Below, piece by piece: positions 1-64,000 of a DNA stretch of 64,000 nt (position 1 is the stretch's first letter; the number at the start of each line of letters is the position of its first letter). Source of the stretch: Acidipropionibacterium virtanenii (lineage in GTDB: Bacteria > Actinomycetota > Actinomycetes > Propionibacteriales > Propionibacteriaceae); assembly GCF_003325455.1 (NCBI RefSeq), contig NZ_CP025198.1, positions 310,001 to 374,000 on the forward strand, in the 5' to 3' direction. Below the pieces are notes generated by a model, which searched no databases, had not been told where the DNA came from, and saw only the letters and a program-made list of their open reading frames with translations. The position numbers were made by a program, and so were the translations under genes.

Positions 1-363
1 GGCACGGTCGGTGAGAGATACCAGTTCGACGACGCGATCCACCTCGGCCGGGGTTTTGGAGTCGGGTATCCGGTGCAGCCAGCACAAGTAGGCCAGGTGC
101 TCGCGCACCGTGAACCGTGATCTGCCGAGGTTCTCCTGGGGGCAGTAGCCCAGCTGTTCGCGGATCGCCGTCCCGGTGCGTCCGTCGAGCTCGACGATTC
201 CCGACGCCGGCTGCAGGGTGGCGATGGCGCGCAGCAGTGAGGACTTCCCCGCGCCATTGGGGCCCAGCAGCGCGTGGAAGCCCTCATCCAACCGCCAGGA
301 CACCGCGTCGACGGCGGTTCGCCTTCGGTATTGCACCGTCAGCTCGTCGACAGTCAGTGTCAT
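1..363 (-). CDS. ABC transporter ATP-binding protein (C-terminal part lies outside the window)
   Basis: The minus strand reads in from the window edge and encodes about 121 residues of an ABC ATPase N-terminus. A Walker A motif GPNGAGKSS is at about residues 34-42 and a Q-loop YCPQE at about 73-77. Walker B and the signature would lie beyond the edge. The start is ATG at 363, with GGAG about 11 nt upstream. It is the third minus-strand gene after a secreted protein and a 42-aa membrane peptide, so it may drive an export or immunity transporter whose permease would be outside the window. The substrate cannot be read from this fragment. Confidence 0.85.
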   Translation of the reverse strand, partial: MTLTVDELTVQYRRRTAVDAVSWRLDEGFHALLGPNGAGKSSLLRAIATLQPASGIVELDGRTGTAIREQLGYCPQENLGRSRFTVREHLAYLCWLHRIPDSKTPAEVDRVVELVSLTDRA

Positions 364-578
364 CTGTGCATGTTCTCCTATCAACTGGCGCGGTTGAAGA
401 CGATCTGATCGGAACACTGGTGGGCGAGGTGGTCGCTGTGGAAAGGACCCATTCGTTCTACGGCGCTGCCGGTCACGGTAGTTCGGTCTTGGACGCTTCA
501 CGAAATGAGTTCGGGTGTGGTTCACATAGACCCTGATGCCGCTGGAACTCACCCATCACTTGGATGGCTACGAAAGGG

Positions 579-707
579 CTACTGATTTCTCTCATTCTTG
601 AGATACTTCAGAAGCCTGTACCCAATGACGCCAAGAATGCACAATACGAGGAGTGTGATAATACAGCTGGCAATCACGAGAATAAGAATGGCATTTTCTG
701 TAGCCAA
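579..707 (-). CDS. 42-aa single-span membrane peptide
   Basis: This short ORF starts at TTG behind a strong GGAGG (8-nt spacer) and encodes a peptide that begins MATENAILIL and ends KYLKNERNQ. Residues about 6-30 form one hydrophobic segment, followed by a short basic tail, so it should sit in the membrane with the tail in the cytoplasm. It begins only 15 bp after the stop of the AT-rich secreted protein gene, which suggests one transcript. Its N-terminus resembles that of the 58-aa membrane peptide at 3881 (MATENAI against MGTESAI). I know no family for it. The role could be immunity, a transporter accessory subunit or a sensor; this is inference. Confidence 0.6.
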   Translation of the reverse strand: MATENAILILVIASCIITLLVLCILGVIGYRLLKYLKNERNQ

Positions 708-722
708 GAGACTCACCTCCTC

Positions 723-1412
723 TTATGCACTCACGAGAGAAGCGGTGGCATGGTCTGGAGTGACTCCAACCTTGAGATAGCTACTTCCGCTGTATACACC
801 GCCATAGGTGAGCTGGCCTCCGTACTTCTCGACGGTTGAACTCATCCATACAAAGTGAGGGTTCGACACGACAGCGCCTCTGGAAGCGTACGCACCGTTC
901 CAGTGCTTTGTGATTGTTTTCGGGCCGAAGTTGAATCTGAAGCTCCAGGTGATAACTGGAGTTTTCGCTTGTGCATAACAATTCTGGTAGGTATGCGCCG
1001 CTACCTTCTTGCAGCTCGTTACGGAGGCGGATCGGGTTCCGAGGTTCCCATTAGTTTTCGCGCTTGGATCAGAAACTTCTATCACTGACATTGATCCATC
1101 TGGATAGGTAGAGATCGTTTGCGTTACGCCATTGGCTTTCACTTCTTTTGTCGCGGATGGAGAGCCGCCTTTAGCTGCGTCGGGAAGGATGCCTTTTTCA
1201 AGGTTGCTGATGATTTTTGAGATTTGTTGCTCTGAGGCGCCATATTCGGAGAGGTAACTTGATACGGACTGCCGGTCGTCTGAGGCCAGTGGATTTGGTC
1301 GAGGTGCTCCTGAATCCGCCGACGCCGACAGTGTCGAAGACGACATGGCAAGTGAAACTATCGCCGAAATGACTGCAATTCTTGAGAGCGTTTTATCCTG
1401 GAACTTCTTCAC
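723..1412 (-). CDS. Secreted protein of unknown function (229 aa)
   Basis: I place the start at GTG 1412 because AAAGGA stands 7 nt before it; an upstream in-frame ATG at 1430 has no ribosome site. The product starts MKKFQDK and has a hydrophobic signal segment ending around ASA at about residue 33. The mature part has a Ser-rich N-terminal half and a C-terminal half rich in Gly, Tyr and Ser, with two Cys (SCKK, QNCYAQ) that could form a disulfide. Codon use is clearly more AT-rich than in neighbouring genes, which suggests horizontal origin. I recognise no domain. It is followed by a 42-aa membrane peptide and an ABC ATPase, and a shared palindromic element lies about 90 bp upstream. Confidence 0.7.
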   Translation of the reverse strand: MKKFQDKTLSRIAVISAIVSLAMSSSTLSASADSGAPRPNPLASDDRQSVSSYLSEYGASEQQISKIISNLEKGILPDAAKGGSPSATKEVKANGVTQTISTYPDGSMSVIEVSDPSAKTNGNLGTRSASVTSCKKVAAHTYQNCYAQAKTPVITWSFRFNFGPKTITKHWNGAYASRGAVVSNPHFVWMSSTVEKYGGQLTYGGVYSGSSYLKVGVTPDHATASLVSA

Positions 1413-1500
1413 TGAAATGTCCTTTCGCATTGGCTAGGCACTGACAGGATGGACTCTGCTCCTGAAGTCGATGAGGCGTCAAGAGGTTCAGGCGAACTCT

Positions 1501-1523
1501 GCCCGATCGGGCAATTGTCGACA
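1501..1523. promoter_or_regulatory. Double-palindrome element, copy 1 (putative response-regulator operator)
   Basis: The palindrome GCCCGATCGGGC is followed by one base and then ATTGTCGACA, which contains the palindrome TGTCGACA. The reverse complement of the copy at 3734-3756 matches at 22 of 23 positions. Both copies have the same orientation relative to the gene they precede: the secreted-protein gene here and the 58-aa membrane-peptide gene there. A response regulator is encoded between them. Binding by that regulator is inference. Confidence 0.6.
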
Positions 1524-1561
1524 TTTCGTACCCCGGGCCGTTGGAAGCCGTCCCCGGGAGC

Positions 1562-1567
1562 TATGAT
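1562..1567 (+). promoter_or_regulatory. -10 box of a leaderless promoter
   Basis: TATGAT ends 6 nt before the response-regulator ATG at 1574, so the mRNA should begin at or next to the start codon. Confidence 0.55.
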
Positions 1568-1573
1568 TCGGCT

Positions 1574-2218
1574 ATGAGCGGAGGGGTTATCAGAGTCGGG
1601 ATCTGCGACGACAGCGATGTGGTACGTCGTCAACTGGGGGTCTATCTCTCGGGTGCCTCGGACCTGCGGGTGTGCGGGATGTACGGCTCCGGGGCTGACG
1701 CCATCGCCGGCGTTTCCCGGGATGACATCGAGGTGCTGCTGCTCGACGTCCGGATGCCCGGTATGACGGGGCCCGCCGTAGCTTCGGGGCTGGCGGCGTC
1801 AGGGAGCGGCTGCAAGATCCTGTATGTCACGTCGTATCCCGATGAGGTGCCGGTGCGCGGTGCCCTGCGGCAGACGGTGCTCGGTGCGTTGACCAAGGAT
1901 GTGAGCCCTCAGAACATGGTCGCGGCCGTCCGCCTGGTGGCGTCCGGCGTCTCGTTGCTGGCTCCTGAGTTCATCCGGCAGTCCGCTGCGGGCGGGCAGG
2001 GCCTGGTGGACTGGCTCGCCGACCCGCGGGAACGTGAGGTGCTCAGGCTCGTCCAGACAGGTTCGACGAATGCGCAGATCGCCGAGGAGCTGAACATGTC
2101 GGCGTCGTGGGTGAAGCAGACGGTCTCGGCGCTGTGCCGGCGGGCCGGCGTGAGAGGCCGGGCGGGGCTGGCGGCGTACTCAGGAGATGCCGTCGTCGGT
2201 CATGGTGATCGGGATTGA
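1574..2218 (+). CDS. NarL/FixJ-family response regulator
   Basis: This is a 214-aa two-domain regulator. The receiver domain (about 5-120) has the acidic pair CDDSD near the N-terminus and the phospho-acceptor Asp58 in LLLDVRMPGM. A LuxR-type helix-turn-helix (about 145-205) contains the typical segment PREREVLRLVQTGSTNAQIA. The ATG at 1574 is chosen because TATGAT lies 6 nt upstream, indicating a leaderless mRNA. Its 3' end overlaps the convergent histidine kinase gene by 39 bp, an unusual arrangement for a partner pair. Likely targets are the flanking units that carry the shared palindromic element; this is inference. Confidence 0.88.
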   Translation: MSGGVIRVGICDDSDVVRRQLGVYLSGASDLRVCGMYGSGADAIAGVSRDDIEVLLLDVRMPGMTGPAVASGLAASGSGCKILYVTSYPDEVPVRGALRQTVLGALTKDVSPQNMVAAVRLVASGVSLLAPEFIRQSAAGGQGLVDWLADPREREVLRLVQTGSTNAQIAEELNMSASWVKQTVSALCRRAGVRGRAGLAAYSGDAVVGHGDRD

Positions 2219-3280
2219 CACCGTCGCCGACCAGTAGCCGTCCGACAGACGGGTCTCGAGGGTGCCGTTGATCCCCTCGGCCCGTTCTCGCATGCCGATG
2301 ATGCCAAGATCGTCTCCGTCGTAAACGGACTCCGTGGCATTCCTGAACGAGACGGCGAGCCTGGTCCTCGACGCTTTCACACTGACTTCGCACGGTTCGG
2401 ACGGATTTCCGTGCCGGATGATGTTGTTGATCGCCTCATGGCTGATACGGCCCATTGCATTCGATATCACCGGGGAGATGGTCTCGACGTCACAATCGGT
2501 GTAGATGTCCAGATTGAAGCCGGCGTTCGAGAGGGCGTCATGGCCCCGCTGGAGTTCCTGGGAGAAGGAGACCGCGGGTGAGGTGCGACCCACGCGCAGC
2601 AGTTTGACGAAATTCGTGACATAGACCGAGCTGCGCCGGCTCCGGGCTGCGATATCGGTCAGTGCCGAGTCGCGATCGATCCCGGGGTCGATGCGTGCAT
2701 TCTCGGCCGCCATGGTGATGAGGGCCAACTCATGGGTGACGTTGTCGTGCAACTCGGCGGCGATCTCCCGGCGCTGATTCTCGGCACGGGCGACGAGACG
2801 TCGACGTTCGGAGACCTCGGTGTTGCGCAGAGCCAGGCCGATCACCCATGGAAGGGCGTAGAAGCCGAGCCACAGCACGGTGGCCTGCGCATCCTCCGCC
2901 AGCGTCGTTGTGTTGTTGAAGGACATCCACAGGGACACGACATATCCCCACAGTGATGTCGCCGCCGCGGTCCAGAACTCCTCATGCCAGGCGCACGACA
3001 GGATGACGATCATCGGGGCATAGAGGGTCATGCCAACTAGGTCGTCGGGCAGCAGCGCCAGACCGCCGAAGCCGACGCAGGCGATCACGGCCCCGATGCG
3101 GGGATGCCAGGCCGTGAGTGCCGCGCCGACGCAGGCTGCCAGTTCCACCAACAGGGCGACCACGGCCTCGTTGCCCGGCCGGAAGGGCACGACGTCCATG
3201 GCGAGCAGCAGAAGTGCCAAACCCACCTCCACGGCTCCGCCACCCAGGAGGCGACGTAGGGGGCTGGTCCGGGTGCTCAT
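2180..3280 (-). CDS. NarL-type sensor histidine kinase
   Basis: The 366-aa protein has an N-terminal membrane part with about five hydrophobic helices (residues about 15-150), a HisKA_3 dimerisation region with phospho-acceptor His178 in AAELHDNVTHEL, and a C-terminal ATPase domain. That domain has an N-box-like SHEAINNIIRHG and a glycine motif GIIGMRERAEG. The large membrane region and very short loops suggest it senses a membrane or intramembrane signal. The start at 3280 is supported by a -10 box TACGAT 7 nt upstream. It converges on and overlaps the response regulator gene, so the pair is transcribed from separate promoters. Confidence 0.87.
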   Translation of the reverse strand: MSTRTSPLRRLLGGGAVEVGLALLLLAMDVVPFRPGNEAVVALLVELAACVGAALTAWHPRIGAVIACVGFGGLALLPDDLVGMTLYAPMIVILSCAWHEEFWTAAATSLWGYVVSLWMSFNNTTTLAEDAQATVLWLGFYALPWVIGLALRNTEVSERRRLVARAENQRREIAAELHDNVTHELALITMAAENARIDPGIDRDSALTDIAARSRRSSVYVTNFVKLLRVGRTSPAVSFSQELQRGHDALSNAGFNLDIYTDCDVETISPVISNAMGRISHEAINNIIRHGNPSEPCEVSVKASRTRLAVSFRNATESVYDGDDLGIIGMRERAEGINGTLETRLSDGYWSATVSIPITMTDDGIS

Positions 3281-3287
3281 GACCATG

Positions 3288-3293
3288 ATCGTA
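3288..3293 (-). promoter_or_regulatory. -10 box of a leaderless promoter
   Basis: Read on the minus strand, TACGAT lies 7 nt before the histidine kinase ATG at 3280. Confidence 0.5.
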
Positions 3294-3407
3294 AGGGTTC
3301 TGGCCGATGAGGCGGGGAACTGGGGGGTCGGGAATCCCCGGAGGGGTCCTTCCGGCGGCCGGGAGTGGGACGATGCGTTGACGATCTGGTTCGACGATGG
3401 AGCAGTC

Positions 3408-3578
3408 ATGATGATTCCCCGGTTGCGACGTCTGGCCGTCATGGCCCTGGCCGCAGTGCTGCTGGCGGTCAACACCCCCGTGGTGAGTCATCCCGAGGCC
3501 TTCTGCGACAGACATCCATGGTGGCCCGGTTGCCATCGGCACGTCGCGGCCGCCCCCGCCGGGGACCTGGTGGCCTGA
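3408..3578 (+). CDS. Small secreted Cys/His-rich peptide (about 56 aa)
   Basis: Two consecutive ATGs (3408, 3411) follow GGAG. The product begins MMIPRLRRLAVMALAAVLLA, a classic basic-plus-hydrophobic signal peptide with likely cleavage near VVSHPEA. The mature peptide of about 25-30 residues holds two Cys and several His and Trp in CDRHPWWPGCHRH, which could make a disulfide loop or bind a metal. It sits divergently from the histidine kinase gene. Being short, secreted and next to a membrane sensor, it could be a signal peptide or sensor partner. That role is speculative; the signal peptide is visible. Confidence 0.5.
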   Translation: MMIPRLRRLAVMALAAVLLAVNTPVVSHPEAFCDRHPWWPGCHRHVAAAPAGDLVA

Positions 3579-3733
3579 GGCTCAGGTTTCGCCGCAGATG
3601 AACTCCCGGGCCACCTCGCGCCCTCCAACACGTCGGACGAACGTGGAGCCTGAATGACCCGTTGATGCCAGGCGTTCGTGCGTGAGATGGTGCGCCCGGC
3701 AGCCAGATCTCTGGACCGGTCGAAGAACCCATT

Positions 3734-3756
3734 TGTCGACAATCGCCCGATCGGGC
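3734..3756. promoter_or_regulatory. Double-palindrome element, copy 2 (putative response-regulator operator)
   Basis: Here the palindrome TGTCGACA comes first and GCCCGATCGGGC second, so the element points to the 58-aa membrane-peptide gene 125 bp downstream. A further half-like site, TCCGATCGGGA, follows at about 3765-3775. Only one base differs from copy 1 at 1501-1523. Confidence 0.6.
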
Positions 3757-3794
3757 ATTCTTCTGTCCGATCGGGAAGAGTTCGATCCATTCCC

Positions 3795-3823
3795 TCGACG
3801 GAGCAACGTCGGCGTCGTAGTGT
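3795..3823 (+). promoter_or_regulatory. Candidate promoter for the 58-aa membrane peptide
   Basis: A -35-like TCGACG (3795-3800), a 17-nt spacer and a -10-like TAGTGT (3818-3823) lie downstream of the double palindrome. This layout suits activation by a bound regulator. Confidence 0.35.
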
Positions 3824-3880
3824 CCCTGAGTGTGGTGAAGTCGGCCGATATGGTCGACAGGAATGTGAATGGAGAGACCC

Positions 3881-4057
3881 ATGGGAACTGAAAGTGCGAT
3901 TGCCGCCCTCTCGATCGGCGGACTGGTGGTGGGCATTGTCGTCGCCTGTGTGGTCCTCATCAGTCTGATCGTCACCGCGTACAACACGTCGAAGATCCGC
4001 CGGGAACTCCAGGAGATCCGGCAGCTGTACACCCGCGAGGACCGTCCCCTGTCCTGA
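3881..4057 (+). CDS. 58-aa single-span membrane peptide
   Basis: The product starts MGTESAIAAL, has one long hydrophobic span (about residues 6-34) and a charged helical tail, KIRRELQEIRQLYTREDR. The ATG at 3881 is preceded by GGAGAG with a short 4-nt spacer; an in-frame ATG at 3869 is an alternative. The N-terminus and overall plan resemble the 42-aa peptide encoded at 579-707, and both units carry the same upstream palindromic element. No family is recognised. It may be a membrane accessory or immunity component of the same system. Confidence 0.55.
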   Translation: MGTESAIAALSIGGLVVGIVVACVVLISLIVTAYNTSKIRRELQEIRQLYTREDRPLS

Positions 4058-4186
4058 GGCGGAACTGGTGTCCGGTCACGGTCGCCATGGCCAGATGGGC
4101 CGGCGTCGTCCCGGAGTCTCGGTTTGCGGGTCCGCCATATCCTGCACGAGAAGTGATGCAGTAGTGGCACGATGTCTGTACCACGT

Positions 4187-4205
4187 CTACCAGTTGTGGT
4201 AGGCT
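4187..4205. promoter_or_regulatory. Palindromic operator overlapping the relB promoter
   Basis: CTACCA and TGGTAG flank a GTTG loop (4187-4202), and the right half overlaps a -10-like TAGGCT (4200-4205). Related half-sites (TACCAC, AGTGGCA) occur just upstream. Ribbon-helix-helix antitoxins usually repress their own promoter through such sites. Confidence 0.45.
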
Positions 4206-4243
4206 GAGCATGCTTGGTCAGTTCTTCGTCGCTGGAGGCCGTC

Positions 4244-4504
4244 ATGCCTGCAACCACCCTCAACATTCGTATCGATCCTGAGCTCAAGGAACAGGTGGAT
4301 CAGGTCGCCAGGAGCCTGGGGCTCTCGTCCTCGGCGGCGTTCAACATCTTCGCACGGCAGTTCGTCGCCTACCGTGGGTTCCCCTTCCCGGTCGTCGCCC
4401 CGGTACCGACGGAGGCGGACTTCAGCCGTCAGATGGACGCGGTTTTCGACCGTATGAGGGCCGGACATAGCCAAGAGCACAATCCCATCGAAGAGCCGCG
4501 TTGA
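4244..4504 (+). CDS. relB: RelB/DinJ-family antitoxin
   Basis: This is an 86-aa protein whose N-terminus TTLNIRIDPELKEQ is a typical ribbon-helix-helix DNA-binding strand. It continues with helices through SSSAAFNIFARQFV and a toxin-binding C-terminal region. The ATG at 4244 follows GGAGG with a 5-nt spacer. A palindromic operator lies upstream. Immediately downstream is only a short remnant of a YoeB-type toxin, so the antitoxin is orphaned and may act as an autorepressor or protect against another toxin. Confidence 0.85.
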   Translation: MPATTLNIRIDPELKEQVDQVARSLGLSSSAAFNIFARQFVAYRGFPFPVVAPVPTEADFSRQMDAVFDRMRAGHSQEHNPIEEPR

Positions 4505-4596
4505 GAAAGTTGCGGATCGACCAGGCGAACCGGCTCGTGTACAAAGTCGAGGACAGGGTCCTCTACATCGTCTCCTGTCGCGGGCACTACCGGTAA
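4501..4596 (+). pseudogene. Remnant of a YoeB/Txe-type mRNA interferase
   Basis: A 31-codon ORF starting at TTG and overlapping the antitoxin stop encodes NRLVYKVEDRVLYIVSCRGH followed by YR. This matches the C-terminal segment of YoeB-family toxins, where the final His-Tyr pair belongs to the active site. The N-terminal two thirds of a normal toxin (about 85 aa) are missing, so no active RNase fold is expected. This looks like inactivation of the toxin with retention of the antitoxin. Confidence 0.65.
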
Positions 4597-4613
4597 GGTG
4601 CGCGAGCCCGGGC

Positions 4614-6008
4614 TCAGTACTTCTTGCCCGGGTTGAGGATGCCGTTCGGGTCGAAAAGCGCCTTGATCCGGCGCTGCAGGTCCAGGGCCGCTGGAGCCAT
4701 CTCGGTGTCCAGGGCGGGCAGCTTCTCCAGCCCCACGCCGTGCTCGCCCGACATCGTCCCGCCCAGCTCCTGGGCCAGCCGGCTCAGCGTCATGACCGCC
4801 TCATCGGCCCTCGCCCGGGCCCCCTCGGCCGGCGTGTACGCCACGATCGGGTGCAGATTGCCGTCGCCCACATGCCCGCCCAGGGCGATCGTGACGTCGT
4901 AGGCGTTCTCCACCTCGGCGACTCCTGCACTGAAGGCAGCCAGTGCACTGCGGGGCACCGCGATATCGCCCTCCACCGACCCGCCGAGCAGTCCACGGGC
5001 GCTCGGCTGGAGCTGGCGCCTGGCCTCCAGAATGGCCTCCAGCTCCTCGGCGCTGGTGGCCCGCTGCACCGTCGTCGCCCCGGCGTCGGTGAAGATCTCC
5101 TCGAAACTCGTCAGGTCCTCCTCGGCTCCATCGCGGGCATCGGTGACCGCGAGCGCCCACGCGTTCGCCTCGGCGGGGACTGGGGCATCGGGAATGTGCT
5201 TGCGGATGGCCTCCAGGCACCGGCCGTCCATGAACTCCAGCCGGGCCGGGGTGCGTGATCCCGATGCGATCCGGTTGGTGGCGGCGAGTCCCTGCGCGAC
5301 GGAGGGGAAAAGCCCCAGCACGCCGCGCTCGGGTCCCGGCGCCGGCAGTAGCTTGACGGTGATCTCGGTGATGACCGCCAGAGTCCCCTCCGAGCCCACG
5401 ATGAGCCCGGTGAGATCCAGCCCGCCGACGGTCTTGATGGTGTTGGGGCGGGTGCGCAGGATCGTGCCGTCGGCCAGCACCACCTCCAAGGACCGCACCG
5501 ACTCGCGGGTCACGCCGTACTTGATGCAGCGCATCCCGCCGGCATTGGTGGCCACATTGCCGCCCAGTGTGGAGATCTGCGCCGACGCCGGATCGGGGGC
5601 GTAGAACAGGCCCCGGCTCGCGGCGGCCGCAGCAAGGTCGGAGACGATGACACCGGGCTGGGCCACCGCGATCATGTCGTCGGCGTCGATGCCGACGATC
5701 CGGTCCATCGCGGTGAGGTCCAGCAGGATCGCCCCGTCGACGGCTGACGCCGCCCCCGCCACGCCGGTGCGGGTGCCCTGCGGGACGACCGGGATCCGAT
5801 GGGCGTTGGCGTATGCCAGCAGCTGCGACACCTGTTCCGTCGACGCCGGCCGGGCCACCACCAGGGGGTTCGGGTCGCCGGGCATCGCCGAACGGTCGGT
5901 GCGGTGTGCGGCGAGGGCGGTGGGGGAGTCGTCGAGCACGACGCCGGGAAGGGCGGCACGCAGTGCGGCGACCGAAGCGGGCGCGGGATCCGTGGCAAGT
6001 GCGGTCAT
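4614..6008 (-). CDS. FAD-linked 2-hydroxyacid oxidase (GlcD/D-lactate dehydrogenase type)
   Basis: A 464-aa flavoprotein that should oxidise a D-2-hydroxyacid such as D-lactate or glycolate to the 2-oxoacid. The FAD-binding PCMH domain shows PQGTRTGVAGAAS (about 62-75) and TLGGNVATNAGGMRCIKYG (about 130-150). The C-terminal substrate domain has GGHVGDGNLHP and SGEHGVGLEK, which carry the conserved metal and active-site histidines. The ATG at 6008 follows AGGAG. No GlcE/GlcF partner is adjacent, which favours a single-subunit D-lactate dehydrogenase. The next gene upstream is an aminotransferase. Confidence 0.85.
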   Translation of the reverse strand: MTALATDPAPASVAALRAALPGVVLDDSPTALAAHRTDRSAMPGDPNPLVVARPASTEQVSQLLAYANAHRIPVVPQGTRTGVAGAASAVDGAILLDLTAMDRIVGIDADDMIAVAQPGVIVSDLAAAAASRGLFYAPDPASAQISTLGGNVATNAGGMRCIKYGVTRESVRSLEVVLADGTILRTRPNTIKTVGGLDLTGLIVGSEGTLAVITEITVKLLPAPGPERGVLGLFPSVAQGLAATNRIASGSRTPARLEFMDGRCLEAIRKHIPDAPVPAEANAWALAVTDARDGAEEDLTSFEEIFTDAGATTVQRATSAEELEAILEARRQLQPSARGLLGGSVEGDIAVPRSALAAFSAGVAEVENAYDVTIALGGHVGDGNLHPIVAYTPAEGARARADEAVMTLSRLAQELGGTMSGEHGVGLEKLPALDTEMAPAALDLQRRIKALFDPNGILNPGKKY

Positions 6009-6067
6009 GGGAATCTCCTGTGGTGAGGTGGGTGCCAGGTGATGTCCGGCCTCCCTCCGGAAAGTTG

Positions 6068-6116
6068 GCGTTCGTCCCGGAATTCCAGGACCAACGTCAA
6101 CTTCCTGGACGAACGC
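6068..6116. repeat. Hairpin across the 3' end of the aminotransferase gene
   Basis: GCGTTCGTCCCGGAA (6068-6082) pairs with TTCCTGGACGAACGC (6102-6116) with one mismatch and a 19-nt loop. It contains the stop codon of the upstream aminotransferase gene and may act as a transcription or processing signal before the oxidase gene. Confidence 0.5.
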
Positions 6117-7389
6117 GGGGCATGGTGGCGGGGGCCTGGAGTTTCTGGAGGCGCTCGACCGCTTGGTGGATACTGCTCGCCGATTTGCAGTGGGCGAATC
6201 GCACCAGTGAGCCCATTCTGGCCGCGTTGGGCCCCGCGGGGCTGGTGAAGGCCGAGACGGGGACGGCGGCCACACCGATCTGTTCGGGCATCTGGCGGCA
6301 CAGTTCGGCGCCGTCCTCGAAGCCCAGCGGGGCGGCGTCGGCGACCGTGAAGTAGCCGGCGTCGGGGACGACGACGTCGAAGCCCGCGGACCGAAGCCCC
6401 GAGACCAGCAGGTCGCGGCGCTCCTTCAGGGATTCCCGCACCTGGTCGAAGACCTCGTCGCCCAGGCCCAGCCCGGCCGCCACGCCGGTCTGGAAGGGGC
6501 CGCCGCCGGCGAAGGTGAGGAACTGCTTGACGGTGCGGATCGCGGTGACCAGCTCCGGCGCGGCGGTGATCCAGCCGATCTTCCAGCCGGTCACCGAGAA
6601 GGTCTTGCCGGCCGAGGAGATCGAGATCACGGTGCCGCGGGCCCCGGGCAGGCTCGCCATCGGGACGTGTGGCCCGGCGAAGGTGAGGTGCTCGTAGACC
6701 TCGTCGGTGATCACGTAGGCGCCGTGCTCCTTCGCCACCGCCAGGATCTGCTCCAGGTCGGCGCGCCCGAGCATGGTGCCGGTGGGATTGTGCGGGGTGT
6801 TGACGATGATCGCCCGGGTGCGATCGGTGACCGCCTGGCGCAGCGCTCCCAGGTCGAGGCGGAAGCCGGTGGGCCGGCCCGCGGCGTCGCGGTCGAGGGT
6901 CAGCGGCGCGGGCCTCTGCACACCTGCGGCCAGCGCGATGACCGCGGCGTAGGCGTCGTAGAAGGGGTCGATGGTGACCACCTCCTGGCCCGGCTCCACG
7001 AGAGCCAGAAGGGTCGCGGCCATCGCCTCGGTGGCGCCCATCGTCACCTGGATCTCGGTGTCGGGGTCGACGTCCAGGCCGTAGAAACGCTTCTGATGAG
7101 CGGCGATCGCGGTGCGCAGGCCAGGGATGCCTGGCAGCGGCGGGTACTGGTTGCGGCCGGCTGCGATGGCGTCGCCGGCGGCGTCGAGCACCTGTGCCGG
7201 GCCCGGGTCGTCGGGGAATCCCTGCCCGAGATTGAGCGCGCCGGTGGCGGTGGCCAGGGCCGTCATCTCGGTGAAGATCGTCGGCGCCACCCGGCCGTCG
7301 GCGGCCAGCAGCCCGGCTCCCGCGGCGGTGCGTCGCCAGGGGCCGGTGATCGGTGCCGGTGTGCGGAGATCCTCGGCGTTCTCACTCAT
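6097..7389 (-). CDS. Class I/II PLP-dependent aminotransferase
   Basis: The 430-aa fold-type I enzyme has the PLP lysine in SSAGKTFSVTGWKIGW (about residues 255-270), the substrate-site segment NTPHNPTG (about 190) and a DEVYEHL metal/PLP contact. The order and the GQGFPDDPGP N-terminal motif resemble the DapC / methionine / kynurenine aminotransferase subgroup. The exact substrate cannot be fixed; N-succinyl-LL-diaminopimelate or methionine are plausible. The gene stands upstream of the hydroxyacid oxidase on the same strand, with about 90 bp between them and a hairpin at the junction. Confidence 0.85.
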   Translation of the reverse strand: MSENAEDLRTPAPITGPWRRTAAGAGLLAADGRVAPTIFTEMTALATATGALNLGQGFPDDPGPAQVLDAAGDAIAAGRNQYPPLPGIPGLRTAIAAHQKRFYGLDVDPDTEIQVTMGATEAMAATLLALVEPGQEVVTIDPFYDAYAAVIALAAGVQRPAPLTLDRDAAGRPTGFRLDLGALRQAVTDRTRAIIVNTPHNPTGTMLGRADLEQILAVAKEHGAYVITDEVYEHLTFAGPHVPMASLPGARGTVISISSAGKTFSVTGWKIGWITAAPELVTAIRTVKQFLTFAGGGPFQTGVAAGLGLGDEVFDQVRESLKERRDLLVSGLRSAGFDVVVPDAGYFTVADAAPLGFEDGAELCRQMPEQIGVAAVPVSAFTSPAGPNAARMGSLVRFAHCKSASSIHQAVERLQKLQAPATMPRVRPGS

Positions 7390-7445
7390 CGACCCAGTGT
7401 CTCAGGAGCCGGGCACCGAGGCTATGAATGTTCAGCCCGTGAGCG

Positions 7446-8666
7446 TCATAGCTCGGCGAACGGGATCTCCGGGTCGGCCAGCCGGGCAGGATCGACGGAC
7501 CTCCTCGCCGCGATGATCGGCTTGACCGCGTCGATGACATCCCACACGTTGACGTTCATCACCGCGGTGATGCGGTTCGCGTCGGTCCAGAAGGCCACGA
7601 ACTCCCGCTTGTCGAGGCTCCCGCGGATCACCAGGGAGTCCTCCTCCCCGGGCGAGCCGTAGTACTCCATGCCGACGTCGTACTGATCGCTGAAGAAGTA
7701 CGGCAGCTCGTCCCAGGTGGCGTTCGCGCCGAGCAGATTCGTCACCGCGACCGCCGGCTGGTTCAACGCCGTGGCCCAGTGCTCCACCCGGATCCTGGTG
7801 CCCAGGACGGGATGGTCAACATTGGCGATGTCACCGACGGCGTAGATGTCCGGGTCGCTGGTGGCCAGTCCGGCGTCGACCAGCACGCCGTTGTCCACAG
7901 CCAGCCCGGCGGCCTCGGCCAGTTCCGCATTCGGCACCGCGCCGATGCCCACCAGCACCGCGTCCGCCCCGATCGTCTCCCCGCTGGTGAGCTTCACCCC
8001 GGTGGCCCTGCCCGCCGTCGCGGTGATCTCGGCGACTGAGGTGCGCAGCCGGAAGGCGACGCCGTGCTCGCGGTGGAGCTTCGCGTAGACGGTGCCCATC
8101 CGGTCTCCCAGGGCGGCGGCCAGCGGAATGGTACTGGGAGCGACGACGGTGACGACGCCGCCCTTCGCCCGTGCCACGGCCGCGGCCTCCAGGCCGATCC
8201 AGCCGGCGCCGATCACCACCAGGCGCCGGTCCTGGCCGAACTCGGCGCGCAGCGACTCGGCATCCTGCCTGGTCCGCAGCATGTGGACGCGTTCCGCACC
8301 GGCTCCGGGCACGGTGAGCGTGCGGGGGCTGGATCCGGTGGCCAGGACGAGCTTGTCGTAATGGAGCGGGGAACCCTCATCGAGGGTGACGGTGTGCCTC
8401 GCGGTGTCGATCGCGGTGGCCCGGGTGGACAGCCGCAGGTCGATCTGGTTCTCGTCGTACCAGTCGCGAGTGTGGGTGACGGCGTCCTCGAAGGAGTCGC
8501 TGCCGGCCAGGAACCCCTTCGACAGCGGTGGTCTCTCGTAGGGCAGGTTCTGCTCCGCTGCGATGAGGGTGACGGTCCCGCCGAAGCCCTGTTCCCTCAG
8601 CGCCTCGACGGTCTTCGCCCCGGCCAGGCCTCCGCCGATGACAACGACGTCTCGTGGACTGCTCAT
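7446..8666 (-). CDS. FAD-dependent ferredoxin/rubredoxin reductase-like oxidoreductase
   Basis: A 406-aa Pyr_redox_2 protein with an N-terminal FAD-binding GGGLAGAKTVEALR, the PYERPPLSKGFLAG segment typical of the ferredoxin-reductase (ThcD/BphA4) subgroup, a central NAD-binding GAGWIGLEAAAVA, and a C-terminal reductase domain with DQYDVGMEYYG. FAD closure is visible in YAVGDIANV. It should pass electrons from NAD(P)H to a ferredoxin or a P450/dioxygenase partner, but no partner gene is close. The ATG at 8666 follows AAGGAG with a good spacer. Confidence 0.87.
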   Translation of the reverse strand: MSSPRDVVVIGGGLAGAKTVEALREQGFGGTVTLIAAEQNLPYERPPLSKGFLAGSDSFEDAVTHTRDWYDENQIDLRLSTRATAIDTARHTVTLDEGSPLHYDKLVLATGSSPRTLTVPGAGAERVHMLRTRQDAESLRAEFGQDRRLVVIGAGWIGLEAAAVARAKGGVVTVVAPSTIPLAAALGDRMGTVYAKLHREHGVAFRLRTSVAEITATAGRATGVKLTSGETIGADAVLVGIGAVPNAELAEAAGLAVDNGVLVDAGLATSDPDIYAVGDIANVDHPVLGTRIRVEHWATALNQPAVAVTNLLGANATWDELPYFFSDQYDVGMEYYGSPGEEDSLVIRGSLDKREFVAFWTDANRITAVMNVNVWDVIDAVKPIIAARRSVDPARLADPEIPFAEL

Positions 8667-8754
8667 AGGATCTCCTTCGATGGTGATCGTCCTGCCATTG
8701 TTGCGCAGCGTGGGATCTGTGCGACAGGACGCGGGACGGATGAGAGGGAGGACC

Positions 8755-9486
8755 TCACAGCCCCGGCGGCAGGGCGCGGTCCCCGAGGACCGACTGGTTC
8801 CAGTAGTCGATGTCGTCGGGGCGACGGACCGCGTCATACTTGTCCAGCCACTCCGGCAGCAACCACACCCGCTGATACAGCTGGGGGTGCTGGGGCTGCC
8901 GGTGGGCCGCCCACAGGAAGAAGACGAGTTCGGCCAGATCGGACTCGATGACGTAACTCACCCGTCCGAACTCCGAGTCGCCCACCATGGCGAACTGCCC
9001 GCGCTGGACCATCTGGCCCATGACAATGCTTCCCCAGTCCCAGCCCGCCAGGTCGCCGGCGGTCACGAGATGGAAGCCGTCGATGTTGACGAAGATGTTC
9101 CCCTGATCGAGTGGACGCCACATCCGGGTGGCGTCCGCCTGGGCGTTGGCCCGGCGCTGCGAGTTGCCGATCGCCCTGGCGAGCCCGACACCGGCCGTCA
9201 TCGCCAGTCCGTACTGGCCGGTGGCGAAGAAGAACCCGTTGTCATGCACGTAGGATCCGTCACTGGCCGCCTGGAAGGAGTACAGCGTGAAGGGGGCCGT
9301 GGCGATCACCCGGTTCTGGGGGAAGTGTCCTGGAACCGCGAAGGGCACCGGGATCCCGGGCACCTCGGCATAGTGATCGGTGAGGATGCAGTGGATCGCG
9401 AATGCGGTGCGCAGCAGGGACTCGTCGCGGGGGGTCCATCCCACCCCTGGCACGCTGCTGCGGTACGCCCAGTCGAAACCACTCAC
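8755..9486 (-). CDS. Conserved protein of unknown function (243 aa)
   Basis: I recognise no family. The protein is soluble-looking, rich in aromatic residues, with no signal peptide and no clear metal motif. The GTG start at 9486 (product MSGFDW) is supported by a -10 box TACCAT 7 nt upstream, so it is probably expressed from its own leaderless promoter rather than from the alanine-racemase-like gene upstream. The segments GHFPQNRVIATAPFTLYSF and MVGDSEFGRVSYVIESDLAE look like structured beta regions. Confidence 0.6.
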   Translation of the reverse strand: MSGFDWAYRSSVPGVGWTPRDESLLRTAFAIHCILTDHYAEVPGIPVPFAVPGHFPQNRVIATAPFTLYSFQAASDGSYVHDNGFFFATGQYGLAMTAGVGLARAIGNSQRRANAQADATRMWRPLDQGNIFVNIDGFHLVTAGDLAGWDWGSIVMGQMVQRGQFAMVGDSEFGRVSYVIESDLAELVFFLWAAHRQPQHPQLYQRVWLLPEWLDKYDAVRRPDDIDYWNQSVLGDRALPPGL

Positions 9487-9493
9487 CCGGGCA

Positions 9494-9499
9494 ATGGTA
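9494..9499 (-). promoter_or_regulatory. -10 box of a leaderless promoter
   Basis: On the minus strand TACCAT ends 7 nt before the GTG start at 9486. Confidence 0.45.
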
Positions 9500-9534
9500 T
9501 GCCGTCGATGTCACAGACGGGGTGATCGGCCACC

Positions 9535-10605
9535 TCACTCCACGACGGTCCGGTCGGGGGTGGCGGTGGTGGCGCGCATCGTCACCTCGAGCTCGTCGCC
9601 GACGTCGACCGAGTCGGGCACCCACAGCAGACTGGCCTGCATGTGCGGGGGTTCGGCGAAGAACAGCTTGCGACCTCCGGCCGAGTACGGCGACAGGGCC
9701 ATCCGGCCCGCCTCCATGACGCCGTTGGCCAGCGTCTGGACGACCTGCCGGCCATTCGCGGCGGCGGTGGGCGCCTGCATGGCCACGCCGTTGGCGGTGC
9801 CACCGGAGACGATCGCCAGCCGGTGATGACGCCGGCCGGCCCGCCGCTGCCAGTACCCGACCCGTTCTGCAGCTGTCACGTCGTGGACGTCCTGGACGCT
9901 CGCCCGGTAGTGCAGGGCGTCGTGGGCCCCCAGCCACAGCTCGGTGCCCACCCGGTGGCGCACCTCGACATGGAAAGTCTGACGCAGCCGGTCCAGATCG
10001 TCGGGGCTCAGGTGGGAGACCCACAGCGGCACGGTGCAGGCCGACAGGGCGGTGGTGGCCAGGTCGGTGGCCTCGCCCAGATGCTCCCCGATCATCGGCA
10101 GGTGGATGGTCCAGCCGACGATCTCCAGCCCCTCGGCGGCCGCCACGGCGGCCTCGAACTCGTCGGGGCGCATCCCATAGCGCCGCATCGAGGTGAGCGC
10201 CTCCAGGATCACCCGCGCCCCCGGATGGGCCTTCGCCACGGCGGCCACGTCCTCGACCCGTGACAGCGTCGTGATGACGCCCGGATCCGCCAGCGCCGCC
10301 TCGGCCACGGCGTCTCCGGGACGCCACGGCGTCAGCACCACGACGTCACCCGGGAAGCCGGGGTGCTCGGCGCCACCGGTCCGGACGCCGTGCTCATCGG
10401 CGCTGCCGCGCACCAGGGCGACCTCCTCGGCCGTCCCCACCGCCAGGCGGTCCAGACCGAGCCGACGCACCTCGCCGGCCAGCCGGGGCAGCCCGAAGCC
10501 GTAGCCGTTGCCCTTGGCCACCGGGACGATGCCGGGATCTCCCGCGACCACGGAATCCTGGTGGGCCCGCCAGGCGGCGGCGTCGACGTGCAGCACCAGG
10601 CTCAT
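9535..10605 (-). CDS. Alanine-racemase-like PLP protein coupled to femX
   Basis: A 356-aa protein with the N-terminal PLP-lysine motif VPVAKGNGYGFGLP (canonical VVKADAYGHG in Alr) and a TIM-barrel-like middle. The C-terminal domain keeps PHMQASLLWV where Alr has its SMDQ-type strand. The usual Alr C-terminal catalytic tyrosine motif is not obvious, so full racemase activity is uncertain. Its ATG overlaps the femX stop (ATGA), so translation is coupled. That pairing suggests it supplies or modifies an amino acid for the peptidoglycan cross-bridge; this is inference. Confidence 0.75.
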   Translation of the reverse strand: MSLVLHVDAAAWRAHQDSVVAGDPGIVPVAKGNGYGFGLPRLAGEVRRLGLDRLAVGTAEEVALVRGSADEHGVRTGGAEHPGFPGDVVVLTPWRPGDAVAEAALADPGVITTLSRVEDVAAVAKAHPGARVILEALTSMRRYGMRPDEFEAAVAAAEGLEIVGWTIHLPMIGEHLGEATDLATTALSACTVPLWVSHLSPDDLDRLRQTFHVEVRHRVGTELWLGAHDALHYRASVQDVHDVTAAERVGYWQRRAGRRHHRLAIVSGGTANGVAMQAPTAAANGRQVVQTLANGVMEAGRMALSPYSAGGRKLFFAEPPHMQASLLWVPDSVDVGDELEVTMRATTATPDRTVVE

Positions 10606-11768
10606 CGCGACCTCCGGTTCATGTACCAGTCGAAGACCTTGTACAGCAGCGGATCGATCACCAGATCCCACTCGCCGATGTAGGAGACGGCCTCGCCGCC
10701 CGAGCCCACCTTGAACTGGATGAGCCCCAGCTCCGGGTCGTCGGCGGCCAGCCCCTCGGTGATCCCGCGCAGGTCGTAGACGTCGGCGTCGACGGCCATC
10801 GAGTCGCGGATCATCTGCCACTGGATGGCGTTGGAGCCGCGCACCTCGCGCTTGGCGCTGGTGGAGGCTCCGTAGGAGTACCAGGTGTGGCGGCCCACAT
10901 GCACCCAGGTGGTCGACGCCACCAGACCGCCCTCATGATGGGCCAGGTAGAGGTGCATGCGGTCCGGGTCCTCGCCGTTGAGGGCGTCCCACATGGTCTG
11001 GAAGTACTCCAGCGGCCGGGGGGTGAAGCCGTCGCGCCCGGCGGTCTCCACATAGATCTGGTGGAAGGCGGACAGGTCGTCGCGGCCCCCGCGACTCACC
11101 TCGACGCCCTTCTTGGCGGCCTTGCGGATGTTGCGGCGCCACAGCTGATTCATCCCCGACAGCACCTCGTCCTCGGACCTGCGGGTGCGCACCCCGTCGT
11201 CCCAGGTGACCAGCGGCAGCTGGAAGTTGAACTTCGGCTGGCCGGCCGCGAACCCTTCGGAATCCTTGGGAGGACGCCAGCCCAGGTGCCGCAGCTCGTT
11301 GGCCAACCGGGTGGCGTGAAGATTGGTGACGTCGGCGGGGGCCTGGGACAGGGCGGTGATCGACTCGTCGGAGATCGCGGTCTTGATGGCGTCCTTGCGC
11401 CACGTCTGGTGCGGCACCGTCGGGCCGATGCGCAGGGCGAAGGCGCCGCGCGCCTTGACGTGGTCGCGCAGCGCCTCAAGGACCTCCGGCAGATCGGGGG
11501 TGGTCCAGTCGAGTACCGGGCCCTCGGGAAGATAGGCCAGGTAGCGCTTCAGCCTGGGCACCTTGCGGTAGAGCACCAGACCGGTGCCGATCAGCTCGCC
11601 GGCGTCGCGGATGATACCGACGGACTCGCTGAGCCATTCCTGCTTGACCTTCCCCCAGGCCGGCGTCTGGAGGAAGCTCACCGTCTCCTCGGCGGCCGAG
11701 CCCGGTGCGGCCCAGTCGTGGAGGAAGGCGAGATGCTGGTCGGCGGAGATCTGGCGTACCTGAATCAC
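10602..11768 (-). CDS. femX: FemX/FemAB-type peptidoglycan bridge aminoacyltransferase
   Basis: The 388-aa protein has two GNAT-like halves of the FemABX family, with the typical N-terminal segment FLQTPAWGKVKQEW, a lipid-facing YLPEGPVLDW and a C-terminal TTWVHVGRHTWYSYGAS. FemX enzymes transfer an amino acid from aminoacyl-tRNA to the lysine or diaminopimelate side chain of lipid II at the inner membrane face. The GTG start at 11768 lies 6 nt after a TATGGT -10 box. It shares an ATGA junction with the alanine-racemase-like gene. Confidence 0.88.
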   Translation of the reverse strand: MIQVRQISADQHLAFLHDWAAPGSAAEETVSFLQTPAWGKVKQEWLSESVGIIRDAGELIGTGLVLYRKVPRLKRYLAYLPEGPVLDWTTPDLPEVLEALRDHVKARGAFALRIGPTVPHQTWRKDAIKTAISDESITALSQAPADVTNLHATRLANELRHLGWRPPKDSEGFAAGQPKFNFQLPLVTWDDGVRTRRSEDEVLSGMNQLWRRNIRKAAKKGVEVSRGGRDDLSAFHQIYVETAGRDGFTPRPLEYFQTMWDALNGEDPDRMHLYLAHHEGGLVASTTWVHVGRHTWYSYGASTSAKREVRGSNAIQWQMIRDSMAVDADVYDLRGITEGLAADDPELGLIQFKVGSGGEAVSYIGEWDLVIDPLLYKVFDWYMNRRSR

Positions 11769-11774
11769 AGGGAC

Positions 11775-11780
11775 ACCATA
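11775..11780 (-). promoter_or_regulatory. -10 box of a leaderless promoter for femX
   Basis: On the minus strand TATGGT ends 6 nt before the GTG start at 11768. Confidence 0.5.
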
Positions 11781-11813
11781 CGGGTACGACGGGTGCCCGT
11801 GAGTGCGGGGAGC

Positions 11814-12602
11814 CTACCGGCGGGGTGGGGCATCTGCTCCCGACACGCCGTCGTGGTGCCCGCCGGCGCCGAGGGACGGCGTGTTGGGAGCGGTTGCCAC
11901 GGCCGGGGCCGGTGTGCCCGGCAGGGGAGCCGGTCCCGAGCCGTCCGGCCGCGGGAACCCCTGCGGGAAGGCGGCCTTGACGTTCTCGGGGATGATGTTG
12001 ATGAAGCTGGTGAGCTGGCGGCAGGCCCAGTTCAGTCCGTCCTCGTCGACCTTCCCGGTGCCGCCGCGGATCCAGGCGGTGAGCAGCCCGTTCTCCAGCA
12101 GGAATCCGCAGTTCTTGTCCAGGCCCATCAGGAAGCCGGCCACCTGCGGGGTGATGACGGCGCGCACGAAGCCCTCGTCCCCGGTGATGTTCCAGCGCTT
12201 GTTGAACTCCGGATCGGGGAAGGTGATGGTCGCCTTCTTGCGGTTGACCCACCAGCCTCCCTTGATGAGCTGGAGGGTCGGCGTCTGCGGCCCCATCGTG
12301 GCGACGTAGCGCAGCGAGTAGGTGGTGCGGCTGCGCCCGAAACCGGTCTGGTAGGAGTAGATCCCCGAGAGGACGTCCAGCCCGTCGAAGATGCCGTGCA
12401 TGACGTATTCGTCATCCTTGTTCGAGCCGGTGCCGAAGGGGCCGCTGGCCAGGCGCTCGTCGATGCGCGGCTTCGCGTCGCCGATCCACTGCCAGCCCCG
12501 GCGGGCCGACAGCTCGGTCCATTTCCCGCTGCGGTTCTTCTTGACGAAATAGGAGATCACCAGGACGACGACCAGGGCGATGAGGTAGATGAGGAACTTC
12601 AC
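11814..12602 (-). CDS. Membrane-anchored protein of unknown function (262 aa)
   Basis: The protein opens with one hydrophobic helix (MKFLIYLIALVVVLVISYFV) followed by a cytoplasmic-type basic stretch and a soluble domain of about 190 residues. It ends in a Pro/Ala/Gly-rich tail. The soluble part resembles DUF3137-like domains in layout (GMHGIFDGLDVLSGIYSYQT-like beta strands), but I cannot name it securely. GTG at 12602 lies 7 nt after TAACCT, so it probably has its own leaderless promoter at the end of the upstream operon. Confidence 0.6.
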   Translation of the reverse strand: MKFLIYLIALVVVLVISYFVKKNRSGKWTELSARRGWQWIGDAKPRIDERLASGPFGTGSNKDDEYVMHGIFDGLDVLSGIYSYQTGFGRSRTTYSLRYVATMGPQTPTLQLIKGGWWVNRKKATITFPDPEFNKRWNITGDEGFVRAVITPQVAGFLMGLDKNCGFLLENGLLTAWIRGGTGKVDEDGLNWACRQLTSFINIIPENVKAAFPQGFPRPDGSGPAPLPGTPAPAVATAPNTPSLGAGGHHDGVSGADAPPRR

Positions 12603-12609
12603 GTTCCGC

Positions 12610-12615
12610 AGGTTA
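12610..12615 (-). promoter_or_regulatory. -10 box of a leaderless promoter
   Basis: On the minus strand TAACCT ends 7 nt before the GTG start at 12602; it overlaps the stop codon of the preceding gene. Confidence 0.45.
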
Positions 12616-13110
12616 GGGGAGTGCGAGGTCAGGGTCCACGATCGGGAAGCAGACGTCGCATGCCGGATCGTCCATCCTCAGGAAGTCCCAGTTGGCCCAG
12701 TAGACCTCCCGGGGGGCGCCATGGCGCTCCCAGCCCCGTCGACGGCAGGCGGCGTCCAACTCGTCGTAGACGTCGTCGATCTCGGGGTAGGCGAGTTCGG
12801 CCCGGGTGACGGTGACCCAGGCCTCGCAGTGGGCATCCTCGATACGTCGCACCACCGCGGCAGGCAGGTCCTGGTGGTGAGGGGCGTGCTCGTCGACAGG
12901 CTGGCAGACCTCGACGGTGCCGTCCTTGCCGGTCTCCAGCCCGTCGCAGTACACCACGAAGTGCGGCGCGGCGACCGGCGCCAGGCACTCCAGCAGACGC
13001 ATCGACGACTCGATGTGGTCGTCCAGCTCGTCGATGGAGATGCGTCGGCGCAGGCTGAGGACGGTCTGGGCCCCGACCCGCCTCAGGCCGGTGGGGCGTG
13101 GGATGGTCAT
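12613..13110 (-). CDS. GyrI-like / effector-binding-domain protein
   Basis: The 165-aa protein matches the small-molecule-binding fold seen in GyrI and in BmrR/SoxR-type effector domains: an N-terminal helical segment (ISIDELDDHIESSMRLL), a central strand PHFVVYCDGL, then DGTVEVCQPV and a C-terminal EVYWANWDF. No DNA-binding domain is present, so it is a stand-alone ligand binder. Its ATG overlaps the plsC stop (ATGA), making it the last gene of an SDR-plsC-gyrI operon. Confidence 0.65.
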   Translation of the reverse strand: MTIPRPTGLRRVGAQTVLSLRRRISIDELDDHIESSMRLLECLAPVAAPHFVVYCDGLETGKDGTVEVCQPVDEHAPHHQDLPAAVVRRIEDAHCEAWVTVTRAELAYPEIDDVYDELDAACRRRGWERHGAPREVYWANWDFLRMDDPACDVCFPIVDPDLALP

Positions 13111-14075
13111 CCCGCCCGGCGCTCCGGGGATTCTGGTCGGGCGGGCCCGGAGCCGGCATCGGTGTCCGGGGCGGTCTGATCAGCTCCGTCGGGACCGGCT
13201 GCGGCCGGGCCGGTCGGGTCCGGCTCGGTGGGGGCATCGGGGGAGGCGGCCTCCAGCGCCTTCGCCGCGGCGGCCTTGGTGGCCTCGGCCTCCTCGGCCT
13301 TCCTGGCGGCCTTGTCGAGGGCGAGGGTGCGGGTGTACTCGGCCTGGGTGGGCAGTCCGTAGGCCCGTGCGGTCTGATCGTGAAGCTCCATGATCTGGCG
13401 GCGGACGCGCTCGGAGAACTCGTGGGCGATCTCTCCGGGGGCCGGGCTCATCGGGTGGCCGTAGACGACGTGGACGGGGGGGCGTCCCTTCGGCAGGAAG
13501 CCCTCGTCCTGGTTCGAGGGCATTGCGGCGAAGGCCCCCACCAGGGCCACCGGGATCACCGGCACCCCCCGGGAGATCGCCAGGGCCGCCGCCCCCGGCT
13601 TGAAGGGCCCCATCGCGCCGGTGCGCGACCGCGTCCCCTCGGCGAAGATGAGCAGCGGGACGCCGTCGGTGAGCAGGGAGCCCGCCAGCCCGCGGTGGGA
13701 GCGGCCCGCAGCCCCCTTCTTGGAACGACCCTTCCCGCCGCGGTCGACGGGGAAGGCGTTGAAGAACAGCACCGGCGTCAGAGCCTTCCACCAGTCCGTG
13801 AAGAAGTAGTCGGCGGCCGCACCGGTGGACAGGTAGCGGCTCAACCTCTTGGGCAGCGATCCGAAGATCAGCGGGGTGTCCAGATGGGAGGAGTGGTTGG
13901 CGGTGATGACGTAGGCGCCGTCGAGGCCGTCCAGGTTCGCCGTGCCGTGGACGGTCACCTTCGTGACACGCCACACCAGCGGCTTGAGCAGGAGGATGTT
14001 GGCCGCCTGCCGGGTGATGGCGGACAGGTCGCTGGTGTAGCGCCCGCGATCCTTGATCTTCGGCTTGATCGCCAT
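13107..14075 (-). CDS. plsC: 1-acyl-sn-glycerol-3-phosphate acyltransferase family protein
   Basis: A 322-aa PlsC-family membrane enzyme that should acylate lysophosphatidic acid in phospholipid synthesis. The catalytic block I NHSSHLD (about residues 60-66), block III FAEGTRSRTG (about 145) and block IV PVIPVALVG are all present. The last 70 residues are an Ala/Glu/Pro-rich tail not needed for catalysis. It starts 2 bp after the stop of the upstream SDR gene and overlaps the downstream GyrI-like gene, so the three are cotranscribed. Confidence 0.87.
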   Translation of the reverse strand: MAIKPKIKDRGRYTSDLSAITRQAANILLLKPLVWRVTKVTVHGTANLDGLDGAYVITANHSSHLDTPLIFGSLPKRLSRYLSTGAAADYFFTDWWKALTPVLFFNAFPVDRGGKGRSKKGAAGRSHRGLAGSLLTDGVPLLIFAEGTRSRTGAMGPFKPGAAALAISRGVPVIPVALVGAFAAMPSNQDEGFLPKGRPPVHVVYGHPMSPAPGEIAHEFSERVRRQIMELHDQTARAYGLPTQAEYTRTLALDKAARKAEEAEATKAAAAKALEAASPDAPTEPDPTGPAAAGPDGADQTAPDTDAGSGPARPESPERRAG

Positions 14076-14077
14076 GA

Positions 14078-14911
14078 TCAGCGATCACCGCCTTGCCGGT
14101 CCTGCTGCCGGTCATGCTCCGGCCGGTCCGGGAAATCGGTCTTGTCGCGGCTGGAGGTCAGGTTGCGCGACAGCCAGCGCATCGTCGACCGGGGAGCGAC
14201 CCCCGCGACCGAGATGGCCGCCTTCCAGAGGCGGTTGGGGATCGAGACCACTTTGCCTTTCTCAAGATCGGTCAAGGTCTGGCGCACCACGGTCTCCGGA
14301 TCGGTCCACACGGCCTCGGGGAGGTTGCTGGCGGTGACGTGGGCCCGCTCGTGGAACTCGGTGTGCACCCATCCGGGGCACACGGCCATCGCCTTCACCC
14401 CGCTGCCGTGCAGCTCATTGGCCAGCCCCTCGGTGAAGGTGAGCACCCAGGCCTTGATGGCCGAGTAGTTGCCGGTGTTGATCCAGGCCGATCCCGAGGA
14501 GATGTTGACGATCGCGCCGGCGCCGCGGGCACGCATCGAGCGGCCGGCCGCCGCCGAGAGCACCAGCACCGCCCGGCACATGACGTCGAAGGCACGGTCC
14601 TGGAGAGGCAGGGTCCCGGCGTCGAGGATCTTGGCGTGGAGGCCGAATCCCGCGTTGTTGACCAGCAGATCCACCGGGCGGGAGGGGTCCTCCAGCCGGG
14701 CGGCCACCGCGTCCACCTCGGCGCGGTCCGAGAGGTCGGCCCGGATGGTCTCGACGCTCACCCCGTAGCGGGGCTCCAGCTCAGCCTTGATGGCCGCCAT
14801 GCGGTCGGTGTCGCGGGCGACGATGATGACGTCGTCCCCGCGCGCCGCGAGTTGAGTGACGAACTCCCGGCCGATGCCGGAAGTGCCACCGGTGACCATG
14901 CTGGATGACAT
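14078..14911 (-). CDS. Short-chain dehydrogenase/reductase
   Basis: The 277-aa SDR has a Rossmann start VTGGTSGIGREFV (about 6-18), the structural NNAGFG (about 90), a catalytic serine in NISSGS and the YSAIKAW (Tyr-x3-Lys) pair (about 160-166). The C-terminus extends into a charged tail after a hydrophobic stretch (AAISVAGVAP), as in DltE-like and acyl-reductase SDRs. Cotranscription with plsC suggests lipid metabolism. The ATG at 14911 lies 7 nt after a TACATT -10 box. Confidence 0.85.
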   Translation of the reverse strand: MSSSMVTGGTSGIGREFVTQLAARGDDVIIVARDTDRMAAIKAELEPRYGVSVETIRADLSDRAEVDAVAARLEDPSRPVDLLVNNAGFGLHAKILDAGTLPLQDRAFDVMCRAVLVLSAAAGRSMRARGAGAIVNISSGSAWINTGNYSAIKAWVLTFTEGLANELHGSGVKAMAVCPGWVHTEFHERAHVTASNLPEAVWTDPETVVRQTLTDLEKGKVVSIPNRLWKAAISVAGVAPRSTMRWLSRNLTSSRDKTDFPDRPEHDRQQDRQGGDR

Positions 14912-14918
14912 GAGCCCT

Positions 14919-14924
14919 AATGTA
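14919..14924 (-). promoter_or_regulatory. -10 box of a leaderless promoter for the SDR-plsC operon
   Basis: On the minus strand TACATT ends 7 nt before the ATG at 14911. Confidence 0.5.
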
Positions 14925-15079
14925 CGGCAGCAGATGCGTCTCGACCGATCCGCGGGCGGTGCGGGCGGGCACGCGTCCTCCCCGCGACCCTTCCCATGAA
15001 CCGCGATCCTCGACGAGATCACCGGTCTTCCCGGCCATGGACGTTCGTCAGTTCTCTCGGTTCCGTGGATGATCGCAGA

Positions 15080-15085
15080 TAGTCT
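15080..15085 (+). promoter_or_regulatory. -10 box of a leaderless promoter for nfo
   Basis: TAGTCT ends 7 nt before the GTG start at 15093. Confidence 0.5.
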
Positions 15086-15092
15086 CGGGGGC

Positions 15093-15896
15093 GTGACTGA
15101 GCAGATCATCGGGGCAACCGTGGACGAGGCCGACCTGAGCGCCCAGACCGGCGAGCGCGGCGCGAATGCGGCGCAGATCATGGTGGGCGATCCGCAATCC
15201 TGGCGCAAGCCCGTCATCAACCATCCCGGCGGCGCGGCCGGGCTGAAGGAGGCCGCCGGCTCGGCCGGGATCGCTGTGGTGGTGCACGCCGCCTACGTCA
15301 TCAACGTCGCCTCCCTCAACAACCGGATCCGTATTCCCTCCCGCAAGCTCCTCCAGCAGACCCTCACCCTGGCCGGTGAGATCGGGGCGATCGGGGTGGT
15401 GGTGCACGGCGGTCATGTCCGCGACGGAGAGCCCGTCGAGCAGGGTCAGGACAACTGGCGCAAGGCCGTCGACGGGCTCGAACTGCCCGTCCCGCTGCTG
15501 CTGGAGAACACCGCCGGCGGCAAGCATGCGATGGCCCGGGAGCTGGAGCGGATCCAGGGCACCTGGACGGCCATCCAAGCCGCCTCAGGGGCCGAGAATG
15601 TCGGCTTCTGCCTCGACACCTGCCACGCCTTCGCCGCCGGTCTGGACATGACGACAGTCGTCTCCGATGTGAGGGCGATCACCGGGCGGATCGACCTGGT
15701 CCACGTCAACGACTCCCAGGGACCGGCCGGATCGGGTCGCGACCGTCACGCCAACATCGGGAAGGGGAAGATCTCCCCGGAGGAACTGGCCGCGGTGGTG
15801 CGCGACGCCGGCGCCCCGCTGGTCGTCGAGACCCCGGGGGAGGCCGCCGGCCAGGCCGCCGACATCGGCTGGCTGCGGGAGCGCCTGGCGGGCTGA
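15093..15896 (+). CDS. nfo: Endonuclease IV (apurinic/apyrimidinic endonuclease)
   Basis: A 267-aa xylose-isomerase-like TIM barrel. The zinc-binding set is visible as VVHAAY, VVHGGH, LLENTAGG, CLDTCHAF and the C-terminal LVHVNDSQ with GSGRDRHANIG. It should cut 5' to abasic sites in base excision repair. GTG 15093 is preferred over an upstream in-frame start because the TAGTCT box is exactly 7 nt upstream. It is divergently oriented from the SDR-plsC operon. Confidence 0.9.
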   Translation: MTEQIIGATVDEADLSAQTGERGANAAQIMVGDPQSWRKPVINHPGGAAGLKEAAGSAGIAVVVHAAYVINVASLNNRIRIPSRKLLQQTLTLAGEIGAIGVVVHGGHVRDGEPVEQGQDNWRKAVDGLELPVPLLLENTAGGKHAMARELERIQGTWTAIQAASGAENVGFCLDTCHAFAAGLDMTTVVSDVRAITGRIDLVHVNDSQGPAGSGRDRHANIGKGKISPEELAAVVRDAGAPLVVETPGEAAGQAADIGWLRERLAG

Positions 15897-16016
15897 TCCG
15901 ACAGTGATCGGCCTGGGCGGCCGCTTGGCGGTTCTCCCTACGATGGTTCTGACCGGTGCCGCGACGCGCCATTCCTGGGTGCTCGCCGCGGCTCGGTCCC
16001 GATCGAGGAGTGGGCC

Positions 16017-17963
16017 ATGCCGAACCCAGCTGCACACACCGCCGTCCAGAATGAGCTGCGCCCCGACCCGGCCGCCGAGCTGTTGGGGACTCCTGTGCCC
16101 GGGGAGGATCCGGCGGCCGTGCATCTTGCTCACATGTTCCGTCGCACCGTCGCCACCTACCCCTACCGGCCCGCATCCCGGGTCCGGGAGGACCAGCAGT
16201 GGATGATCCGCACCTACGCCGAGACCGGACGCCGCGTCCAGGCCCTGGCCCGCGCCCTGGTGGAGCACGGCATCGCCCGCGGCGACCGGATCGCGATCTT
16301 CGCCAACAACTGCCCCGAATGGGTGGAGCTCGATCTGGCGATCATGACCGTCGGGGCCGTCCCGGTGCCGATCTATCCCACCAGCACCGCCGACCAGCTG
16401 GTCCACATCGTCACCGACGCCGGGGTGCGGATCATCTGCCTGGCCGGGGCCTCCGAACGCGACCGGGTGCTCTCGGCGGCCAGCCGGATGCCCACCCTCG
16501 ACGCCGTCGTCGTCATCGATCCCGAAGCCGCCGACCAGTCCGGCCTTCCTGGGGCGGCGCTCCCGGTACTCTCTCTCGCCGAGCTCGTCCGGGCGCCCCG
16601 CGATGCCGACGAGACTCAGCGGCTCGACGCCCTGGTCGACGAGCGGATGGCACTCTCATCCGGCGACGACGTCGCCTCCCTCATCTACACCTCCGGCACC
16701 ACCGGCGCCCCCAAGGGAGTGATGATCACCCATCGGGCGGCGATGTCCCAGCCCGACGCCCTCGACGAGTTCTTCACCATCAGGCCCTCGGACCACTCGC
16801 TGTGCTTCCTGCCCCTCTCCCACGCACTGGAATGGGCCTGGACGATGGTGCTCATCAGCCACGGCTGCCTCAACACCTACGTCACCAACCCCAAGACGGT
16901 GGCGACCATGCTCGCCGAGGTGAGACCCACCCTCTTCGTGACCGTCCCCAAGCTGTACGAGCAGGTGATGACGGTGGCTCGCGAGAAGGTCTCCGACTCC
17001 CGCCTCAAGATCCGGATCTTCGACTGGTCGCTGGACGTCGGCCGCCACTGGTGGCAGGCGAAGGAGTCCGGCCGGCGAGCCGAACTGGGGCTGAGACTTC
17101 GCCACGCCGTCGCCGATCGGCTGGTGCTCAGGGCGGTGCGCGACGCCGTCGGCGGCCCCAAGACCGTGCTGGCGGCCGGGGGCGCGCCGCTGCGCAAGGA
17201 GGTGGAGGAGTTCTTCGCCTCGATCGGGCTGCTGATCTGCCAGGGGTACGGGCTCACCGAGACCTCCCCGCTGGTGAGCTTCAACTCGCCCGGTGCCCAC
17301 AAATTCGGCACCGCCGGGAAACCCCTTGTCGGATCGCGCATCAAGGCGGGCGCCGATGGGGAGATCCTCTATCAGGGGCCCAACATCATGAAGGGCTACT
17401 GGAACAACCCCGAGGCCACGGCGACGACCATCGAGGACGGCTGGCTGCACACCGGCGACATCGGCCACGTCGACGAGGACGGATATCTCGTCATCACCGA
17501 CCGGCTGAAGGACATCATCGTCACCCTCAACGGCAAGAACATCTCCCCCCAGCCCATCGAGGGGCTCCTGCTGGCCGACCCGCTGTTCGAGCAGGCCGTC
17601 ATCCTCGGAGACAACCGCCCCTGCCTCACTCTGCTCGTCAAGCCCTCGATGCCGCGCGTCCAGGAGATCGCCGAGCGCCTCCACATCAACCTGTCGGTTC
17701 CCGAGGGGCTCCGCAGCCCTGAGCTGGCCGAGGAGATCCGTCGGCACGTCGCCGATCTCACTGCCAAACTTCCTCATCAGGAGCAGATCCGCGATCTCCG
17801 GGTGCTGTGGGAGGACTTCACCCAGGACAACGGGCTGCTGACGCCCACCCTGAAGGTGAAGCGCCGCGAGGTGGAGAAGCGGTTCACCGAGGTGATCGAC
17901 GAGATGTACGCGAAGCTGGCGAAGCTGCGGAAGACCGATCACCACAAGTCGCCGCAGGAATGA
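16017..17963 (+). CDS. Long-chain fatty-acid-CoA ligase (AMP-forming)
   Basis: The 648-aa adenylate-forming enzyme shows the P-loop LIYTSGTTGAPKGVMITH (about 222-239), the QGYGLTETSP adenylate motif (about 407), the HTGDIGHVDEDGYL hinge (about 480) and the catalytic lysine region LNGKNISPQPIEG. It belongs to the FadD15-like group that activates fatty acids to acyl-CoA at the membrane. The ATG at 16017 follows GGAG. It stands alone downstream of nfo. Confidence 0.9.
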   Translation: MPNPAAHTAVQNELRPDPAAELLGTPVPGEDPAAVHLAHMFRRTVATYPYRPASRVREDQQWMIRTYAETGRRVQALARALVEHGIARGDRIAIFANNCPEWVELDLAIMTVGAVPVPIYPTSTADQLVHIVTDAGVRIICLAGASERDRVLSAASRMPTLDAVVVIDPEAADQSGLPGAALPVLSLAELVRAPRDADETQRLDALVDERMALSSGDDVASLIYTSGTTGAPKGVMITHRAAMSQPDALDEFFTIRPSDHSLCFLPLSHALEWAWTMVLISHGCLNTYVTNPKTVATMLAEVRPTLFVTVPKLYEQVMTVAREKVSDSRLKIRIFDWSLDVGRHWWQAKESGRRAELGLRLRHAVADRLVLRAVRDAVGGPKTVLAAGGAPLRKEVEEFFASIGLLICQGYGLTETSPLVSFNSPGAHKFGTAGKPLVGSRIKAGADGEILYQGPNIMKGYWNNPEATATTIEDGWLHTGDIGHVDEDGYLVITDRLKDIIVTLNGKNISPQPIEGLLLADPLFEQAVILGDNRPCLTLLVKPSMPRVQEIAERLHINLSVPEGLRSPELAEEIRRHVADLTAKLPHQEQIRDLRVLWEDFTQDNGLLTPTLKVKRREVEKRFTEVIDEMYAKLAKLRKTDHHKSPQE

Positions 17964-18039
17964 GCGACGATGTGGACGTTGTCTTCTGAGCGCTGAGCGA
18001 AGAGGCCGCGCGCCCGGCGCCACGGCGTCGGCCACCCTC

Positions 18040-18045
18040 TAGAAT
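18040..18045 (+). promoter_or_regulatory. -10 box of a leaderless promoter
   Basis: TAGAAT ends 7 nt before the ATG at 18053 of the rhodanese gene. Confidence 0.5.
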
Positions 18046-18052
18046 CTCCGCC

Positions 18053-18436
18053 ATGGGACTGCGGAACTTCCTCACCAACCGGGGCATGCCGAGCGGGGGG
18101 ATCGACCTGCCGACGGCGCTGACGACATTGGCGAACGGCGGCGTCCTCGTCGACGTGCGCACACGCCGCGAGTACGAGGCCGGCCATGCTCCCGGGGCCC
18201 GGCTCGTCGAGCCCCGGGAGCTGACCGCGGACCCCTTCACCGCCGTCTACGGGGACGATCCGCTGGCCGAACCCGACCCCCACTTCGTCCTCATCTGCGA
18301 CACCGGGTTCCGCTCCGGGCACCTCGTCCAGGCGATTCGTGACAAGGGCTACGAATGCGATTTCGTCACCGGTGGGCTGCGCACCTGGCGCGACGGCGGC
18401 GAGATCCTCATCCCGGGCCCGCCGCGCAATCAGTAG
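18053..18436 (+). CDS. Single-domain rhodanese
   Basis: The 127-aa protein has the rhodanese opening VLVDVRTRREYEAGHAPGA and the active-site cysteine Cys82 in LICDTGFRSG, followed by FVTGGLRTWRDGG. It should transfer sulfane sulfur, for example from thiosulfate or a persulfide. No signal peptide is seen, so it is cytoplasmic. It is expressed from a leaderless promoter and converges on the protoglobin operon. Confidence 0.85.
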   Translation: MGLRNFLTNRGMPSGGIDLPTALTTLANGGVLVDVRTRREYEAGHAPGARLVEPRELTADPFTAVYGDDPLAEPDPHFVLICDTGFRSGHLVQAIRDKGYECDFVTGGLRTWRDGGEILIPGPPRNQ

Positions 18437-18532
18437 AGCGCAGATGTCCCTATCCGCGCCGCTTCGCTCCTGCCACCCCGGGCGGCACATCGGTCGTCGG
18501 TCGGGTCCGCGACCGTGTCCGGTCACTCCCGG

Positions 18533-19129
18533 TCAGTTGCGGGTGACCTCCTTGCGGGCAGAGACGAGGGCCGACTTGACCTCCTCGTCGCGCAGCCTCG
18601 CCAGCAGGGCCTCGGGCATACCCGCGACCTCGAAGAGGGAGGAGCTGACGGCGTGGTCGTAACCCCAGGTGATGACCGATCCCGTCATCGCCGCCACCCG
18701 CCGGAACGCCTCGACGACGCGCTGCTCCTCGTCGAAATCCAGTTCGAGTCGATCGGAGTGCTCGTCGAGGTAGTCGGCCACGAACTGAGCCATCGCCAGC
18801 ATCATGGGGTTGGTGACCCGTCGGATGACGTGGATGAGGCCCACCATCGCCATCCAGGACCAGTACTGGTCGTCGATGGGGCCACGGACGGTGCGCCGCC
18901 ACCAGTTGTGCAGCGACTCCTCGCGCATCGGCCGCTCGCCGTCCTTGAACACCGCGGCCGTGGGCTCGTGGGCGTACAAGGTCTCGTAGAAGGCGTCCAC
19001 GATCCCGGGGCCGAGGCTCTCGAGGATGTCGGCGTGACGGGCGATGACCGCCGCCTGCTCGGCGCTGACGCGACAGTTGGGGGGCGTCTGGTCGACCGCG
19101 GCCTGCGCGATCGCGTGCATGGTGTCCAT
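18533..19129 (-). CDS. Protoglobin-family haem protein
   Basis: The 198-aa all-helical protein has the layout of globin-coupled-sensor/protoglobin domains: an N-terminal RVSAEQAAVIARHADILESLGPGIVDAFYETLY, a middle RPMREESLHNWWRRTV and the probable proximal-His helix WMAMVGLIHVIRRV. Protoglobins bind O2, CO or NO through haem. There is no attached signalling domain. It starts 2 bp after a Roadblock/LC7 gene, so the Roadblock protein is the obvious candidate partner. Confidence 0.75.
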   Translation of the reverse strand: MDTMHAIAQAAVDQTPPNCRVSAEQAAVIARHADILESLGPGIVDAFYETLYAHEPTAAVFKDGERPMREESLHNWWRRTVRGPIDDQYWSWMAMVGLIHVIRRVTNPMMLAMAQFVADYLDEHSDRLELDFDEEQRVVEAFRRVAAMTGSVITWGYDHAVSSSLFEVAGMPEALLARLRDEEVKSALVSARKEVTRN

Positions 19130-19131
19130 AC

Positions 19132-19524
19132 TCAGGCCCGCCCGAGAATCTGCTTGATCTCGACGGCGGCGGCCCTGGCCTCGATCCTCATCAGGCCCAG
19201 GTTCGAGTCGACCGGGCCCTGGAGCACCAGGACCGCGTCGTCACCGGCCGAGTACACCACAAGGTATCCGTTGTCACCACGGATCACGGCCTCGGCGAGA
19301 CCGCCAAGCTCGGTGCGCTCGGTGATGCGCTTGCCCAGGCCGAGGGCGGTCGCCGCCATCGCGGCCACCCGCTCGGCATCGGCCTCGGGGAAGTCGTGGG
19401 CCACCGCCAGGCCGTCGACCGATGCGATCATCGTCCCGTGCAGCTCCGGGATGCCCCGGCGCATCTGCGCAAGGACCTGCGAAAGCTCCATGGATTTGCT
19501 GCTCTGATGGGTATTCACCGACAT
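19132..19524 (-). CDS. Roadblock/LC7-domain protein
   Basis: A 130-aa protein spanning one Roadblock/LC7 fold: helix LSQVLAQMRRGIPELHGTMIASVDGLAVAHDF, strand ITERTELGGLAEAVIRGDNGYLVVYS and a final helix GLMRIEARAAAVEIKQIL. In actinobacteria such proteins usually act with small GTPases and a kinase in conservons, or with MglA. No GTPase gene is present here; instead the next gene is a protoglobin. The ATG at 19524 has AGGA at a 6-nt spacing. Confidence 0.82.
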   Translation of the reverse strand: MSVNTHQSSKSMELSQVLAQMRRGIPELHGTMIASVDGLAVAHDFPEADAERVAAMAATALGLGKRITERTELGGLAEAVIRGDNGYLVVYSAGDDAVLVLQGPVDSNLGLMRIEARAAAVEIKQILGRA

Positions 19525-20018
19525 GCCGGGTCCTGCCTTTCATAGAATGACTGCGAGCCGAGCGGCTCAACATGTGTATATCTGCGACGCAGAGAATCAT
19601 GTCAGGGAGCGGGCCCTCCGGCACGCTCGCGAGATAAAAAAGAGGCACTGTATGCGGACAGCGTACAGCAGGAGGTGCGCCACCGCTGGTGGTCGGGCGT
19701 CAACTTCGGCGATCGGGAGGGCATCCTCCCGGTGAGACACGATACGTTCGCGATGCGCTACTGGCATGCACGATGGGGTCACGACGTCGTGACGGCCGGC
19801 CTGGCACCGTCATGTTGACAATCGTTTGACGGTTCGCTAGCTTATCCTGTTACGCAGAAGCTGACGAGCAGGGATCTGTGAGGTATATTTGCTGTCGGCG
19901 TATTCGGCCTGCTTGAACGGGCCTCGCCTGTCGTTGAGGATATTATCGCCGCTGAGTTCATCGCTGAAACCAACGGAAATTGCTATGGATATGACGTGGT
20001 GAACGGAGGAGATCGAGG
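19525..20018. other. Intergenic region between divergent Roadblock and coiled-coil units
   Basis: This 494-bp region is visibly more AT-rich than its neighbours. The right part carries a near-consensus promoter and a leader of about 170 nt. In the leader a 12-codon ORF starts at GTG 19879 and reads VRYICCRRIRPA. In the left part I see no gene and no hairpin worth naming. Confidence 0.4.
19815..19843 (+). promoter_or_regulatory. Sigma-70-type promoter of the coiled-coil/ATPase unit
   Basis: TTGACA (19815-19820), a 17-nt spacer and TAGCTT (19838-19843) form the best -35/-10 pair in the window. Transcription should begin near 19850. Confidence 0.65.
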
Positions 20019-20450
20019 ATGGATGCACCGCACTCGCGCGGCCGGGTGTTCCGGGCGGCGCTGGTCGCCGTCGTGCCGGGAGCGCTGATCGGCTGGACCG
20101 TGTACCGCAGGGTCGTCCCCGCTGTCGGCGAGCTGACGGATTCGGCTCCTGGGGCGGACGCCGCTCCCGACATTCTCGTCGCGCGGATCGGCGAACTCGA
20201 GAGGGCGCTGGCCGCCAGGGACCGCGAGATCTCGAGACTCGAGACCGGGGCGGTGAGGGCGTGGGACGCCACCGTGCCCGGGCTGGAGGCCAGGATCGAG
20301 GCGCTGCAGGCCGAGAACGTCGGACTTGCCGATGCCCTGGATCACGCCCGCGATGAACTCGAGAGCCAGTCGAACGAGGTTGAGCACCTGCGCCGGGCCG
20401 TGACACTGCGGGACCGCCGCCGGGCGGATGAGGGGAAGGAATCGCGATGA
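20019..20450 (+). CDS. Membrane-anchored coiled-coil protein (143 aa)
   Basis: The N-terminal GRVFRAALVAVVPGALIGWTV region is a single membrane helix. From about residue 50 the sequence runs in heptads (ELERALAARDREISRLE, LEARIEALQAENVGLADAL, DELESQSNEVEHLRRAV), giving a long coiled coil that ends in a basic tail. No family is recognised. Its stop overlaps the ATG of the RbsA-like ATPase (ATGA), so the two are translationally coupled and probably form a complex. The ATG at 20019 follows GGAGGAGATCGAGG. Confidence 0.7.
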   Translation: MDAPHSRGRVFRAALVAVVPGALIGWTVYRRVVPAVGELTDSAPGADAAPDILVARIGELERALAARDREISRLETGAVRAWDATVPGLEARIEALQAENVGLADALDHARDELESQSNEVEHLRRAVTLRDRRRADEGKESR

Positions 20451-21943
20451 GCCAGGTCGAGGCAGTGCTGACGATCCGTGGCCTGACCAAGAGCTTCGAC
20501 GACCTGCAGGTGCTGGCGGGCATCGATCTCGAGGTGCGTCCTGGGGAGATCCTGGCGCTGCTGGGGCCCAACGGCGTCGGCAAGTCCACCCTCGCCTCGA
20601 TCCTGTCGGGCAGGCTCGAGGCCGATGAGGGCCGGATCGAGATGCCCGGCGGGCCATGGCGTCCGGAACGGGTCTCCATCGTCGAGCAGAACCTCTCCCT
20701 GGATCCCGACCTCACCGTCGCTCGCGCCATCTACCGCGATGCGGATCCGCAGGGCCGGATGGACGAGCGGGCGATGGCCGCCGCGGCCCGCAGGGTGCTC
20801 GTGGAGGCGGGCATCGCGCTCGACCCCGCCGAGCGCGTGGGGGATCTCGGCGATGCCGACCAGCGGCTGCTGGAGGCCGTGCGGATGCTCGCCGACCCGC
20901 ATGACGTCATGGTCCTGGATGAGGTCGGCAGCAACCTCAACGCCCGGGAGATGGAGGATCTGCGCTACTCGATCCGCAGGACGGCGGTGGACGGTCGCGG
21001 GGTCATCTACATCACCCATGACATCCCCGAGGCGATCTCGCTGTGCGACCGGGTGGCGGTGCTCCGCGACGGCCGGATATCCGAGGTGGTCAGCGCCGCG
21101 ACGGCCACCCCCGAGCAGCTCATGGAGTCCCTGTTCGACGGCCAGGTGAGCCTCGACCGGACGACGAGCCACGCCGTCGACGACATCGCGCTGAGCGTGC
21201 GCGGCCTGGACTGCGGCCTGGAGGGCGCAGACCGGGTGTCCTTCGATCTGCGCGCCGGCGAGGTGCTGGGCGTCGCCGGCGCCCGGAGCTCCGGGGTCTC
21301 CGAACTCGTCCAGGCCCTGACCGGTGAGCAGCCGCGGGAGGCCCGCCGCATCGAGCTCAACGGGGTGCGGGTGACCATCGACTCCCCCCGGGATGCGAGC
21401 AGGCTGCGGATCGGCGTCCTGTCGGGGTTGCCGGAGAAATCGGCGGAGGCCTATCTGGCGCGCAATCTGCTGATGCTCAGCGATGCCGACGACGAGACCT
21501 ACGACGCCGAGTTCTCCGACACCCTGACGATGCTCGACGCCATGCGCGAGGCCGACGACTCCATGAAGAAGCTGCTGGGGCAGCGATCGGGTTCGGGCGG
21601 GCAGATGCGGTGGAAGCGGCTTCTGGAGCTGGCCTCCCAGGATGCGCGGGTGCTGATTCTCATCGAACCGACGCGTGCCCTGGACATGAAGACCCGCGAA
21701 CGGTTCCTCGGCCTGCTGGGCGAGGTGACCGGCCGGGGTGTGGCCGTCATCCTGGTCTCCTCGAACGAGGCCGAGCTTCGCACCTTCAGTGACCGGATCC
21801 TCGTCATGCAGGACCACAGCCTCGGCGCGGTCTGGCTGCCGGAGCAGATCGCGGTGACCGATCTTGAGCAGGTCTCCCGGGGAGAGCGCCCCGATCCGAA
21901 GTTGCCGACCGCGTCGGCGGTCCTGCCGGGAAGCCCGCGCTGA
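20447..21943 (+). CDS. RbsA/MglA-like double ATP-binding protein with degenerate motifs, no permease
   Basis: The 498-aa protein has two ABC domains as in sugar ATPases. Domain 1 keeps Walker A GPNGVGKST (about 39-47) and Walker B VMVLDEVGSNL, but its signature reads LGDADQRLLE instead of an LSGGQ type. Domain 2 has GARSSGVSEL in place of the usual GLxGAGRTEL, a SGSGGQMRWKR signature, and LILIEPTRALD, where the Walker B Asp is replaced by Ile. So at most one site should hydrolyse ATP. No permease or sugar-binding gene is adjacent; its only partner is the membrane coiled-coil protein. Confidence 0.8.
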   Translation: MSQVEAVLTIRGLTKSFDDLQVLAGIDLEVRPGEILALLGPNGVGKSTLASILSGRLEADEGRIEMPGGPWRPERVSIVEQNLSLDPDLTVARAIYRDADPQGRMDERAMAAAARRVLVEAGIALDPAERVGDLGDADQRLLEAVRMLADPHDVMVLDEVGSNLNAREMEDLRYSIRRTAVDGRGVIYITHDIPEAISLCDRVAVLRDGRISEVVSAATATPEQLMESLFDGQVSLDRTTSHAVDDIALSVRGLDCGLEGADRVSFDLRAGEVLGVAGARSSGVSELVQALTGEQPREARRIELNGVRVTIDSPRDASRLRIGVLSGLPEKSAEAYLARNLLMLSDADDETYDAEFSDTLTMLDAMREADDSMKKLLGQRSGSGGQMRWKRLLELASQDARVLILIEPTRALDMKTRERFLGLLGEVTGRGVAVILVSSNEAELRTFSDRILVMQDHSLGAVWLPEQIAVTDLEQVSRGERPDPKLPTASAVLPGSPR

Positions 21944-22061
21944 GCCGACGGCGTCGAGAAACAGGGCAGTCCGGGGACAGGACAAGGGGTATGAGGGGCG
22001 CCACGCAGGGAGCGCCGTCAGGATGTGGACGCCGGGGTTGACCGCCCACCGCCAAGGATGA

Positions 22062-22080
22062 TTAGGTAAGGCTCGCCTAA
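22062..22080. promoter_or_regulatory. DtxR/IdeR-type iron box
   Basis: TTAGGTAAGGCTCGCCTAA closely matches the 19-bp actinobacterial iron-repressor box (TTAGGTTAGGCTAACCTAA). It lies 33 bp before efeU, so iron-loaded DtxR should repress the operon. Confidence 0.75.
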
Positions 22081-22113
22081 GGAGCTGGAATCGTTCCAGC
22101 GAATGGAGGGCCC

Positions 22114-23043
22114 ATGTTCGTCGCCAACCTGCTCATCGCCCTGCGCGAGGGCTTCGAGGCATCCCTGGTGGTCGGCATCATCGCCGCCTACCTGGTCAAG
22201 GCCGGACGCCGCGACCTCATGAGCAGGCTCTGGTTCGGCGTCGGCCTGGCCGCACTCATTCCGCTGGGCGTCGGCGCGATCCTCACCTGGGGCCCGAAGA
22301 CGCTCACCTTCCAGGCCCAGGAGATCCTCGGCGGCGGCCTCTCCCTGGTCGCGGTGGCCATGGTCACCTGGATGATCTTCTGGATGGGCAAGAACTCGCG
22401 CGAACTCAAGCACGACATCGAGTCCGATCTCACGAAGTCCCTCCGGAATCACGGATCCGGCTGGGGAGTCGTGTGGATCGCCATCCTCGCGGTCGGCCGT
22501 GAAGGAGTGGAGACGGCGCTGTTCATCTGGGCCACCGTCAAGTCCTCGATGCGCACCAGCACCGTCGCGACCACGGCCGGCGTCGTCGCGGGCCTGGCTC
22601 TCGCCGTCGTCCTGGGATGGGCGGTCTACCGCGGCGCGGTGCGCATCAATATGCACCGCTTCTTCGCCCTCACCGGCGGATTCCTCATCCTGGTCGCCGC
22701 CGGAATCGTCTCCTACGGCGTCGGCGATCTCCAGGAGGCCGGCCTCCTGCCCGGCATCATGACCCACGCCTGGGACTACTCGGCCGCGCTGCCGGCCTCG
22801 ACGTCACCGATCTACTGGCTCTACGTCGTGCTGGTCGCGATGTTCCAGGTCAACCCGGCCCCGACCGTGCTCCAGACCATCGCCTGGTGGGTCTACCTGA
22901 TCCCGGTGCTGGCCCTGTTCATCGCCCAGGTCAATGGGAGGCTCCCCGGCCGCGCCGCCGGCCCCCGGGACGCCAGGAAACCTGCCGCCGTGGTGGAATC
23001 CCAGCCCTCCGCCGAACGCGGGGCGGCGACCGCCACCACCTGA
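22114..23043 (+). CDS. efeU: Ferrous iron permease EfeU (FTR1 family)
   Basis: A 309-aa polytopic membrane protein with both FTR1 iron motifs: REGFEAS in the first helix (about residues 12-18) and REGVETA in the fourth (about 135). About seven hydrophobic helices follow the FTR1 pattern, ending in a polar Arg/Ala tail. It moves iron across the membrane with EfeO and EfeB, encoded next. The ATG at 22114 follows GGAGGG, and a DtxR box stands upstream. Confidence 0.92.
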   Translation: MFVANLLIALREGFEASLVVGIIAAYLVKAGRRDLMSRLWFGVGLAALIPLGVGAILTWGPKTLTFQAQEILGGGLSLVAVAMVTWMIFWMGKNSRELKHDIESDLTKSLRNHGSGWGVVWIAILAVGREGVETALFIWATVKSSMRTSTVATTAGVVAGLALAVVLGWAVYRGAVRINMHRFFALTGGFLILVAAGIVSYGVGDLQEAGLLPGIMTHAWDYSAALPASTSPIYWLYVVLVAMFQVNPAPTVLQTIAWWVYLIPVLALFIAQVNGRLPGRAAGPRDARKPAAVVESQPSAERGAATATT

Positions 23044-23168
23044 TTCCGGCCGATCCCGATACCGACACCGTCTGACGACGCCGTCCCCTCCGGTCCCATC
23101 CCGAACCCGCCCCGGCGCAACCGGAGCGCCACCCCGCGTCATGCACGCACGACACCCCTGAGGAAGAC

Positions 23169-24509
23169 ATGCCCAGCTCACCTGCCGGCAACCATCGACT
23201 CCGCCGATCCGCGGCGAGCGCCCTCGCGCTGGCCGCCCTGCTGGCCGCCGCCGGCTGCACCGACAACACCGACGACGCCTCCGCCGCCGGATCCGCATCC
23301 TCCGGCAAGCCGACCTTCACCATCACCGGGGCCGGGGACACCTGCTCGATGTCGACCACCACCCTGCCCGGTGGTCAGGTGAGCGTCACCATCGTCAACA
23401 ACGGCTCGACCGCCAACGAGTTCGAGATCCTCACCGAGAACAAGCTCCAGATCGTCGCCGAGAAGGAGAATGTCGGTCCAGGGGTTACCACCACCCTCAC
23501 CACCGCGCTGGAGAAGGGCACCTACTACACGGCCTGCAAACCCAACATGGTCGGGGCGCTCAAGGGAGTGCAGAAGCTCACCGTCACCGCCGGCTCGGGG
23601 GCCACGGTCTCGGCCGACACCAAGGAGCTCGAGCAGAAGGCGATCACCAACTACACCGCCTACGTGCGCGATCAGGTAGGCCAGCTGCTCACCCAGACGG
23701 CTGCCTTCACCAAGGCCTACACATCCGGCGACACCGCGAAGGCCAAGGAGCTCTACCCGGTGGCCCGCGGCCACTACGAGCGCATCGAGCCCACCGCCGA
23801 GGCCTTCGGCATCAAGGAGGCCGGAGATCTGGACGCCGCCCTGGATCTGCGCGTCCAGGACGTCGCCGCCGACGCCGGCAAGAAGGTGACCGACCCCTCG
23901 GTGCTCAAGTCGTGGACCGGCTGGCACCGGATCGAGGCGGATCTGTTCACCGCCGACGGATCGGCCTTCAAGTTCGCCTCGGCCGCCGACCGGAAGGCCG
24001 CCGCCGATCAGCTCGACAAGGACACCCAGAGCCTGTACAACCTCGTCTACGGCAAGATCAACGGCGCCTCCGGCAAGTTCTCGCTGAAGCTGACCGACGT
24101 CGTCACCGGCGCCTCCAGCCTGCTCGAGGAGGTCGCCACCTCCAAGATCGTCGGTGAGGAGGAGACCTTCTCCCACACCGACCTGCCCGACTTCAAGGCC
24201 AACCTCGAAGGCGCCCAGGTGGCCTACGGCAACGTGCAGGCCCTGGTGAAGAAGGCCGATCCCGATCTGGACGCCGAGGTGATGCAGTCCTTCAAGGACC
24301 TGGAGGCCCTGCTGAAGAAGTACCAGAACGGCAAGGACTCGATGGGCAACGTGAAGTACGTCGACTACTCCACCATCGCGGCCGTTCAGAAGGACGCCGG
24401 CGAGGCCCCCAAGGACTCGGCCTACACCAAGGCCCAGCGGGAGTTCTCCGACGAGGTGAACGTCTCCTCCGAGGCGCTCTCGAAGGTGCCGGGAAAGATC
24501 CTGCACTGA
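23169..24509 (+). CDS. efeO: EfeO iron-binding lipoprotein (cupredoxin plus M75 domain)
   Basis: The 446-aa precursor has a signal peptide ending in the lipobox LLAAAGC. A cupredoxin-like domain (about 45-135, with DTCSMSTTTLPGG and TYYTACKPNMVG) is followed by an M75 peptidase-like helical domain that shows the GWHRIEADLF (HxxE) metal site. It should collect and deliver iron to EfeU at the outer face of the membrane. It is the middle gene of efeUOB, with 125 bp to efeU. Confidence 0.9.
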   Translation: MPSSPAGNHRLRRSAASALALAALLAAAGCTDNTDDASAAGSASSGKPTFTITGAGDTCSMSTTTLPGGQVSVTIVNNGSTANEFEILTENKLQIVAEKENVGPGVTTTLTTALEKGTYYTACKPNMVGALKGVQKLTVTAGSGATVSADTKELEQKAITNYTAYVRDQVGQLLTQTAAFTKAYTSGDTAKAKELYPVARGHYERIEPTAEAFGIKEAGDLDAALDLRVQDVAADAGKKVTDPSVLKSWTGWHRIEADLFTADGSAFKFASAADRKAAADQLDKDTQSLYNLVYGKINGASGKFSLKLTDVVTGASSLLEEVATSKIVGEEETFSHTDLPDFKANLEGAQVAYGNVQALVKKADPDLDAEVMQSFKDLEALLKKYQNGKDSMGNVKYVDYSTIAAVQKDAGEAPKDSAYTKAQREFSDEVNVSSEALSKVPGKILH

Positions 24510-24520
24510 CCACTGAGCGA

Positions 24521-25882
24521 ATGCGTGACCTGATGAGCGACAAGGACGAGCGGATCGAGCCCCCGCAGAGCCATGAGAAGGGACCTGCCCAGGTCTCCCG
24601 GCGCGCGATGCTGGCCTCCACGGGCGGGGCCGCCGCGGCCTTCGGGCTGGGCGGCTACGCCCTGGCCCGGCATCTGGAGCGCGAGGACGCGGCGTCGTCG
24701 ACGCACCCCACCGTCACGACGTATCCCTTCCGCGGAGCCCATCAGAGCGGCATCCTCACCCCCGCCCAGGACTCGATGTTCAGCGCCGCGTACGACCTGC
24801 GGGACATCGACGTCCGTCTGGTCCGCAAACTGCTGCGCGACTGGTCGGTCGCCGCCGAGCAGATGATGGCCGGCGAGCTGGTCGGCGGCCAGCCGCTGGC
24901 CGACAAGCAGGCCGCCCCGATCGACACCGGCGAGGCCTGGGGGTACCCCGCATCCGGGCTCACTATCACCTTCGGGGTGGGCCGGGGGCTCTTCGTCGAC
25001 GCCAAGGGTCGTGACCGCTTCGGGCTGAAGTCGAGGATGCCGAAGATCCTCGACCAGGGGATGCCGAAGTTCGCCAACGAGACCCTCCAGTCCGGCGACT
25101 CCGACGGCGACCTGCTCATCCAGTGCTGCGCCGACGACAACCAGGTCGCCATGCACGCCATCCACAACCTCACCCGGATCGCCTTCGGCAAGGCCGTGAT
25201 GCGCTGGTCCCAGGTCGGCTACGGGCGCACCTCCTCGACGTCGAAGGACCAGCAGACCCCGCGCAATCTCTTCGGATTCAAGGACGGCACCAACAACATC
25301 AAGGCCGAGGACCCCACCGCCCAGCTGAATGAGCACCTGTGGGTGCAGGCCGATGACGACCAGGGCGACTGGTTGGCCGGGGGCACCTACTACATGGCCC
25401 GGCGGATCCGGATGTTCATGGAGGTCTGGGACCGCCTGCGGCTGGGGGAGCAGGAGGACACGATGGGCCGCGACAAGATGTACGGCGCGCCCCTGTCAGT
25501 GGCCGCACCGACGTCGGCGAGCCAGGAGTTCACCACCCCCGACTACGCCGTCAGGTCCGGGGGAGACACCCTGGTACCCGGCGACTCCCACATCGCGGTG
25601 GTCTCCCCCGAGCAGAACAAGGGGCGCCGGATGCTGCGGCGCGGCTACAACTACACCAACGGGATCGACTCCCTGGGGCGGATCAACGCGGGACTCTTCT
25701 TCGTCGCCTTCGTGCGCGATCCGCGGACGAACTTCTACCCGATCCTGTCGCGGATGACGCGGTCCGACGCTCTCACCGAGTACCTCCAGCATCAGGCCTC
25801 GGCGCTGTTCGCCGTCCCGCCGGGGATCGGAGCGGCGGATCCGGGGGTCGCGGAGCGCCTCTTCAAGGGCGTGGTGGAGTAG
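24521..25882 (+). CDS. efeB: EfeB DyP-type haem peroxidase, Tat-exported
   Basis: The 453-aa protein carries a twin-arginine signal (VSRRAMLASTGGAAAAFGLG), the DyP motif GFKDGTNN (about 250) and a distal GDSHIAVVSP that includes the probable proximal His. In the EfeUOB system it oxidises ferrous iron or handles haem outside the membrane. An in-frame ATG at 24533 is an equally good start, because neither has a clear ribosome site. It is the last gene of the operon. Confidence 0.9.
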   Translation: MRDLMSDKDERIEPPQSHEKGPAQVSRRAMLASTGGAAAAFGLGGYALARHLEREDAASSTHPTVTTYPFRGAHQSGILTPAQDSMFSAAYDLRDIDVRLVRKLLRDWSVAAEQMMAGELVGGQPLADKQAAPIDTGEAWGYPASGLTITFGVGRGLFVDAKGRDRFGLKSRMPKILDQGMPKFANETLQSGDSDGDLLIQCCADDNQVAMHAIHNLTRIAFGKAVMRWSQVGYGRTSSTSKDQQTPRNLFGFKDGTNNIKAEDPTAQLNEHLWVQADDDQGDWLAGGTYYMARRIRMFMEVWDRLRLGEQEDTMGRDKMYGAPLSVAAPTSASQEFTTPDYAVRSGGDTLVPGDSHIAVVSPEQNKGRRMLRRGYNYTNGIDSLGRINAGLFFVAFVRDPRTNFYPILSRMTRSDALTEYLQHQASALFAVPPGIGAADPGVAERLFKGVVE

Positions 25883-25885
25883 CGC

Positions 25886-25959
25886 GCGCATTCTGCTAGC
25901 TGGAGAGCCCGATCCGACACAATTGTGTCCGAAACCGGGCTCCAGCGAGTGATATGCGC
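25886..25959. repeat. Palindromic intergenic repeat, family A copy 1
   Basis: The outer arms pair through GCGCAT and GCTGGAG, and the inner part GACACAATTGTGTC is a perfect palindrome. It shares CTAGCTGGAG, GCCCGAT, CCGACA and CTCCAGCGAGTGAT, in the same order, with the element at 51589-51658. It lies just after efeB and may end that transcript. Confidence 0.6.
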
Positions 25960-25976
25960 ACGCCGGGCCCGCCATC

Positions 25977-26006
25977 TTGGTGATCGGTGGGCCACTGGCG
26001 TAGAGT
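25977..26006 (+). promoter_or_regulatory. Promoter of the rpsF operon
   Basis: TTGGTG, an 18-nt spacer and TAGAGT (26001-26006) precede a leader of about 115 nt. Confidence 0.4.
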
Positions 26007-26127
26007 TTCCCGCTGGCCGTCCTTCCGGGGCGGCCGCGTCGGGCGGTCCTGTCCCCCGACGGGCATTCGCCCTCCTGCCACGGGAACGACCCGTGGCCGC
26101 TGAGACCAGAGGAGGTGGAGTCAGCGT
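26007..26127 (+). promoter_or_regulatory. Structured rpsF leader, candidate S6:S18 autoregulatory RNA
   Basis: The leader holds GCCGTCC paired with GGGGCGGC and a perfect hairpin CCACGGG/CCCGTGG (26078-26096, loop AACGA), then AGAGGAGGTGGAGTC before the start. Leaders upstream of rpsF often bind S6:S18. I cannot confirm the motif. Confidence 0.3.
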
Positions 26128-26418
26128 ATGCGCAAGTACGAGGTCATGATCCTCATTGATCCTTCTGTCGACGAGCGTCAGGTCGATTCCCTCATGGAGC
26201 GTTACCTGAAGGTTGTCACCGACGAGAAGGGCACCGTCGACAACGTCGATGTGTGGGGCAAGCGTCGCCTGGCCTACGAGATCCAGAAGAAGTCCGAGGC
26301 GATCTACGTCGTCCTGGACGTCACCTGCACCCCTGCGACCGTTCAGGAGGTCGATCGGCTCTTCGCCATCGACGAGAACATCCTGCGGACCAAGGTCATG
26401 CGTCCCGCGATCCACTGA
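26128..26418 (+). CDS. rpsF: 30S ribosomal protein bS6
   Basis: The 96-aa protein has the S6 N-terminus MRKYEVMILIDPSVDERQVD and the conserved VDVWGKRRLAYEIQKKSEA. It binds 16S rRNA together with bS18, encoded in the same cluster. It has a strong GGAGGTGG ribosome site. It heads the rpsF-ssb-rpsR-rplI cluster. Confidence 0.97.
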   Translation: MRKYEVMILIDPSVDERQVDSLMERYLKVVTDEKGTVDNVDVWGKRRLAYEIQKKSEAIYVVLDVTCTPATVQEVDRLFAIDENILRTKVMRPAIH

Positions 26419-26470
26419 GGATCCGGGCACACGATCACATCAGGACCCCTCCAGCAGATGGAGGGACGCG

Positions 26471-26533
26471 ATGTCCGAAGGGGGCCAGTACCGACCCGCG
26501 GTGAGAACCGTCGGTGGAGGCTGGCAGTCTTGA
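26471..26533 (+). CDS. Candidate 20-aa ORF between rpsF and ssb
   Basis: ATG at 26471 follows GGAGGGACGCG, a good ribosome site, and the ORF encodes MSEGGQYRPAVRTVGGGWQS. The RNA around it can fold (ACCGAC with GTCGGT, CCAG with CTGG). It may be a leader peptide that tunes ssb translation, or a chance ORF. Confidence 0.3.
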   Translation: MSEGGQYRPAVRTVGGGWQS

Positions 26534-26571
26534 ACTGACGACGTCGTACCCGATCCGATTCGGAGAGTCAC

Positions 26572-27210
26572 ATGGCAGGCGAAACAACCATCACCGTGAT
26601 CGGCAATCTCACAGCCGATCCTGAACTGCGATTCACCCCCAACGGGGTGCCCGTGGCCAACTTCACGGTGGCATCCACACCGCGCACATTCGATCGCCAG
26701 TCGAACGAATGGCGTGACGGTGAGGCGTTGTTCCTCAACTGCTCGGTGTGGCGCAACTACGCCGAGAACGTGGCCGAGTCCCTCTCGAAGGGCACCCGGG
26801 TCATCGTTCAGGGCAACCTGCGCGCCCGGTCCTACGACGACCGCGACGGCAACCATCGCGTGGTCCACGAGCTGGACGTGCTCGAGGTCGGGCCCGCACT
26901 GAGGTTCGCCTCGGCCAAGGTCACCCGCACCCCCGGTGGCGGCGGTGGCGGCTGGTCGGGCGGCAACTCCGGCGGTGGGAATCCTTCCGGCGGCAACTCC
27001 GGCGGCGGGAACCCTTCCGGCGGCAACTCCGGCGGGTTCAACCAGGGCGGAGGCGGCGGTTGGTCGCAGCAGCCCCAGTCGGGCAACTCCGGCGGCTGGA
27101 ACAACGCGCCCTCCGGCAACAACCAGGGGTCCTACAACCAGGGATCGGACAACCGAGGAGGCGGCGTCGACCCGTGGGCCCAGGCCCAGAGCGACGAGCC
27201 GCCCTTCTGA
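26572..27210 (+). CDS. ssb: Single-stranded DNA-binding protein
   Basis: A 212-aa SSB with the OB fold in residues 1-115 ([38 protein letters not shown]) and a long Gly/Asn/Ser linker. The acidic tail ends DEPPF, which docks partner proteins. The linker contains a 30-bp tandem repeat (26961-27034) coding for a [10 protein letters not shown]-type decapeptide. It is the replicative SSB, judged by its position in the rpsF cluster. Confidence 0.96.
26961..27034 (+). repeat. 30-bp tandem repeat in the ssb linker
   Basis: Two complete units (26961-26990, 26991-27020) and a partial third differ by two silent changes. Copy number may vary between strains. Confidence 0.7.
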
Positions 27211-27417
27211 TCAACACAGTTCAGATCAACACGGTTCTGATCGGTGTCACCTGATCGGCTCAGGCCTGATCAGGACCTCGATCCCTCACATCCAACGTCA
27301 GGTTCCGCCCTCGCGGATGCCGGCTGATCGGTCGGCGTCCCGGGGACACGGACAGGCACATTCCGGCGAGAGCCGGGCTTTCACGGGAGTGATCCCGTAG
27401 ACAAGGAGAGCACCACA

Positions 27418-27657
27418 ATGGCCGGTCCACAGCGCAAGTCTGTGAACAAGAAGAAGATCGTCCCCGTCAAGACGGTGCACATCGGCGAGGTCAACTACAA
27501 GGACACCGCCCTGCTGCGCAAGTTCATCTCGGAGCGGGGCAAGATCCGCGCCCGCCGCGTCACCGGGCTGTCGGTCCAGGATCAGCGCAAGATCGCCATC
27601 GCGATCAAGAACGCGCGCGAGCTGGCCCTGCTGCCCTACGCCTCGACCGCGCGCTGA
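27418..27657 (+). CDS. rpsR: 30S ribosomal protein bS18, cysteine-free form
   Basis: A 79-aa S18 with the signature [25 protein letters not shown]. The zinc-type cysteines of many actinobacterial S18 proteins (CVFC and NCVQHQR) are replaced by VHIG and LSVQDQR, so this is a zinc-independent form although it sits in the main rpsF cluster. A leader of about 200 nt precedes it after ssb, with no gene in it. The ribosome site is AAGGAG. Confidence 0.95.
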
Positions 27658-27672
27658 GTCAGGAGGATTGAC

Positions 27673-28119
27673 ATGAAGCTCATTCTCACCGCACCCGTCG
27701 AGAAGCTCGGCGTCCCCGGCGACATCGTCGAGGTCAAGGACGGCTACGGCCGCAACTACCTGCTGCCGCAGCACTTCGCCATCAAATGGTCCCGTGGGGC
27801 CGAGGCCCAGATCGATCAGATCAAGCGGGCCCGTGCCACCAAGGAGATCCAGACCCGCGAGCAGGCCGAGGTGGTCCGTTCGCAGCTCGAGGACTTCAAG
27901 GTCCAGATCCAGGTGCAGGCCGGCGAGTCCGGTCGGCTCTTCGGCGCCGTCACCCCCGGCGACATCGTGCTGGCCGTCAAGAAGGCCGGCGGTCCGGCCC
28001 TCGACAAGCGGTCCATCGAGATCAGCAAGCCCATCAAGACCCTCGGCACCCACACCGTCGGTGTGAAGCTGCACGAGTCCGTCAAGGGCCATGTGGCTGT
28101 GGAGACCTTCGCGGTCTGA
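27673..28119 (+). CDS. rplI: 50S ribosomal protein bL9
   Basis: The 148-aa protein has the L9 N-terminal domain (MKLILTAPVEKLGVPGDIVEVKDGYGRNYLLP), a long connecting helix and a C-terminal RNA-binding domain with GRLFGAVTPGDI. It begins 15 bp after rpsR behind AGGAGG and ends the ribosomal cluster before a strong terminator. Confidence 0.97.
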   Translation: MKLILTAPVEKLGVPGDIVEVKDGYGRNYLLPQHFAIKWSRGAEAQIDQIKRARATKEIQTREQAEVVRSQLEDFKVQIQVQAGESGRLFGAVTPGDIVLAVKKAGGPALDKRSIEISKPIKTLGTHTVGVKLHESVKGHVAVETFAV

Positions 28120-28167
28120 TCGGCCCCGACCGTCTGCCAAGGCACCACAAGAGGCAAGGCGTCATGA

Positions 28168-28204
28168 GAGAAGGGGTCGCGCCCGTCGGGCGCGACCCCT
28201 TCTC
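28168..28204 (+). terminator. Strong hairpin terminator after rplI
   Basis: GAGAAGGGGTCGCGCCC pairs perfectly over 17 bp with GGGCGCGACCCCTTCTC around a GTC loop, 48 bp after the rplI stop. There is no long U run, as is common in actinobacteria. Confidence 0.8.
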
Positions 28205-28229
28205 GCTGCCCTCCGCATCTGAACCTCTC

Positions 28230-28769
28230 GTGCCCGATCCGCCCGAGTGGCAGTCGGACATCGTCTTCACCCACTCTCTGGCGCTGGTTCTGGATGACGC
28301 TTCACAGCTCAGGCTGGACGCCGCCCGCCAGGAATTGCGTCGGGCCGGGATTCCGGTGCTGGAGCACCCGTTCCACATCACGCTGTGCTGCGTCGACGCC
28401 ATGGACGGCGTCGCGGACGTGGTGCCCGAACTGACTCTTCCACGGCGCTTGACCCTGGACCGGGCCGGGCTGCTGCAGGACTCCTCCGGGGCGGTCGCGC
28501 TGCGACCCGTCGAGACGGCCGCAGGCCCGCTGAGGGCCGGGCACCTGGAGCTCCACGAGCGTCTGGCGGGTGCCGGCGTCACGACCTTCAACTATTACGG
28601 CCCGCCCCTGTGGCGGCCCCACGTCACAGTCGGGTTCCAGGTGCCGGACGCATTGACAACCTTCGCCAGGACGCTGCTGGCGGGCCATGTTCCGGTGGAG
28701 ATCGCATTCTGCGGGATCTCCGTGTGGACCGTCGGCACCGACGAGCTGGAGATGCTGGCCCGGTTCTGA
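28230..28769 (+). CDS. 2'-5' RNA ligase-like 2H phosphoesterase
   Basis: The protein contains the two diagnostic HxTx motifs, FHITLCC and PHVTVGF, which form the active site of 2H phosphoesterases acting on cyclic or 2'-5' phosphodiesters. I start it at GTG 28230 (179 aa) so that the terminator stays outside the gene. An ATG at 28164 with AAGG before it would put the terminator hairpin inside the coding region. The cellular substrate is unknown. Confidence 0.75.
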   Translation: MPDPPEWQSDIVFTHSLALVLDDASQLRLDAARQELRRAGIPVLEHPFHITLCCVDAMDGVADVVPELTLPRRLTLDRAGLLQDSSGAVALRPVETAAGPLRAGHLELHERLAGAGVTTFNYYGPPLWRPHVTVGFQVPDALTTFARTLLAGHVPVEIAFCGISVWTVGTDELEMLARF

Positions 28770-28875
28770 GGCAGGAGCCGCAGGTGCCAGTTGTTGCGCG
28801 GACCCTCTAGGCTGAGGCCGGTACGCCCGGATCGGTGCGCGTCGTCAAGAGAGTCAACAGAAAGGGTCGTCCTTC

Positions 28876-29745
28876 GTGAACTGGTGGCAGGCCGTCATCC
28901 TCGGCATCGTCGAGGGCATCACTGAGTATCTTCCGGTGTCGAGCACCGGTCACCTGAGGATCGTCGAGAACCTGATGGGTTTCAAGACCCAGGGCGCGGG
29001 CATCACGGCCTTCACGGCGGTGATCCAGATCGGGGCGATCATCGCCGCGATCATCTTCTTCTGGGGAGACATCGTCCGCATCGTCGGCGCCTGGTTCAAG
29101 GGGCTGCTGGACAAGGACGCCCGTGAGGACCCCGACTACACGCTCGGCTGGGGGATCATCATCGGGTCGATCCCGGTGGCCGTCGTGGGTCTGGTCCTGG
29201 GCGACTTCATCCGCGGGCCGCTCAGCTCCATCTGGGTGGTCGCCGGGGCGCTGATCGTGTGGAGCTTCGTGATGATGTTCGCCGACCGGCGCGAGGGCCT
29301 CACCCGGGGCATGCGCGACGTCACCCTCACCGACTCCCTGGTCATCGGCTGCTTCCAGGCGCTGTCGCCGCTGTTCCCGGGCATCTCCCGCTCCGGGGCC
29401 ACCATCTCGGCCGGTCTGTTCCGGGGCTTCGACCGCGAGACCGCGACCCGGCTGTCCTTCTTCATGGGCATCCCGGCTCTGGTGGCCGCAGGCGTCTACG
29501 AGGCGATCGGATCCGCCTCCGACATCACCGCCGCCGGCCCGATCCTCACCAACGGCGGGACCGCCGTGATCGGCTGGGGACCGACGATCATCGCCCTGCT
29601 GGTGTCTCTGGTGGTGGCCTACTTCTCCATCGCCTGGCTGCTGAAGTTCGTGTCTTCGAACAAGTTCACCAGCTTCATCTGGTACCGGATCGCCCTCGGC
29701 GTGATCATCCTCGTCCTGGCGCTCACCGGTCTGGTCGCCGTCTAG
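28876..29745 (+). CDS. uppP: Undecaprenyl-diphosphatase
   Basis: The 289-aa integral membrane enzyme has the BacA/UppP motifs GIVEGITEYLPVSSTGHL (residues about 9-26) and FPGISRSGATI (about 170). It recycles undecaprenyl pyrophosphate for peptidoglycan synthesis and can give bacitracin resistance. The GTG start at 28876 has AAAGGG upstream, and a possible promoter TAGGCT lies near 28808. Confidence 0.94.
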   Translation: MNWWQAVILGIVEGITEYLPVSSTGHLRIVENLMGFKTQGAGITAFTAVIQIGAIIAAIIFFWGDIVRIVGAWFKGLLDKDAREDPDYTLGWGIIIGSIPVAVVGLVLGDFIRGPLSSIWVVAGALIVWSFVMMFADRREGLTRGMRDVTLTDSLVIGCFQALSPLFPGISRSGATISAGLFRGFDRETATRLSFFMGIPALVAAGVYEAIGSASDITAAGPILTNGGTAVIGWGPTIIALLVSLVVAYFSIAWLLKFVSSNKFTSFIWYRIALGVIILVLALTGLVAV

Positions 29746-29796
29746 AACGTCACTCCGCTTTCCGGGCGCGGTAGCCGACCCGACCTGTTCGGGGGA

Positions 29797-29845
29797 TCAG
29801 CGAACCCTGGCGAGCGCAGGGGGGTCGTCCTGTTGACAGCTCAGT
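29797..29845. repeat. Intergenic repeat, family C copy 1
   Basis: It matches the elements at 34151-34203 and 36275-36325: AGCGA, CCTGGCGAGCG, GGGGTCGTCC and a final CAGT in the same order. It sits between the convergent 3' ends of uppP and the siderophore reductase gene, and its last bases include the latter's stop codon. Confidence 0.6.
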
Positions 29846-30617
29846 CTCCTGATTCGGCCTCCATGGCGCGGTTGAACTCGGGCTTCATGACCCTCCAGCC
29901 CTCGGCGTCCCGTCCGGCGATCCAGTAGGCCGACAGGAGCAGACGCTCCCGGGCCAGGCCGCGCTCGATCCTCAGGTGGCGCCGCAGCGGCCGGATCATC
30001 TCGGCCTGGCCGTGGGCGAAGGCCCACCACGGCTGATCCGGCGTCCTCAGACGCCGCACGGCGTCCACCAGGGCCGAGCCGCCCGAGGTGACGGGGATGT
30101 CGACGATCCGTGCTTCCGGTCGCTCCGGCAGCGGGTAGGAGCGACCCCCGCCCTCCAGCAGGACGACGGCGCGCGAGCCCGCCGGAAGGGCCTCCAGGGC
30201 GTTGGAGATCGCGGGCATGGCGACGGCGTCACCCACCATCCATACGGTGCCGGGATGCTCGGGCATCTGCCAGTGGCCGCCGGGGCCGCGCACGGTCACC
30301 TCGTCGCCCGGCCGCACCGAGCCGGCCCAGGCGCTCCCAGGGCCTCCGTGGCCCAGGTCCAGGACGTCGATCCCCCAGGCCCCGGTGGCCGGGTCGTACC
30401 GGCGCCGGGTGTAGGTGCGCAGCAGCGGTGCAGGGCTGCCGGGCGCCGGGATCGGTACCGGACTGCGGTACGGGGCGCCCGGTGGTGGCAGGAGGATCTT
30501 GACGTGGTCGTCGACGTGGCTGCGGGGCGCCAGGCCCGGGGCGAAATCGATCGACGTGACGCCCGGGATGTCGTGGAAGACGGCGGTGACGCGGGCACGG
30601 TGCAGCGGCTTCGGCAT
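29841..30617 (-). CDS. Siderophore-interacting FAD reductase
   Basis: A 258-aa ViuB/SIP-type flavoprotein. The FAD-binding front half has LLRTYTRRRYDP (the RxYT motif, about residues 67-78), and the C-terminal SIP domain has GTVWMVGDAVAMPAISNAL and WWAFAHGQAEMIRPLRRHL. It should reduce ferric siderophore complexes in the cytoplasm to release iron. The ATG at 30617 lies 6 nt after a TACTCT -10 box, so the longer upstream reading is rejected. Confidence 0.87.
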   Translation of the reverse strand: MPKPLHRARVTAVFHDIPGVTSIDFAPGLAPRSHVDDHVKILLPPPGAPYRSPVPIPAPGSPAPLLRTYTRRRYDPATGAWGIDVLDLGHGGPGSAWAGSVRPGDEVTVRGPGGHWQMPEHPGTVWMVGDAVAMPAISNALEALPAGSRAVVLLEGGGRSYPLPERPEARIVDIPVTSGGSALVDAVRRLRTPDQPWWAFAHGQAEMIRPLRRHLRIERGLARERLLLSAYWIAGRDAEGWRVMKPEFNRAMEAESGD

Positions 30618-30623
30618 GGGGTC

Positions 30624-30629
30624 AGAGTA
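30624..30629 (-). promoter_or_regulatory. -10 box of a leaderless promoter
   Basis: On the minus strand TACTCT ends 6 nt before the ATG at 30617. Confidence 0.5.
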
Positions 30630-30751
30630 GTCGAATTGCGCAAGGGGCTCGTTACACAAATACTGCTCGGACCGACCGGTGGACGGTGAGGAACTCTTCA
30701 TCCACCGATGCCACAGGTCAATGACTACGGGTTCCGGTGGATCGCAGAGTG

Positions 30752-30806
30752 TTATTCACACCCGGGGCCCAGTTGTCCACAGGAGTTGTCCACAGGCTGG
30801 GGACAA
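30752..30806. other. DnaA-box cluster 1
   Basis: TTATTCACA (30752-30760), TTGTCCACA twice (30773-30781, 30786-30794) and an inverted TTGTCCCCA (30798-30806) lie within 55 bp. TTGTCCACA is the usual high-G+C actinobacterial DnaA box. The position is between two genes of unrelated function, so this could be a DnaA titration or regulatory site. Confidence 0.5.
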
Positions 30807-30826
30807 CTGGGGCGCGGCTGAACCCG

Positions 30827-31927
30827 CTACCGCCACATGGCACGGGCGCGCTGCGGCTGCCAGGGCGCCTCGTCATTCGGCAGCCCGAGCTCGTGGGCGG
30901 CGCGCAGCGGCCAGTTGGTGTCACGCAGGGCGCCCCGGCCGATCATGACGGCGTCGGTCTGGTGCTCGGAGACGAGCCTCTCGGCCAGTGCGGGCTCCCA
31001 GATCATCCCGACCGTGGAGACCGGGATGTCGGCCCCCTCGCGCACCCGGGCGGCGAGCTCGGCCTGGTAGCCGGGGCCGATCGGAATGCGCGCGCTGGAG
31101 TTGCCGCCCGAGGAGGCGTCGAGCAGGTCGACCCCGACGTCCTTGAAGCGCCTGGTGAGTGCGATGGAGTCGTCCACCTGCCAGCCGTCGTCGCGCCAGT
31201 CGGTCACCGAGAGCCGGGCCATCAGCGGCATCCCGTCGGGGATCGCTCCCCGCACGGCCGTCGCCACCTCCACCGGGAGCCTCAGCCGGTTGTCGAAGCT
31301 GCCGCCCCAGCCGTCGGTGCGGGTGTTGGAGATCGGCGAGTAGAACTGATGCAGCAGGTAGCCGTGGGCGGAGTGGATCTCCACGGCGTCGAATCCGGCG
31401 TCGACGGCCCGGGACGCGGCGGCGGCGAAATCGTCGATGACGCCGTGGATCTCGGCATCGGTGAGGGCGTGGACCGTCTCGCCGGCGAACTCCTTGCCGT
31501 CACCGGGCTCGGTGGTGGGGCCGACGGCCTGCCAGCCGCCCTCGGACTCCGGGATGACGCGGGTGGCGTGGCCGGGCCACCAGCGGTTGGTGCTGGCCTT
31601 GCGTCCGGCATGGCCGAGCTGCACGGCGATCTTCCCGCCCAGGGCGTGGACGGCGTCGGTGATGGTGCGCCAGGCGTCGACCTGCTTTCCGTTCCACAGG
31701 CCGGTGTCGAAGGGGCTGATGCGTCCCTCGGGGTTGACGGCCGTGGCCTCCGCCACGATGAGTCCGAACCCGCCGATGGCCAGCGATCCCAGATGGATCA
31801 GCTGCCACTGCACCGGAACGCCGTCCTGGGCGTCGACGGAGTACTGGCACATCGGCGGCACCCAGGCCCGGTTGGGGAGGGTGAGGCCGCGAAGGGCGAT
31901 CGGTTCGAAAAGTGCGGGACGCGTCAT
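30827..31927 (-). CDS. Old yellow enzyme family NADH:flavin oxidoreductase
   Basis: The 366-aa TIM-barrel flavoprotein is of the YqjM/xenobiotic-reductase class: PNRAWVPPMCQYS near the N-terminus (with the Cys typical of this class), LGHAGRKAS, and the catalytic HSAHGYLLHQF. It reduces activated C=C bonds using NAD(P)H and FMN. I choose the ATG at 31927 (product MTRPALFEP); an ATG three codons upstream is possible. It stands alone on the minus strand. Confidence 0.88.
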   Translation of the reverse strand: MTRPALFEPIALRGLTLPNRAWVPPMCQYSVDAQDGVPVQWQLIHLGSLAIGGFGLIVAEATAVNPEGRISPFDTGLWNGKQVDAWRTITDAVHALGGKIAVQLGHAGRKASTNRWWPGHATRVIPESEGGWQAVGPTTEPGDGKEFAGETVHALTDAEIHGVIDDFAAAASRAVDAGFDAVEIHSAHGYLLHQFYSPISNTRTDGWGGSFDNRLRLPVEVATAVRGAIPDGMPLMARLSVTDWRDDGWQVDDSIALTRRFKDVGVDLLDASSGGNSSARIPIGPGYQAELAARVREGADIPVSTVGMIWEPALAERLVSEHQTDAVMIGRGALRDTNWPLRAAHELGLPNDEAPWQPQRARAMWR

Positions 31928-32064
31928 GTATCCCATCCCACCACCCGGACTCAAGGAGTCGGACACCGGGGCCGGGCCGCGGAGTGGGTCTGGCGCTGCC
32001 GTTCGTGACTGCGGCGGCGGCGATGCAGGATGGTGGCATGACCGTCGCCTGATCGGGAGGACTC

Positions 32065-32448
32065 ATGGGACCGTTGATCACCGTCGTGCCTGCCAGGGGG
32101 CTGCTGCTCTTCGATTCCGACTGCGCCTTCTGCACGGCGTGTGCGAGCTGGCTGTCGCGGCGTCATGCCCGGGTGGTCGTGAGGCCGTTGAGCGCCGCGG
32201 ACGCCGGGGCCCTGGGGGTGGATGCCGATCGGGCTCGCAGGGAGATTCCGCTGGTGCGCGGTGACGGCTCTGTGGTGTGGGGGGCCGAGGCGATCGGCGG
32301 GGCTCTGGCCTCCTGCCCGCCGCCGTGGCGGTGGGCAGGGCAGGTCATCGCGTCCTCCCCGGTGAGGCCGCTCGCTGCGAGGGTGTACGCCTGGGTCGCC
32401 CGGAATCGCCATCGATTCCCCGGCGGATCGGGTGCCTGCCGGGTGTGA
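32065..32448 (+). CDS. DCC-family thiol-disulfide oxidoreductase (DUF393)
   Basis: The 127-aa protein has the DCC signature LLLFDSDCAFCTACASWLSRR, with the DxxCxxC pair at about residues 17-26, in a thioredoxin-like context. Members are thought to be thiol-disulfide oxidoreductases; the substrate is unknown. The ATG at 32065 has GGGAGGACTC upstream. It converges on the YCII-domain gene across a hairpin repeat. Confidence 0.8.
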   Translation: MGPLITVVPARGLLLFDSDCAFCTACASWLSRRHARVVVRPLSAADAGALGVDADRARREIPLVRGDGSVVWGAEAIGGALASCPPPWRWAGQVIASSPVRPLAARVYAWVARNRHRFPGGSGACRV

Positions 32449-32491
32449 GGGGATTCGAGTCCGCTCCTGCGGCGTCCTCGGCTGACGAATC

Positions 32492-32547
32492 TCCCGCTCA
32501 ACGGGCCTTTTCGTCTCGGCGGAGCCGAAAACCCCTGTTGAGCGGGA
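32492..32547. repeat. Hairpin repeat, family B copy 1
   Basis: TCCCGCTCAAC (32492-32502) pairs with GTTGAGCGGGA (32537-32547), and inside it TTTTCG pairs with CGAAAA. The core CCTTTTC...CGAAAACCCC resembles the element at 41968-42039. Between two convergent genes it could serve as a bidirectional terminator. Confidence 0.55.
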
Positions 32548-32684
32548 AACCCGGGAGCGCGATCCCGGACCCGGGCCGCAGTGGGTGGCTGTCGACGCGG
32601 ATCCGGCCGACGACTGAGGTCAGCGCCCGGCGTGGGGGCAGTCAGCCCTGACGAGCGTGGGGGGCGGTCATCCGCTTGGATAAC

Positions 32685-32957
32685 TCAGAACTCGTAGTTG
32701 TGCTTCCACTCACGGATCGAGGAGACCTGGACCGCGTCGGTGGGATAGGGGTCGGCCGCCAGAAGCCGGTCGAGCTCGGCGCGGCTGCCGACAGAGTAGA
32801 TGAGGACGGCGCCCGAGCCGTCGGCGAGTGGGCCGGCGTTGACGAGCTGGTGACGTTCGCGCATCACATCCAGGTTCTGGAGATGACGGGGGCGGGCCGC
32901 CAGGCGCCTGTCCTGGAGCTCGGGAACGTAATGGGTTTCGACGATGAAAGTAGCCAT
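32685..32957 (-). CDS. YCII-domain protein
   Basis: A 90-aa YciI-like protein: MATFIVETHYVPELQDRRLAARPRHLQ carries the conserved His region and ADGSGAVLIYSVGSRAELDRLLAADPY the typical ferredoxin-like fold core. The function is probably enzymatic (chloromuconolactone-dehalogenase-like) but unassigned. The start at 32957 is fixed by a TACCAT box 6 nt upstream. Confidence 0.8.
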   Translation of the reverse strand: MATFIVETHYVPELQDRRLAARPRHLQNLDVMRERHQLVNAGPLADGSGAVLIYSVGSRAELDRLLAADPYPTDAVQVSSIREWKHNYEF

Positions 32958-32963
32958 GAACGA

Positions 32964-32969
32964 ATGGTA
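32964..32969 (-). promoter_or_regulatory. -10 box of a leaderless promoter
   Basis: On the minus strand TACCAT ends 6 nt before the ATG at 32957. Confidence 0.45.
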
Positions 32970-33014
32970 GGGCCACTCATCGAATCTGAGTAGCCGCGCA
33001 GCCATCCGTGGTGT

Positions 33015-33929
33015 TCAGAAGCAGTCGTGCTCGGTGGCCTCGTGGCGTGAGGGCTCCACCTGGAAGGTTGTGTGGCCTACTGAGAAGTGGGTCTGAAGGC
33101 ATTCCTGCACCTCGTCGAGGATGCGGTGGGCGTGCCCGTCGGCGAAACAGCTGTCCTCGATGACCAGATGCGCCGAGACGGCCGGCAGGTTCGAGGTGAC
33201 GGTCCAGGCATGGAGGTCGTGGACCGCCGTGACGTGCTCGACGCCGAGGATATGGGTGCGCACGGCGTCGAGGTCGAGTTCCTCAGGGGCGGCTTCCAGC
33301 AGCACCCGTCCCGAATCGCGGGTGAGTCCCCAGCCGGCGCGCAGCATGAGCGCCACGACGACCAGGGAGGCGATCGGATCGGCGCGGGTCCAGCCGGTGG
33401 CCAGGATGATCACGCCGGCGACGGCTGTACCGATGAATCCGAAGAGGTCGGTGAGCACGTGCTGGTAGGCGCCGCGGATGTTGAGGCTGGTGCGGTCGGC
33501 GCGGGCGATGAGCCAGGTCGCGGCGATGTTGACGACGATGCCGATGACGGCGACGACGAGCACGGTGACGCCGGTCACCTCGGGCGGGTTCACGAGTCGT
33601 CTGACGGCTTCTGTCGCCACGACGACGGCGACGACCAGGAGGGTGACGCCGTTGGCCAGGGCGGCGAGGATCTCCGCCCTCTTCCAGCCATAGGTCATCG
33701 CGCCACGGGCGGGCCTGACGGCCAGGTTCATGGCCCACAGCGCACCGGCGAGCGCGCCGGCGTCGGTGAGCATGTGTCCGGCGTCCGAGAGCAGGGCCAG
33801 CGATCCGGAGACGAGGGCGGCGACGACCTCACCGGCCATGAACGCGAGCAGCAGGACGAGAGCACCCCACAGGTACCTACGGTCGGCCTGGGCGGACGGT
33901 CCGTGATGATGATGCTCACTGTGTCCCAT
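33015..33929 (-). CDS. Cation diffusion facilitator (Zn/Co/Cd exporter)
   Basis: The 304-aa CzcD-type transporter has six predicted membrane helices, the helix-2 metal site LLSDAGHMLTDAGAL and the helix-5 site HVLTDLFGF (HxxxD). A His-rich N-terminus (GHSEHHHHG) and a C-terminal cytoplasmic domain with VHDLHAWTVTSN complete the pattern. It should export divalent metal by proton antiport. The start is supported by a TACGCT box 6 nt upstream. Confidence 0.92.
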   Translation of the reverse strand: MGHSEHHHHGPSAQADRRYLWGALVLLLAFMAGEVVAALVSGSLALLSDAGHMLTDAGALAGALWAMNLAVRPARGAMTYGWKRAEILAALANGVTLLVVAVVVATEAVRRLVNPPEVTGVTVLVVAVIGIVVNIAATWLIARADRTSLNIRGAYQHVLTDLFGFIGTAVAGVIILATGWTRADPIASLVVVALMLRAGWGLTRDSGRVLLEAAPEELDLDAVRTHILGVEHVTAVHDLHAWTVTSNLPAVSAHLVIEDSCFADGHAHRILDEVQECLQTHFSVGHTTFQVEPSRHEATEHDCF

Positions 33930-33935
33930 GCGTCG

Positions 33936-33941
33936 AGCGTA
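33936..33941 (-). promoter_or_regulatory. -10 box of a leaderless promoter
   Basis: On the minus strand TACGCT ends 6 nt before the ATG at 33929. Confidence 0.45.
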
Positions 33942-34150
33942 GGTGGATCGGCGGCCTCGGACGAGTCGGGAAGGGCTCCGAGAATCAGTATCGAATCGGT
34001 TCCGAGGGGAGCGGTGCCGACCACACAGGAGCCGCTGAGAGCTCGGTCACAGAGCTGACCCGCTGCGGATGGCCGGCGATGCCGATTCCGCTGACGTCCC
34101 AGCCACCGTTACAGGGCGACCCAGGTCACGGACCTGAACTGTTCAGGGAG

Positions 34151-34203
34151 TCAGCGAGCCCTGGCGGGCGGAGAGGGGTCGCCCCCTCTCTTGATCAATC
34201 AGT
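34151..34203. repeat. Intergenic repeat, family C copy 2
   Basis: TCAGCGAGCCCTGGCGGGCG, then GAGAGGGGTCG and a final TCAGT, parallel to copies at 29797 and 36275. It overlaps the last codons of the protease gene, just as copy 1 overlaps the end of the siderophore reductase gene. Confidence 0.6.
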
Positions 34204-35400
34204 CGTGCACACCTGGGTGGAGGCCGCCGTGGTGTCGGAGGAGCCGGCGGCGATCATGGCCCTGGTCGCGCTGTTGGTGAGGACGTATCCGGTGTCGGAG
34301 GCGCTGGTCGACCGCGCGAAGACGGTGCCGGCGACCTTGCCGTCGGTGGTGAGCAGCGGTCCGCCGGAGTTGCCCGGCTGGACGGTTCCGCGCACCGCCA
34401 TCACCTCGCGCACCACGGTCCGGGTGGCGTAGATGTTCTCCCCGCGGGCCTCGATGGTGCCGCGCACGGTCGCGGCGCGCAGCGTGTAGGGGCCGTCCAG
34501 GGGGTATCCGGCGACGATGGTCTGGTCACCTGCTGAGGCGGACGCCACCATCTGCAGCGGTGTGAGGCCCAGATCGGGCACGCGCAGAACGGCGAGGTCG
34601 AGATCGGGATCGTAGGAGACGACGATGGCTCGGACGGTCCTCCCGGATTGCGTCTCCACCGAGACGTTGCTGGCTCCGGCGACGACGTGGGCGTTGGTGA
34701 CGACGCGGTTGGTGGCGCTCACCCAGCCGGTGCCCTCGGATGCGCGCGAGCACTGGGTGGCGGTGGAGCGCACCTTGACGATGCCGGCTCCGGCCTGCTG
34801 GACGGCGGCGGTCTGTGTGACGGACTGGTCGGGGCTGCGGGCCGGCAGATCGGGCTCGACGTCGAGTCCGGAGAAGACGCGGGGAAAGCCGTCGGCGAGT
34901 GCCCCGGCGAGCCGGTTGGCGGCACGGTTGACAGGATCGGGGACCGCCCGGTCGACGGTGGCCAGCACCTTGGACCCTGCGACGGTCTGGGACCAGGCGC
35001 TCGGCAGGAGGGGCCGGACCGCACCGGCGGCGACGGTGAGGACGAGGGCGGCCACGACCACCGACACGACCGACCCGATGAGGGAGTCGGCGGTCCGCAG
35101 GGTGGGGATGCGGTTGGCCCCGCGCAGCCTCATCCCGATTCCCGACAGGATGGACTCCCCGGCCTCCGCGGTGATGATGAACAGGGCGATCCGGGCGATG
35201 CCTGTCCACAGCGCGCTGAGGTCGGTGCCGTTGGACATCCAGTCGCCGACGCTGCCGGCCAGCCACAGGCCGAACCATGCTCCGAGGATGAGCCCGGCCA
35301 GGCTGAGGACGCCGACCACGGCGCCCCGTCGCCAGCCGCGCCGGGCCTGTCCGATGAGCAGCAGGACGAGCACGACGTCGAGAATCACGGAACCGGTCAT
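34195..35400 (-). CDS. MarP-like membrane serine protease (CvpA plus trypsin-like domain)
   Basis: A 401-aa protein with four N-terminal membrane helices forming a CvpA-like region (residues about 1-145) and a periplasmic trypsin-like domain. The triad is visible: His in TNAHVV, Asp in DPDLDLAVLRV and Ser in QPGNSGGPL. Relatives such as mycobacterial MarP handle acid and oxidative stress at the cell wall. The ATG at 35400 follows AGGAGGGGG. Confidence 0.88.
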   Translation of the reverse strand: MTGSVILDVVLVLLLIGQARRGWRRGAVVGVLSLAGLILGAWFGLWLAGSVGDWMSNGTDLSALWTGIARIALFIITAEAGESILSGIGMRLRGANRIPTLRTADSLIGSVVSVVVAALVLTVAAGAVRPLLPSAWSQTVAGSKVLATVDRAVPDPVNRAANRLAGALADGFPRVFSGLDVEPDLPARSPDQSVTQTAAVQQAGAGIVKVRSTATQCSRASEGTGWVSATNRVVTNAHVVAGASNVSVETQSGRTVRAIVVSYDPDLDLAVLRVPDLGLTPLQMVASASAGDQTIVAGYPLDGPYTLRAATVRGTIEARGENIYATRTVVREVMAVRGTVQPGNSGGPLLTTDGKVAGTVFARSTSASDTGYVLTNSATRAMIAAGSSDTTAASTQVCTTD

Positions 35401-35615
35401 GGTCGTCCCCCTCCTGGTGGGCTGATGCGGTGCGCTGGCTGTCCGAGGGCGCGACGGCACCACCCAGCCTGACACGCTGTTCTATGACGGGGCTGTGAAG
35501 GCCTGGCGGGCGCGCCGTCACCTGATGCTGCGCCTGCCCGGGCAGGAGTGCCCCGGGAGGTCCCGCGTTCCCCGTTCAGATCCCGGGGAGCCGACGGCGG
35601 GGTGGTCCGGTGCGG

Positions 35616-35621
35616 TACCTT
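35616..35621 (+). promoter_or_regulatory. -10 box of a leaderless promoter for idi
   Basis: TACCTT ends 7 nt before the ATG at 35629. Confidence 0.45.
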
Positions 35622-35628
35622 GGCGGTC

Positions 35629-36249
35629 ATGACCATCCCGAGTGAGCCCGGCGCCGGGCGAGCTTCCGACGATTCCCTGGAGGGTCGGGTCCCTCTCGAT
35701 CCTGATGATCTGGTGGTGCTGATCGACGAGAGCGGCAAGCGGATCGGCACCGCTGCGAGAGGGATCATCCACACCCGGTCGACGCCGCGGCATCTGGCGT
35801 TCGCCTGTCACATCCTGGACGTCGGGGGCCGGGCCCTCATCGCCCGCCGGGCATTGACGAAAGTGGCCTGGCCAGGGGTGTGGACGAATTCATGTTGCGG
35901 GCACCCGCGTCCCGGGGAGCGGATGGAGGACGCCATCGTCCGCCGGGTGCGCGAGGAGCTGGGACTCGACCTCAATGCGGAGGCGATCAGCTGCGTGATG
36001 CCGGGATTCTCCTATCGGGCGACGGACTCCTCGGGGATCGTGGAGAACGAGTTGTGCCCGGTCTATGTGACCGTCCTGGATGATCCCGAGGAAATCGTCG
36101 AGTTGTACCCGGACCCGGATGAGGTCGAGGAGATCGCCTGGGTGGGGTGGAAGGATCTCTACCGCACGGTGCAGACGATGTCTCCGCTGCTCGCGCCGTG
36201 GACGGTCGCCCAGGTGCGTGCCCTGGGCGAGGATCTCCGTCAGTTCTGA
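35629..36249 (+). CDS. idi: Isopentenyl-diphosphate delta-isomerase, type I
   Basis: A 206-aa Nudix-fold isomerase interconverting IPP and DMAPP. It keeps the catalytic Cys region TNSCCGHP, the metal/Nudix segment EDAIVRRVREELGL and the catalytic Glu in GIVENELCPVY. The start at 35629 is selected from the leaderless -10 box; the reading frame is open further upstream without a ribosome site. No other isoprenoid gene is adjacent. Confidence 0.93.
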   Translation: MTIPSEPGAGRASDDSLEGRVPLDPDDLVVLIDESGKRIGTAARGIIHTRSTPRHLAFACHILDVGGRALIARRALTKVAWPGVWTNSCCGHPRPGERMEDAIVRRVREELGLDLNAEAISCVMPGFSYRATDSSGIVENELCPVYVTVLDDPEEIVELYPDPDEVEEIAWVGWKDLYRTVQTMSPLLAPWTVAQVRALGEDLRQF

Positions 36250-36274
36250 CTGACGACCGCGGTGCCGCCCGGGG

Positions 36275-36325
36275 AGGAGCGAGCGCCTGCGCGAGCGAGG
36301 AGGGGTCGTCCTCTGACAGCACAGT
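36275..36325. repeat. Intergenic repeat, family C copy 3
   Basis: The segment has GGAGCGAGCGCCTGCGCGAG, then AGGAGGGGTCGTCC and TGACAGCACAGT, matching copy 1 in order and in the 3' half. It is 25 bp after the idi stop. Confidence 0.55.
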
Positions 36326-36353
36326 GGAAACGACACAATTGTGTTTTCCCCAG

Positions 36354-36449
36354 CCAGAGGGGTTATCCACAGGGTATGTGTGGATAACCCCTCTGGGCCG
36401 TGTGGAGAACGCCCATACCAGTGGACAACCCGCGCCTCACGGTGGACAA
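36354..36449. other. DnaA-box cluster 2 with an 18-bp inverted repeat
   Basis: CCAGAGGGGTTATCCACA (36354-36371) and its perfect complement (36379-36396) flank a 7-nt loop; each arm ends in a consensus DnaA box TTATCCACA. Further boxes in reverse follow: TTCTCCACA (36401-36409), TTGTCCACT (36420-36428), TTGTCCACC (36441-36449). One more, TCATCCACA, lies at 36576. The rest of this gap holds repeat family C and no gene. Confidence 0.55.
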
Positions 36450-36550
36450 CTCCTGGAATCTGTCTCTGACAAGCCTGAATGCCCAACGCGGAGGAACAGG
36501 CCCGGACGATCCCCGGCGTCTGGCCGGGAGCTGGGACTGTGGCGCAACTC

Positions 36551-38032
36551 TCATTCGGGTCGCCGGAAGAGGGAGTCATCCACAGGTCCCGGTGGAGTAC
36601 TCCGGTCATCGTCCTTCGCGACATCCTCTCCCGCTGCGAGAACGCTCTCCTGGCGTCCGGTGGAAGGTACCCGGCCTCCCGGCTCCATCGGGGCGGTCTC
36701 GTCGACGAGCCCGCGCCGCGGCCCGGCGCTGCCGCGGCGTCCCGGGATGAATCCCAGGACGGCGCCTTGCCGGTGACTTGAGGCACCCGACGGTTCCGGG
36801 GCCGCCTCCCCGGACCCGGATTCCGGCCCGTGCAGCGTCGACCACGCCAGCACGGCCCCGATGATCGTGGTGAGCGGCACCGCCAGCACCAACCCTATGG
36901 ACCCCACGAGCGTCCTCACGATCTCCTCGGCGAAGGTCTCACTGCGCAGCATGTCGCCCACCGGCATCTGGTAGATCGACAGCAGCAGGAGGGTCGACAG
37001 CGCCGCCCCGGCCGTCGCGAAGGCGATCGTGTAGACACTGGAGGCGATGTGATCGCGCCCGATCCGCATCGCCCGCCGGTACAGGTCGCGGCGGCTGCGG
37101 GCCGAATCGGCCAGTTCCCACACCGCAGACGCCTGGGTGACGGTGACGTCGTTGAGGACGCCCAGGCCTGCGACGATGATCCCGCAGATGATCACCGAGG
37201 TGAGGGTGAGGTCCGGGGCCGAGGCCGTGAGGACGAAATCGTCCTCGCCGGTGATCCCCGTCAGATGGGCCCACCGCGCCGTCATGACGCCGAGCCCCGT
37301 CGTCAGGAGCAGACCGAACAGGGTGCCCAGCAGGGCCGTCGTCGTCCGGGTCGAGAAGCCGTGGGTGACGTAGATGACGATGAACATGATCGCCGAGCAG
37401 GCGACCAGCCCGACCCAGGTGGGGGAGGAGCCGCTGATCAGTGCCGGAAGCATGAACCGGCCGATGATGACGAAGGCGATGACGAGACTCACGATGGCCG
37501 CCAGTCCCCGGCGACGGGCCACCGCGATGACGACTGCCGCGAAGGCCACCGCGACGGCCACCAGCGGCACGGTGCGTTCGAAGTCGTAGAACTGGTAGGC
37601 GGCCCTGGCTCCGCCCGGCGTCCGGTACATCCGGATCACCTGGCCGGTCCTCACCCCGGAGGAGGTCACTGCCGCGGTGAGCTGCACGCTCGTCGAGGTC
37701 CCGGCGTCGGGCCCCTCGTCGATGCGCACCCTCGCCACGGCGCACTCCTCGGAGCCACCGCTGCCGGTCGAACCGGGCTGGCCGTCGCAGGACCCGTGGG
37801 AGACGCCGGTGACGGTGCCGTCGATGATGCTCACCCCGGGGGCGTTCCAGGCCGATGAGTCGTTCTGGATGTGATGCGAGACGTCGTGCGGCCACATCGC
37901 GATCAGCCCGACGACGGTTGCCAGGAAGAGCGGGGCCAGCAGGATCAGCAGCCGTCCCAGGGCCGCGCGTTCCCGATCGGCCTGTTCAGGGGTGCTGGGG
38001 CCAGATGAATGAGCATGGGCGTGCATCTCCAC
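36551..38032 (-). CDS. YibE/F-family membrane protein
   Basis: The 493-aa protein has an N-terminal helix, an extracytoplasmic beta-rich domain (GTVTGVSHGSCDGQ to GQVIRMYRTPG), and then seven or more helices typical of YibE/F (AVAVAFAAVVIAVARRRGLAAIVSLVIAF, LGVLNDVTVTQASAVWEL). The function is unknown; family members sit near peptide or metal export genes. The last 100 residues are a polar Pro/Gly-rich tail. The gene follows the MprAB-like pair on the same strand, 87 bp downstream. Confidence 0.8.
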   Translation of the reverse strand: MEMHAHAHSSGPSTPEQADRERAALGRLLILLAPLFLATVVGLIAMWPHDVSHHIQNDSSAWNAPGVSIIDGTVTGVSHGSCDGQPGSTGSGGSEECAVARVRIDEGPDAGTSTSVQLTAAVTSSGVRTGQVIRMYRTPGGARAAYQFYDFERTVPLVAVAVAFAAVVIAVARRRGLAAIVSLVIAFVIIGRFMLPALISGSSPTWVGLVACSAIMFIVIYVTHGFSTRTTTALLGTLFGLLLTTGLGVMTARWAHLTGITGEDDFVLTASAPDLTLTSVIICGIIVAGLGVLNDVTVTQASAVWELADSARSRRDLYRRAMRIGRDHIASSVYTIAFATAGAALSTLLLLSIYQMPVGDMLRSETFAEEIVRTLVGSIGLVLAVPLTTIIGAVLAWSTLHGPESGSGEAAPEPSGASSHRQGAVLGFIPGRRGSAGPRRGLVDETAPMEPGGRVPSTGRQESVLAAGEDVAKDDDRSTPPGPVDDSLFRRPE

Positions 38033-38118
38033 GTGGCGAGCCTCTCACGGTCGGCCAAGAGCGGCGCACCTGCGCCGAGACGAATCGGGACACGATCCGT
38101 GCGCCCGCGGCGACGGGT

Positions 38119-39558
38119 CTACCCGACCGGCTGCTCGGCCTCGTCGTCCTCGGCCGGAACCGTCATCGGCAGACTCATCGTGAACTGGGCGCCGCCGCCA
38201 GGAGCCCGCGAGGCCTTCACCCAGCCACCGTGGGAGGTGACGATGTGGGCCACGATGGACAGCCCCAGGCCGGTACCCGGGGTGTTGCGGGACCGGTCCG
38301 AGCGGTAGAAGCGCTCGAAGATGTGCGGCAGATCCTCCTCGGCGATGCCGGGGCCCTGGTCACTGACGGTGACGGTATCGCCCTCCATCATCACGGTGAC
38401 CGTTCCGCCGTCGGGGGAGAACTTCACGGCGTTGTCCAGCAGATTGGTGACCGCCCGCTCCAGAGTGGCCGGCTCGCCCATCATCGGATGGGACGCCAGG
38501 GTGACGTCGAACTGGAGGCTCGGACCGCGCCGCCGGGCCCGCTCCACGGCCTTCTCGACGACGTCGGCCAGATCGAGGGGCTCGGGGCTGCGCGGCGGGG
38601 CGTCGTCGCGGGAGAGCTGCACCAGGTCGCCGATGAGGCTGGAGAACTCGCCCAGCTGCGCGGCGATATCGGTGAGGATCTCCCCGCGGGCCGTCTCCGG
38701 CAGCATCCCCGTCTTCTGATCGGCCAGCAGCAGCTCGACATTGGTGCGCATCGAGGTCAGGGGGGTGCGCAGTTCGTGGGAGGCGTCGGCGATGAGCCGG
38801 CGCTGACGCTCCCGCGACGAGGACAGCGACGAGAGCATCGTGTTGAAGGAGGTCGCCAGCTGTCCCAGCTCGTCGGCCGAGCGCACCGGGATCGGATCGA
38901 GCTTGTCGGTGCGGGTCACCCGGTGCACCGCCCTGGAGAGGTCGGTGATCGGCCGTGTGGTGGAGCGGGCGGCCAGATAGCCGGTGACCGCGCTGAGCCC
39001 CACGCCGACAAGGCCGACCACCGCCAGCACCAGCCACAGGGAGCTCAGGGTGGCCTCGGTGGCCTTCATCGATCTGCCGAGCACCAGGGCGTAGCGGGTG
39101 TTGCTGATCGAGATCGGCACCGAGACGATCCGGGTGGGCACGCCCTGGGAGTCGGTGACGGTCCGGGCCGTCGTACCCATCCCGATGCGGGCGACCGCCA
39201 GTTCCTCGGGGCCGGTCGGAAAGGTGCTCGAGGCCCCCTCCACCATCTGGGTCCGACTGCCGTCGGCCGGCACCAGCGCGACGCCGACGTCGGCGGCCTC
39301 CAGCCCGCTGGCCTCCAGGGAGGCGAACCCTTCCGGGCTTTCGGTGATGGGCCCGGACAGGTAGCTGCCGAGGGTGATGAGCTGGCGGTCCAGCTGGGAG
39401 TAGAGGGACAGCCTCGTCATGAAATACCCCGCCATGCTGGAGCCCAGAACGGCCACGAAAACGCTGGCGGCCACCAACAGGGTGACCCGTCGGCCCATCG
39501 TGATCCGGGGGATCCTCGGCTGCCAGTCGAGGATCCGCCGCCACCAGCGTCTGATCAC
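38119..39558 (-). CDS. MprB-like sensor histidine kinase
   Basis: The 479-aa kinase has a first membrane helix (about 25-48), an extracytoplasmic sensor loop of about 120 residues, a second helix (about 172-196), a HAMP segment, a HisKA with His261 in [14 protein letters not shown], and an ATPase domain ([46 protein letters not shown]). It resembles MprB, which senses envelope stress. Its ATG overlaps the regulator's stop (ATGA). Confidence 0.9.
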
Positions 39559-40253
39559 GAAGTCGCTTCCCGTAACACGTAGCCGACGCCGCGCACCGTG
39601 TGAATGAGCCGGGGCTCGCCGTCATTCTCGGTCTTGCGGCGCAGGTAGCCGATGTAGACCTCCAGCGAGTTCGCGGTGGTGGGGAAGTCGAATCCCCACA
39701 CCTCGTGCAGCAGCCAGGACCGTTCCAGCACCTTGCGCGGGTTCTGCAGGAAGACCTGGAGCAGGGCGAACTCGGTGCGGGTCAGGCTGATCCGGCGCGC
39801 CCCCCGGCTGACCTCGCGGGTCTGGGGGTCGAGGGTGAGGTCGGAGAAGGTGAGCACCTCGGCGTCCTCCAGGGACTCCGGCTCGGACTCGGCGCGGGAG
39901 CGCCGGGTCAGCGCCCGGAGCCGGGCCAGCAGCTCGTCGAGTGCGAAGGGCTTGACCATGTAGTCGTCGGCCCCGGCGTCCAGCCCGTCGACCCGGTCGC
40001 CGACGGCGTCGCGGGCGGTGAGCACGAGGATCGGGACGTCGTTGCCGTTGACGCGCAGCATCCGGGTGGCCTCCAGGCCGTCGAGCCGGGGCATCATGAC
40101 GTCCATGATGACGGCGTCGGGACGCATGGAACTCAGCTTGGCGAGGGCCTCCACGCCATCCTCGGCGGTGTCGACCTCATAGCCGCTGTAGTGCAGCGAG
40201 CGCGCGAGTGACTCGCGCACGGCCCGGTCGTCGTCCACCACAAGGATGTGCAT
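39555..40253 (-). CDS. MprA-like OmpR-family response regulator
   Basis: A 232-aa regulator: a receiver domain with Asp51 in [12 protein letters not shown] and the Lys in [14 protein letters not shown], then a winged-helix domain ending [32 protein letters not shown]. It is translationally coupled to the downstream kinase. Envelope stress genes are plausible targets by analogy with MprA; the sequence here does not show them. Confidence 0.92.
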
Positions 40254-40283
40254 GGGTACAGCCTGCCACCTCTCACTGACCGC

Positions 40284-41324
40284 TCACGACTCGGACTGCG
40301 CCGGGTCGGTGGGCGCCGAACCGCCTTCGGAGGACTGAGCTGTGCCGGTCCGGGCCTTTTTCCGGGTCTTCACGGCACGCTTCGCCGGCTCCTCCTTCTT
40401 GTGGGCGGCGCGGGTCGCGGCGGCGACCTGGGCCAGACCGGCGAATCGGGGCGGTGCGGCGGCCGGGGTGCTCGACCGGTGGGCGCCGCGCTCGCCGCGC
40501 ACGACGACGCCGGCGGGATCCTTGGTGAACCAGCGGACCAGGCCGCCACCCATCACCGCGGCCCGCCCGGATCCCTGCTGAACCTTCAGGCAGGCGCCCT
40601 CGTCGATCGCCACGGCCGAACGCAGCAGACCGGCGTCGAGGGCCGAGATGAGGAGGCCGTCGGCGCTCAGGGTGTCGTTGTGCGCGTAACTGGTGATGCT
40701 CACCAGGCCCAGGCCCTCGACGACGTTCAGCTCCTCGCAACCCTCAGCCGCGTCCCGCGGGGCGATCTGACGGCCGTCCAGGCGCCAGCCCCCCTCCACC
40801 GCGGCGACGGCGGTGATCATGGCCCCGGCCGAGAAGCCGAGCCAGGGGGCTCCGCCGCGCACCAGCCGGGAGAGGAGTCCTGCGGCCGGTCCGAGGCCCG
40901 CGATGTAGCCGGCCACCCGGCCGCCGCCCACGATGATGCCGTCGAGGGTGTCCAGATCGTCGGGCAGGGCGAAGTCGGGATTCTCATCCCAGGAAGGACC
41001 GGCGTCCGTGCTCCATGCGGCGGAGTCCGCGTCGGTCGCGTCGACCGCCGAGGTCCCGGTCGACGGGACCGGGGAGGTTCCCGGGCCGGTCAGGTGGATC
41101 GGCAGCACGTCGGCCTCGGGCCATCGCGAGGTGACGATCGCCGACAGCGCCGCAGCATGATCCCCGGAGATCTCCACCGGGCCCGCCACCACGACGGCGA
41201 CCCTGCCGGGAGCGGCATCCCCGCCACCCTGATGACCGGTGTGGCTCCTGGCCTCGGCGATGAACTCGTCGTAGACCTCGCCCAGGCCGTCATCGACTCC
41301 TCCGCCGACCAGGAAAAAACTCAT
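40284..41324 (-). CDS. Peptidase S51 / cyanophycinase-like protein
   Basis: The 346-aa protein has a class-I-amidotransferase-like fold with GIIVGGGRVAGYI and the nucleophile elbow WLGFSAGAMI, where Ser replaces the usual Cys as in S51 peptidases and cyanophycinase. An inserted Thr/Ser/Asp-rich stretch (about 85-120) and a basic Ala/Lys-rich tail are unusual. The ATG at 41324 lies 6 nt after TAGTCT. The substrate is not known. Confidence 0.75.
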   Translation of the reverse strand: MSFFLVGGGVDDGLGEVYDEFIAEARSHTGHQGGGDAAPGRVAVVVAGPVEISGDHAAALSAIVTSRWPEADVLPIHLTGPGTSPVPSTGTSAVDATDADSAAWSTDAGPSWDENPDFALPDDLDTLDGIIVGGGRVAGYIAGLGPAAGLLSRLVRGGAPWLGFSAGAMITAVAAVEGGWRLDGRQIAPRDAAEGCEELNVVEGLGLVSITSYAHNDTLSADGLLISALDAGLLRSAVAIDEGACLKVQQGSGRAAVMGGGLVRWFTKDPAGVVVRGERGAHRSSTPAAAPPRFAGLAQVAAATRAAHKKEEPAKRAVKTRKKARTGTAQSSEGGSAPTDPAQSES

Positions 41325-41330
41325 GGGCAC

Positions 41331-41336
41331 AGACTA
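41331..41336 (-). promoter_or_regulatory. -10 box of a leaderless promoter
   Basis: On the minus strand TAGTCT ends 6 nt before the ATG at 41324. Confidence 0.5.
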
Positions 41337-41397
41337 TCTATTCAGCGGGGGCGGGGTGGGGCCGTGCTGAGTGGGGCGTCGACCCGGTGTCGGGGCG

Positions 41398-41868
41398 TCA
41401 GGTCAGCTTCCGCACGGCGTCCACGATCCCGGGCATCGCCGCCTCGATGGCCCTCAGCGTCGCGACGAACTGGGAGTCGGGGCCGTACCAGGGATCCGGC
41501 AGCGGCGTGCCCGGTCTCTTCGAAGGATCGAAATCGCTGATGAGACGCAGGTTGTCGGCCACCGGGGAGAGCCGGCGCATGGCCTGGACGTGCATCGGCT
41601 CGGCGGCGATCACCAGATCCGCGTCCGCGATCTCCTCGGCGTCGATCTGGTGGGCGGTGTGGCCCGACGCGTCGTAGCCTGCCCGCTCCAGCACCGCCTT
41701 GGCGCGACGGTCCATGGGGGCGGGCCCCTCCTCGTCGCTCACCCCCGCGCTGGTCACCCGCGCCGGCACCCCGGCGTCGTCCAGCCACTTCCTCGCCACC
41801 CGCTCGGCCATCGGGGAGCGGCAGATATTGCCCCAGCAGACGAAGACGACGGACGGTGTGTGGCTCAT
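41398..41868 (-). CDS. Low-molecular-weight protein tyrosine phosphatase
   Basis: The 156-aa enzyme has the P-loop VCWGNICRSPMAE (CX5R, residues about 10-17) and the general-acid loop LPDPWYG. It dephosphorylates tyrosine (or arginine) residues; actinobacterial relatives include PtpA. The ATG at 41868 follows AGGAG. The much longer upstream reading frame is not used. Confidence 0.92.
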   Translation of the reverse strand: MSHTPSVVFVCWGNICRSPMAERVARKWLDDAGVPARVTSAGVSDEEGPAPMDRRAKAVLERAGYDASGHTAHQIDAEEIADADLVIAAEPMHVQAMRRLSPVADNLRLISDFDPSKRPGTPLPDPWYGPDSQFVATLRAIEAAMPGIVDAVRKLT

Positions 41869-41967
41869 GAGGGTCTCCTGGTCGGTGCGCGGTGGCACCA
41901 CGCTATCGGGTCGGCATCGGGTCGGTCCGAGGGCCGCGGCAGTGCTGGATCCGGACCCGGATGAGGT

Positions 41968-42039
41968 GGCCGATCTCCCGACAGTGACCCTTTTCCGGTC
42001 TGATCGGGACGGAAACCCCGAACTGTCGGGAGATCGGCC
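41968..42039. repeat. Hairpin repeat, family B copy 2
   Basis: GGCCGATCTCCCGACAGT (41968-41985) is perfectly complementary to 42022-42039, with a 36-nt loop. Inside the loop, CCTTTTCCG and CGGAAACCCC repeat the core seen at 32492-32547. This copy lies in a divergent intergenic region, so it is not simply a terminator. Confidence 0.6.
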
Positions 42040-42090
42040 GTTCGCCCACCGCGGGCAGGGGCCCATCTGGTGAATCGCAGCGAAGGGGCA

Positions 42091-42096
42091 TAGTCT
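42091..42096 (+). promoter_or_regulatory. -10 box of the ABC-exporter operon
   Basis: TAGTCT ends 7 nt before an ATG at 42104 that opens a five-codon ORF; the exporter gene itself starts 102 nt further on. Confidence 0.45.
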
Positions 42097-42103
42097 CGGT
42101 TCC

Positions 42104-42121
42104 ATGCTTCAACACTCCTGA
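42104..42121 (+). CDS. Five-codon leader ORF
   Basis: ATG at the leaderless position is followed by Leu-Gln-His-Ser and a stop. It could be a regulatory upstream ORF for the ABC exporter mRNA or a chance feature. Confidence 0.25.
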   Translation: MLQHS

Positions 42122-42205
42122 CCTGCGGCCACGCGCGGATCACCGTCCAGAGCCGCGCCCGGCACCCGCAGACCGATCCGAACCGATCCGCTCAGGAGCA
42201 CCTCT

Positions 42206-44131
42206 ATGTCCTCGGACACCCGCGCCACCCCGACGATCTCCGCCGGTGCGCCCGGATCGGGTCGCATCAGCACCGAGGTGGCGACCCTCTACGGCGACGC
42301 CCTGGACCGGGCGCCGGCGCTGGCCCCCAGGCGCACCGCCAGAAGGTTCGGCAATCTTCTGCGCTTCCTGCCCTACCTGAGGCCCTACGCCACCCGGTTC
42401 GTGCTCATGGTGGTCTTCGCTGTCGCCTCCACCGTGGCCGGGATCGTCACACCGCTGGTCACCCAGCGGGTCGTCGACGGCCCGATCCGCGACTCCCAGC
42501 ACCGCGGCCTCTACACGCTCGGCGCCGCCGCCATCGCGATCGGCATCGTCGAGGCGGTCTTCATGTTCTGGCGGCGCTGGGTGGTGGCCCGCGGCACCCT
42601 GGGCACCGAGACCGGAATCCGGCTCGACCTCTACGCCAAGCTGCAGCGGCTGCCGCTGGGATTCCACACGCAGTGGGAGTCGGGCCAGCTGCTCAGCCGC
42701 ATCATGAACGACCTGTCGACGGTGCGGCGGTTCCTCGGCTTCGGGCTGCTGTTCATGATCATGAACCTGCTGCAGATCGTCATCACCACCGCCCTGCTCC
42801 TGCGCATGTACTGGCCGCTGGGGCTGGTGGTCGTGGTCTCGGCGGTCCCCATCGTGTGGCTCTGCCTGGTCAACGAGCGCCAGTACACCAGGCTCTCGCG
42901 CACCATCCAGGATCAGACCGGCGACGTCGCCTCGGCCGTGGAGGAGTCGGTCGGCGGGCTGCGGGTGATCAAGGCCTTCGGTCGCCGCGAGCACATCTTC
43001 GAGGGATTCGACGGCAGGGCCACCGACCTGTGGCGCACCAGCATGGCGAGAGTGCGCCTCACCTCCTGGTTCTGGACGGTGCTGGAGGCCATCCCCAGCC
43101 TCACCCTGGTGGTGGTGCTCGGGTTCGGGGCCCTGGCAGTCGGCCACCAGCGCATCTCGCTGGGCACCCTGGTCGCCTTCATCACGCTGATGCTGAGCAT
43201 CGTGTGGCCGATCGCCTCGCTGGGATTCCTGCTGTCGATGACCCAGGACTCGATGACCGCCGCCGACCGGATCAGCGAGATCTTCGACGCCACCGAGACC
43301 ATCCGCGACGGCTCCCTGGCGCTCGAGCATCCGGAGGGCCGGCTCACCTTCTCCGACGTCTCCTTCCGATTTCCCGACGGCGACGCCGACGTCCTGGAGC
43401 ACCTGAACCTGGAGATCGAACCGGGGCAGACGATAGCCCTGGTCGGCGGGACCGGCTCGGGCAAGACCACCCTCACCGCCCTGGTGCCGCGACTGGCCGA
43501 CGTGACCGGCGGCGCGATCCGCATCGACGGCGTCGACATCCGGGATCTGCGGGTCGCCGAGCTGCGCTCGATCGTGGCGACCGCCTTCGAGGACGCCACG
43601 CTGTTCTCGATGAGCGTGCGCGAGAACCTCACCCTCGGGCGCTCCGACGCCACCGAAGCAGAGATCGTGCAGGCCCTCGACGTCGCCCAGGCCGGATTCG
43701 TGCACGACCTGCCCTGGGGTCTGGACACCCGGATCGGGGAGCAGGGGATGAGCCTGTCCGGAGGCCAGCGTCAACGTCTGGCGCTGGCCCGGGCGGTGCT
43801 CGTCAAGCCGCGCATCCTGGTCCTCGATGACACCCTCTCGGCGCTGGACATGGAGACCGAGGCGCTCGTCGAGGCGGCCCTCAAGCGCGTCCTGGTCGGG
43901 GTCACCGGGATCGTGGTGGCCCACCGGGCCTCCACCGTGCTGCTGGCCGACAAGGTGGCGATGCTGTCGGAGGGCCGCGTGTCCCATGTGGGCACCCACG
44001 CCGAGCTGCTAGCCACCGTCCCCGAGTACCGGGAGCTGCTGAGCGCCGACTACGACGCCGAGACCGGCATCACGCCGAACGGGGACGCAAGAGGATCCGA
44101 GGATGACGAGGAGGTGCTGGACCGTGGCTGA
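42206..44131 (+). CDS. ABC exporter subunit 1 (membrane domain fused to degenerate ATPase)
   Basis: The 641-aa half-transporter has six membrane helices (about residues 55-345) and an ATPase domain with Walker A GGTGSGKTT and signature LSLSGGQRQR. In Walker B, VLDDTLSALD, the catalytic Glu is Asp. That pattern is typical of the non-catalytic half of heterodimeric exporters such as BmrC/BmrD or LmrCD. The partner gene overlaps its end. The substrate (drug, lipid or peptide) is not known. The ATG at 42206 follows CAGGAGCACCTCT. Confidence 0.88.
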   Translation: MSSDTRATPTISAGAPGSGRISTEVATLYGDALDRAPALAPRRTARRFGNLLRFLPYLRPYATRFVLMVVFAVASTVAGIVTPLVTQRVVDGPIRDSQHRGLYTLGAAAIAIGIVEAVFMFWRRWVVARGTLGTETGIRLDLYAKLQRLPLGFHTQWESGQLLSRIMNDLSTVRRFLGFGLLFMIMNLLQIVITTALLLRMYWPLGLVVVVSAVPIVWLCLVNERQYTRLSRTIQDQTGDVASAVEESVGGLRVIKAFGRREHIFEGFDGRATDLWRTSMARVRLTSWFWTVLEAIPSLTLVVVLGFGALAVGHQRISLGTLVAFITLMLSIVWPIASLGFLLSMTQDSMTAADRISEIFDATETIRDGSLALEHPEGRLTFSDVSFRFPDGDADVLEHLNLEIEPGQTIALVGGTGSGKTTLTALVPRLADVTGGAIRIDGVDIRDLRVAELRSIVATAFEDATLFSMSVRENLTLGRSDATEAEIVQALDVAQAGFVHDLPWGLDTRIGEQGMSLSGGQRQRLALARAVLVKPRILVLDDTLSALDMETEALVEAALKRVLVGVTGIVVAHRASTVLLADKVAMLSEGRVSHVGTHAELLATVPEYRELLSADYDAETGITPNGDARGSEDDEEVLDRG

Positions 44132-46001
44132 CACCGACCGGCGCGGCAGCGCCGAAACCGACACCGACTGGCGCGGCAGCGCCGAAACCGACACCGACTG
44201 GCGCGGCGTCGCCAACGAGGAGGCCGCTGAGGTCTCCGCCCAGGCGTCGAGCTTCCTGAAAGCCCGAAGCCGGGCCCTGCTGTGGGACCTGCTGCGTCCC
44301 TACCGCAGGCTGCTGTGGGTGCTGGTGGCGGTCGTCGTGGTCGAGAACATCACCCGGCTGCTGCCGCCATGGCTGGTGAGGCGCGGCATCGACCTGGGCA
44401 TCCGGTCCCTGCTGGACACCGGCTCTGGCCGCGTCCTCGCCGAGATCGTCGTGGCCATGCTGGCGGCCCTGGTCACCCAGGTGATCACACGTGTCCTCTT
44501 CCTGAGGCTCTCGGGACGGATCGGCCAGAACGTGCTGCTCGAGCTGCGCCGGCGTGTGTTCGTGCACTTCCAGAGGCTCGACGTCGCCTTCCACGACCGC
44601 TACACCTCCGGGCGCGTGATCTCCCGGATGACCAACGACACCGACGCCATCTCCGAGCTCATGGAGCAGGGATTCGACGGTCTGGTGTCGGCGGTCCTCA
44701 CGCTGGTCGGCACCGGCGTCATGCTGCTGGTGATGGACTGGCGGCTCGGACTGATCTGCCTGGCCTCCCTGATCTTCGTGTCGGCGCTCATCACGTGGTT
44801 CTCCCACGAGTCCAGCCGCACCTTCCGCGAGGTGCGCAACGCCTCGGCCGCGGTGATCATGCACTTCACCGAGACGATGGCGGGCATCAGGGCCGTCCAG
44901 GCCTACCGGCGGGAGCCGCGCAATCAGGAGATCTTCACCGAACTGTCCGACCGCTACCGGGCGATCAACGTGCGCTCGTTCCGGATCTTCGCGATCTTCA
45001 TGCCGGGCATCCGGCTGATCGGCAACGTCACGATCGCCCTGATGCTGCTGATCGGAGGATGGTTCGTCATCAAGGGCTGGTCAACGGTCGGGGTGCTCAC
45101 CGCATTCCTGCTGTACCTGCGGCAGTTCTTCGAGCCCCTCACCGACATCGGCGAGTTCTACAACACCTTCCAGTCCGCCTCGGCCGCCCTGGAGAAGCTG
45201 TCCGGGGTGCTCGATGAGAAGCCCGGAGTGCCCGAACCCGAGGACCCGGTCCGGATCGAGCACGCCGAGGGCAGGATCGATCTGGATGGCGTCACCTTCG
45301 AGTACGCCCCGGGCCGGCCGGTGCTGCCCGATCTCGACCTGCACATCCCGGCCGGCCAGAACCTCGCCCTGGTCGGCACCACGGGCGCCGGAAAGACCAC
45401 GATCGCCAAACTCATCGCCCGGTTCTACGACCCCACCGCGGGCCAGGTGACCCTCGACGGGATCGGGCTGGACCGCATCGGCGACGAGGACCTGCGCCAG
45501 GCGGTGGTGATGGTGACCCAGGAGAATTTCATCTTCAACGGCACGATCGCCGACAACATCGCCTTCGGCCGCCCCGGGGCCGGCCGGCAGGAGATCGAGG
45601 AGGCGGCCCGCACGGTGGGCGCCCACGAGTTCATCACCGCGATGCCGGAGGGCTACCAGACCGACGTCTCTCAGCGGGGAGGACGCCTGTCGGCCGGGCA
45701 GCGTCAGCTGGTGGCCTTCGCCAGGGCCTTCCTCGCCGACCCGGCCGTCCTCATCCTCGACGAGGCGACCTCGTCGCTGGACATCCCGTCGGAGCGGCTC
45801 GTGCAGCGCGCGCTGCGCACCATTCTCGCCGACCGGACCGCCGTGATCATCGCCCACCGGCTCTCCACCGTGGAGAATGCCGACCGGGTGCTGGTGCTGG
45901 GGGAGGGGAGGATCCTGGAGGACGGCGCCCCCGAGGAGCTGAGACGCCGCGGAGGCCGCTACGCCGATCTCCACAAGGCCTGGGAGGAGTCGCTGCTGTG
46001 A
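44124..46001 (+). CDS. ABC exporter subunit 2 (membrane domain fused to catalytic ATPase)
   Basis: A 625-aa half-transporter with six membrane helices and a full ATPase: Walker A GTTGAGKTT, signature LSAGQRQLVAFARA and Walker B LILDEATSSLD with the catalytic Glu. GTG 44124 is preferred because GAGGAGG stands 9 nt before it and the stop of subunit 1 overlaps it. The first 30 residues come from a 30-bp tandem repeat (TDWRGSAE units), absent from related proteins as far as I know. It forms a heterodimer with subunit 1. Confidence 0.88.
   Translation: MADTDRRGSAETDTDWRGSAETDTDWRGVANEEAAEVSAQASSFLKARSRALLWDLLRPYRRLLWVLVAVVVVENITRLLPPWLVRRGIDLGIRSLLDTGSGRVLAEIVVAMLAALVTQVITRVLFLRLSGRIGQNVLLELRRRVFVHFQRLDVAFHDRYTSGRVISRMTNDTDAISELMEQGFDGLVSAVLTLVGTGVMLLVMDWRLGLICLASLIFVSALITWFSHESSRTFREVRNASAAVIMHFTETMAGIRAVQAYRREPRNQEIFTELSDRYRAINVRSFRIFAIFMPGIRLIGNVTIALMLLIGGWFVIKGWSTVGVLTAFLLYLRQFFEPLTDIGEFYNTFQSASAALEKLSGVLDEKPGVPEPEDPVRIEHAEGRIDLDGVTFEYAPGRPVLPDLDLHIPAGQNLALVGTTGAGKTTIAKLIARFYDPTAGQVTLDGIGLDRIGDEDLRQAVVMVTQENFIFNGTIADNIAFGRPGAGRQEIEEAARTVGAHEFITAMPEGYQTDVSQRGGRLSAGQRQLVAFARAFLADPAVLILDEATSSLDIPSERLVQRALRTILADRTAVIIAHRLSTVENADRVLVLGEGRILEDGAPEELRRRGGRYADLHKAWEESLL
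44130..44208 (+). repeat. 30-bp tandem repeat at the 5' end of exporter subunit 2
   Basis: Units at 44130-44159 and 44160-44189 differ by one base; a partial third unit follows. The unit length keeps the frame, so copy-number changes would alter only the length of the N-terminus. Confidence 0.75.
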
Positions 46002-46030
46002 AGACCCTTCCGGCGATGAGGATGCGGTCG

Positions 46031-46036
46031 TAGGCT
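46031..46036 (+). promoter_or_regulatory. -10 box of a leaderless promoter
   Basis: TAGGCT ends 6 nt before the ATG at 46043. Confidence 0.45.
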
Positions 46037-46042
46037 CGGCCC

Positions 46043-47119
46043 ATGACCCCTGTCAACCCCGCGAGGGGCGGCACTCTGTCGGTGGCGATCGCCACGCCGC
46101 TGCCCGACGACGAGGACCTGTGCGCACTGATGCGCCGCATCGAGCCTCGCCTGTCCGTCGAGTACCGTCCCGACCTGCTGCCGCCGATGCGCTGGCCCGC
46201 CGACCACTCGGGAGATCCCGGCTGGCGTCGGACCGACGCCCAGCAGAACGAGTTCGACCGCCTCCTCGCCGCCGCCGACGTCCTCTACGGATTCCCCGAC
46301 GGCGATCCGGCCTCCCTCAGGGCGGCCGTGCAGGCCAACCCCGGCCTGAAATGGGTGCAGGGAATGGCCGCCGGAGCGGGAGCCGCCGTCGCCGAGGCTC
46401 ACCTGTCCGCCGAGGACCTGCAACGGGTCGTGTTCACCACCTCGGCGGGCGTGCATGCCGACAACCTCGCCGAGTTCGCGGTCTTCGGTGCTCTGGCAGG
46501 GCTGAAGGACCTTCCCCGGCTGGCCGCCGACAAGGCCTCGCGCACCTGGCCGGAGCGCTGGCCGATGCGCCAGCTCTACGACGCCACCGTGCTCGTGCTG
46601 GGCCTGGGGGAGATCGGCCGAGCCTGCGCCGCCCGGTTCAGCGCCATGGGGGCGCGCGTCATCGGCTGCAACCGGACGGTGCGGACGGTGCCCTGGGTCG
46701 AGGACGTCTACCCTGTCGACGACCTGCCGGAGGCGGCCCGTCGCGCCGACATCATCGTGGTGGCGCTGCCCGCCACCGCGGCCACCGAGAAGCTCGTCTC
46801 CGCCGATGTCATCGGGAGGCTGCGGCCCAAAGCCATGGTGATCAACGTGGGACGGGGGTCCACCGTCGACGAGGACGCCCTCATCGACGGGCTCCGCTCG
46901 GGGGCGCTGTCCTACGCCGCCCTCGACGTGTCCACGGTCGAGCCGCTACCGGTCGGCTCCCCCCTGTGGGGCCTGGACAACGTCCTCATCAGTCCTCACA
47001 CCGCCACCCTCGATGCCCGTGAGGACCGACGGATCGCCGAGCACTTCGCCGCCAACGCCACCCGGCTGCTCAACGGCGAGCCGATGACCCACGTCGTCAA
47101 CACCGTCGAGTTCTACTGA
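46043..47119 (+). CDS. D-isomer-specific 2-hydroxyacid dehydrogenase
   Basis: The 358-aa enzyme has the NAD-binding LGLGEIGRACAARF (about residues 193-206), NVGRGSTVDEDAL and the catalytic His in LISPHTATLDARE. The substrate-binding segment TTSAGVHADNLAEF resembles phosphoglycerate- and glyoxylate-reductase-like members. The exact substrate is unknown. It has its own leaderless promoter after the ABC exporter. Confidence 0.87.
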   Translation: MTPVNPARGGTLSVAIATPLPDDEDLCALMRRIEPRLSVEYRPDLLPPMRWPADHSGDPGWRRTDAQQNEFDRLLAAADVLYGFPDGDPASLRAAVQANPGLKWVQGMAAGAGAAVAEAHLSAEDLQRVVFTTSAGVHADNLAEFAVFGALAGLKDLPRLAADKASRTWPERWPMRQLYDATVLVLGLGEIGRACAARFSAMGARVIGCNRTVRTVPWVEDVYPVDDLPEAARRADIIVVALPATAATEKLVSADVIGRLRPKAMVINVGRGSTVDEDALIDGLRSGALSYAALDVSTVEPLPVGSPLWGLDNVLISPHTATLDAREDRRIAEHFAANATRLLNGEPMTHVVNTVEFY

Positions 47120-47150
47120 GCGGGTCTCCGGTACGGCGGCGTGACGACGT

Positions 47151-49487
47151 TCAGGCCGCCGTTGCGGGCGTCCCGGAATCCTGGGGGACGCCGGCGACCG
47201 GGACGGGACCGGTCGGCTCCCCGGGTTTCGGCTCGGGGCTCGTCACATCACCCGACTCATCCGGCGACGCCGGGTCGGTAGCTGCACTGGTCGGTGCCGG
47301 GCTCGTCGTCGCGTTCGCCGGCACCGGGTCGGTCGCCGCGTCCGGCGGTGCCGGGCTGGTCTGCGTGCTGGTCGGTGCCGGGCTGGTCTGCGTGCCGGTG
47401 GGTGCCGGGCTCGGCGTCGTGCTGGGCGGCACGGGGGCTGCCGGTACGGGATCCGTCGGTACGGTGATCCGGATCTGTGAGCGGACCACTGTGCCCGAGC
47501 CCGGGAACTCGAAGCGGACGACGGCGTCACCACTGGTCAGGCCGTGCTCGGCGGGTACTGCGAAGGTCACGGTGGATGTGCCCCCGGTGACCGGTGCGCT
47601 CGCCACCTTGACCTTGCGGCCGTTCTGCACGAGGTAGGCCGTGACGCTGCGGTTCCTGACGGCTTCCCGGCTGGTCAGATCCACCGTGTCGGGGGCGGCG
47701 CCGCCGGTCCTCGGCATTCCGAGCGTGAAGGTAGCCGATCGGCCGTCGCCGGCCACCGAGGAGGTGACCGGCACCGCCTGCTTGGCGAATGAGGGTTCCA
47801 GGGTTCCCCTCGTCCGGATCCAGCTCACCCAGGACTCCAGATCCACCTTTCCGGTGTCGACCGGTCTGGCCCCCTTCGCCAGCTCGGTGAAATCGTCGCC
47901 CCCGTCGATGAGGAATGTTCCGGACCCGATGGTGTAGGTGCCTTTCGGATCGACCGGTCGTCCGTTCAACCAGATCGAGGTGATCCGCCTGCCCAGGGTC
48001 CTGGATTCGTCATAGGTGTAGGTGACATTGCTCGACATCCCCAGCTGCAGGTAGGCCCGGGACGGCGTGCCTCCACCGGAATCGGTCCGCCACTGCTGCT
48101 CGAGCATTCGTCGGAACTGGTCCCCGGTGACCTTCTTGGTGGCCAGCGTGTTCGCGAAGGGCAGGACCTGCGCGGCCTCTTTGTATGTCACCTGTCGATT
48201 CAGCAGTGAGGCCCTGGTGCCTCCAGGATTCTGCAGCCCGATGAAGTTGGGATCATTTCTTCCGAGGGTGTCTTTGTACATCTGCGCCACCATGTTCGAC
48301 AGCGTCGACTCCCGGTTGCGCACCTCGTTTCCGTAGGAGGTGTCCGTCGAATCGGCCGCAGTGGTGACGGGGGACGACGTCGTGCTGATTCTCCGCTGTC
48401 CCAGAGCGTCGGCCTGACGGGCGGCGTCATCGGCCAGCCGCTGGATGGCCGAGATCGTGGGGTTCGAGGACTGGACCCGGGAGGCCGCCGGAACCAACGA
48501 GTCGCTGGTCGAACAGACTTTCCGCCTGGCGGAGTCGTACCCGATCCGCACCTTCGCCAGGCCGGCGCCGGCGGACTCGGCCTGCATGAGGGGCGCGCCG
48601 GTCCGGGTGCGCCACGAGTACTGGCGGCCGGTGTGCCCGGTGAAGACGACATCGACGTCGCGGCTGGTCTTCTCGACGATCGGCGAGAAGTCCGTGCTCT
48701 GCGGGCTCGGGGAGGCCGTATCACCGCCGGCGGCCTCGTGATAGGCGGCCACGACGATGTCGGCGCCGTTCTTCTTGAGCATGGCCGCTTCGGCATTCAC
48801 GGCCGCCACGGGATCCGATATCTCCAGGCCGCTGATACCGGCGGATGCCACGAGGGAGGACAGATTCTTCGTGATCGCCCCGACCACACCGATCTTCAGC
48901 CCACCGCGATTGATGATGGTCGAGGCCGACAGCGGCGACGCGATGGTGCCGGTGCTCGTCTTCCTCACATTGGCGCCGAGATAGGGGAAGTCCCCGTCGA
49001 TATGGGGAACGATGCGATCGCGCAGATCGGAGAAACCCCGGTCGAGGTCATGATTCCCCACCGCCGAGGCGTCCACCCCTGCGACCTTGAGGATGTCGAG
49101 GGCCGGAAGATCCTCCTGGGTCGCGGACTCGAAGGGCGACCCGCCCACATTGTCGCCCGCGCTGAGCAGCAGGACGTTGCTGTCCCCGACACTGGTCCGT
49201 TCCCGGACCACCGGGGTGAACAGCGCTGCAGCGTTGCCGATGTGGCCCTGGAAGCCGTTGAAGCTGAACATCGACAGCGTCCGGTCGGGTGTGCAGATGG
49301 AGGTCGTCGAGGAGGGGTCGGACGGCGACGGAGCGGCCTGGGCGGTGCCGGCCGTGGCGGCGAGCAGCGCGGCGGTGCACACCGCGATCAGTGCGGTGCG
49401 CACCCTCCGGACGGCCGTGCCCGGGAGCCGGGATCGACGACACCGTGGATCGGCGTCGTGACCGGGACTGCTCGGACTCTGACTCAT
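47151..49487 (-). CDS. Secreted 5'-nucleotidase/metallophosphatase-like protein with degenerate metal motifs
   Basis: A 778-aa precursor: signal peptide to about residue 52 (ending TAGTAQAA), a calcineurin-like domain, a 5'-nucleotidase C-terminal substrate domain (about 370-560), a beta-sandwich, and a Pro/Thr/Ser-rich tail without an LPXTG signal. The family motif NDxHG reads FNGFQGHI, losing Asp and His, and GHTH reads GHTG. SAGDNVGGS, AVGNHDLD and AYHEA are kept. Activity is therefore doubtful. The ATG at 49487 follows AAGGGA. Confidence 0.8.
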   Translation of the reverse strand: MSQSPSSPGHDADPRCRRSRLPGTAVRRVRTALIAVCTAALLAATAGTAQAAPSPSDPSSTTSICTPDRTLSMFSFNGFQGHIGNAAALFTPVVRERTSVGDSNVLLLSAGDNVGGSPFESATQEDLPALDILKVAGVDASAVGNHDLDRGFSDLRDRIVPHIDGDFPYLGANVRKTSTGTIASPLSASTIINRGGLKIGVVGAITKNLSSLVASAGISGLEISDPVAAVNAEAAMLKKNGADIVVAAYHEAAGGDTASPSPQSTDFSPIVEKTSRDVDVVFTGHTGRQYSWRTRTGAPLMQAESAGAGLAKVRIGYDSARRKVCSTSDSLVPAASRVQSSNPTISAIQRLADDAARQADALGQRRISTTSSPVTTAADSTDTSYGNEVRNRESTLSNMVAQMYKDTLGRNDPNFIGLQNPGGTRASLLNRQVTYKEAAQVLPFANTLATKKVTGDQFRRMLEQQWRTDSGGGTPSRAYLQLGMSSNVTYTYDESRTLGRRITSIWLNGRPVDPKGTYTIGSGTFLIDGGDDFTELAKGARPVDTGKVDLESWVSWIRTRGTLEPSFAKQAVPVTSSVAGDGRSATFTLGMPRTGGAAPDTVDLTSREAVRNRSVTAYLVQNGRKVKVASAPVTGGTSTVTFAVPAEHGLTSGDAVVRFEFPGSGTVVRSQIRITVPTDPVPAAPVPPSTTPSPAPTGTQTSPAPTSTQTSPAPPDAATDPVPANATTSPAPTSAATDPASPDESGDVTSPEPKPGEPTGPVPVAGVPQDSGTPATAA

Positions 49488-49735
49488 CACGTTCCCTTGG
49501 CTGAGGTGACCGGGTGTGCCTCATGGAGAGGTACCGGGAGCAAGTGTCCGCCACTTGAACGGTCCAGAGGAAGGGTTCTGTCAGAATCGGTGTGAGTTTT
49601 AACCAGTTCTCAGATTCGACGGCCGTGTCCCGCAATCAAACCCTGGCAAGGACGGACATTGTACACATCGGAGCGCTGAGGGGGAAGCTACGGCTTGCTG
49701 AGATGTGATTTCATGCCCGTCTCGGTGCCCGATCC

Positions 49736-51448
49736 TCAGCGCTGCAGCCACACGGTCGTGGCGCCCGGCACCAGGACCCGGCCCTCCTCGTGGAGCAGCG
49801 GGGTGCTGGCGGTCAGGACCCGGCCCTCGGGCAGGGCTACCGGATCCTCACCGAAATTGGTGAGGCACATCCACCCTCCCGGGCGCCGGAAGGCCAGCAC
49901 GCCTCCGACTGAGAGCGTGTCGTCCCATTCCAGGGTCTCGGCTCCCTCAAGCTCGGTGCGCAGGGCCAGGGCCCGGCGGTAAAGGCCCAGCGTGGAGTCG
50001 GGGTCGTCCTCCTCGGCGGCCACCGAGAAGTCCCCGAACCAGGCCGGCTGGGGCAGGTGCGCCCCGGCGCTCGCATCGTCGGGACCGAAGCCGAAGGAGG
50101 GCCCCGACGTCGTCCAGGGCAGCGGCACCCGGCAGCCGTCCCGCCCGACGCCCTCATAGGTGTCGTGGTCGGGGGCGCTGTTGAAGAAGGTGGGGTCCTG
50201 ACGCCGGTCGTCGGGGATCTCAGTCACCTCGGCCAGACCGAGCTCCTCGCCCTGGTACAGGTAGGCCGATCCGGGCAGGGCCAGCTCGAAGAGGGTGGCG
50301 GCCCGGGCCCGGCGCAGGCCGAGGGCGGGATCGATCCGGTCGGCCGGCGCCCCGGCCTTCATCCACTCGATGCCCTGCTTGGCCGACGATCCGGCGAGCG
50401 GCGCCAGCCCGTAGCGGGTGGCGTGCCGGGTGACGTCGTGGTTGGACAGCACCCAGGTCGACGACGACCCGGACAGCGCCGCCTGGTCGAGGTTGGCGGT
50501 GACGATGCGCCGGAACTGGGCGGCGTCGAAGTCGGCCTGCAGAAGGTCGAAGTTGAAGGCCTGCCCCAAGGATTCGGGGCGGGCGTAGCGGGCCCGGCGG
50601 GCGGGATCGTCGACCCAGGCCTCGGCGATGGCGGTGCGGGGCGGGTCGTACTCGTTGAAGACCCGACGCCATTCGGCGTAGATGTCCTGGACGTCGTCGC
50701 GGTCGATGGTCGGGTGAGTGCCGTCCATCGGCATCGCGGCCAGTTCGGCCGCGGTGGGCAGGGGGTCGGGCAGGTCCTTGGCCAGAGCGTTGGCGACGTC
50801 GACCCGGAACCCGTCGACGCCTCGATCGGCCCAGAAGCGCAGGGTGTCGATGAACTCCTGGTGGACGTCGGGATTGTGCCAGTTCCAGTCGGGCTGCTCG
50901 ACAGCGAAGCTGTGGAGGTACCACTGGCCGTCGGGGACCCGGGTCCAGGCGGGGCCGCCGAAGGAGGCCGTCCAGTCGGCGGGGGGCAGCTCGCCGTTCT
51001 CTCCCAGACCGTCGCGGAAGATGTAGCGGTCACGGGCCGCCGACCCTCTGGGGGAGTTCAGGGCCTCCTGGAACCAGCGGTGCCGGTCGGAGGAGTGGTT
51101 GGGGACGATGTCGACGATGAGCCGGATGCCGGCGCCGTGAAGAGCGGCGACCAGTTCGTCGAACTGGTCCAGGGTGCCGATCCGTGGGTCGACATCGCGG
51201 TAGTCGTCGACGTCGTAGCCCCCGTCGGCCAGGGCCGAGGGGTAGAACGGGGACAGCCACACGGCGTCGACGCCGAGGGCGGCGAGGTAGCCGACGTGGG
51301 AGATGATGCCGACCAGATCCCCGATCCCGTCGCCGTTCGAGTCGGCGAAGGAGCGGGGGTAGATCTGGTAGACCACCGCCTGGCGCCACCAGTCCGGTGC
51401 GTCGGCGGGGATGCGGAACGGCGAGGGTGCGGTCTGCGTGAGGGTCAC
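49736..51448 (-). CDS. GH13 alpha-glucosidase
   Basis: A 570-aa glycoside hydrolase with all GH13 regions: VDIVPNHSSD, the nucleophile in GFRVDVANALAKD, the acid/base Glu in TAIAEAWVDD and the final Asp in LSNHDVTRH. The absence of a signal peptide places it in the cytoplasm, where it should cleave imported alpha-glucosides such as maltose, isomaltose or trehalulose. It lies downstream of the sugar ABC genes but has its own upstream AT-rich operator-like region. Confidence 0.92.
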   Translation of the reverse strand: MTLTQTAPSPFRIPADAPDWWRQAVVYQIYPRSFADSNGDGIGDLVGIISHVGYLAALGVDAVWLSPFYPSALADGGYDVDDYRDVDPRIGTLDQFDELVAALHGAGIRLIVDIVPNHSSDRHRWFQEALNSPRGSAARDRYIFRDGLGENGELPPADWTASFGGPAWTRVPDGQWYLHSFAVEQPDWNWHNPDVHQEFIDTLRFWADRGVDGFRVDVANALAKDLPDPLPTAAELAAMPMDGTHPTIDRDDVQDIYAEWRRVFNEYDPPRTAIAEAWVDDPARRARYARPESLGQAFNFDLLQADFDAAQFRRIVTANLDQAALSGSSSTWVLSNHDVTRHATRYGLAPLAGSSAKQGIEWMKAGAPADRIDPALGLRRARAATLFELALPGSAYLYQGEELGLAEVTEIPDDRRQDPTFFNSAPDHDTYEGVGRDGCRVPLPWTTSGPSFGFGPDDASAGAHLPQPAWFGDFSVAAEEDDPDSTLGLYRRALALRTELEGAETLEWDDTLSVGGVLAFRRPGGWMCLTNFGEDPVALPEGRVLTASTPLLHEEGRVLVPGATTVWLQR

Positions 51449-51507
51449 GGGAGGCCTTTCAGCGAGCGAGAGGGCCGGGAGGCGCTACGGCGAGGCATCC
51501 GGCGAAA

Positions 51508-51530
51508 CATATATTCAGTGTATAAATCAA
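51508..51530. promoter_or_regulatory. AT-rich operator-like site upstream of the alpha-glucosidase
   Basis: CATATATTCAGTGTATAAAT stands out from the G+C-rich background. It resembles the site at 54836-54866 before the binding-protein gene (CATAGATT, GGTGTAT), so both may bind the adjacent ROK regulator. Confidence 0.35.
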
Positions 51531-51588
51531 TCCCGGGGAACGCGACCCGGGCCACAGCTGCTTCGGGGCATCGAGTCCGGCGCGGCGC

Positions 51589-51658
51589 GCCGATCACTAG
51601 CTGGAGGCCCGATTCCGACAGAAACGTCCGGAGAACGGCGCTCCAGCGAGTGATCGGC
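51589..51658. repeat. Palindromic intergenic repeat, family A copy 2
   Basis: GCCGATCACTAGCTGGAG (51589-51606) pairs with CTCCAGCGAGTGATCGGC (51641-51658) at 17 of 18 positions. The core matches the element at 25886-25959 in sequence and orientation. It separates the permease gene from the alpha-glucosidase gene and may attenuate transcription. Confidence 0.65.
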
Positions 51659-51675
51659 GAGCTCGTGTGCGCCGA

Positions 51676-52557
51676 TCAGCCCTTGACCGCGCCCTGGGTC
51701 ACGCCCGACATCACCCATCGCTGGGTGAAGATGTAGACGATGATCGCCGGGGCCATCGCCATCAGGTAGGACGCGAAAGACACGTTGTAGTTGTTCGAGA
51801 ACTGGGTCTGGAAGATGTTCTGGCGCACCGGCAGGGACTGCATGGTGGCGTCGGAGATGATGAGCGAGGGCATCATGAAGTCGTTCCAGGCGTAGAGGAA
51901 GGCGAAGATCCCCACTGTCGCGCTCATCGGCGCCAGCAGCGGGAAGATCAGTTGCCGGAAGGTCTGCCAGGTGGTCGCCCCGTCGATCTGCGCGCTCTCC
52001 TCCAGCTCATAGGGGATCGAGCGCAGGAAGGTGGTGAACAGCAGGACGCTGAAGGCCAGCTGGAACATCGTCGCCAGCACGATCACCCCCACGGGATTGT
52101 CCAGGTGCACCAGGCCGGTGAGCTTGATCTGCGGCAGGGCCACCACCGGGAAGGGGATGAACATGGCGGCCAGCACGTAGAAGAAGGAGTAGCGGAAGAA
52201 CCTGCGCTCCCAGTTGCGCACCATCGCATAGGAGGCGAATGCGGCGAGGAAGATCGTCGCCGCCACGACGCCCGCCGTGATGACGGCCGAGACCCCCGCG
52301 CCGACCGCGGTGCTGGTCATCGTCCAGGCCTGCGTGAAGCCCTCGACGCTGAACGGGTGCGGCAGACTGAAGGCCTTGCCGTCGACGGCCTGGTGGGTCG
52401 TCTTGAAGGCCATCGAGATGGTCACGTAGAGGGGGACGAGCACCGTCAACGAGCAGATGGCCAGGATGATGGTGCCCGGCCAGTTGACCCGCTCGGCGCG
52501 CATCCTGACCTTCTGGGGTTTCTCCGCCGGTGCCGGGGCCATGGGTAGCGCGGTCAT
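51676..52557 (-). CDS. Sugar ABC transporter permease (MalG type)
   Basis: The 293-aa protein has six membrane helices and the EAA loop YELEESAQIDGATTWQTFRQLIFPLL that docks the ATPase. It pairs with the MalF-type permease encoded just upstream (ATGA overlap at 52557) and the lipoprotein at 53496. No ATPase gene is present in the locus, so it probably uses a shared MsiK-type ATPase. Confidence 0.92.
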   Translation of the reverse strand: MTALPMAPAPAEKPQKVRMRAERVNWPGTIILAICSLTVLVPLYVTISMAFKTTHQAVDGKAFSLPHPFSVEGFTQAWTMTSTAVGAGVSAVITAGVVAATIFLAAFASYAMVRNWERRFFRYSFFYVLAAMFIPFPVVALPQIKLTGLVHLDNPVGVIVLATMFQLAFSVLLFTTFLRSIPYELEESAQIDGATTWQTFRQLIFPLLAPMSATVGIFAFLYAWNDFMMPSLIISDATMQSLPVRQNIFQTQFSNNYNVSFASYLMAMAPAIIVYIFTQRWVMSGVTQGAVKG

Positions 52558-53471
52558 CAGTTGTTCCTTCCACGCATGAGGGAGAGCTGGAGCAGCGAGA
52601 CGATGAGGGTGAAGATGAAGAAGACCGTCGCGTTGGCCATCTGGTAGGCGTAGTCGCCGTTGGTGAGGCCGCCGACGATGTTCATGGCGACCGACATCGT
52701 CGAGGTGCCCGGGCCGCCGTTCGTCAGACCGACGATGATGTCGTAGGCATTGAGGTAGCCCTTGAAGCCGAGGATCGTGTTGATCACCACGTAGCTGAAG
52801 ACGAGCGGGAGGGTGATCCTGATCGTCTGCTGGAACTTCGTCGCTCCGTCGATGTCGGCGGCCTCGTAGACGTCGGCAGGAACCGCCATCAGTCCGGCGA
52901 TGTAGATCAGCAGGGTGCCGGGTACCGACTGCCACGCCGTGACGAAGACGACGGCCAGCCAGGCCAGGCTCGGATTGGTGATGAGGCTCTCCTTGAGCCA
53001 TCCGATCCCCAGGGCGTTGCCGATGGTCGGCAGCGAGTTGGAGAAGAGGAACTGGAAGACGTAGGCGATGACGATGCCGGAGATGACCATCGGGATGACG
53101 AAGATCGTCCGGAGGACCACCTTGGCGCGGATCCTGGAGATCAGGCCGATCGCCAGCATGAAGGAGACGACGTTCACCAGGACGACGGTCACCAGGGAGA
53201 AGCCGACGGTGAACAGATAGCTCGAGCGGATCTGCGGATCGGTGAACATCGCGATGTAGTTGGACAGGCCGATGAACCGCCAGTCGCCGACGCCGATGAA
53301 GTTGGTGAAGCTGTAGAAGATGCCGACCACGGCCGGCATCGGGATCGCTAGGGTGAACACGATGAGGGTGGGGATGGTCATCCACCAGAAGACCGGTTCC
53401 ACCTTTCGGCGGGTGTGGTGCAGCGTCGCGTGGTCGATCTTCGCGGACGCGGGAAGTGAGGTGGTAGCCAT
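52557..53471 (-). CDS. Sugar ABC transporter permease (MalF type)
   Basis: A 304-aa six-helix permease with the EAA loop ADVYEAADIDGATKFQQTIRITLPLV. It lacks the large periplasmic loop of enteric MalF, as is usual in actinobacteria. It is translationally coupled to the MalG-type gene and follows the binding-protein gene by 24 bp. The ATG has AAGGAGTTATCCC upstream. Confidence 0.92.
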   Translation of the reverse strand: MATTSLPASAKIDHATLHHTRRKVEPVFWWMTIPTLIVFTLAIPMPAVVGIFYSFTNFIGVGDWRFIGLSNYIAMFTDPQIRSSYLFTVGFSLVTVVLVNVVSFMLAIGLISRIRAKVVLRTIFVIPMVISGIVIAYVFQFLFSNSLPTIGNALGIGWLKESLITNPSLAWLAVVFVTAWQSVPGTLLIYIAGLMAVPADVYEAADIDGATKFQQTIRITLPLVFSYVVINTILGFKGYLNAYDIIVGLTNGGPGTSTMSVAMNIVGGLTNGDYAYQMANATVFFIFTLIVSLLQLSLMRGRNN

Positions 53472-53495
53472 GGGATAACTCCTTGCGCTCCGCGC

Positions 53496-54791
53496 CTACT
53501 GGCGGCGGGCGAACCGCGCCCAGTCCGCATCGATGGTGGCCAGCACGCCCTTGGGATCAGCACCCAGGACGATGCTCTGCGACAGGTTGGTGATCGGGAT
53601 GGCCTGGGGGATGACGTATGACGGCCCGGCGTAGAAGTGGCCGCCCTCGTAGTAGGAGCGCAGCCCGGCGATCCGGGAGTCGGTGACCCGGGCGGCATCG
53701 GTGGTCGGCCCGTAGCCGAGCTGGGAGGCGTTGTAGGCGTCGATCCTCTTCTTCTGGAAGAGGAAGTTCATGAACTCCTTGGCCTCCCCCTGGTGCTTCG
53801 ACTGCTCGGGGATCATGGCCGCGAGGTCGACGTTGACCGCCACCTTGAGATCGGAGGCGTTGTTGCTCATGGGCAGTGGGAAGGTGCCCAGCGGCGCCTT
53901 CGCGTTCGTCTTGGAGATCTCGCTGAAGGCCCACGGGCCCTGGAGGTACATGGCCGCCTTGCCGTTGGCCATTGCGGTGTTGCCGTCGCCGTAGATCTTC
54001 GACGCGGCGTCGGAGTTGGTGTACTGCTTGGCCAGCACCATCATCTTCTCCATGGCGGGCAGGAAGTCCTTCTGGAAGGAGACCGCGGAATCGGGCCCGA
54101 CGTCCTTGCCCTCCTCGGCCATGGTGGCGAAGAAGGACTTGAGGTTCACCGAGCCGCCGGCCGAGTAGTCGAACCAGCCCTGGGAGACGGTCCAGGAGTC
54201 GAACAGGGTGCCGTAGAAGGGGGTCACCCCGGCCGCCTTGAGGGTCTTCGAGACCGCGATGAGTTCGTTCCAGGTGGTGGGCACCTTGAGGTTGTACTTG
54301 GCGAAGATGTCCTTGTTGTAGAGCACTCCGGCGGCCATGATCGAGTAGGGGACGGCGCTGGTGCGGCCCGGGCACACGCCCACCGAGTTCACCAGGGACT
54401 TGACGTCGGTGCGGATCCGCCTGGCGGCCGGGGTGCCCGACACGTCGATCACCGAGCAGTGCGTGACGTAGCGGGCGGCCTGGTTGTTGAAGTTCGCCAG
54501 GAGGAAGTCCGGCGGGTTGCCGCGGACGAATCCCGCAGCCGTGGTCCCGATACCGGAGGTGTCCATCACGACCCGGACCTTGTTCTGCGAGGCGTTGTAC
54601 TCCTTGACGACCTGGGTCATGAAGGGGATCGCCTCGCGCTTGTTGAAGGCGAAGACGATCTTGGTCTGTCCGCCGGCTGAGCAGCCGGCCACGGTGAGGC
54701 CGGTCATGACTGCGGCGAGCAGACTGACGAGGGTTCTGATGAGGGGCCGCCGGAAGCGGTGTTCTCCGACGGGTGACACAAGGGATGACAT
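53496..54791 (-). CDS. Sugar-binding lipoprotein of an alpha-glucoside ABC transporter
   Basis: The 431-aa precursor has a signal peptide with lipobox LTVAGC (Cys about residue 37) and a type-1 extracellular solute-binding fold (IVFAFNKREAIPFMTQVVKEYN, YLQGPWAFSEI). Substrate specificity is inferred only from the nearby GH13 enzyme. The ATG at 54791 follows AAGGAGACGCCG. It is the first gene of the operon, divergent from the ROK regulator. Confidence 0.9.
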   Translation of the reverse strand: MSSLVSPVGEHRFRRPLIRTLVSLLAAVMTGLTVAGCSAGGQTKIVFAFNKREAIPFMTQVVKEYNASQNKVRVVMDTSGIGTTAAGFVRGNPPDFLLANFNNQAARYVTHCSVIDVSGTPAARRIRTDVKSLVNSVGVCPGRTSAVPYSIMAAGVLYNKDIFAKYNLKVPTTWNELIAVSKTLKAAGVTPFYGTLFDSWTVSQGWFDYSAGGSVNLKSFFATMAEEGKDVGPDSAVSFQKDFLPAMEKMMVLAKQYTNSDAASKIYGDGNTAMANGKAAMYLQGPWAFSEISKTNAKAPLGTFPLPMSNNASDLKVAVNVDLAAMIPEQSKHQGEAKEFMNFLFQKKRIDAYNASQLGYGPTTDAARVTDSRIAGLRSYYEGGHFYAGPSYVIPQAIPITNLSQSIVLGADPKGVLATIDADWARFARRQ

Positions 54792-54835
54792 CGGCGTCTC
54801 CTTGGTGCAGGTGCATCTGCGCACTTTATCCACGC

Positions 54836-54866
54836 CATAGATTTATGGTGTATCAAAATTATGTGA
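54836..54866. promoter_or_regulatory. AT-rich operator/promoter region between sugar operon and ROK gene
   Basis: The stretch has CATAGATTTATGGTGTATC and AAAATTATGTG, far more AT-rich than the surroundings. It lies in the divergent gap where a ROK repressor would be expected to bind. Confidence 0.4.
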
Positions 54867-54936
54867 CATCGGATCGCCTCCGTCAAGGGGCTTGATCCGA
54901 CCCGCCCGAGCCGGCGCCGGTGCCGCTCGCGTGGGC

Positions 54937-54942
54937 TACTGT
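54937..54942 (+). promoter_or_regulatory. -10 box of a leaderless promoter for the ROK regulator
   Basis: TACTGT ends 6 nt before GTG 54949. Confidence 0.45.
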
Positions 54943-54948
54943 CTGGGG

Positions 54949-56190
54949 GTGGTCATGGACTCGGCTCGCTCCCCCCGGCTGCTGCGGCGAATCAATTTCG
55001 GCGTCGTCCTGGGCTATGCCCTGGGGGCCGGAGAGTTCACCGCGGCCCGGGCCATGGAGGCCACCTCCCTCACCCGGGCGACGGTGCTCGGCCTCTGCAC
55101 CGAGATGGTCGAGGCCGGCTGGCTCGAGGAGTGCGGCGCCACCACCAGGATCGGGCCGGGGCGTCCCGCCCACCGGTACCGCATCGCCGGGCGCCTGCGG
55201 GTCGCGGGGATCGACGCGGGGGAGCATCACTTCTCGGTCCGGGTCGCCGATCTGCACGGCGAGCAGGTGGCCGGCGGACGCGAGGAGGTGGACTCCTGGG
55301 CGCTGGGCCGCGAGGGCCGGGTGCGGGTGGCGCGCGAGTTCCTGGAGACCAGCATGGCCGAGGCCGGTTGCCGCCAGGAGGATCTGCTGCTCACGGTGGT
55401 GGGCATCCCCGCCCCGGTGGACGCCGAAGGCCGGTCCCCCGAGGGACAGCACGGATTCTGGCCACTCATGAACGCCGGCTTCGCCGCCGGGCTCCCGGGG
55501 CGGGTGGTGATCGAGAATGACGCCAATCTTGCGGCCCTGGCCGAGTCGGGCCGGGCGGGCGACGGATCTGATGGCGCGGCCCGCGGGTCGGGCAATTCCG
55601 CCACCCTGCTCACCGGTGAACGCTTCGGCTCGGGGCTGATCGTCGACGGGCGACTGCTGCGCGGGGCGCGGGGCGGGGCCGGCGAGATGCGGCTGCTGGA
55701 CGCCTTCTTCGACGATCCGGAGGGCACCAGCGGCATCGCGGCCCTGGCACGCTCCTGGGCGCGCGAGGTACTGGAGGATCCGGCTCTCGAGACCTCGCTG
55801 CGTCGCCCGCCCGGTACCGGCGTTCCTGACAGCCTCGACAGCCGCGATGGCCACGCCGCCGTCACCGTCACCGTCGCCGACGTCGCGGCCGCGGTGTCGG
55901 CGGGGGACGCGGCGGCCTCCCGCATCGTCGATCGGATCTCCTGGCGGATCGCGCGCATCGCACTCGCCCTGGCCAGCCTCCTGGACGTCGACACGGTGAT
56001 CCTGGCGGGAGCCCCCGCCGATCTCATCGACGCCGTCCTGGTGCGGGCGCGTCGGATTCTGGAGACCGAGTTCTATCCGCCGCTGCCCTGTCTGGTCGCC
56101 GGTAGATTGGGTGTTCACGGGGTCGTCCACGGAGCCGTGGAACACGCTCTTGCACTGCTGCGGGAGGATCCGCTGCAGTACCTGTCATGA
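54949..56190 (+). CDS. ROK-family transcriptional regulator
   Basis: A 413-aa protein with an N-terminal winged helix (VLGYALGAGEFTAARAMEATSLTRATVLGLCTEMVEAGWLE) and a ROK sugar-kinase-like domain (VVGIPAPVD, VIENDANLAALAES, GLIVDGRLLRGARGGAGE). The usual zinc motif CxCGxxGCxE is not present, which is common in degenerate ROK regulators. The GTG at 54949 is chosen by the leaderless box; ATG 54955 is the alternative. It probably represses the divergent alpha-glucoside operon in the absence of sugar. Confidence 0.87.
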   Translation: MVMDSARSPRLLRRINFGVVLGYALGAGEFTAARAMEATSLTRATVLGLCTEMVEAGWLEECGATTRIGPGRPAHRYRIAGRLRVAGIDAGEHHFSVRVADLHGEQVAGGREEVDSWALGREGRVRVAREFLETSMAEAGCRQEDLLLTVVGIPAPVDAEGRSPEGQHGFWPLMNAGFAAGLPGRVVIENDANLAALAESGRAGDGSDGAARGSGNSATLLTGERFGSGLIVDGRLLRGARGGAGEMRLLDAFFDDPEGTSGIAALARSWAREVLEDPALETSLRRPPGTGVPDSLDSRDGHAAVTVTVADVAAAVSAGDAAASRIVDRISWRIARIALALASLLDVDTVILAGAPADLIDAVLVRARRILETEFYPPLPCLVAGRLGVHGVVHGAVEHALALLREDPLQYLS

Positions 56191-56277
56191 GAGCCGCGCG
56201 CGGCTCCTGCGCCGGACAGGGCAGGACAGCGGGGTGCCTCCCCTGAGAGGATGGGCGTGCGACGAACAGGAGTGCAG

Positions 56278-57792
56278 ATGAGCCGGGATGACGATCTGGT
56301 GGCGACGACAGAGTCGGGTCCGGTGCGAGGGCGGGTCCGGTCCCAGGAGAGCGGCGCGCGATCGATCGCCTTCCTGGGCGTGCCCTTCGCCGCCGCACCG
56401 GTCGGGGAGCTGAGTTTCGCCGCCCCCCAGCCCGCCGAGGCCTGGACCCAGGTGCGCGACGCCCTTCACCCCGGCGCCACCCCGCTGCGACGCCGCGTCG
56501 ACGGCACTCGCATTCCCGAGCCCGCCGTGCCCGGCGACCAGACCCTCAACGTCAACGTCTTCACCCCCGATGTCGCCGGCAGTGCTCCCGTACTGGTGTG
56601 GATCCACGGCGGCGGCTTCGTCTCCGGATCTCCCAGCAGCCCCTGGTACGACGGCAGGGCCTTCAACCGTGACGGCGTGGTCACGGTCTCGGTCTCCTAC
56701 CGGCTGGGCTGCGAGGGGTTCGGGGCGGTCGGCTCCGAGGCCGGTCCGGGGCCGCAGGTCTCGAACCTGGGGGTGCTCGACCAGCTCGCGGCGCTGCAGT
56801 GGGTGAGGCGCAACATCGCGGCCTTCGGCGGGGATCCGCGCCGGGTGACGATCGCCGGCCAGTCGGCCGGGGCCACCGGGGTGCTCGGCCTGCTGTCGAT
56901 GCCCGAGGCCCAGTCGCTGTTCGCCCGGGCGATCGCGATCTCACCGACGCTGGTGGACATCTCCCTGGACGTCGCGCGCGAGCGGACCCGCAGAGTCGCC
57001 GAGGAGGGTGGCGTGGCGCCCACCGTCGAGGGGCTGCGCGGGCTGGGACCCGACCGGCTGCTGGCCGCCCAGGACGCGATCGAGCGCGGGGCCAAGGGCC
57101 TGAAGGTGCTGCGCGGGGCCCTCGCCGGGCGGATCTGGGGTCCCGTCGTCGACGGCGAGGTGGTCGAGCGCGGCGCTCTGGCCGCGTTGCGCGACGGCGT
57201 CGGCGCCACCAAGCCGCTGCTCATCGGGGCGGCTCGCGACGAGGTCGGGACGCTGGCCGACAGGCTGCCGGAGTGGACGAACAGGCTCCCGGTGTCGTGG
57301 CTCATGCGCGCGGTCGTCAAGGACTCCGCCGCCCGGCAGGGATACCTGAGGGCCAATCGCAGGCTGGTGCCCGAGGGCGGCTCGATCCTGCTGGCCAAAT
57401 TCGTCACCGACGCCGTCTTCCGGCGGGTGGTGCCGGCGGTCGCCGACGCCAGGATCGCCTCCGAGGGGGCCGGCACCTGGGTCTACGGGTTCGGCTGGCG
57501 CTCCCCGCGCAACGGCTGGGCCCACCACTGCCTCGACGTGCCCTTCTGGTTCGACTGCCTCGACGACCCGGCGGTCACCGCCCTCGCCGGTCAGCGGCCC
57601 CGCCAGGAGCTCGCGGACGCCATGCACGGGGCGGCGGTCTCCTTCATCCGCGGCGAGGATCCGGCATGGCCGCGCTGGAGCGAGGAGGCCAGGGAGACCC
57701 GGGTCTTCGGCGCCAACGAGATCGTCGAGGACCACGAGGGCTACTACGACGGGGCGATGCCCCTGGTGGCCGGGCTGGACGAGTCCGACTGA
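56278..57792 (+). CDS. Type B carboxylesterase
   Basis: The 504-aa alpha/beta hydrolase has the oxyanion motif VWIHGGGFVSG (about residue 105), the nucleophile in TIAGQSAGATG (about 202) and a late His in GWAHHCLDVPFWF. It hydrolyses carboxylic esters; no signal peptide is visible, so it is intracellular. ATG 56278 follows AGGAGTGCAG. It is transcribed in the same direction as the ROK gene but 87 bp downstream. Confidence 0.88.
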   Translation: MSRDDDLVATTESGPVRGRVRSQESGARSIAFLGVPFAAAPVGELSFAAPQPAEAWTQVRDALHPGATPLRRRVDGTRIPEPAVPGDQTLNVNVFTPDVAGSAPVLVWIHGGGFVSGSPSSPWYDGRAFNRDGVVTVSVSYRLGCEGFGAVGSEAGPGPQVSNLGVLDQLAALQWVRRNIAAFGGDPRRVTIAGQSAGATGVLGLLSMPEAQSLFARAIAISPTLVDISLDVARERTRRVAEEGGVAPTVEGLRGLGPDRLLAAQDAIERGAKGLKVLRGALAGRIWGPVVDGEVVERGALAALRDGVGATKPLLIGAARDEVGTLADRLPEWTNRLPVSWLMRAVVKDSAARQGYLRANRRLVPEGGSILLAKFVTDAVFRRVVPAVADARIASEGAGTWVYGFGWRSPRNGWAHHCLDVPFWFDCLDDPAVTALAGQRPRQELADAMHGAAVSFIRGEDPAWPRWSEEARETRVFGANEIVEDHEGYYDGAMPLVAGLDESD

Positions 57793-57839
57793 GGTGATCT
57801 GGGACCGCGGTCCCCGGCGCGCGGACCCCGGTCCCGGAT

Positions 57840-58175
57840 TCAGCGCCCGGTGAGCCGGGACCAGATGCTGTGGTGGGGCGGGGTGTAAGGGGCGGCGTCG
57901 AAGATCGAGGAGTCGTCGGTGGCCTGCACCGGCCGTCCCCGCAGACCTGTGATGAAGTCGTCGACCTCGCGGGCCGGGTAGGCCTGATCGCGTTTGGTGG
58001 CCATCCGGAACCGGGCGTCGGAGAGCATCTGGTCGATCGGGCGGTCCGAACGGACCTCGGCGATCAGCGCGTCGAGAAAGGCGTCGACGTCCCCGGTCCG
58101 GTAATCGCCGCGGTGCCCGGCGCTGAACCGGACCGACTGGATCTCGGCCGGGGTGATGGGAAGGTCTGAGGTCAT
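57840..58175 (-). CDS. Small DivIVA-domain-like protein
   Basis: The 111-aa protein contains two DivIVA-type repeats: VRFSAGHRGDYRTGDVDAFL at about residues 15-34 and ARFRMATKRDQAYPAREVDD at about 54-73. Each resembles the N-terminal DivIVA motif (F-x-x-x-x-x-GYD-x-x-x-V-D-x-F-L). It has no long coiled coil, so it is probably a small relative of unknown role. Confidence 0.7.
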   Translation of the reverse strand: MTSDLPITPAEIQSVRFSAGHRGDYRTGDVDAFLDALIAEVRSDRPIDQMLSDARFRMATKRDQAYPAREVDDFITGLRGRPVQATDDSSIFDAAPYTPPHHSIWSRLTGR

Positions 58176-58254
58176 ATGGGTAGTTAACCACCGGGTTCAC
58201 AACATAGATCGCTGAATTCTCCGCGGCGCCCGGCCGTACCCCTGCGGAATATCG

Positions 58255-58283
58255 TTGACAGCCTCCAGCGGTGCGCATACCGT
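58255..58283 (+). promoter_or_regulatory. Promoter of the secreted propeller-like gene
   Basis: TTGACA, a 17-nt spacer and TACCGT (58278-58283) form a good -35/-10 pair. Three spaced CTGATYT/C repeats follow in the leader at about 58303-58335. Confidence 0.55.
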
Positions 58284-58368
58284 ATCAGGGGTATTTTGTC
58301 GGAGCTGATTCAGTGCTGATTCGGAGCTGATCTGGAACTGTCCTGAACCGATCAAAGGGAGGACCGCG

Positions 58369-59334
58369 ATGAAGCGGTTGAGATCCATGACGAAACGTGT
58401 CCTCGCGGTACTCGCCGCAGCGGCCGCGGTGACCGCTATGCCGGCGGTTCCGGCCCGGGCGGCCACCGCGACCTTCCCGAAGGTGAGCGACTGCTCCACC
58501 TTCACCGATTTCTACCGTGGCTGGCGGCGCGTCCCGCACGCCGTCGCGCAGACGGGTACGAACTGGGTGCCCCAGGGGCTGACCTACGACCCGGCCCGGC
58601 GCTGGATCCTCACCTCCTACTACGACGGCACCCCCGGCGTCGCATCGGCCGACAAGCAGCAGTCGATGGTGGTGGTCACCACCCTGCGCGGAGACGTCAT
58701 CAAGACCGTCCGCCTCAACACCGCCGACGTCGATCGCGGCGGGCACGCCGGGGGACTGGCGGTGGGACGGGGGCGGCTCTACGTCGCCAGCACCGAGCAC
58801 GGCCCCCGGGTCACCGGCATCGACCTGCGGGACGTGGCGCGCACCCGCGACGGCGGTACTCTGCCGGACTCGCCCAGCTACGTCCTGGCAGCCGCCTCCT
58901 ACGCCACCTTCCAGGGCGGTCGCCTCTACGTCGGCGACTTCGAGAACGACACGATGTACAGCTACGCCGTCGGGCGCACCGGCGCCCCCGTGATGACCGC
59001 CCGGAGGAGTTACTCCACGCCGACCCTGGTGCAGGGGGTGGCGGTGACCGACCGGTCATTCGTCTTCTCCCGGTCCTACGGGCGGACCCGGATGAGCTAC
59101 CTCACGACGGTGGACCGGCGCACCGGCGCCGAGCGCTCCGCCGGCCTGCCGAACATGGCCGAGGGCATCACCTGGGCTCCTCGGTCGGCAGGGTCGGCGT
59201 CCACGGATCTCTACGTCCTCTTCGAGTCCGGCTCGGCGGTCTACGGCCAGGGGTCCTCCGGCGGTGCCGCCACCTGTGTCACCACCCACCTGTGGCACCG
59301 GTCCCGGGCGGCCGTGGTGGGGGGACGCCGATGA
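58369..59334 (+). CDS. Secreted protein with beta-propeller-like repeats
   Basis: The 321-aa precursor has a signal peptide to about residue 34 (AVPARAATA). The mature part shows repeated strand patterns such as WVPQGLTYDPARRWILTSYY, GGLAVGRGRLYVASTEH and ATFQGGRLYVGDFENDTMY, suggesting a beta propeller. No catalytic motif is seen. The ATG at 58369 follows GGGAGGACCGCG. Confidence 0.7.
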   Translation: MKRLRSMTKRVLAVLAAAAAVTAMPAVPARAATATFPKVSDCSTFTDFYRGWRRVPHAVAQTGTNWVPQGLTYDPARRWILTSYYDGTPGVASADKQQSMVVVTTLRGDVIKTVRLNTADVDRGGHAGGLAVGRGRLYVASTEHGPRVTGIDLRDVARTRDGGTLPDSPSYVLAAASYATFQGGRLYVGDFENDTMYSYAVGRTGAPVMTARRSYSTPTLVQGVAVTDRSFVFSRSYGRTRMSYLTTVDRRTGAERSAGLPNMAEGITWAPRSAGSASTDLYVLFESGSAVYGQGSSGGAATCVTTHLWHRSRAAVVGGRR

Positions 59335-59380
59335 GATGGTCACGGTTCGGCAACGGGTGGCAGGGGGACGCCGGAGGGCC

Positions 59381-59410
59381 TTGACACCCGCGTTTCTACA
59401 CGCGTAGCGT
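59381..59410 (+). promoter_or_regulatory. Promoter of the interrupted mgtC operon
   Basis: TTGACA, an 18-nt spacer and TAGCGT (59405-59410) point towards the mgtC start. The IS66 element now separates it from the operon. Confidence 0.5.
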
Positions 59411-59600
59411 ACCGATGCAGCGGTAATCCGGCTGCGACTCAGTGCTGCGACTCGAGTCGGATCGCCGCTCATTTCATCAGGTGTTCACCTTCAGGGCCGA
59501 AGTCTGTTGAAAAGCGGCCCTAACATCAGTGCCGTGCCGATCAGAGAAATTGCCGAGCAGTGCCGCGTTGACGATCCTTGGTGAAGGAGGAGGTCCAGAA
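59411..59600 (+). promoter_or_regulatory. Structured leader of mgtC, possible cation-sensing RNA
   Basis: About 190 nt of leader lie between the promoter and the original start. It contains AGGGCCG/CGGCCCT, GCAGC/GCTGC pairings and a repeated CTGCGACTC. Leaders of mgtC/mgtA genes often sense Mg2+. I do not recognise a known riboswitch class here. Confidence 0.35.
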
Positions 59601-59619
59601 TTGCCCACGACGCCATTGC
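59601..59619 (+). pseudogene. 5' stub of mgtC left of the IS66 insertion
   Basis: AAGGAGGAGGTCCAGAA precedes TTG 59601; the codons TTG CCC ACG ACG CCA TTG run into the IS end. Joined to 61139 onwards the frame continues without error, giving a 243-aa MgtC. Confidence 0.75.
59612..59619 (+). repeat. Target-site duplication, left copy
   Basis: GCCATTGC directly left of the IS66 end; an identical copy is at 61131-61138. Eight bp is the normal IS66-family duplication. Confidence 0.9.
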
Positions 59620-61130
59620 GTAGCTGTTCAGGTGGTGGGTTCGGGGGTCTGACGGTGTTCTGGCGGGGTGTGCGGCGTGTCGTGGGGCTGGTGTGGGGGC
59701 TGGGGGTGGAGGATTCGGGGCATGCCGCGGTCGCGTAAACCTACCTATGACGAGTTGGTCGGGCTGGTGGCCGCTCAGGCGGCCCAGATCGCGGAGTTGA
59801 AGGCCCGGATCGCCGAGTTGGAGCGTCAACTGGGCTCCTCGTCGCGCAACTCCTCGAAGCCACCCTCGTCTGACGGGTTGGCCAAGCCCGCCCCGAGATC
59901 GTTGCGGCGCCCGTCGGGTCGGAGGCCGGGCGGCCAGCCCGGTCATCCGGGGGCGACCCTGCGCCAGGTGGGGGACCCGGACCATGTGGTGGTGCATGCA
60001 CCGCAGTGGTGCCCGGCCTGCGGCGGGGCGTTGGACGCCTCGGCCGATACGGCGGTGACGGCCCGGCAGGTGGTCGACCTGCCCCAGGTCCGCGCTCAGG
60101 TGACCGAGCATCGGATCGTCACCCGCCGGTGCGCCTGTGGGGCCCGGACTGCCGGGGCAGGGCCGGCCGGTGTGGCCGCGCCCGTGTCCTACGGGCCCCG
60201 TGCTCGTGCGGCGATGGTCTACCTGGCCGCCGGCCAGTACGTGCCGGTCGGCCGGGTGGCCTCGACGATGGCCGACCTGCTGGGGGTGCCCGTCTCGACG
60301 GGTGCGGTGGCCGCCGCCGTCGAGGCGGCCGGCGGCCACGGGCTGGACGCCTTCATCGACCAGGTGGCGGGTCGGATCGCCGCGGCCCCGGTGGTTCATG
60401 CCGATGAGACCGGGCTGCGGGTCGCCGGGCGGCTCCATTGGGTCCACTCGGCCTCCACCGGCCAGTTCTCCCATATCAGCGTGCATCCGAAACGCGGCCG
60501 GGCCGGGATGGATGCCGCCGGGGTCCTGCCCGGCTACTCGGGGGTGCTGGTTCATGACGCGTGGGCCCCCTACGACACCTACGACGGTCTCGATCATCAG
60601 TTGTGCTGCGCCCACCTGATCCGGGAACTGGTCGCGGTGGCCGACTACCACGACGCCCATGATCCGCCCGGCGTCTTCTGCTGGGCCCGCCAGATCCTCG
60701 AGGTCCTTCTCGGCCTGATCCGCGACCCCGGCGCGGCCGCCGGTCACGCCGACCCCGGGTTCCTGGCCCGCCAGCGGCGCCTGGTCACCGATGCGGCACT
60801 GCGGGGCGCCGAGACGACGGCCCCCGGCAAGGTCGGGGCGAAACATCGGGCGCTGGCCCGGCGTATCGGGTCCCGGATCGACGACTACCTGCGCTTCGCC
60901 ACGACCCCGGGTCTGCCGCCGGACAACAATGCGGCCGAACGCGAGATCCGCATGGTCAAGATCCACCAGAAGGTCTCAGGCACCCACCGCACCCTGGACG
61001 GCGCCGAAGGCTTCGTCCGGCTGCGCTCCTACCTGGCCACCACGGCCAAGCACGCCCGCAACACCTACACCGTGCTGGTCGACCTGTTCAACGGCCAGGC
61101 CTGGCTACCCACCACCACCTGAACAGTTAC
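59620..61130 (+). mobile_element. Complete IS66-family insertion sequence (1511 bp)
   Basis: The ends are imperfect inverted repeats: GTAGCTGTTCAGGTGGTGG on the left and, read inwards from the right, GTAACTGTTCAGGTGGTGG. The 8-bp duplications GCCATTGC on both sides are identical, which indicates direct and fairly recent insertion. Only the transposase gene (TnpC type) is inside; the accessory tnpA/tnpB genes of classical IS66 are absent, as in the single-gene subgroup. Confidence 0.93.
59722..61122 (+). CDS. IS66-family transposase
   Basis: The 466-aa transposase has an N-terminal leucine-zipper-like coiled coil (AQIAELKARIAELERQLGSSSRNSSKPPSSDG), a zinc-finger-like CPACGG and RRCACGARTAG region, and a DDE catalytic core: Asp in VVHADETGLRV, Asp in VLVHDAWAPYD and Glu in NNAAEREIRMVK. 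Reading frame and motifs are intact, so the element may be active. The ATG at 59722 is chosen from the conserved N-terminus; ribosome site GGAGGATTCGGGG. Confidence 0.93.
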   Translation: MPRSRKPTYDELVGLVAAQAAQIAELKARIAELERQLGSSSRNSSKPPSSDGLAKPAPRSLRRPSGRRPGGQPGHPGATLRQVGDPDHVVVHAPQWCPACGGALDASADTAVTARQVVDLPQVRAQVTEHRIVTRRCACGARTAGAGPAGVAAPVSYGPRARAAMVYLAAGQYVPVGRVASTMADLLGVPVSTGAVAAAVEAAGGHGLDAFIDQVAGRIAAAPVVHADETGLRVAGRLHWVHSASTGQFSHISVHPKRGRAGMDAAGVLPGYSGVLVHDAWAPYDTYDGLDHQLCCAHLIRELVAVADYHDAHDPPGVFCWARQILEVLLGLIRDPGAAAGHADPGFLARQRRLVTDAALRGAETTAPGKVGAKHRALARRIGSRIDDYLRFATTPGLPPDNNAAEREIRMVKIHQKVSGTHRTLDGAEGFVRLRSYLATTAKHARNTYTVLVDLFNGQAWLPTTT

Positions 61131-61138
61131 GCCATTGC
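61131..61138 (+). repeat. Target-site duplication, right copy
   Basis: GCCATTGC, identical to 59612-59619. Confidence 0.9.
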
Positions 61139-61851
61139 TTCTTCAGGCGCAGGTCGGTTTCGGCCAGGGTTGGGTCCAGGTGGGTGAACTCGCCCTGGCA
61201 CTCCTCCTCACCTCCCTCGTCGGCCTGGAACGGAATCTGCGCGGCAAGGGCGCCGGCCTGCGGACGCAGAGCATCGTCGGGGTCGCCTCGGCACTGTTCC
61301 TCCAGGTCGGCAAGTACGGTTTCTTCGACCTGCTGCCCTGGATGGGCGACGATATCCGGCTCGATCCTTCGCGGGTCGCCGCCCAGGTGGTCTCCGGTGT
61401 CGGCTTCCTCGGTGCCGGCCTCATCATGACCCAGCACAGCCGGGTCCGCGGCCTCACCACGGCCGCCTCGGTGTGGGAGTCCTCGGCGATCGGCATGGCC
61501 TGCGGCGCGGGTCTGTGGCTGCTGGCCGCGGTGGTCACCGTGATGCACTTCATCATCACCTTCGGATTCAACGCCCTCGAGACGGTGCTGCCCTCCAGGA
61601 GTCGCACTCTCACCCACCTCGACGTCACCTACTGCGACGGCCAGGGGCTGCTGAGAACCCTGCTCTCCTCGATCACCAAGGCCGGCTGGGCCGTCGAGCG
61701 GGCCATGCCGCGCTCGCGCCCCGGCTCCGACAAGGCCCGCCTCATCCTCGAGCTCGAGGGCCCCCGGGACACTCACGATCTGCTGTCCGAACTCACCGGG
61801 ATCGACGGCGTGCTGTCGGTCGAGATCGTCCCCGAAGGAGACATGGAGTGA
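61135..61851 (+). CDS. mgtC: MgtC/SapB-family membrane protein, 5' end displaced by IS66
   Basis: The 238 remaining codons encode five hydrophobic helices with the MgtC signature LTSLVGLERNLRGKGAGLRTQSIVG and VSGVGFLGAGLIM, then a soluble ACT-like C-terminal domain. MgtC proteins affect Mg2+ and phosphate homeostasis and ATP synthase control. A TTG inside the target duplication (61135) could still start translation, but the original ribosome site and promoter now lie on the other side of the IS. It may be silenced or driven from the IS. Confidence 0.85.
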   Translation: MLLQAQVGFGQGWVQVGELALALLLTSLVGLERNLRGKGAGLRTQSIVGVASALFLQVGKYGFFDLLPWMGDDIRLDPSRVAAQVVSGVGFLGAGLIMTQHSRVRGLTTAASVWESSAIGMACGAGLWLLAAVVTVMHFIITFGFNALETVLPSRSRTLTHLDVTYCDGQGLLRTLLSSITKAGWAVERAMPRSRPGSDKARLILELEGPRDTHDLLSELTGIDGVLSVEIVPEGDME

Positions 61852-61970
61852 ACAGCCACGACGTGCCGACCGACCGGACCACCGACCGGTCCGGTTCGAT
61901 CTACGACCTCGCAGCCGCACTGCCCGCGACGCGAATCAACAACCGGACCAAGAAGGAGGGGCGCTCGTGA
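61848..61970 (+). CDS. Coupled 40-aa small protein of unknown function
   Basis: GTG at 61848 overlaps the mgtC stop (GTGA) and has AAGGAG 7 nt upstream. Its own stop overlaps the GTG of the sugar permease in the same way. The product starts MNSHDVPTDRTTDRSGS and ends RINNRTKKEGRS: polar, charged, no membrane segment. It may simply transmit translation along the operon or be a real small protein. I know no family. Confidence 0.5.
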   Translation: MNSHDVPTDRTTDRSGSIYDLAAALPATRINNRTKKEGRS

Positions 61971-62914
61971 GCGCTGCATCCAAGGCGGAGGCCAGAGTCG
62001 CCGCCGCCGTCGAGGCAGTCGGCCAGACACCACGCAGGCACAAGCGGTACGAGGGCAGGGAGGTCGCGCTCTTCGCGGCCCTGATCTTCCCGAATATCGC
62101 CCTGATCGTCGTCTTCGCGTACTGGCCGACCCTCTACAACCTCGTTCTCAGCTTCACCGAATGGGACTTCGTCCAGCCGACGGCCACCTTCGTGGGCCTG
62201 AAGAAGTGGCAGGAGCTGTTCTCGTCCAGCGAGTTCTACACCGTGCTGTGGAACACCCTGGTCTTCACACTGTTCACGGTCGTGGGCACCCTGGTCGCAG
62301 GCCTGGGGATCGGCCTGCTGCTGGCCAAGAGGCTGCGCTTCTCCGCGGTGGTGCGGACGATGACCTTCGCCCCGCACATGGTCGCGGGCGCCGTCGTCGG
62401 CATCCTCTTCCTGTTCATGTTCGACCCGCAGTACGGCATCAGCCGACTGGTCTTCGAGTGGTTCGGCGCCTCCTCCCCGCAGTGGACGGCCACCTCGAAA
62501 TGGTCCCTGTGGGCGATCATCATCGCCTACTCCTGGCAGCGGGTCGGTTTCGTCACGATCATCTACTACGCGGCGATCCTCGATCTGCCCCATGACGTGA
62601 TGGAGGCCGCCGACGTCGACGGCGCCCACGGCTGGCAGAAGTTCCGTCACATGACCTTCCCGCTGCTGAGGCCGGTGAACTACTTCATGCTCATCACCAG
62701 CGTCATCGCCAGCACCCAGGCCTTCGACATCATCGCGACGCTCACCAGCGGCGGTCCGGGCTACTCCTCATCGACGTTGACCTGGTCGGTCTACAAAAAG
62801 GCCTTCCAGGAGTTCGACATCGGCTCCTCGGCCGCCCAGTCGATGGTGCTGTTCGTGCTCCTCATGATCGCGACGGCCTTCCAGGTGAAGCTCAGCAACA
62901 GGAAGGAGGCGTGA
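61967..62914 (+). CDS. Sugar ABC transporter permease (UgpA/MalF type)
   Basis: The 315-aa protein has six membrane helices and the EAA loop HDVMEAADVDGAHGWQKFRHMTFPLL. It starts with GTG at 61967 behind AAGGAGG and overlaps the preceding small ORF. The second permease follows with a 1-nt overlap and a binding lipoprotein after that, so this is a typical carbohydrate-importer operon. Confidence 0.92.
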   Translation: MSAASKAEARVAAAVEAVGQTPRRHKRYEGREVALFAALIFPNIALIVVFAYWPTLYNLVLSFTEWDFVQPTATFVGLKKWQELFSSSEFYTVLWNTLVFTLFTVVGTLVAGLGIGLLLAKRLRFSAVVRTMTFAPHMVAGAVVGILFLFMFDPQYGISRLVFEWFGASSPQWTATSKWSLWAIIIAYSWQRVGFVTIIYYAAILDLPHDVMEAADVDGAHGWQKFRHMTFPLLRPVNYFMLITSVIASTQAFDIIATLTSGGPGYSSSTLTWSVYKKAFQEFDIGSSAAQSMVLFVLLMIATAFQVKLSNRKEA

Positions 62915-63792
62915 TGTCTCGCGCCGACGTCGCGGCTCCTGGCCGCACCAGGCCCCGCAGGGTCCGCCAGAAGATGACGCCCGGCCGGGTGATCATGTAC
63001 ATCCTGCTGCTCATCACCCTCATCATCTTCCTGGTGCCGATCTACTGGATGTTCCTGTCGGCCTTCAAACCCCAGGCCGACGTCTACACCTGGCCCATCA
63101 AGTGGTTCACCGTCCACCCGACGATGTCGAACTTCACCGAGGCGATGCGCGCCGCACCCTTCCTCAAGTTCTTCTGGAACTCCGTGGTGACCAGCGTGGT
63201 CGGCACCGTCGTCGAGCTGATCTTCGCGGTGATGTGCGCCTACGCCTTCGCCTTCATCAAGGCCCCGCTGAAGGGCTTCATGTTCATGCTGGTGCTTGGC
63301 TCGATGATGCTGCCCGGTCACGTCACCCTGCTGGTGAACTACATCACCATCTCCCAGATGGACCTGCTCAACACCTACTCCGGCATCATCCTGCCGCAGC
63401 TGGCCTCCTCCTTCATCATGTTCCTGCTCTACCAGGAGATGAGGACGGTGCCCAACGAGCTCATCGAGTCGGCCCGGATGGACGGTGCGGGACACCTCAC
63501 CCGGATGGCGCGGGTCGTCATGCCGATCTGCCAGCCGATGGTGATCACCGCCGCCCTCATCACCTTCATGGGCAAGTGGAATTCCTACGTCTGGCCCCTG
63601 ATCGTCACCAGTACCGCCGACATGCGGACTCTGCCCATCGGGCTGAAATTCCTGCAGAACGACGAGGGCGGCACCAACTGGGGCGCCGTGATGGCGGGCT
63701 CCGTGATGGCCGCCGCCCCGATGCTGATCCTGTTCTTCATCGCCCAGAAGAAGATCGTCGGCGGCCTGGCCGCGGGCGCGGTCAAGGGCTGA
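62914..63792 (+). CDS. Sugar ABC transporter permease (UgpE/MalG type)
   Basis: A 292-aa six-helix permease with the EAA loop NELIESARMDGAGHLTRMARVVMPIC and the ending GGLAAGAVKG typical of this class. ATG 62914 is used because AAGGAGG has room before it; a GTG one codon earlier is too close. It works with the adjacent UgpA-type permease. As in the other sugar locus no ATPase gene is seen within the window. Confidence 0.92.
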   Translation: MSRADVAAPGRTRPRRVRQKMTPGRVIMYILLLITLIIFLVPIYWMFLSAFKPQADVYTWPIKWFTVHPTMSNFTEAMRAAPFLKFFWNSVVTSVVGTVVELIFAVMCAYAFAFIKAPLKGFMFMLVLGSMMLPGHVTLLVNYITISQMDLLNTYSGIILPQLASSFIMFLLYQEMRTVPNELIESARMDGAGHLTRMARVVMPICQPMVITAALITFMGKWNSYVWPLIVTSTADMRTLPIGLKFLQNDEGGTNWGAVMAGSVMAAAPMLILFFIAQKKIVGGLAAGAVKG

Positions 63793-63857
63793 CGCCCGCC
63801 CCCGATACCCCATCCCCTATCCGTCAACGTCGTGAACAATCCCTCAAGGAGGACCCC

Positions 63858-64000
63858 ATGTTCAACATCCTGCAGACCACCACGAGCCGCAGGTCGGTAC
63901 TCGGCCTGATGGGCGCCGGTGCCGCCCTCGGGCTGGCCGGCTGCGTCGGCGTCGGCGGCGATTCCAGCTCCGACAAGGCGGCCGGAGGGGTCCGTAAGGG
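63858..64000 (+). CDS. Sugar-binding lipoprotein, N-terminal part only
   Basis: The 47 visible codons encode a signal with a twin-arginine-like SRRSVLGLMGAGAALGLAGC, ending in a lipobox Cys, followed by a Gly/Ser linker. The ATG at 63858 follows AAGGAGGACCCC. Its position behind two permease genes makes it the binding protein of this importer. The rest is outside the window. Confidence 0.8.
   Translation, partial: MFNILQTTTSRRSVLGLMGAGAALGLAGCVGVGGDSSSDKAAGGVRK

Follow-up and report, generated by a model that had tools for sequence, protein, structure and literature searches.

The locus at the left end of the window (the whole analysed stretch of 64,000 nucleotides from Acidipropionibacterium virtanenii) is probably a quorum-sensing switch for a bacteriocin cluster, in which a disulfide-ring peptide pheromone acts through its own kinase and a response regulator (Table 1). 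The gene content, candidate operator sites, promoter-like geometry, peptide family, kinase pairing and peptide-sensor co-divergence are seen in the sequence, and from them we infer export, trimming, ring closure, binding, phosphorylation, activation, autoinduction and bacteriocin activity.

In the proposed mechanism, the 56-aa precursor would leave the cell by the Sec route and then be trimmed, and its ten-residue core (CDRHPWWPGC here) would close into a small disulfide ring. The ring would build up with cell density and bind the polytopic membrane sensor of the adjoining HisKA_3 kinase, which would phosphorylate the convergently encoded NarL-type regulator. This regulator would bind one or two TGCCCGATCGGGCA palindromes, with centres about 60 and 81 bp before the transcription start, and recruit RNA polymerase as a class I activator. 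Three units would be switched on: one encodes a lactococcin-972-like bacteriocin along with its ABC ATPase and DUF1430 permease, another comprises the 42-aa and 229/235-aa genes and a second ABC transporter, and the third is the gene for the 58-aa membrane peptide.

On a wider scale, we lean slightly towards the view that many Propionibacteriaceae rely on undescribed decapeptide pheromones with a disulfide ring (C-x3-P-x2-P-x-C), sensed by HisKA_3 kinases that diverge along with them, as an exchangeable module wired to different social functions, which would be bacteriocins in Acidipropionibacterium and, in other genera, Tad pili, adaptor-type export or large surface or secreted proteins; lineage specificity would lie in loop position 6. 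If true, a signal, receptor, regulator and operator with a bacteriocin regulon would be at hand in food-associated bacteria, together with 45 kinase-paired loci whose ten-residue signals can be bought as synthetic peptides. Bacteriocin regulation in propionibacteria would become directly testable, and the changing cargo around one signalling core would be explained.

Table 1. Features of the locus (positions in the window)
Feature	Position	Strand	Evidence
ABC transporter ATPase, cut by window edge	1..363	-	PF00005, 91.2 bits vs cut-off 25 (as L009:13665-14552)
Single-span membrane peptide, 42 aa, cargo of operator-bearing unit	579..707	-	ORF; TTG start 8 nt behind AGGAGG
AT-rich secreted-type protein, 235 aa (229 aa if GTG at 1412 is the start)	723..1430 (or 723..1412)	-	ORF, GC
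Promoter-like -35 TTGACG (1477-1482) and -10 CAGAGT (1453-1458), spacer 18, of the 235-aa unit	1453..1482	-	-35 starts 24 bp from palindrome centre
Putative operator TGTCGACAATTGCCCGATCGGGCA containing palindrome TGCCCGATCGGGCA	1500..1523	-	3 genome copies; exact copies in 3 sister genomes
NarL/LuxR-type response regulator, proposed operator binder	1574..2218	+	Response_reg and GerE above cut-offs
HisKA_3 histidine kinase, polytopic membrane sensor, proposed peptide receptor	2180..~3286	-	PF07730; ~5 hydrophobic spans
Proposed peptide pheromone precursor, 56 aa, core CDRHPWWPGC	3408..3578	+	C-x3-P-x2-P-x-C family, mostly adjoining HisKA_3-type kinases
Putative operator TGTCGACAATCGCCCGATCGGGCA (3734-3757) and second palindrome TGTCCGATCGGGAA (3764-3777), centres 20 bp apart	3734..3777	+	Sequence match
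Promoter-like -35 TCGACG and -10 TAGTGT, spacer 17, of the 58-aa gene	3795..3823	+	-35 starts 24 bp from proximal palindrome centre
Single-span membrane peptide, 58 aa, nearly genus-specific, behind putative operator	3881..4057	+	Found in 6/197 family genomes

Gene content of the locus

The initial annotation had listed an ABC ATPase, a 42-aa peptide, an AT-rich secreted protein, a regulator, a kinase, a Cys/His peptide and a 58-aa peptide, and ORFs and family searches show that this gene set is real. Its overall interpretation, a self-contained peptide-signalling system, holds in part. Peptide signalling is supported and can be sharpened, the signal candidate being the 56-aa peptide, whose family mostly adjoins HisKA_3-type kinases; the region is not self-contained, in that the upstream element shared by its outer units also stands in front of an operon for a lactococcin-972-like bacteriocin to the left of the window. 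This third copy (genome 307153-307176) makes the unit larger than had been seen.

The regulator matches Response_reg (59.2 bits; cut-off 30.2) and GerE (36.9 bits; cut-off 23.5), giving a NarL/LuxR-type protein with receiver and helix-turn-helix, and its best matches in four sister genomes have 60–85% identity. The kinase gene, convergent with the regulator gene and overlapping its 3' end by 39 bp, encodes a HisKA_3 domain (PF07730, 27.2 bits vs cut-off 24), and the HATPase_c region yields only a weak match to HATPase_c_2 (E=0.13). An alignment to the UhpB model over 217-422 scores far below the cut-off, and the kinase relatives in the four sister genomes are 46–73% identical. Across loci, kinases were called with an in-frame alignment profile, and 3 of 33 loci gave no match to the regulator profile.

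Relatives carrying the kinase and regulator without the peptide, which had been named as evidence against the system, are weakly represented by one genome. In A. jensenii the regulator is present and no PWWP-type peptide was found in the draft genome, but its kinase is missing 86 residues at the N-terminus and adjoins a transposase-like ORF at a contig end, and another peptide of the CxxxPxxPxC family adjoins another kinase. In sister genome G003, the peptide gene lies 4.7 kb from the working kinase.

Shared element and promoter geometry

The near-identity of the elements upstream of the two outer units was confirmed: 1500-1523 and 3734-3757 share 23 of their 24 bases and face in opposite directions. 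With up to 3 mismatches allowed, the 24-bp element has three copies in the whole 3.43 Mb genome and its reversed control pattern none; the copies precede the 235-aa unit, the 58-aa peptide and, outside the window, the bacteriocin operon. Among 197 family genomes searched, copies with 0–2 mismatches occur only in four of the five genomes of the genus, and the fifth has the palindrome twice before the regulator gene and once before the 58-aa gene.

Fourteen such sites are spread over four species; at 10 of them the best -35 box begins 24 bp from the centre of the proximal palindrome (at the other four, 22 bp twice, 30 and 37 bp), a distance also found in the fifth genus genome, and tandem palindromes are spaced 20–21 bp. 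To judge from the sequence, the 24-bp spacing matches that of class I activator sites, and we infer that the response regulator binds the palindrome-bearing element. It is very improbable that the operator belongs to another regulator, with the peptide-kinase-regulator trio and the bacteriocin cluster merely neighbours. Such a reading could draw on the 2-mismatch sites, one each in A. jensenii and A. thoenii, on contigs other than that of the regulator. However, the palindrome stands shortly before the regulator gene in all five genus genomes, and A. thoenii has a tandem palindrome with changed flanks, TACCCGATCGGGTA, upstream of the gene for a paralogous regulator.

The CxxxPxxPxC peptide family

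The C-x3-P-x2-P-x-C family consists of short precursors with a hydrophobic leader and two invariant cysteines, ending in the core, and has matches in 41 of 197 Propionibacteriaceae genomes (E<=0.001). It has no entry in Pfam or NCBIfam, and searches limited to open-licence papers turned up no description of these peptides or of quorum sensing by peptides in propionibacteria.

Of the 41 in-family peptide matches fetched, 31 have a HisKA_3-type kinase no more than 250 bp away, on the divergent side of the peptide gene in 30 of these 31 pairs; a kinase is that near in none of the 18 out-of-family control matches, which are weaker and many of which match the leader only. The 10 in-family matches without a kinase at that distance are mostly weak. 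Twelve further in-family matches stood outside this set: G094, G017, G116 and G088 joined a later set, and eight (E about 0.001 to 0.01) stayed out. The later set comprises all 16 remaining places of the E<=0.001 family search, all counted, including a near copy (G094) of G162, which is in the model, and three chance matches (G116, G172b, G088); 13 of the 16 have a kinase within 800 bp. In total, 45 loci (32 of the first set and 13 of the later) have a peptide of this family and a kinase no more than 800 bp apart.

The combination of a hydrophobic leader and the core close to a stop codon was found 32 times at peptides and once elsewhere in 446,225 bases, and never in 270,633 background bases (six cores without leader). 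Searches did not extend the peptide beyond Propionibacteriaceae. At the order level, 57 of 391 genomes matched (E<=0.01), and none of the 18 outside the family had its match beside a kinase; at the class level, 7 of 394 matched (E<=0.001), and none of the six outside the family had the core in a locus of about 3 kb.

An unlikely alternative is that the peptide is a membrane-tethered accessory subunit rather than a free signal, tuning a kinase that senses envelope stress as do LiaS-type kinases, which belong to the same broad family. A cleavage-like AxA site is absent from 7 of 33 precursors, A. virtanenii's included, and these might stay anchored with the loop outside; the 33 were partly chosen for the core, since three of the dropped peptides (G105, G122b and G016) have the loop inside them or at their end (G168, G065, G123b, G024 and G104 were also left out). 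LiaS also appears among the NCBIfam matches of the kinase, far below the cut-off. Against a tethered subunit, conservation sits in the ten-residue loop and the leaders are poorly conserved between genera (31 peptides, the 33 without G175 and G109), loop position 6 takes 10 different residues among 32 peptides, as expected of a specificity position, and one genome encodes two tandem peptides of the family.

Peptide divergence tracks the kinase sensor, not the kinase domain. Among the 31 loci whose peptide has a ten-residue core and a kinase at most 800 bp away, the partial Mantel correlation between peptide and sensor given the kinase domain is 0.285 (p=0.001), and that between peptide and kinase domain given the sensor is 0.021 (p=0.40), although faster evolution of sensor domains than of kinase domains may mimic such co-divergence.

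No palindrome precedes the peptide gene in this genome (dyad test p=0.997), so autoinduction is not shown here. Among 33 loci chosen by E-value, an upstream tandem dyad before the peptide gene was detected in 8 at p<0.05 (about 1.7 expected) and in 4 at p<0.01, and because of these counts general autoinduction is not claimed.

Proposed cargo of the operator-bearing units

Left of the window, a small Sec-type bacteriocin gene (Pfam Lactococcin_972, PF09683, 36.6 bits vs cut-off 22) stands behind the shared element with its usual permease (DUF1430, 29.1 bits vs cut-off 28.2) and ATPase. The best NCBIfam matches fall below their cut-offs for permease (TIGR01654, 53.6 vs 189.35) and L_ocin_972-type ATPase (TIGR03608, 207.8 vs 254.85), as does TIGR01653 for the bacteriocin (18.1 vs 32.1 bits). 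The start of the other ATPase, at the window edge, was placed by homologues beginning MTLTVDELTV. Its permease, expected left of the window, is probably the 560-aa membrane ORF directly downstream (L009:11986-13668; genome 307986-309668), which has no Pfam family.

The 235-aa gene has a GC content of 0.507 (0.683 for the window). The profile search proposed for this protein gave no family above cut-off in Pfam, NCBIfam or PHROGs, and searches for a solved structural relative (best E=0.84) or a plasmid match were negative. Its single-sequence structure model is uninformative (pLDDT 36.1), and two of its matches in six other family genomes have an internal stop; it may be bacteriocin- or effector-like cargo. 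The 42-aa peptide, searched as a 45-aa ORF and as 42 aa, has no family above cut-off. The 58-aa peptide is found in all five genomes of the genus plus one weak family match, with the palindrome upstream in four of the five and a contig end in the other. Kinship of the two small peptides through their common start M-x-T-E-x-A-I is not claimed, the five-row alignment having little identity.

In three sister genomes, related GT87-type glycosyltransferases (Pfam was run on one) replace the 42-aa and 235-aa genes, which look like exchangeable cargo. Between genera, neighbour genes vary and peptide and kinase stay. That similar trios return in related bacteria next to different genes suggests an as yet undescribed bacterial language.

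It seems improbable that the peptide acts as a small antimicrobial itself, with kinase and regulator sensing damage or the peptide and controlling immunity. Here it does sit in a bacteriocin cluster, in lantibiotic systems the product acts as the inducer, and an ABC ATPase of some kind occurs in 15 of 34 peptide loci, although such ATPases are frequent, this genome having 95 matches. In other genera, however, peptide and kinase adjoin genes for Tad pili or for uncharacterised large proteins, and the kinase is the only gene cluster found in all 34 loci (G168, G122b, G065, G123b, G105, G024 and G104 being left out).

Comparison with known systems

The proposed pheromone switch resembles several known systems. 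ComX-ComP-ComA of Bacillus combines a polytopic HisKA_3 kinase, a NarL-type regulator and a small peptide gene beside the kinase, with Trp in the peptide, all of which recur here. Unlike in that system, the Pfam-scanned neighbours in this genome include no isoprenyl transferase (ComQ), and the peptide here has a hydrophobic leader and two invariant cysteines, its gene being divergent from the kinase in 30 of the 31 close pairs counted above.

Agr systems comprise a ring-shaped thiolactone peptide, a polytopic kinase, an AgrB peptidase and a LytTR regulator. The small, putatively ring-shaped peptide and polytopic kinase are alike, but the regulator here has GerE, the ring would be a disulfide, and no AgrB-type peptidase is among the scanned neighbours in this genome. 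RRNPP systems likewise encode a short exported peptide beside the gene for its receptor, which is intracellular in those systems, whereas the proposed receptor here is a membrane kinase. The operon left of the window is similar to lactococcin 972 systems in its bacteriocin, permease and ATPase; it differs in that all three proteins score below the NCBIfam cut-offs and are tied by the common element to the peptide-kinase-regulator trio.

A peptide family with a conserved Cys-Pro loop

The genes that the initial annotation had listed around the two-component pair were all found in the window, which spans bases 310001-374000 of a single contig of 3,432,872 bases. Homologues of the 56-aa Cys/His peptide occur in four of the five Acidipropionibacterium genomes (genus placed in Propionibacteriaceae) of our collection, A. 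virtanenii counted, and share C-x3-PWWP-x-C-[HQ]-R; A. thoenii has two copies of this PWWP type. A profile built from four of these peptides matches 28 of 198 family genomes at E<=0.01 and so brings in weaker relatives from other genera, many of whose open frames carry a similar ten-residue loop at the C-terminal end. A 31-row profile finds matches in 41 of 197 family genomes at E<=0.001, at least two of which, G116 and the sole representative of its genus, G088, are chance matches; among good assemblies the count is 31 of 141, in 7 of 29 genera.

The loop C-x3-P-x2-P-x-C is present in 32 of 33 curated peptides, which were partly picked for having the core, and is one residue longer in the other. 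Among these 32 peptides, Phe or Leu predominates at loop position 4, Trp at position 7 and Gly at position 9, and ten different residues occur at position 6. A core near a stop codon together with a hydrophobic leader was found nowhere in 270,633 background bases, which hold six cores without leader. Across the 41 loci (446,225 bases) there are 32 such combinations at the peptides and one elsewhere, a second, tandem peptide in genome G127. Searches of 31 members against NCBIfam and Pfam gave just three stray one-member matches (E 0.0066 or weaker), and five core strings, e.g. FPWWPGC, occur in none of the open-licence papers searched.

Tandem CxxxPxxPxC peptides were seen in one genome, with cores CDILPWLPPC and CKHMPWLPGC. 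In A. jensenii, the counterpart of the window's kinase is missing 86 residues at its N-terminus; a transposase-like ORF, recognised by eye, begins at that point close to the contig end, and the 58-aa gene sits at the end of a different contig.

Association with a HisKA_3 kinase

Using profiles from Acidipropionibacterium, 41 in-family peptide hits, chosen by score and blind to their neighbours, were fetched and tested for a nearby kinase or regulator. In 31 of them peptide and kinase are no more than 250 bp apart (distances of 0 bp are partly an artefact of over-long open frames); 30 of these close pairs have the kinase on the divergent side, the exception being a same-strand pair in A. thoenii (G027). 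For the remaining ten hits, the kinase is at 775 bp (one), 3.2 kb (G003, a sister genome, a decayed copy) or 4.4 kb (one), and none was found for seven; in one of these seven a regulator lies 11 bp away. The close kinase accompanies 28 of 31 hits at E<=1e-4 versus 3 of 10 weaker ones. All 18 hits of an order-level search outside the family served as controls; being weaker (E from 9e-4), they are a control for chance and leader-only matches rather than for equal scores. No kinase was found in these 18 loci of 7–11 kb, and a regulator in two, more than 3 kb away. Among 16 places fetched later, 13 have a kinase within 800 bp, counting further peptides of A. jensenii and A. thoenii with the core CNLFPSFPSC, for which another kinase lies at a distance of about 0.6 kb. 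A regulator was also found in 30 of 33 curated loci. By crude hydropathy only, 2–6 hydrophobic spans precede the catalytic His in the kinases, and a large extracellular domain is not evident. An alignment scan with the kinase gave seven loci, five in A. thoenii DSM 20276, A. jensenii DSM 20535 and an Acidipropionibacterium MAG, and two remote (23–26% identity).

Peptide and sensor distances are correlated over 31 loci (r=0.49; related genomes among the loci are not independent). The correlation is 0.285 (p=0.001) given kinase-domain distance, while that between peptide and kinase domain given the sensor is 0.021 (p=0.40); for the 27 loci outside Acidipropionibacterium, the peptide-sensor correlation given the kinase domain is 0.256 (p=0.004). 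A faster sensor clock could contribute to the peptide-sensor correlation.

A shared putative operator and its promoter-like geometry

The near-identical element noted earlier upstream of two outer units was recovered before the 235-aa unit and the 58-aa gene. The element TGTCGACAATNGCCCGATCGGGCA has three copies in the whole genome at <=3 mismatches, the third preceding a bacteriocin operon, and its reversed control pattern has none. Exact copies of the bare palindrome TGCCCGATCGGGCA number two, both at the locus; with <=1 mismatch there are nine places, four at the locus. Among the 197 family genomes, 14 contain the element with <=3 mismatches, of which only four, all Acidipropionibacterium (four of five), have it with 0–2 mismatches and ten have a single 3-mismatch site each; the reversed control gave one match, in G055. 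Three genomes of genus g6 (G064, G048, G099) share an identical 3-mismatch site, GGTCGTCACTTGCCCGATCGGGCA, with the entire palindrome kept.

The best promoter 15–39 bp from the proximal palindrome centre was searched at 14 sites, many of them orthologous and hence not 14 independent events. The -35 box starts 24 bp from that centre in ten sites, at 22 in two, and at 30 and 37 in the other two, and tandem palindromes are spaced by 20–21 bp. The palindrome centres would thus lie near -60 and -81, which is class I activator geometry. In the fifth Acidipropionibacterium genome, two copies of the palindrome precede the regulator and one precedes the 58-aa homologue, where TTGACA and TATGGT follow; the -35 box is again at 24 bp. 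A. thoenii has two adjacent regulator-kinase pairs, which may be a natural specificity pair: upstream of one regulator gene, a paralogue, the tandem palindrome has changed flanks and reads TACCCGATCGGGTA instead of TGCCCGATCGGGCA.

A candidate pheromone circuit

The best reading of these data is a pheromone system, in which a disulfide-ring peptide exported by Sec would be sensed by the HisKA_3 kinase as receptor, and the NarL-type regulator would activate a palindrome regulon of bacteriocin, export and immunity genes. ComX-ComP-ComA is the closest known machine in its types of kinase and regulator; however, the peptide here is of a different sort, and no modifying enzyme was found among the neighbours scanned in the A. 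virtanenii genome. We file the locus as peptide-pheromone two-component signalling outside ComQXPA and Agr. Among the open-licence matches listed, none describes, to judge from title and abstract, the peptide family or propionibacterial peptide quorum sensing, and the searched text of the A. acidipropionici genome paper lacks the word "quorum".

As for autoinduction, no palindrome precedes the peptide gene in the A. virtanenii genome. In G003, a tandem operator lies some 90 bp from the start of the peptide gene, and the working kinase is 4.7 kb away from that gene. Of 33 loci, 8 have a tandem dyad upstream at p<0.05, with 21-bp spacing in four of the eight. The dyads of genus g8 (G050, G066, G131, G161, G172) resemble CCAnnTGG or GCCAnnTGGC by eye; these five related genomes have a common Tad neighbourhood, and the dyads are only suggestive of autoinduction.

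Genes behind the shared element and beside the peptide

The locus had been noted to resemble a self-contained system, but the unit extends beyond the window, to the bacteriocin operon on its left. The permease sought there is probably a 560-aa ORF, a membrane partner of the ABC ATPase. The lactococcin-972-like protein, the DUF1430 permease and their ATPase score below the NCBIfam cut-offs. Fragments of a second HisKA_3-type kinase, spread over several frames, lie downstream of this ATPase, in G003 as well; in the MAG (L046), the intact regulator-kinase pair adjoins the lactococcin-972-type ATPase, possibly the position that the switch originally occupied. The G003 operon may be decaying: BLAST listed no bacteriocin homologue in the fetched G003 stretch.

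Within the window (GC 0.683), the 235-aa and 42-aa genes have a GC of 0.507 and 0.419, as acquired cargo would. In three sister genomes GT87-type glycosyltransferases replace them ahead of the same ABC ATPase, which we interpret as cargo exchange at a fixed promoter; the G003 copy, on which Pfam was run, scores 124.6 bits against a cut-off of 25 and shares 74% identity with either of the others. Behind the element, A. jensenii has an I36-inhibitor-like secreted protein (42.4 bits vs 21.1) with an ABC transporter, and A. thoenii has a truncated I36-inhibitor-like protein and a 161-aa secreted-type protein of no family. What these units have in common is a small protein of secreted type, in many cases accompanied by an ABC transporter.

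Features of the locus and its relatives (plain positions, window; G, genome of the collection; L, fetched stretch, L009 being genome 296001-315000 and reaching left of the window)
Feature	Location	Remarks
Response regulator	1574-2218	convergent with kinase, 39 bp overlap
Kinase	2180 to about 3286	convergent with regulator, 39 bp overlap
56-aa peptide	3408-3578	+ strand
RelB-like antitoxin gene and 31-aa fragment after it	4214-4596	RelB-like gene, 35.2 bits vs 22.4
Lactococcin-972-like protein, 101 aa	L009	apparent operon; PF09683, 36.6 bits vs 22
DUF1430 permease	L009	same apparent operon; 29.1 bits vs 28.2
ABC ATPase, lactococcin-972 export type	L009	same apparent operon
PIN-domain gene	L009:11330-11973	between bacteriocin operator and 560-aa ORF; 45.2 bits vs 23.6
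Second HisKA_3-type kinase, pieces	L009:6659-7481; L038:4733-5861 (G003)	
DUF1430 permease, G003	L038:6697-8755	broken across several frames
GT87-type glycosyltransferase behind operator	L038:11757-13046; L039:12091-13413; L040:8869-10191	sister genomes
Kinase and transposase-like ORF, A. jensenii	L039:14635-16830	
Adjacent regulator-kinase pairs, A. thoenii	L042:1048-1080, 5634-5665, 5732-8446	one regulator with tandem palindromes
Tandem peptides	L073:6587-7010	
SAF-domain CpaB-like gene	G050, G066, G131, G161, G172	
T2SSE, T2SSF, TadE genes	three or four of G050, G066, G131, G161, G172	Tad-pilus type
Large proteins with signal-like starts	G040, G101, G136	
Adaptor-like proteins with a peptidoglycan-binding domain	G128, G162, G175, G179	
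Bacteriocin and ABC genes	Acidipropionibacterium	

The genes adjoining peptide and kinase differ from genus to genus (clusters from BLAST and gene lists, for the entries listed, with Pfam on one or two members per cluster). From their position, they would be controlled by the peptide-kinase-regulator module. An ABC ATPase of some kind is present in 15 of 34 peptide loci, a frequency that may be little above chance.

Two further gene pairs were observed. The PIN-domain gene apparently has a small partner gene upstream, possibly forming a VapBC-like pair. After the RelB-like gene comes a 31-aa fragment that covers no more than positions 55–80 of the YoeB model (80 positions); the two are apparently the remains of a toxin-antitoxin pair.
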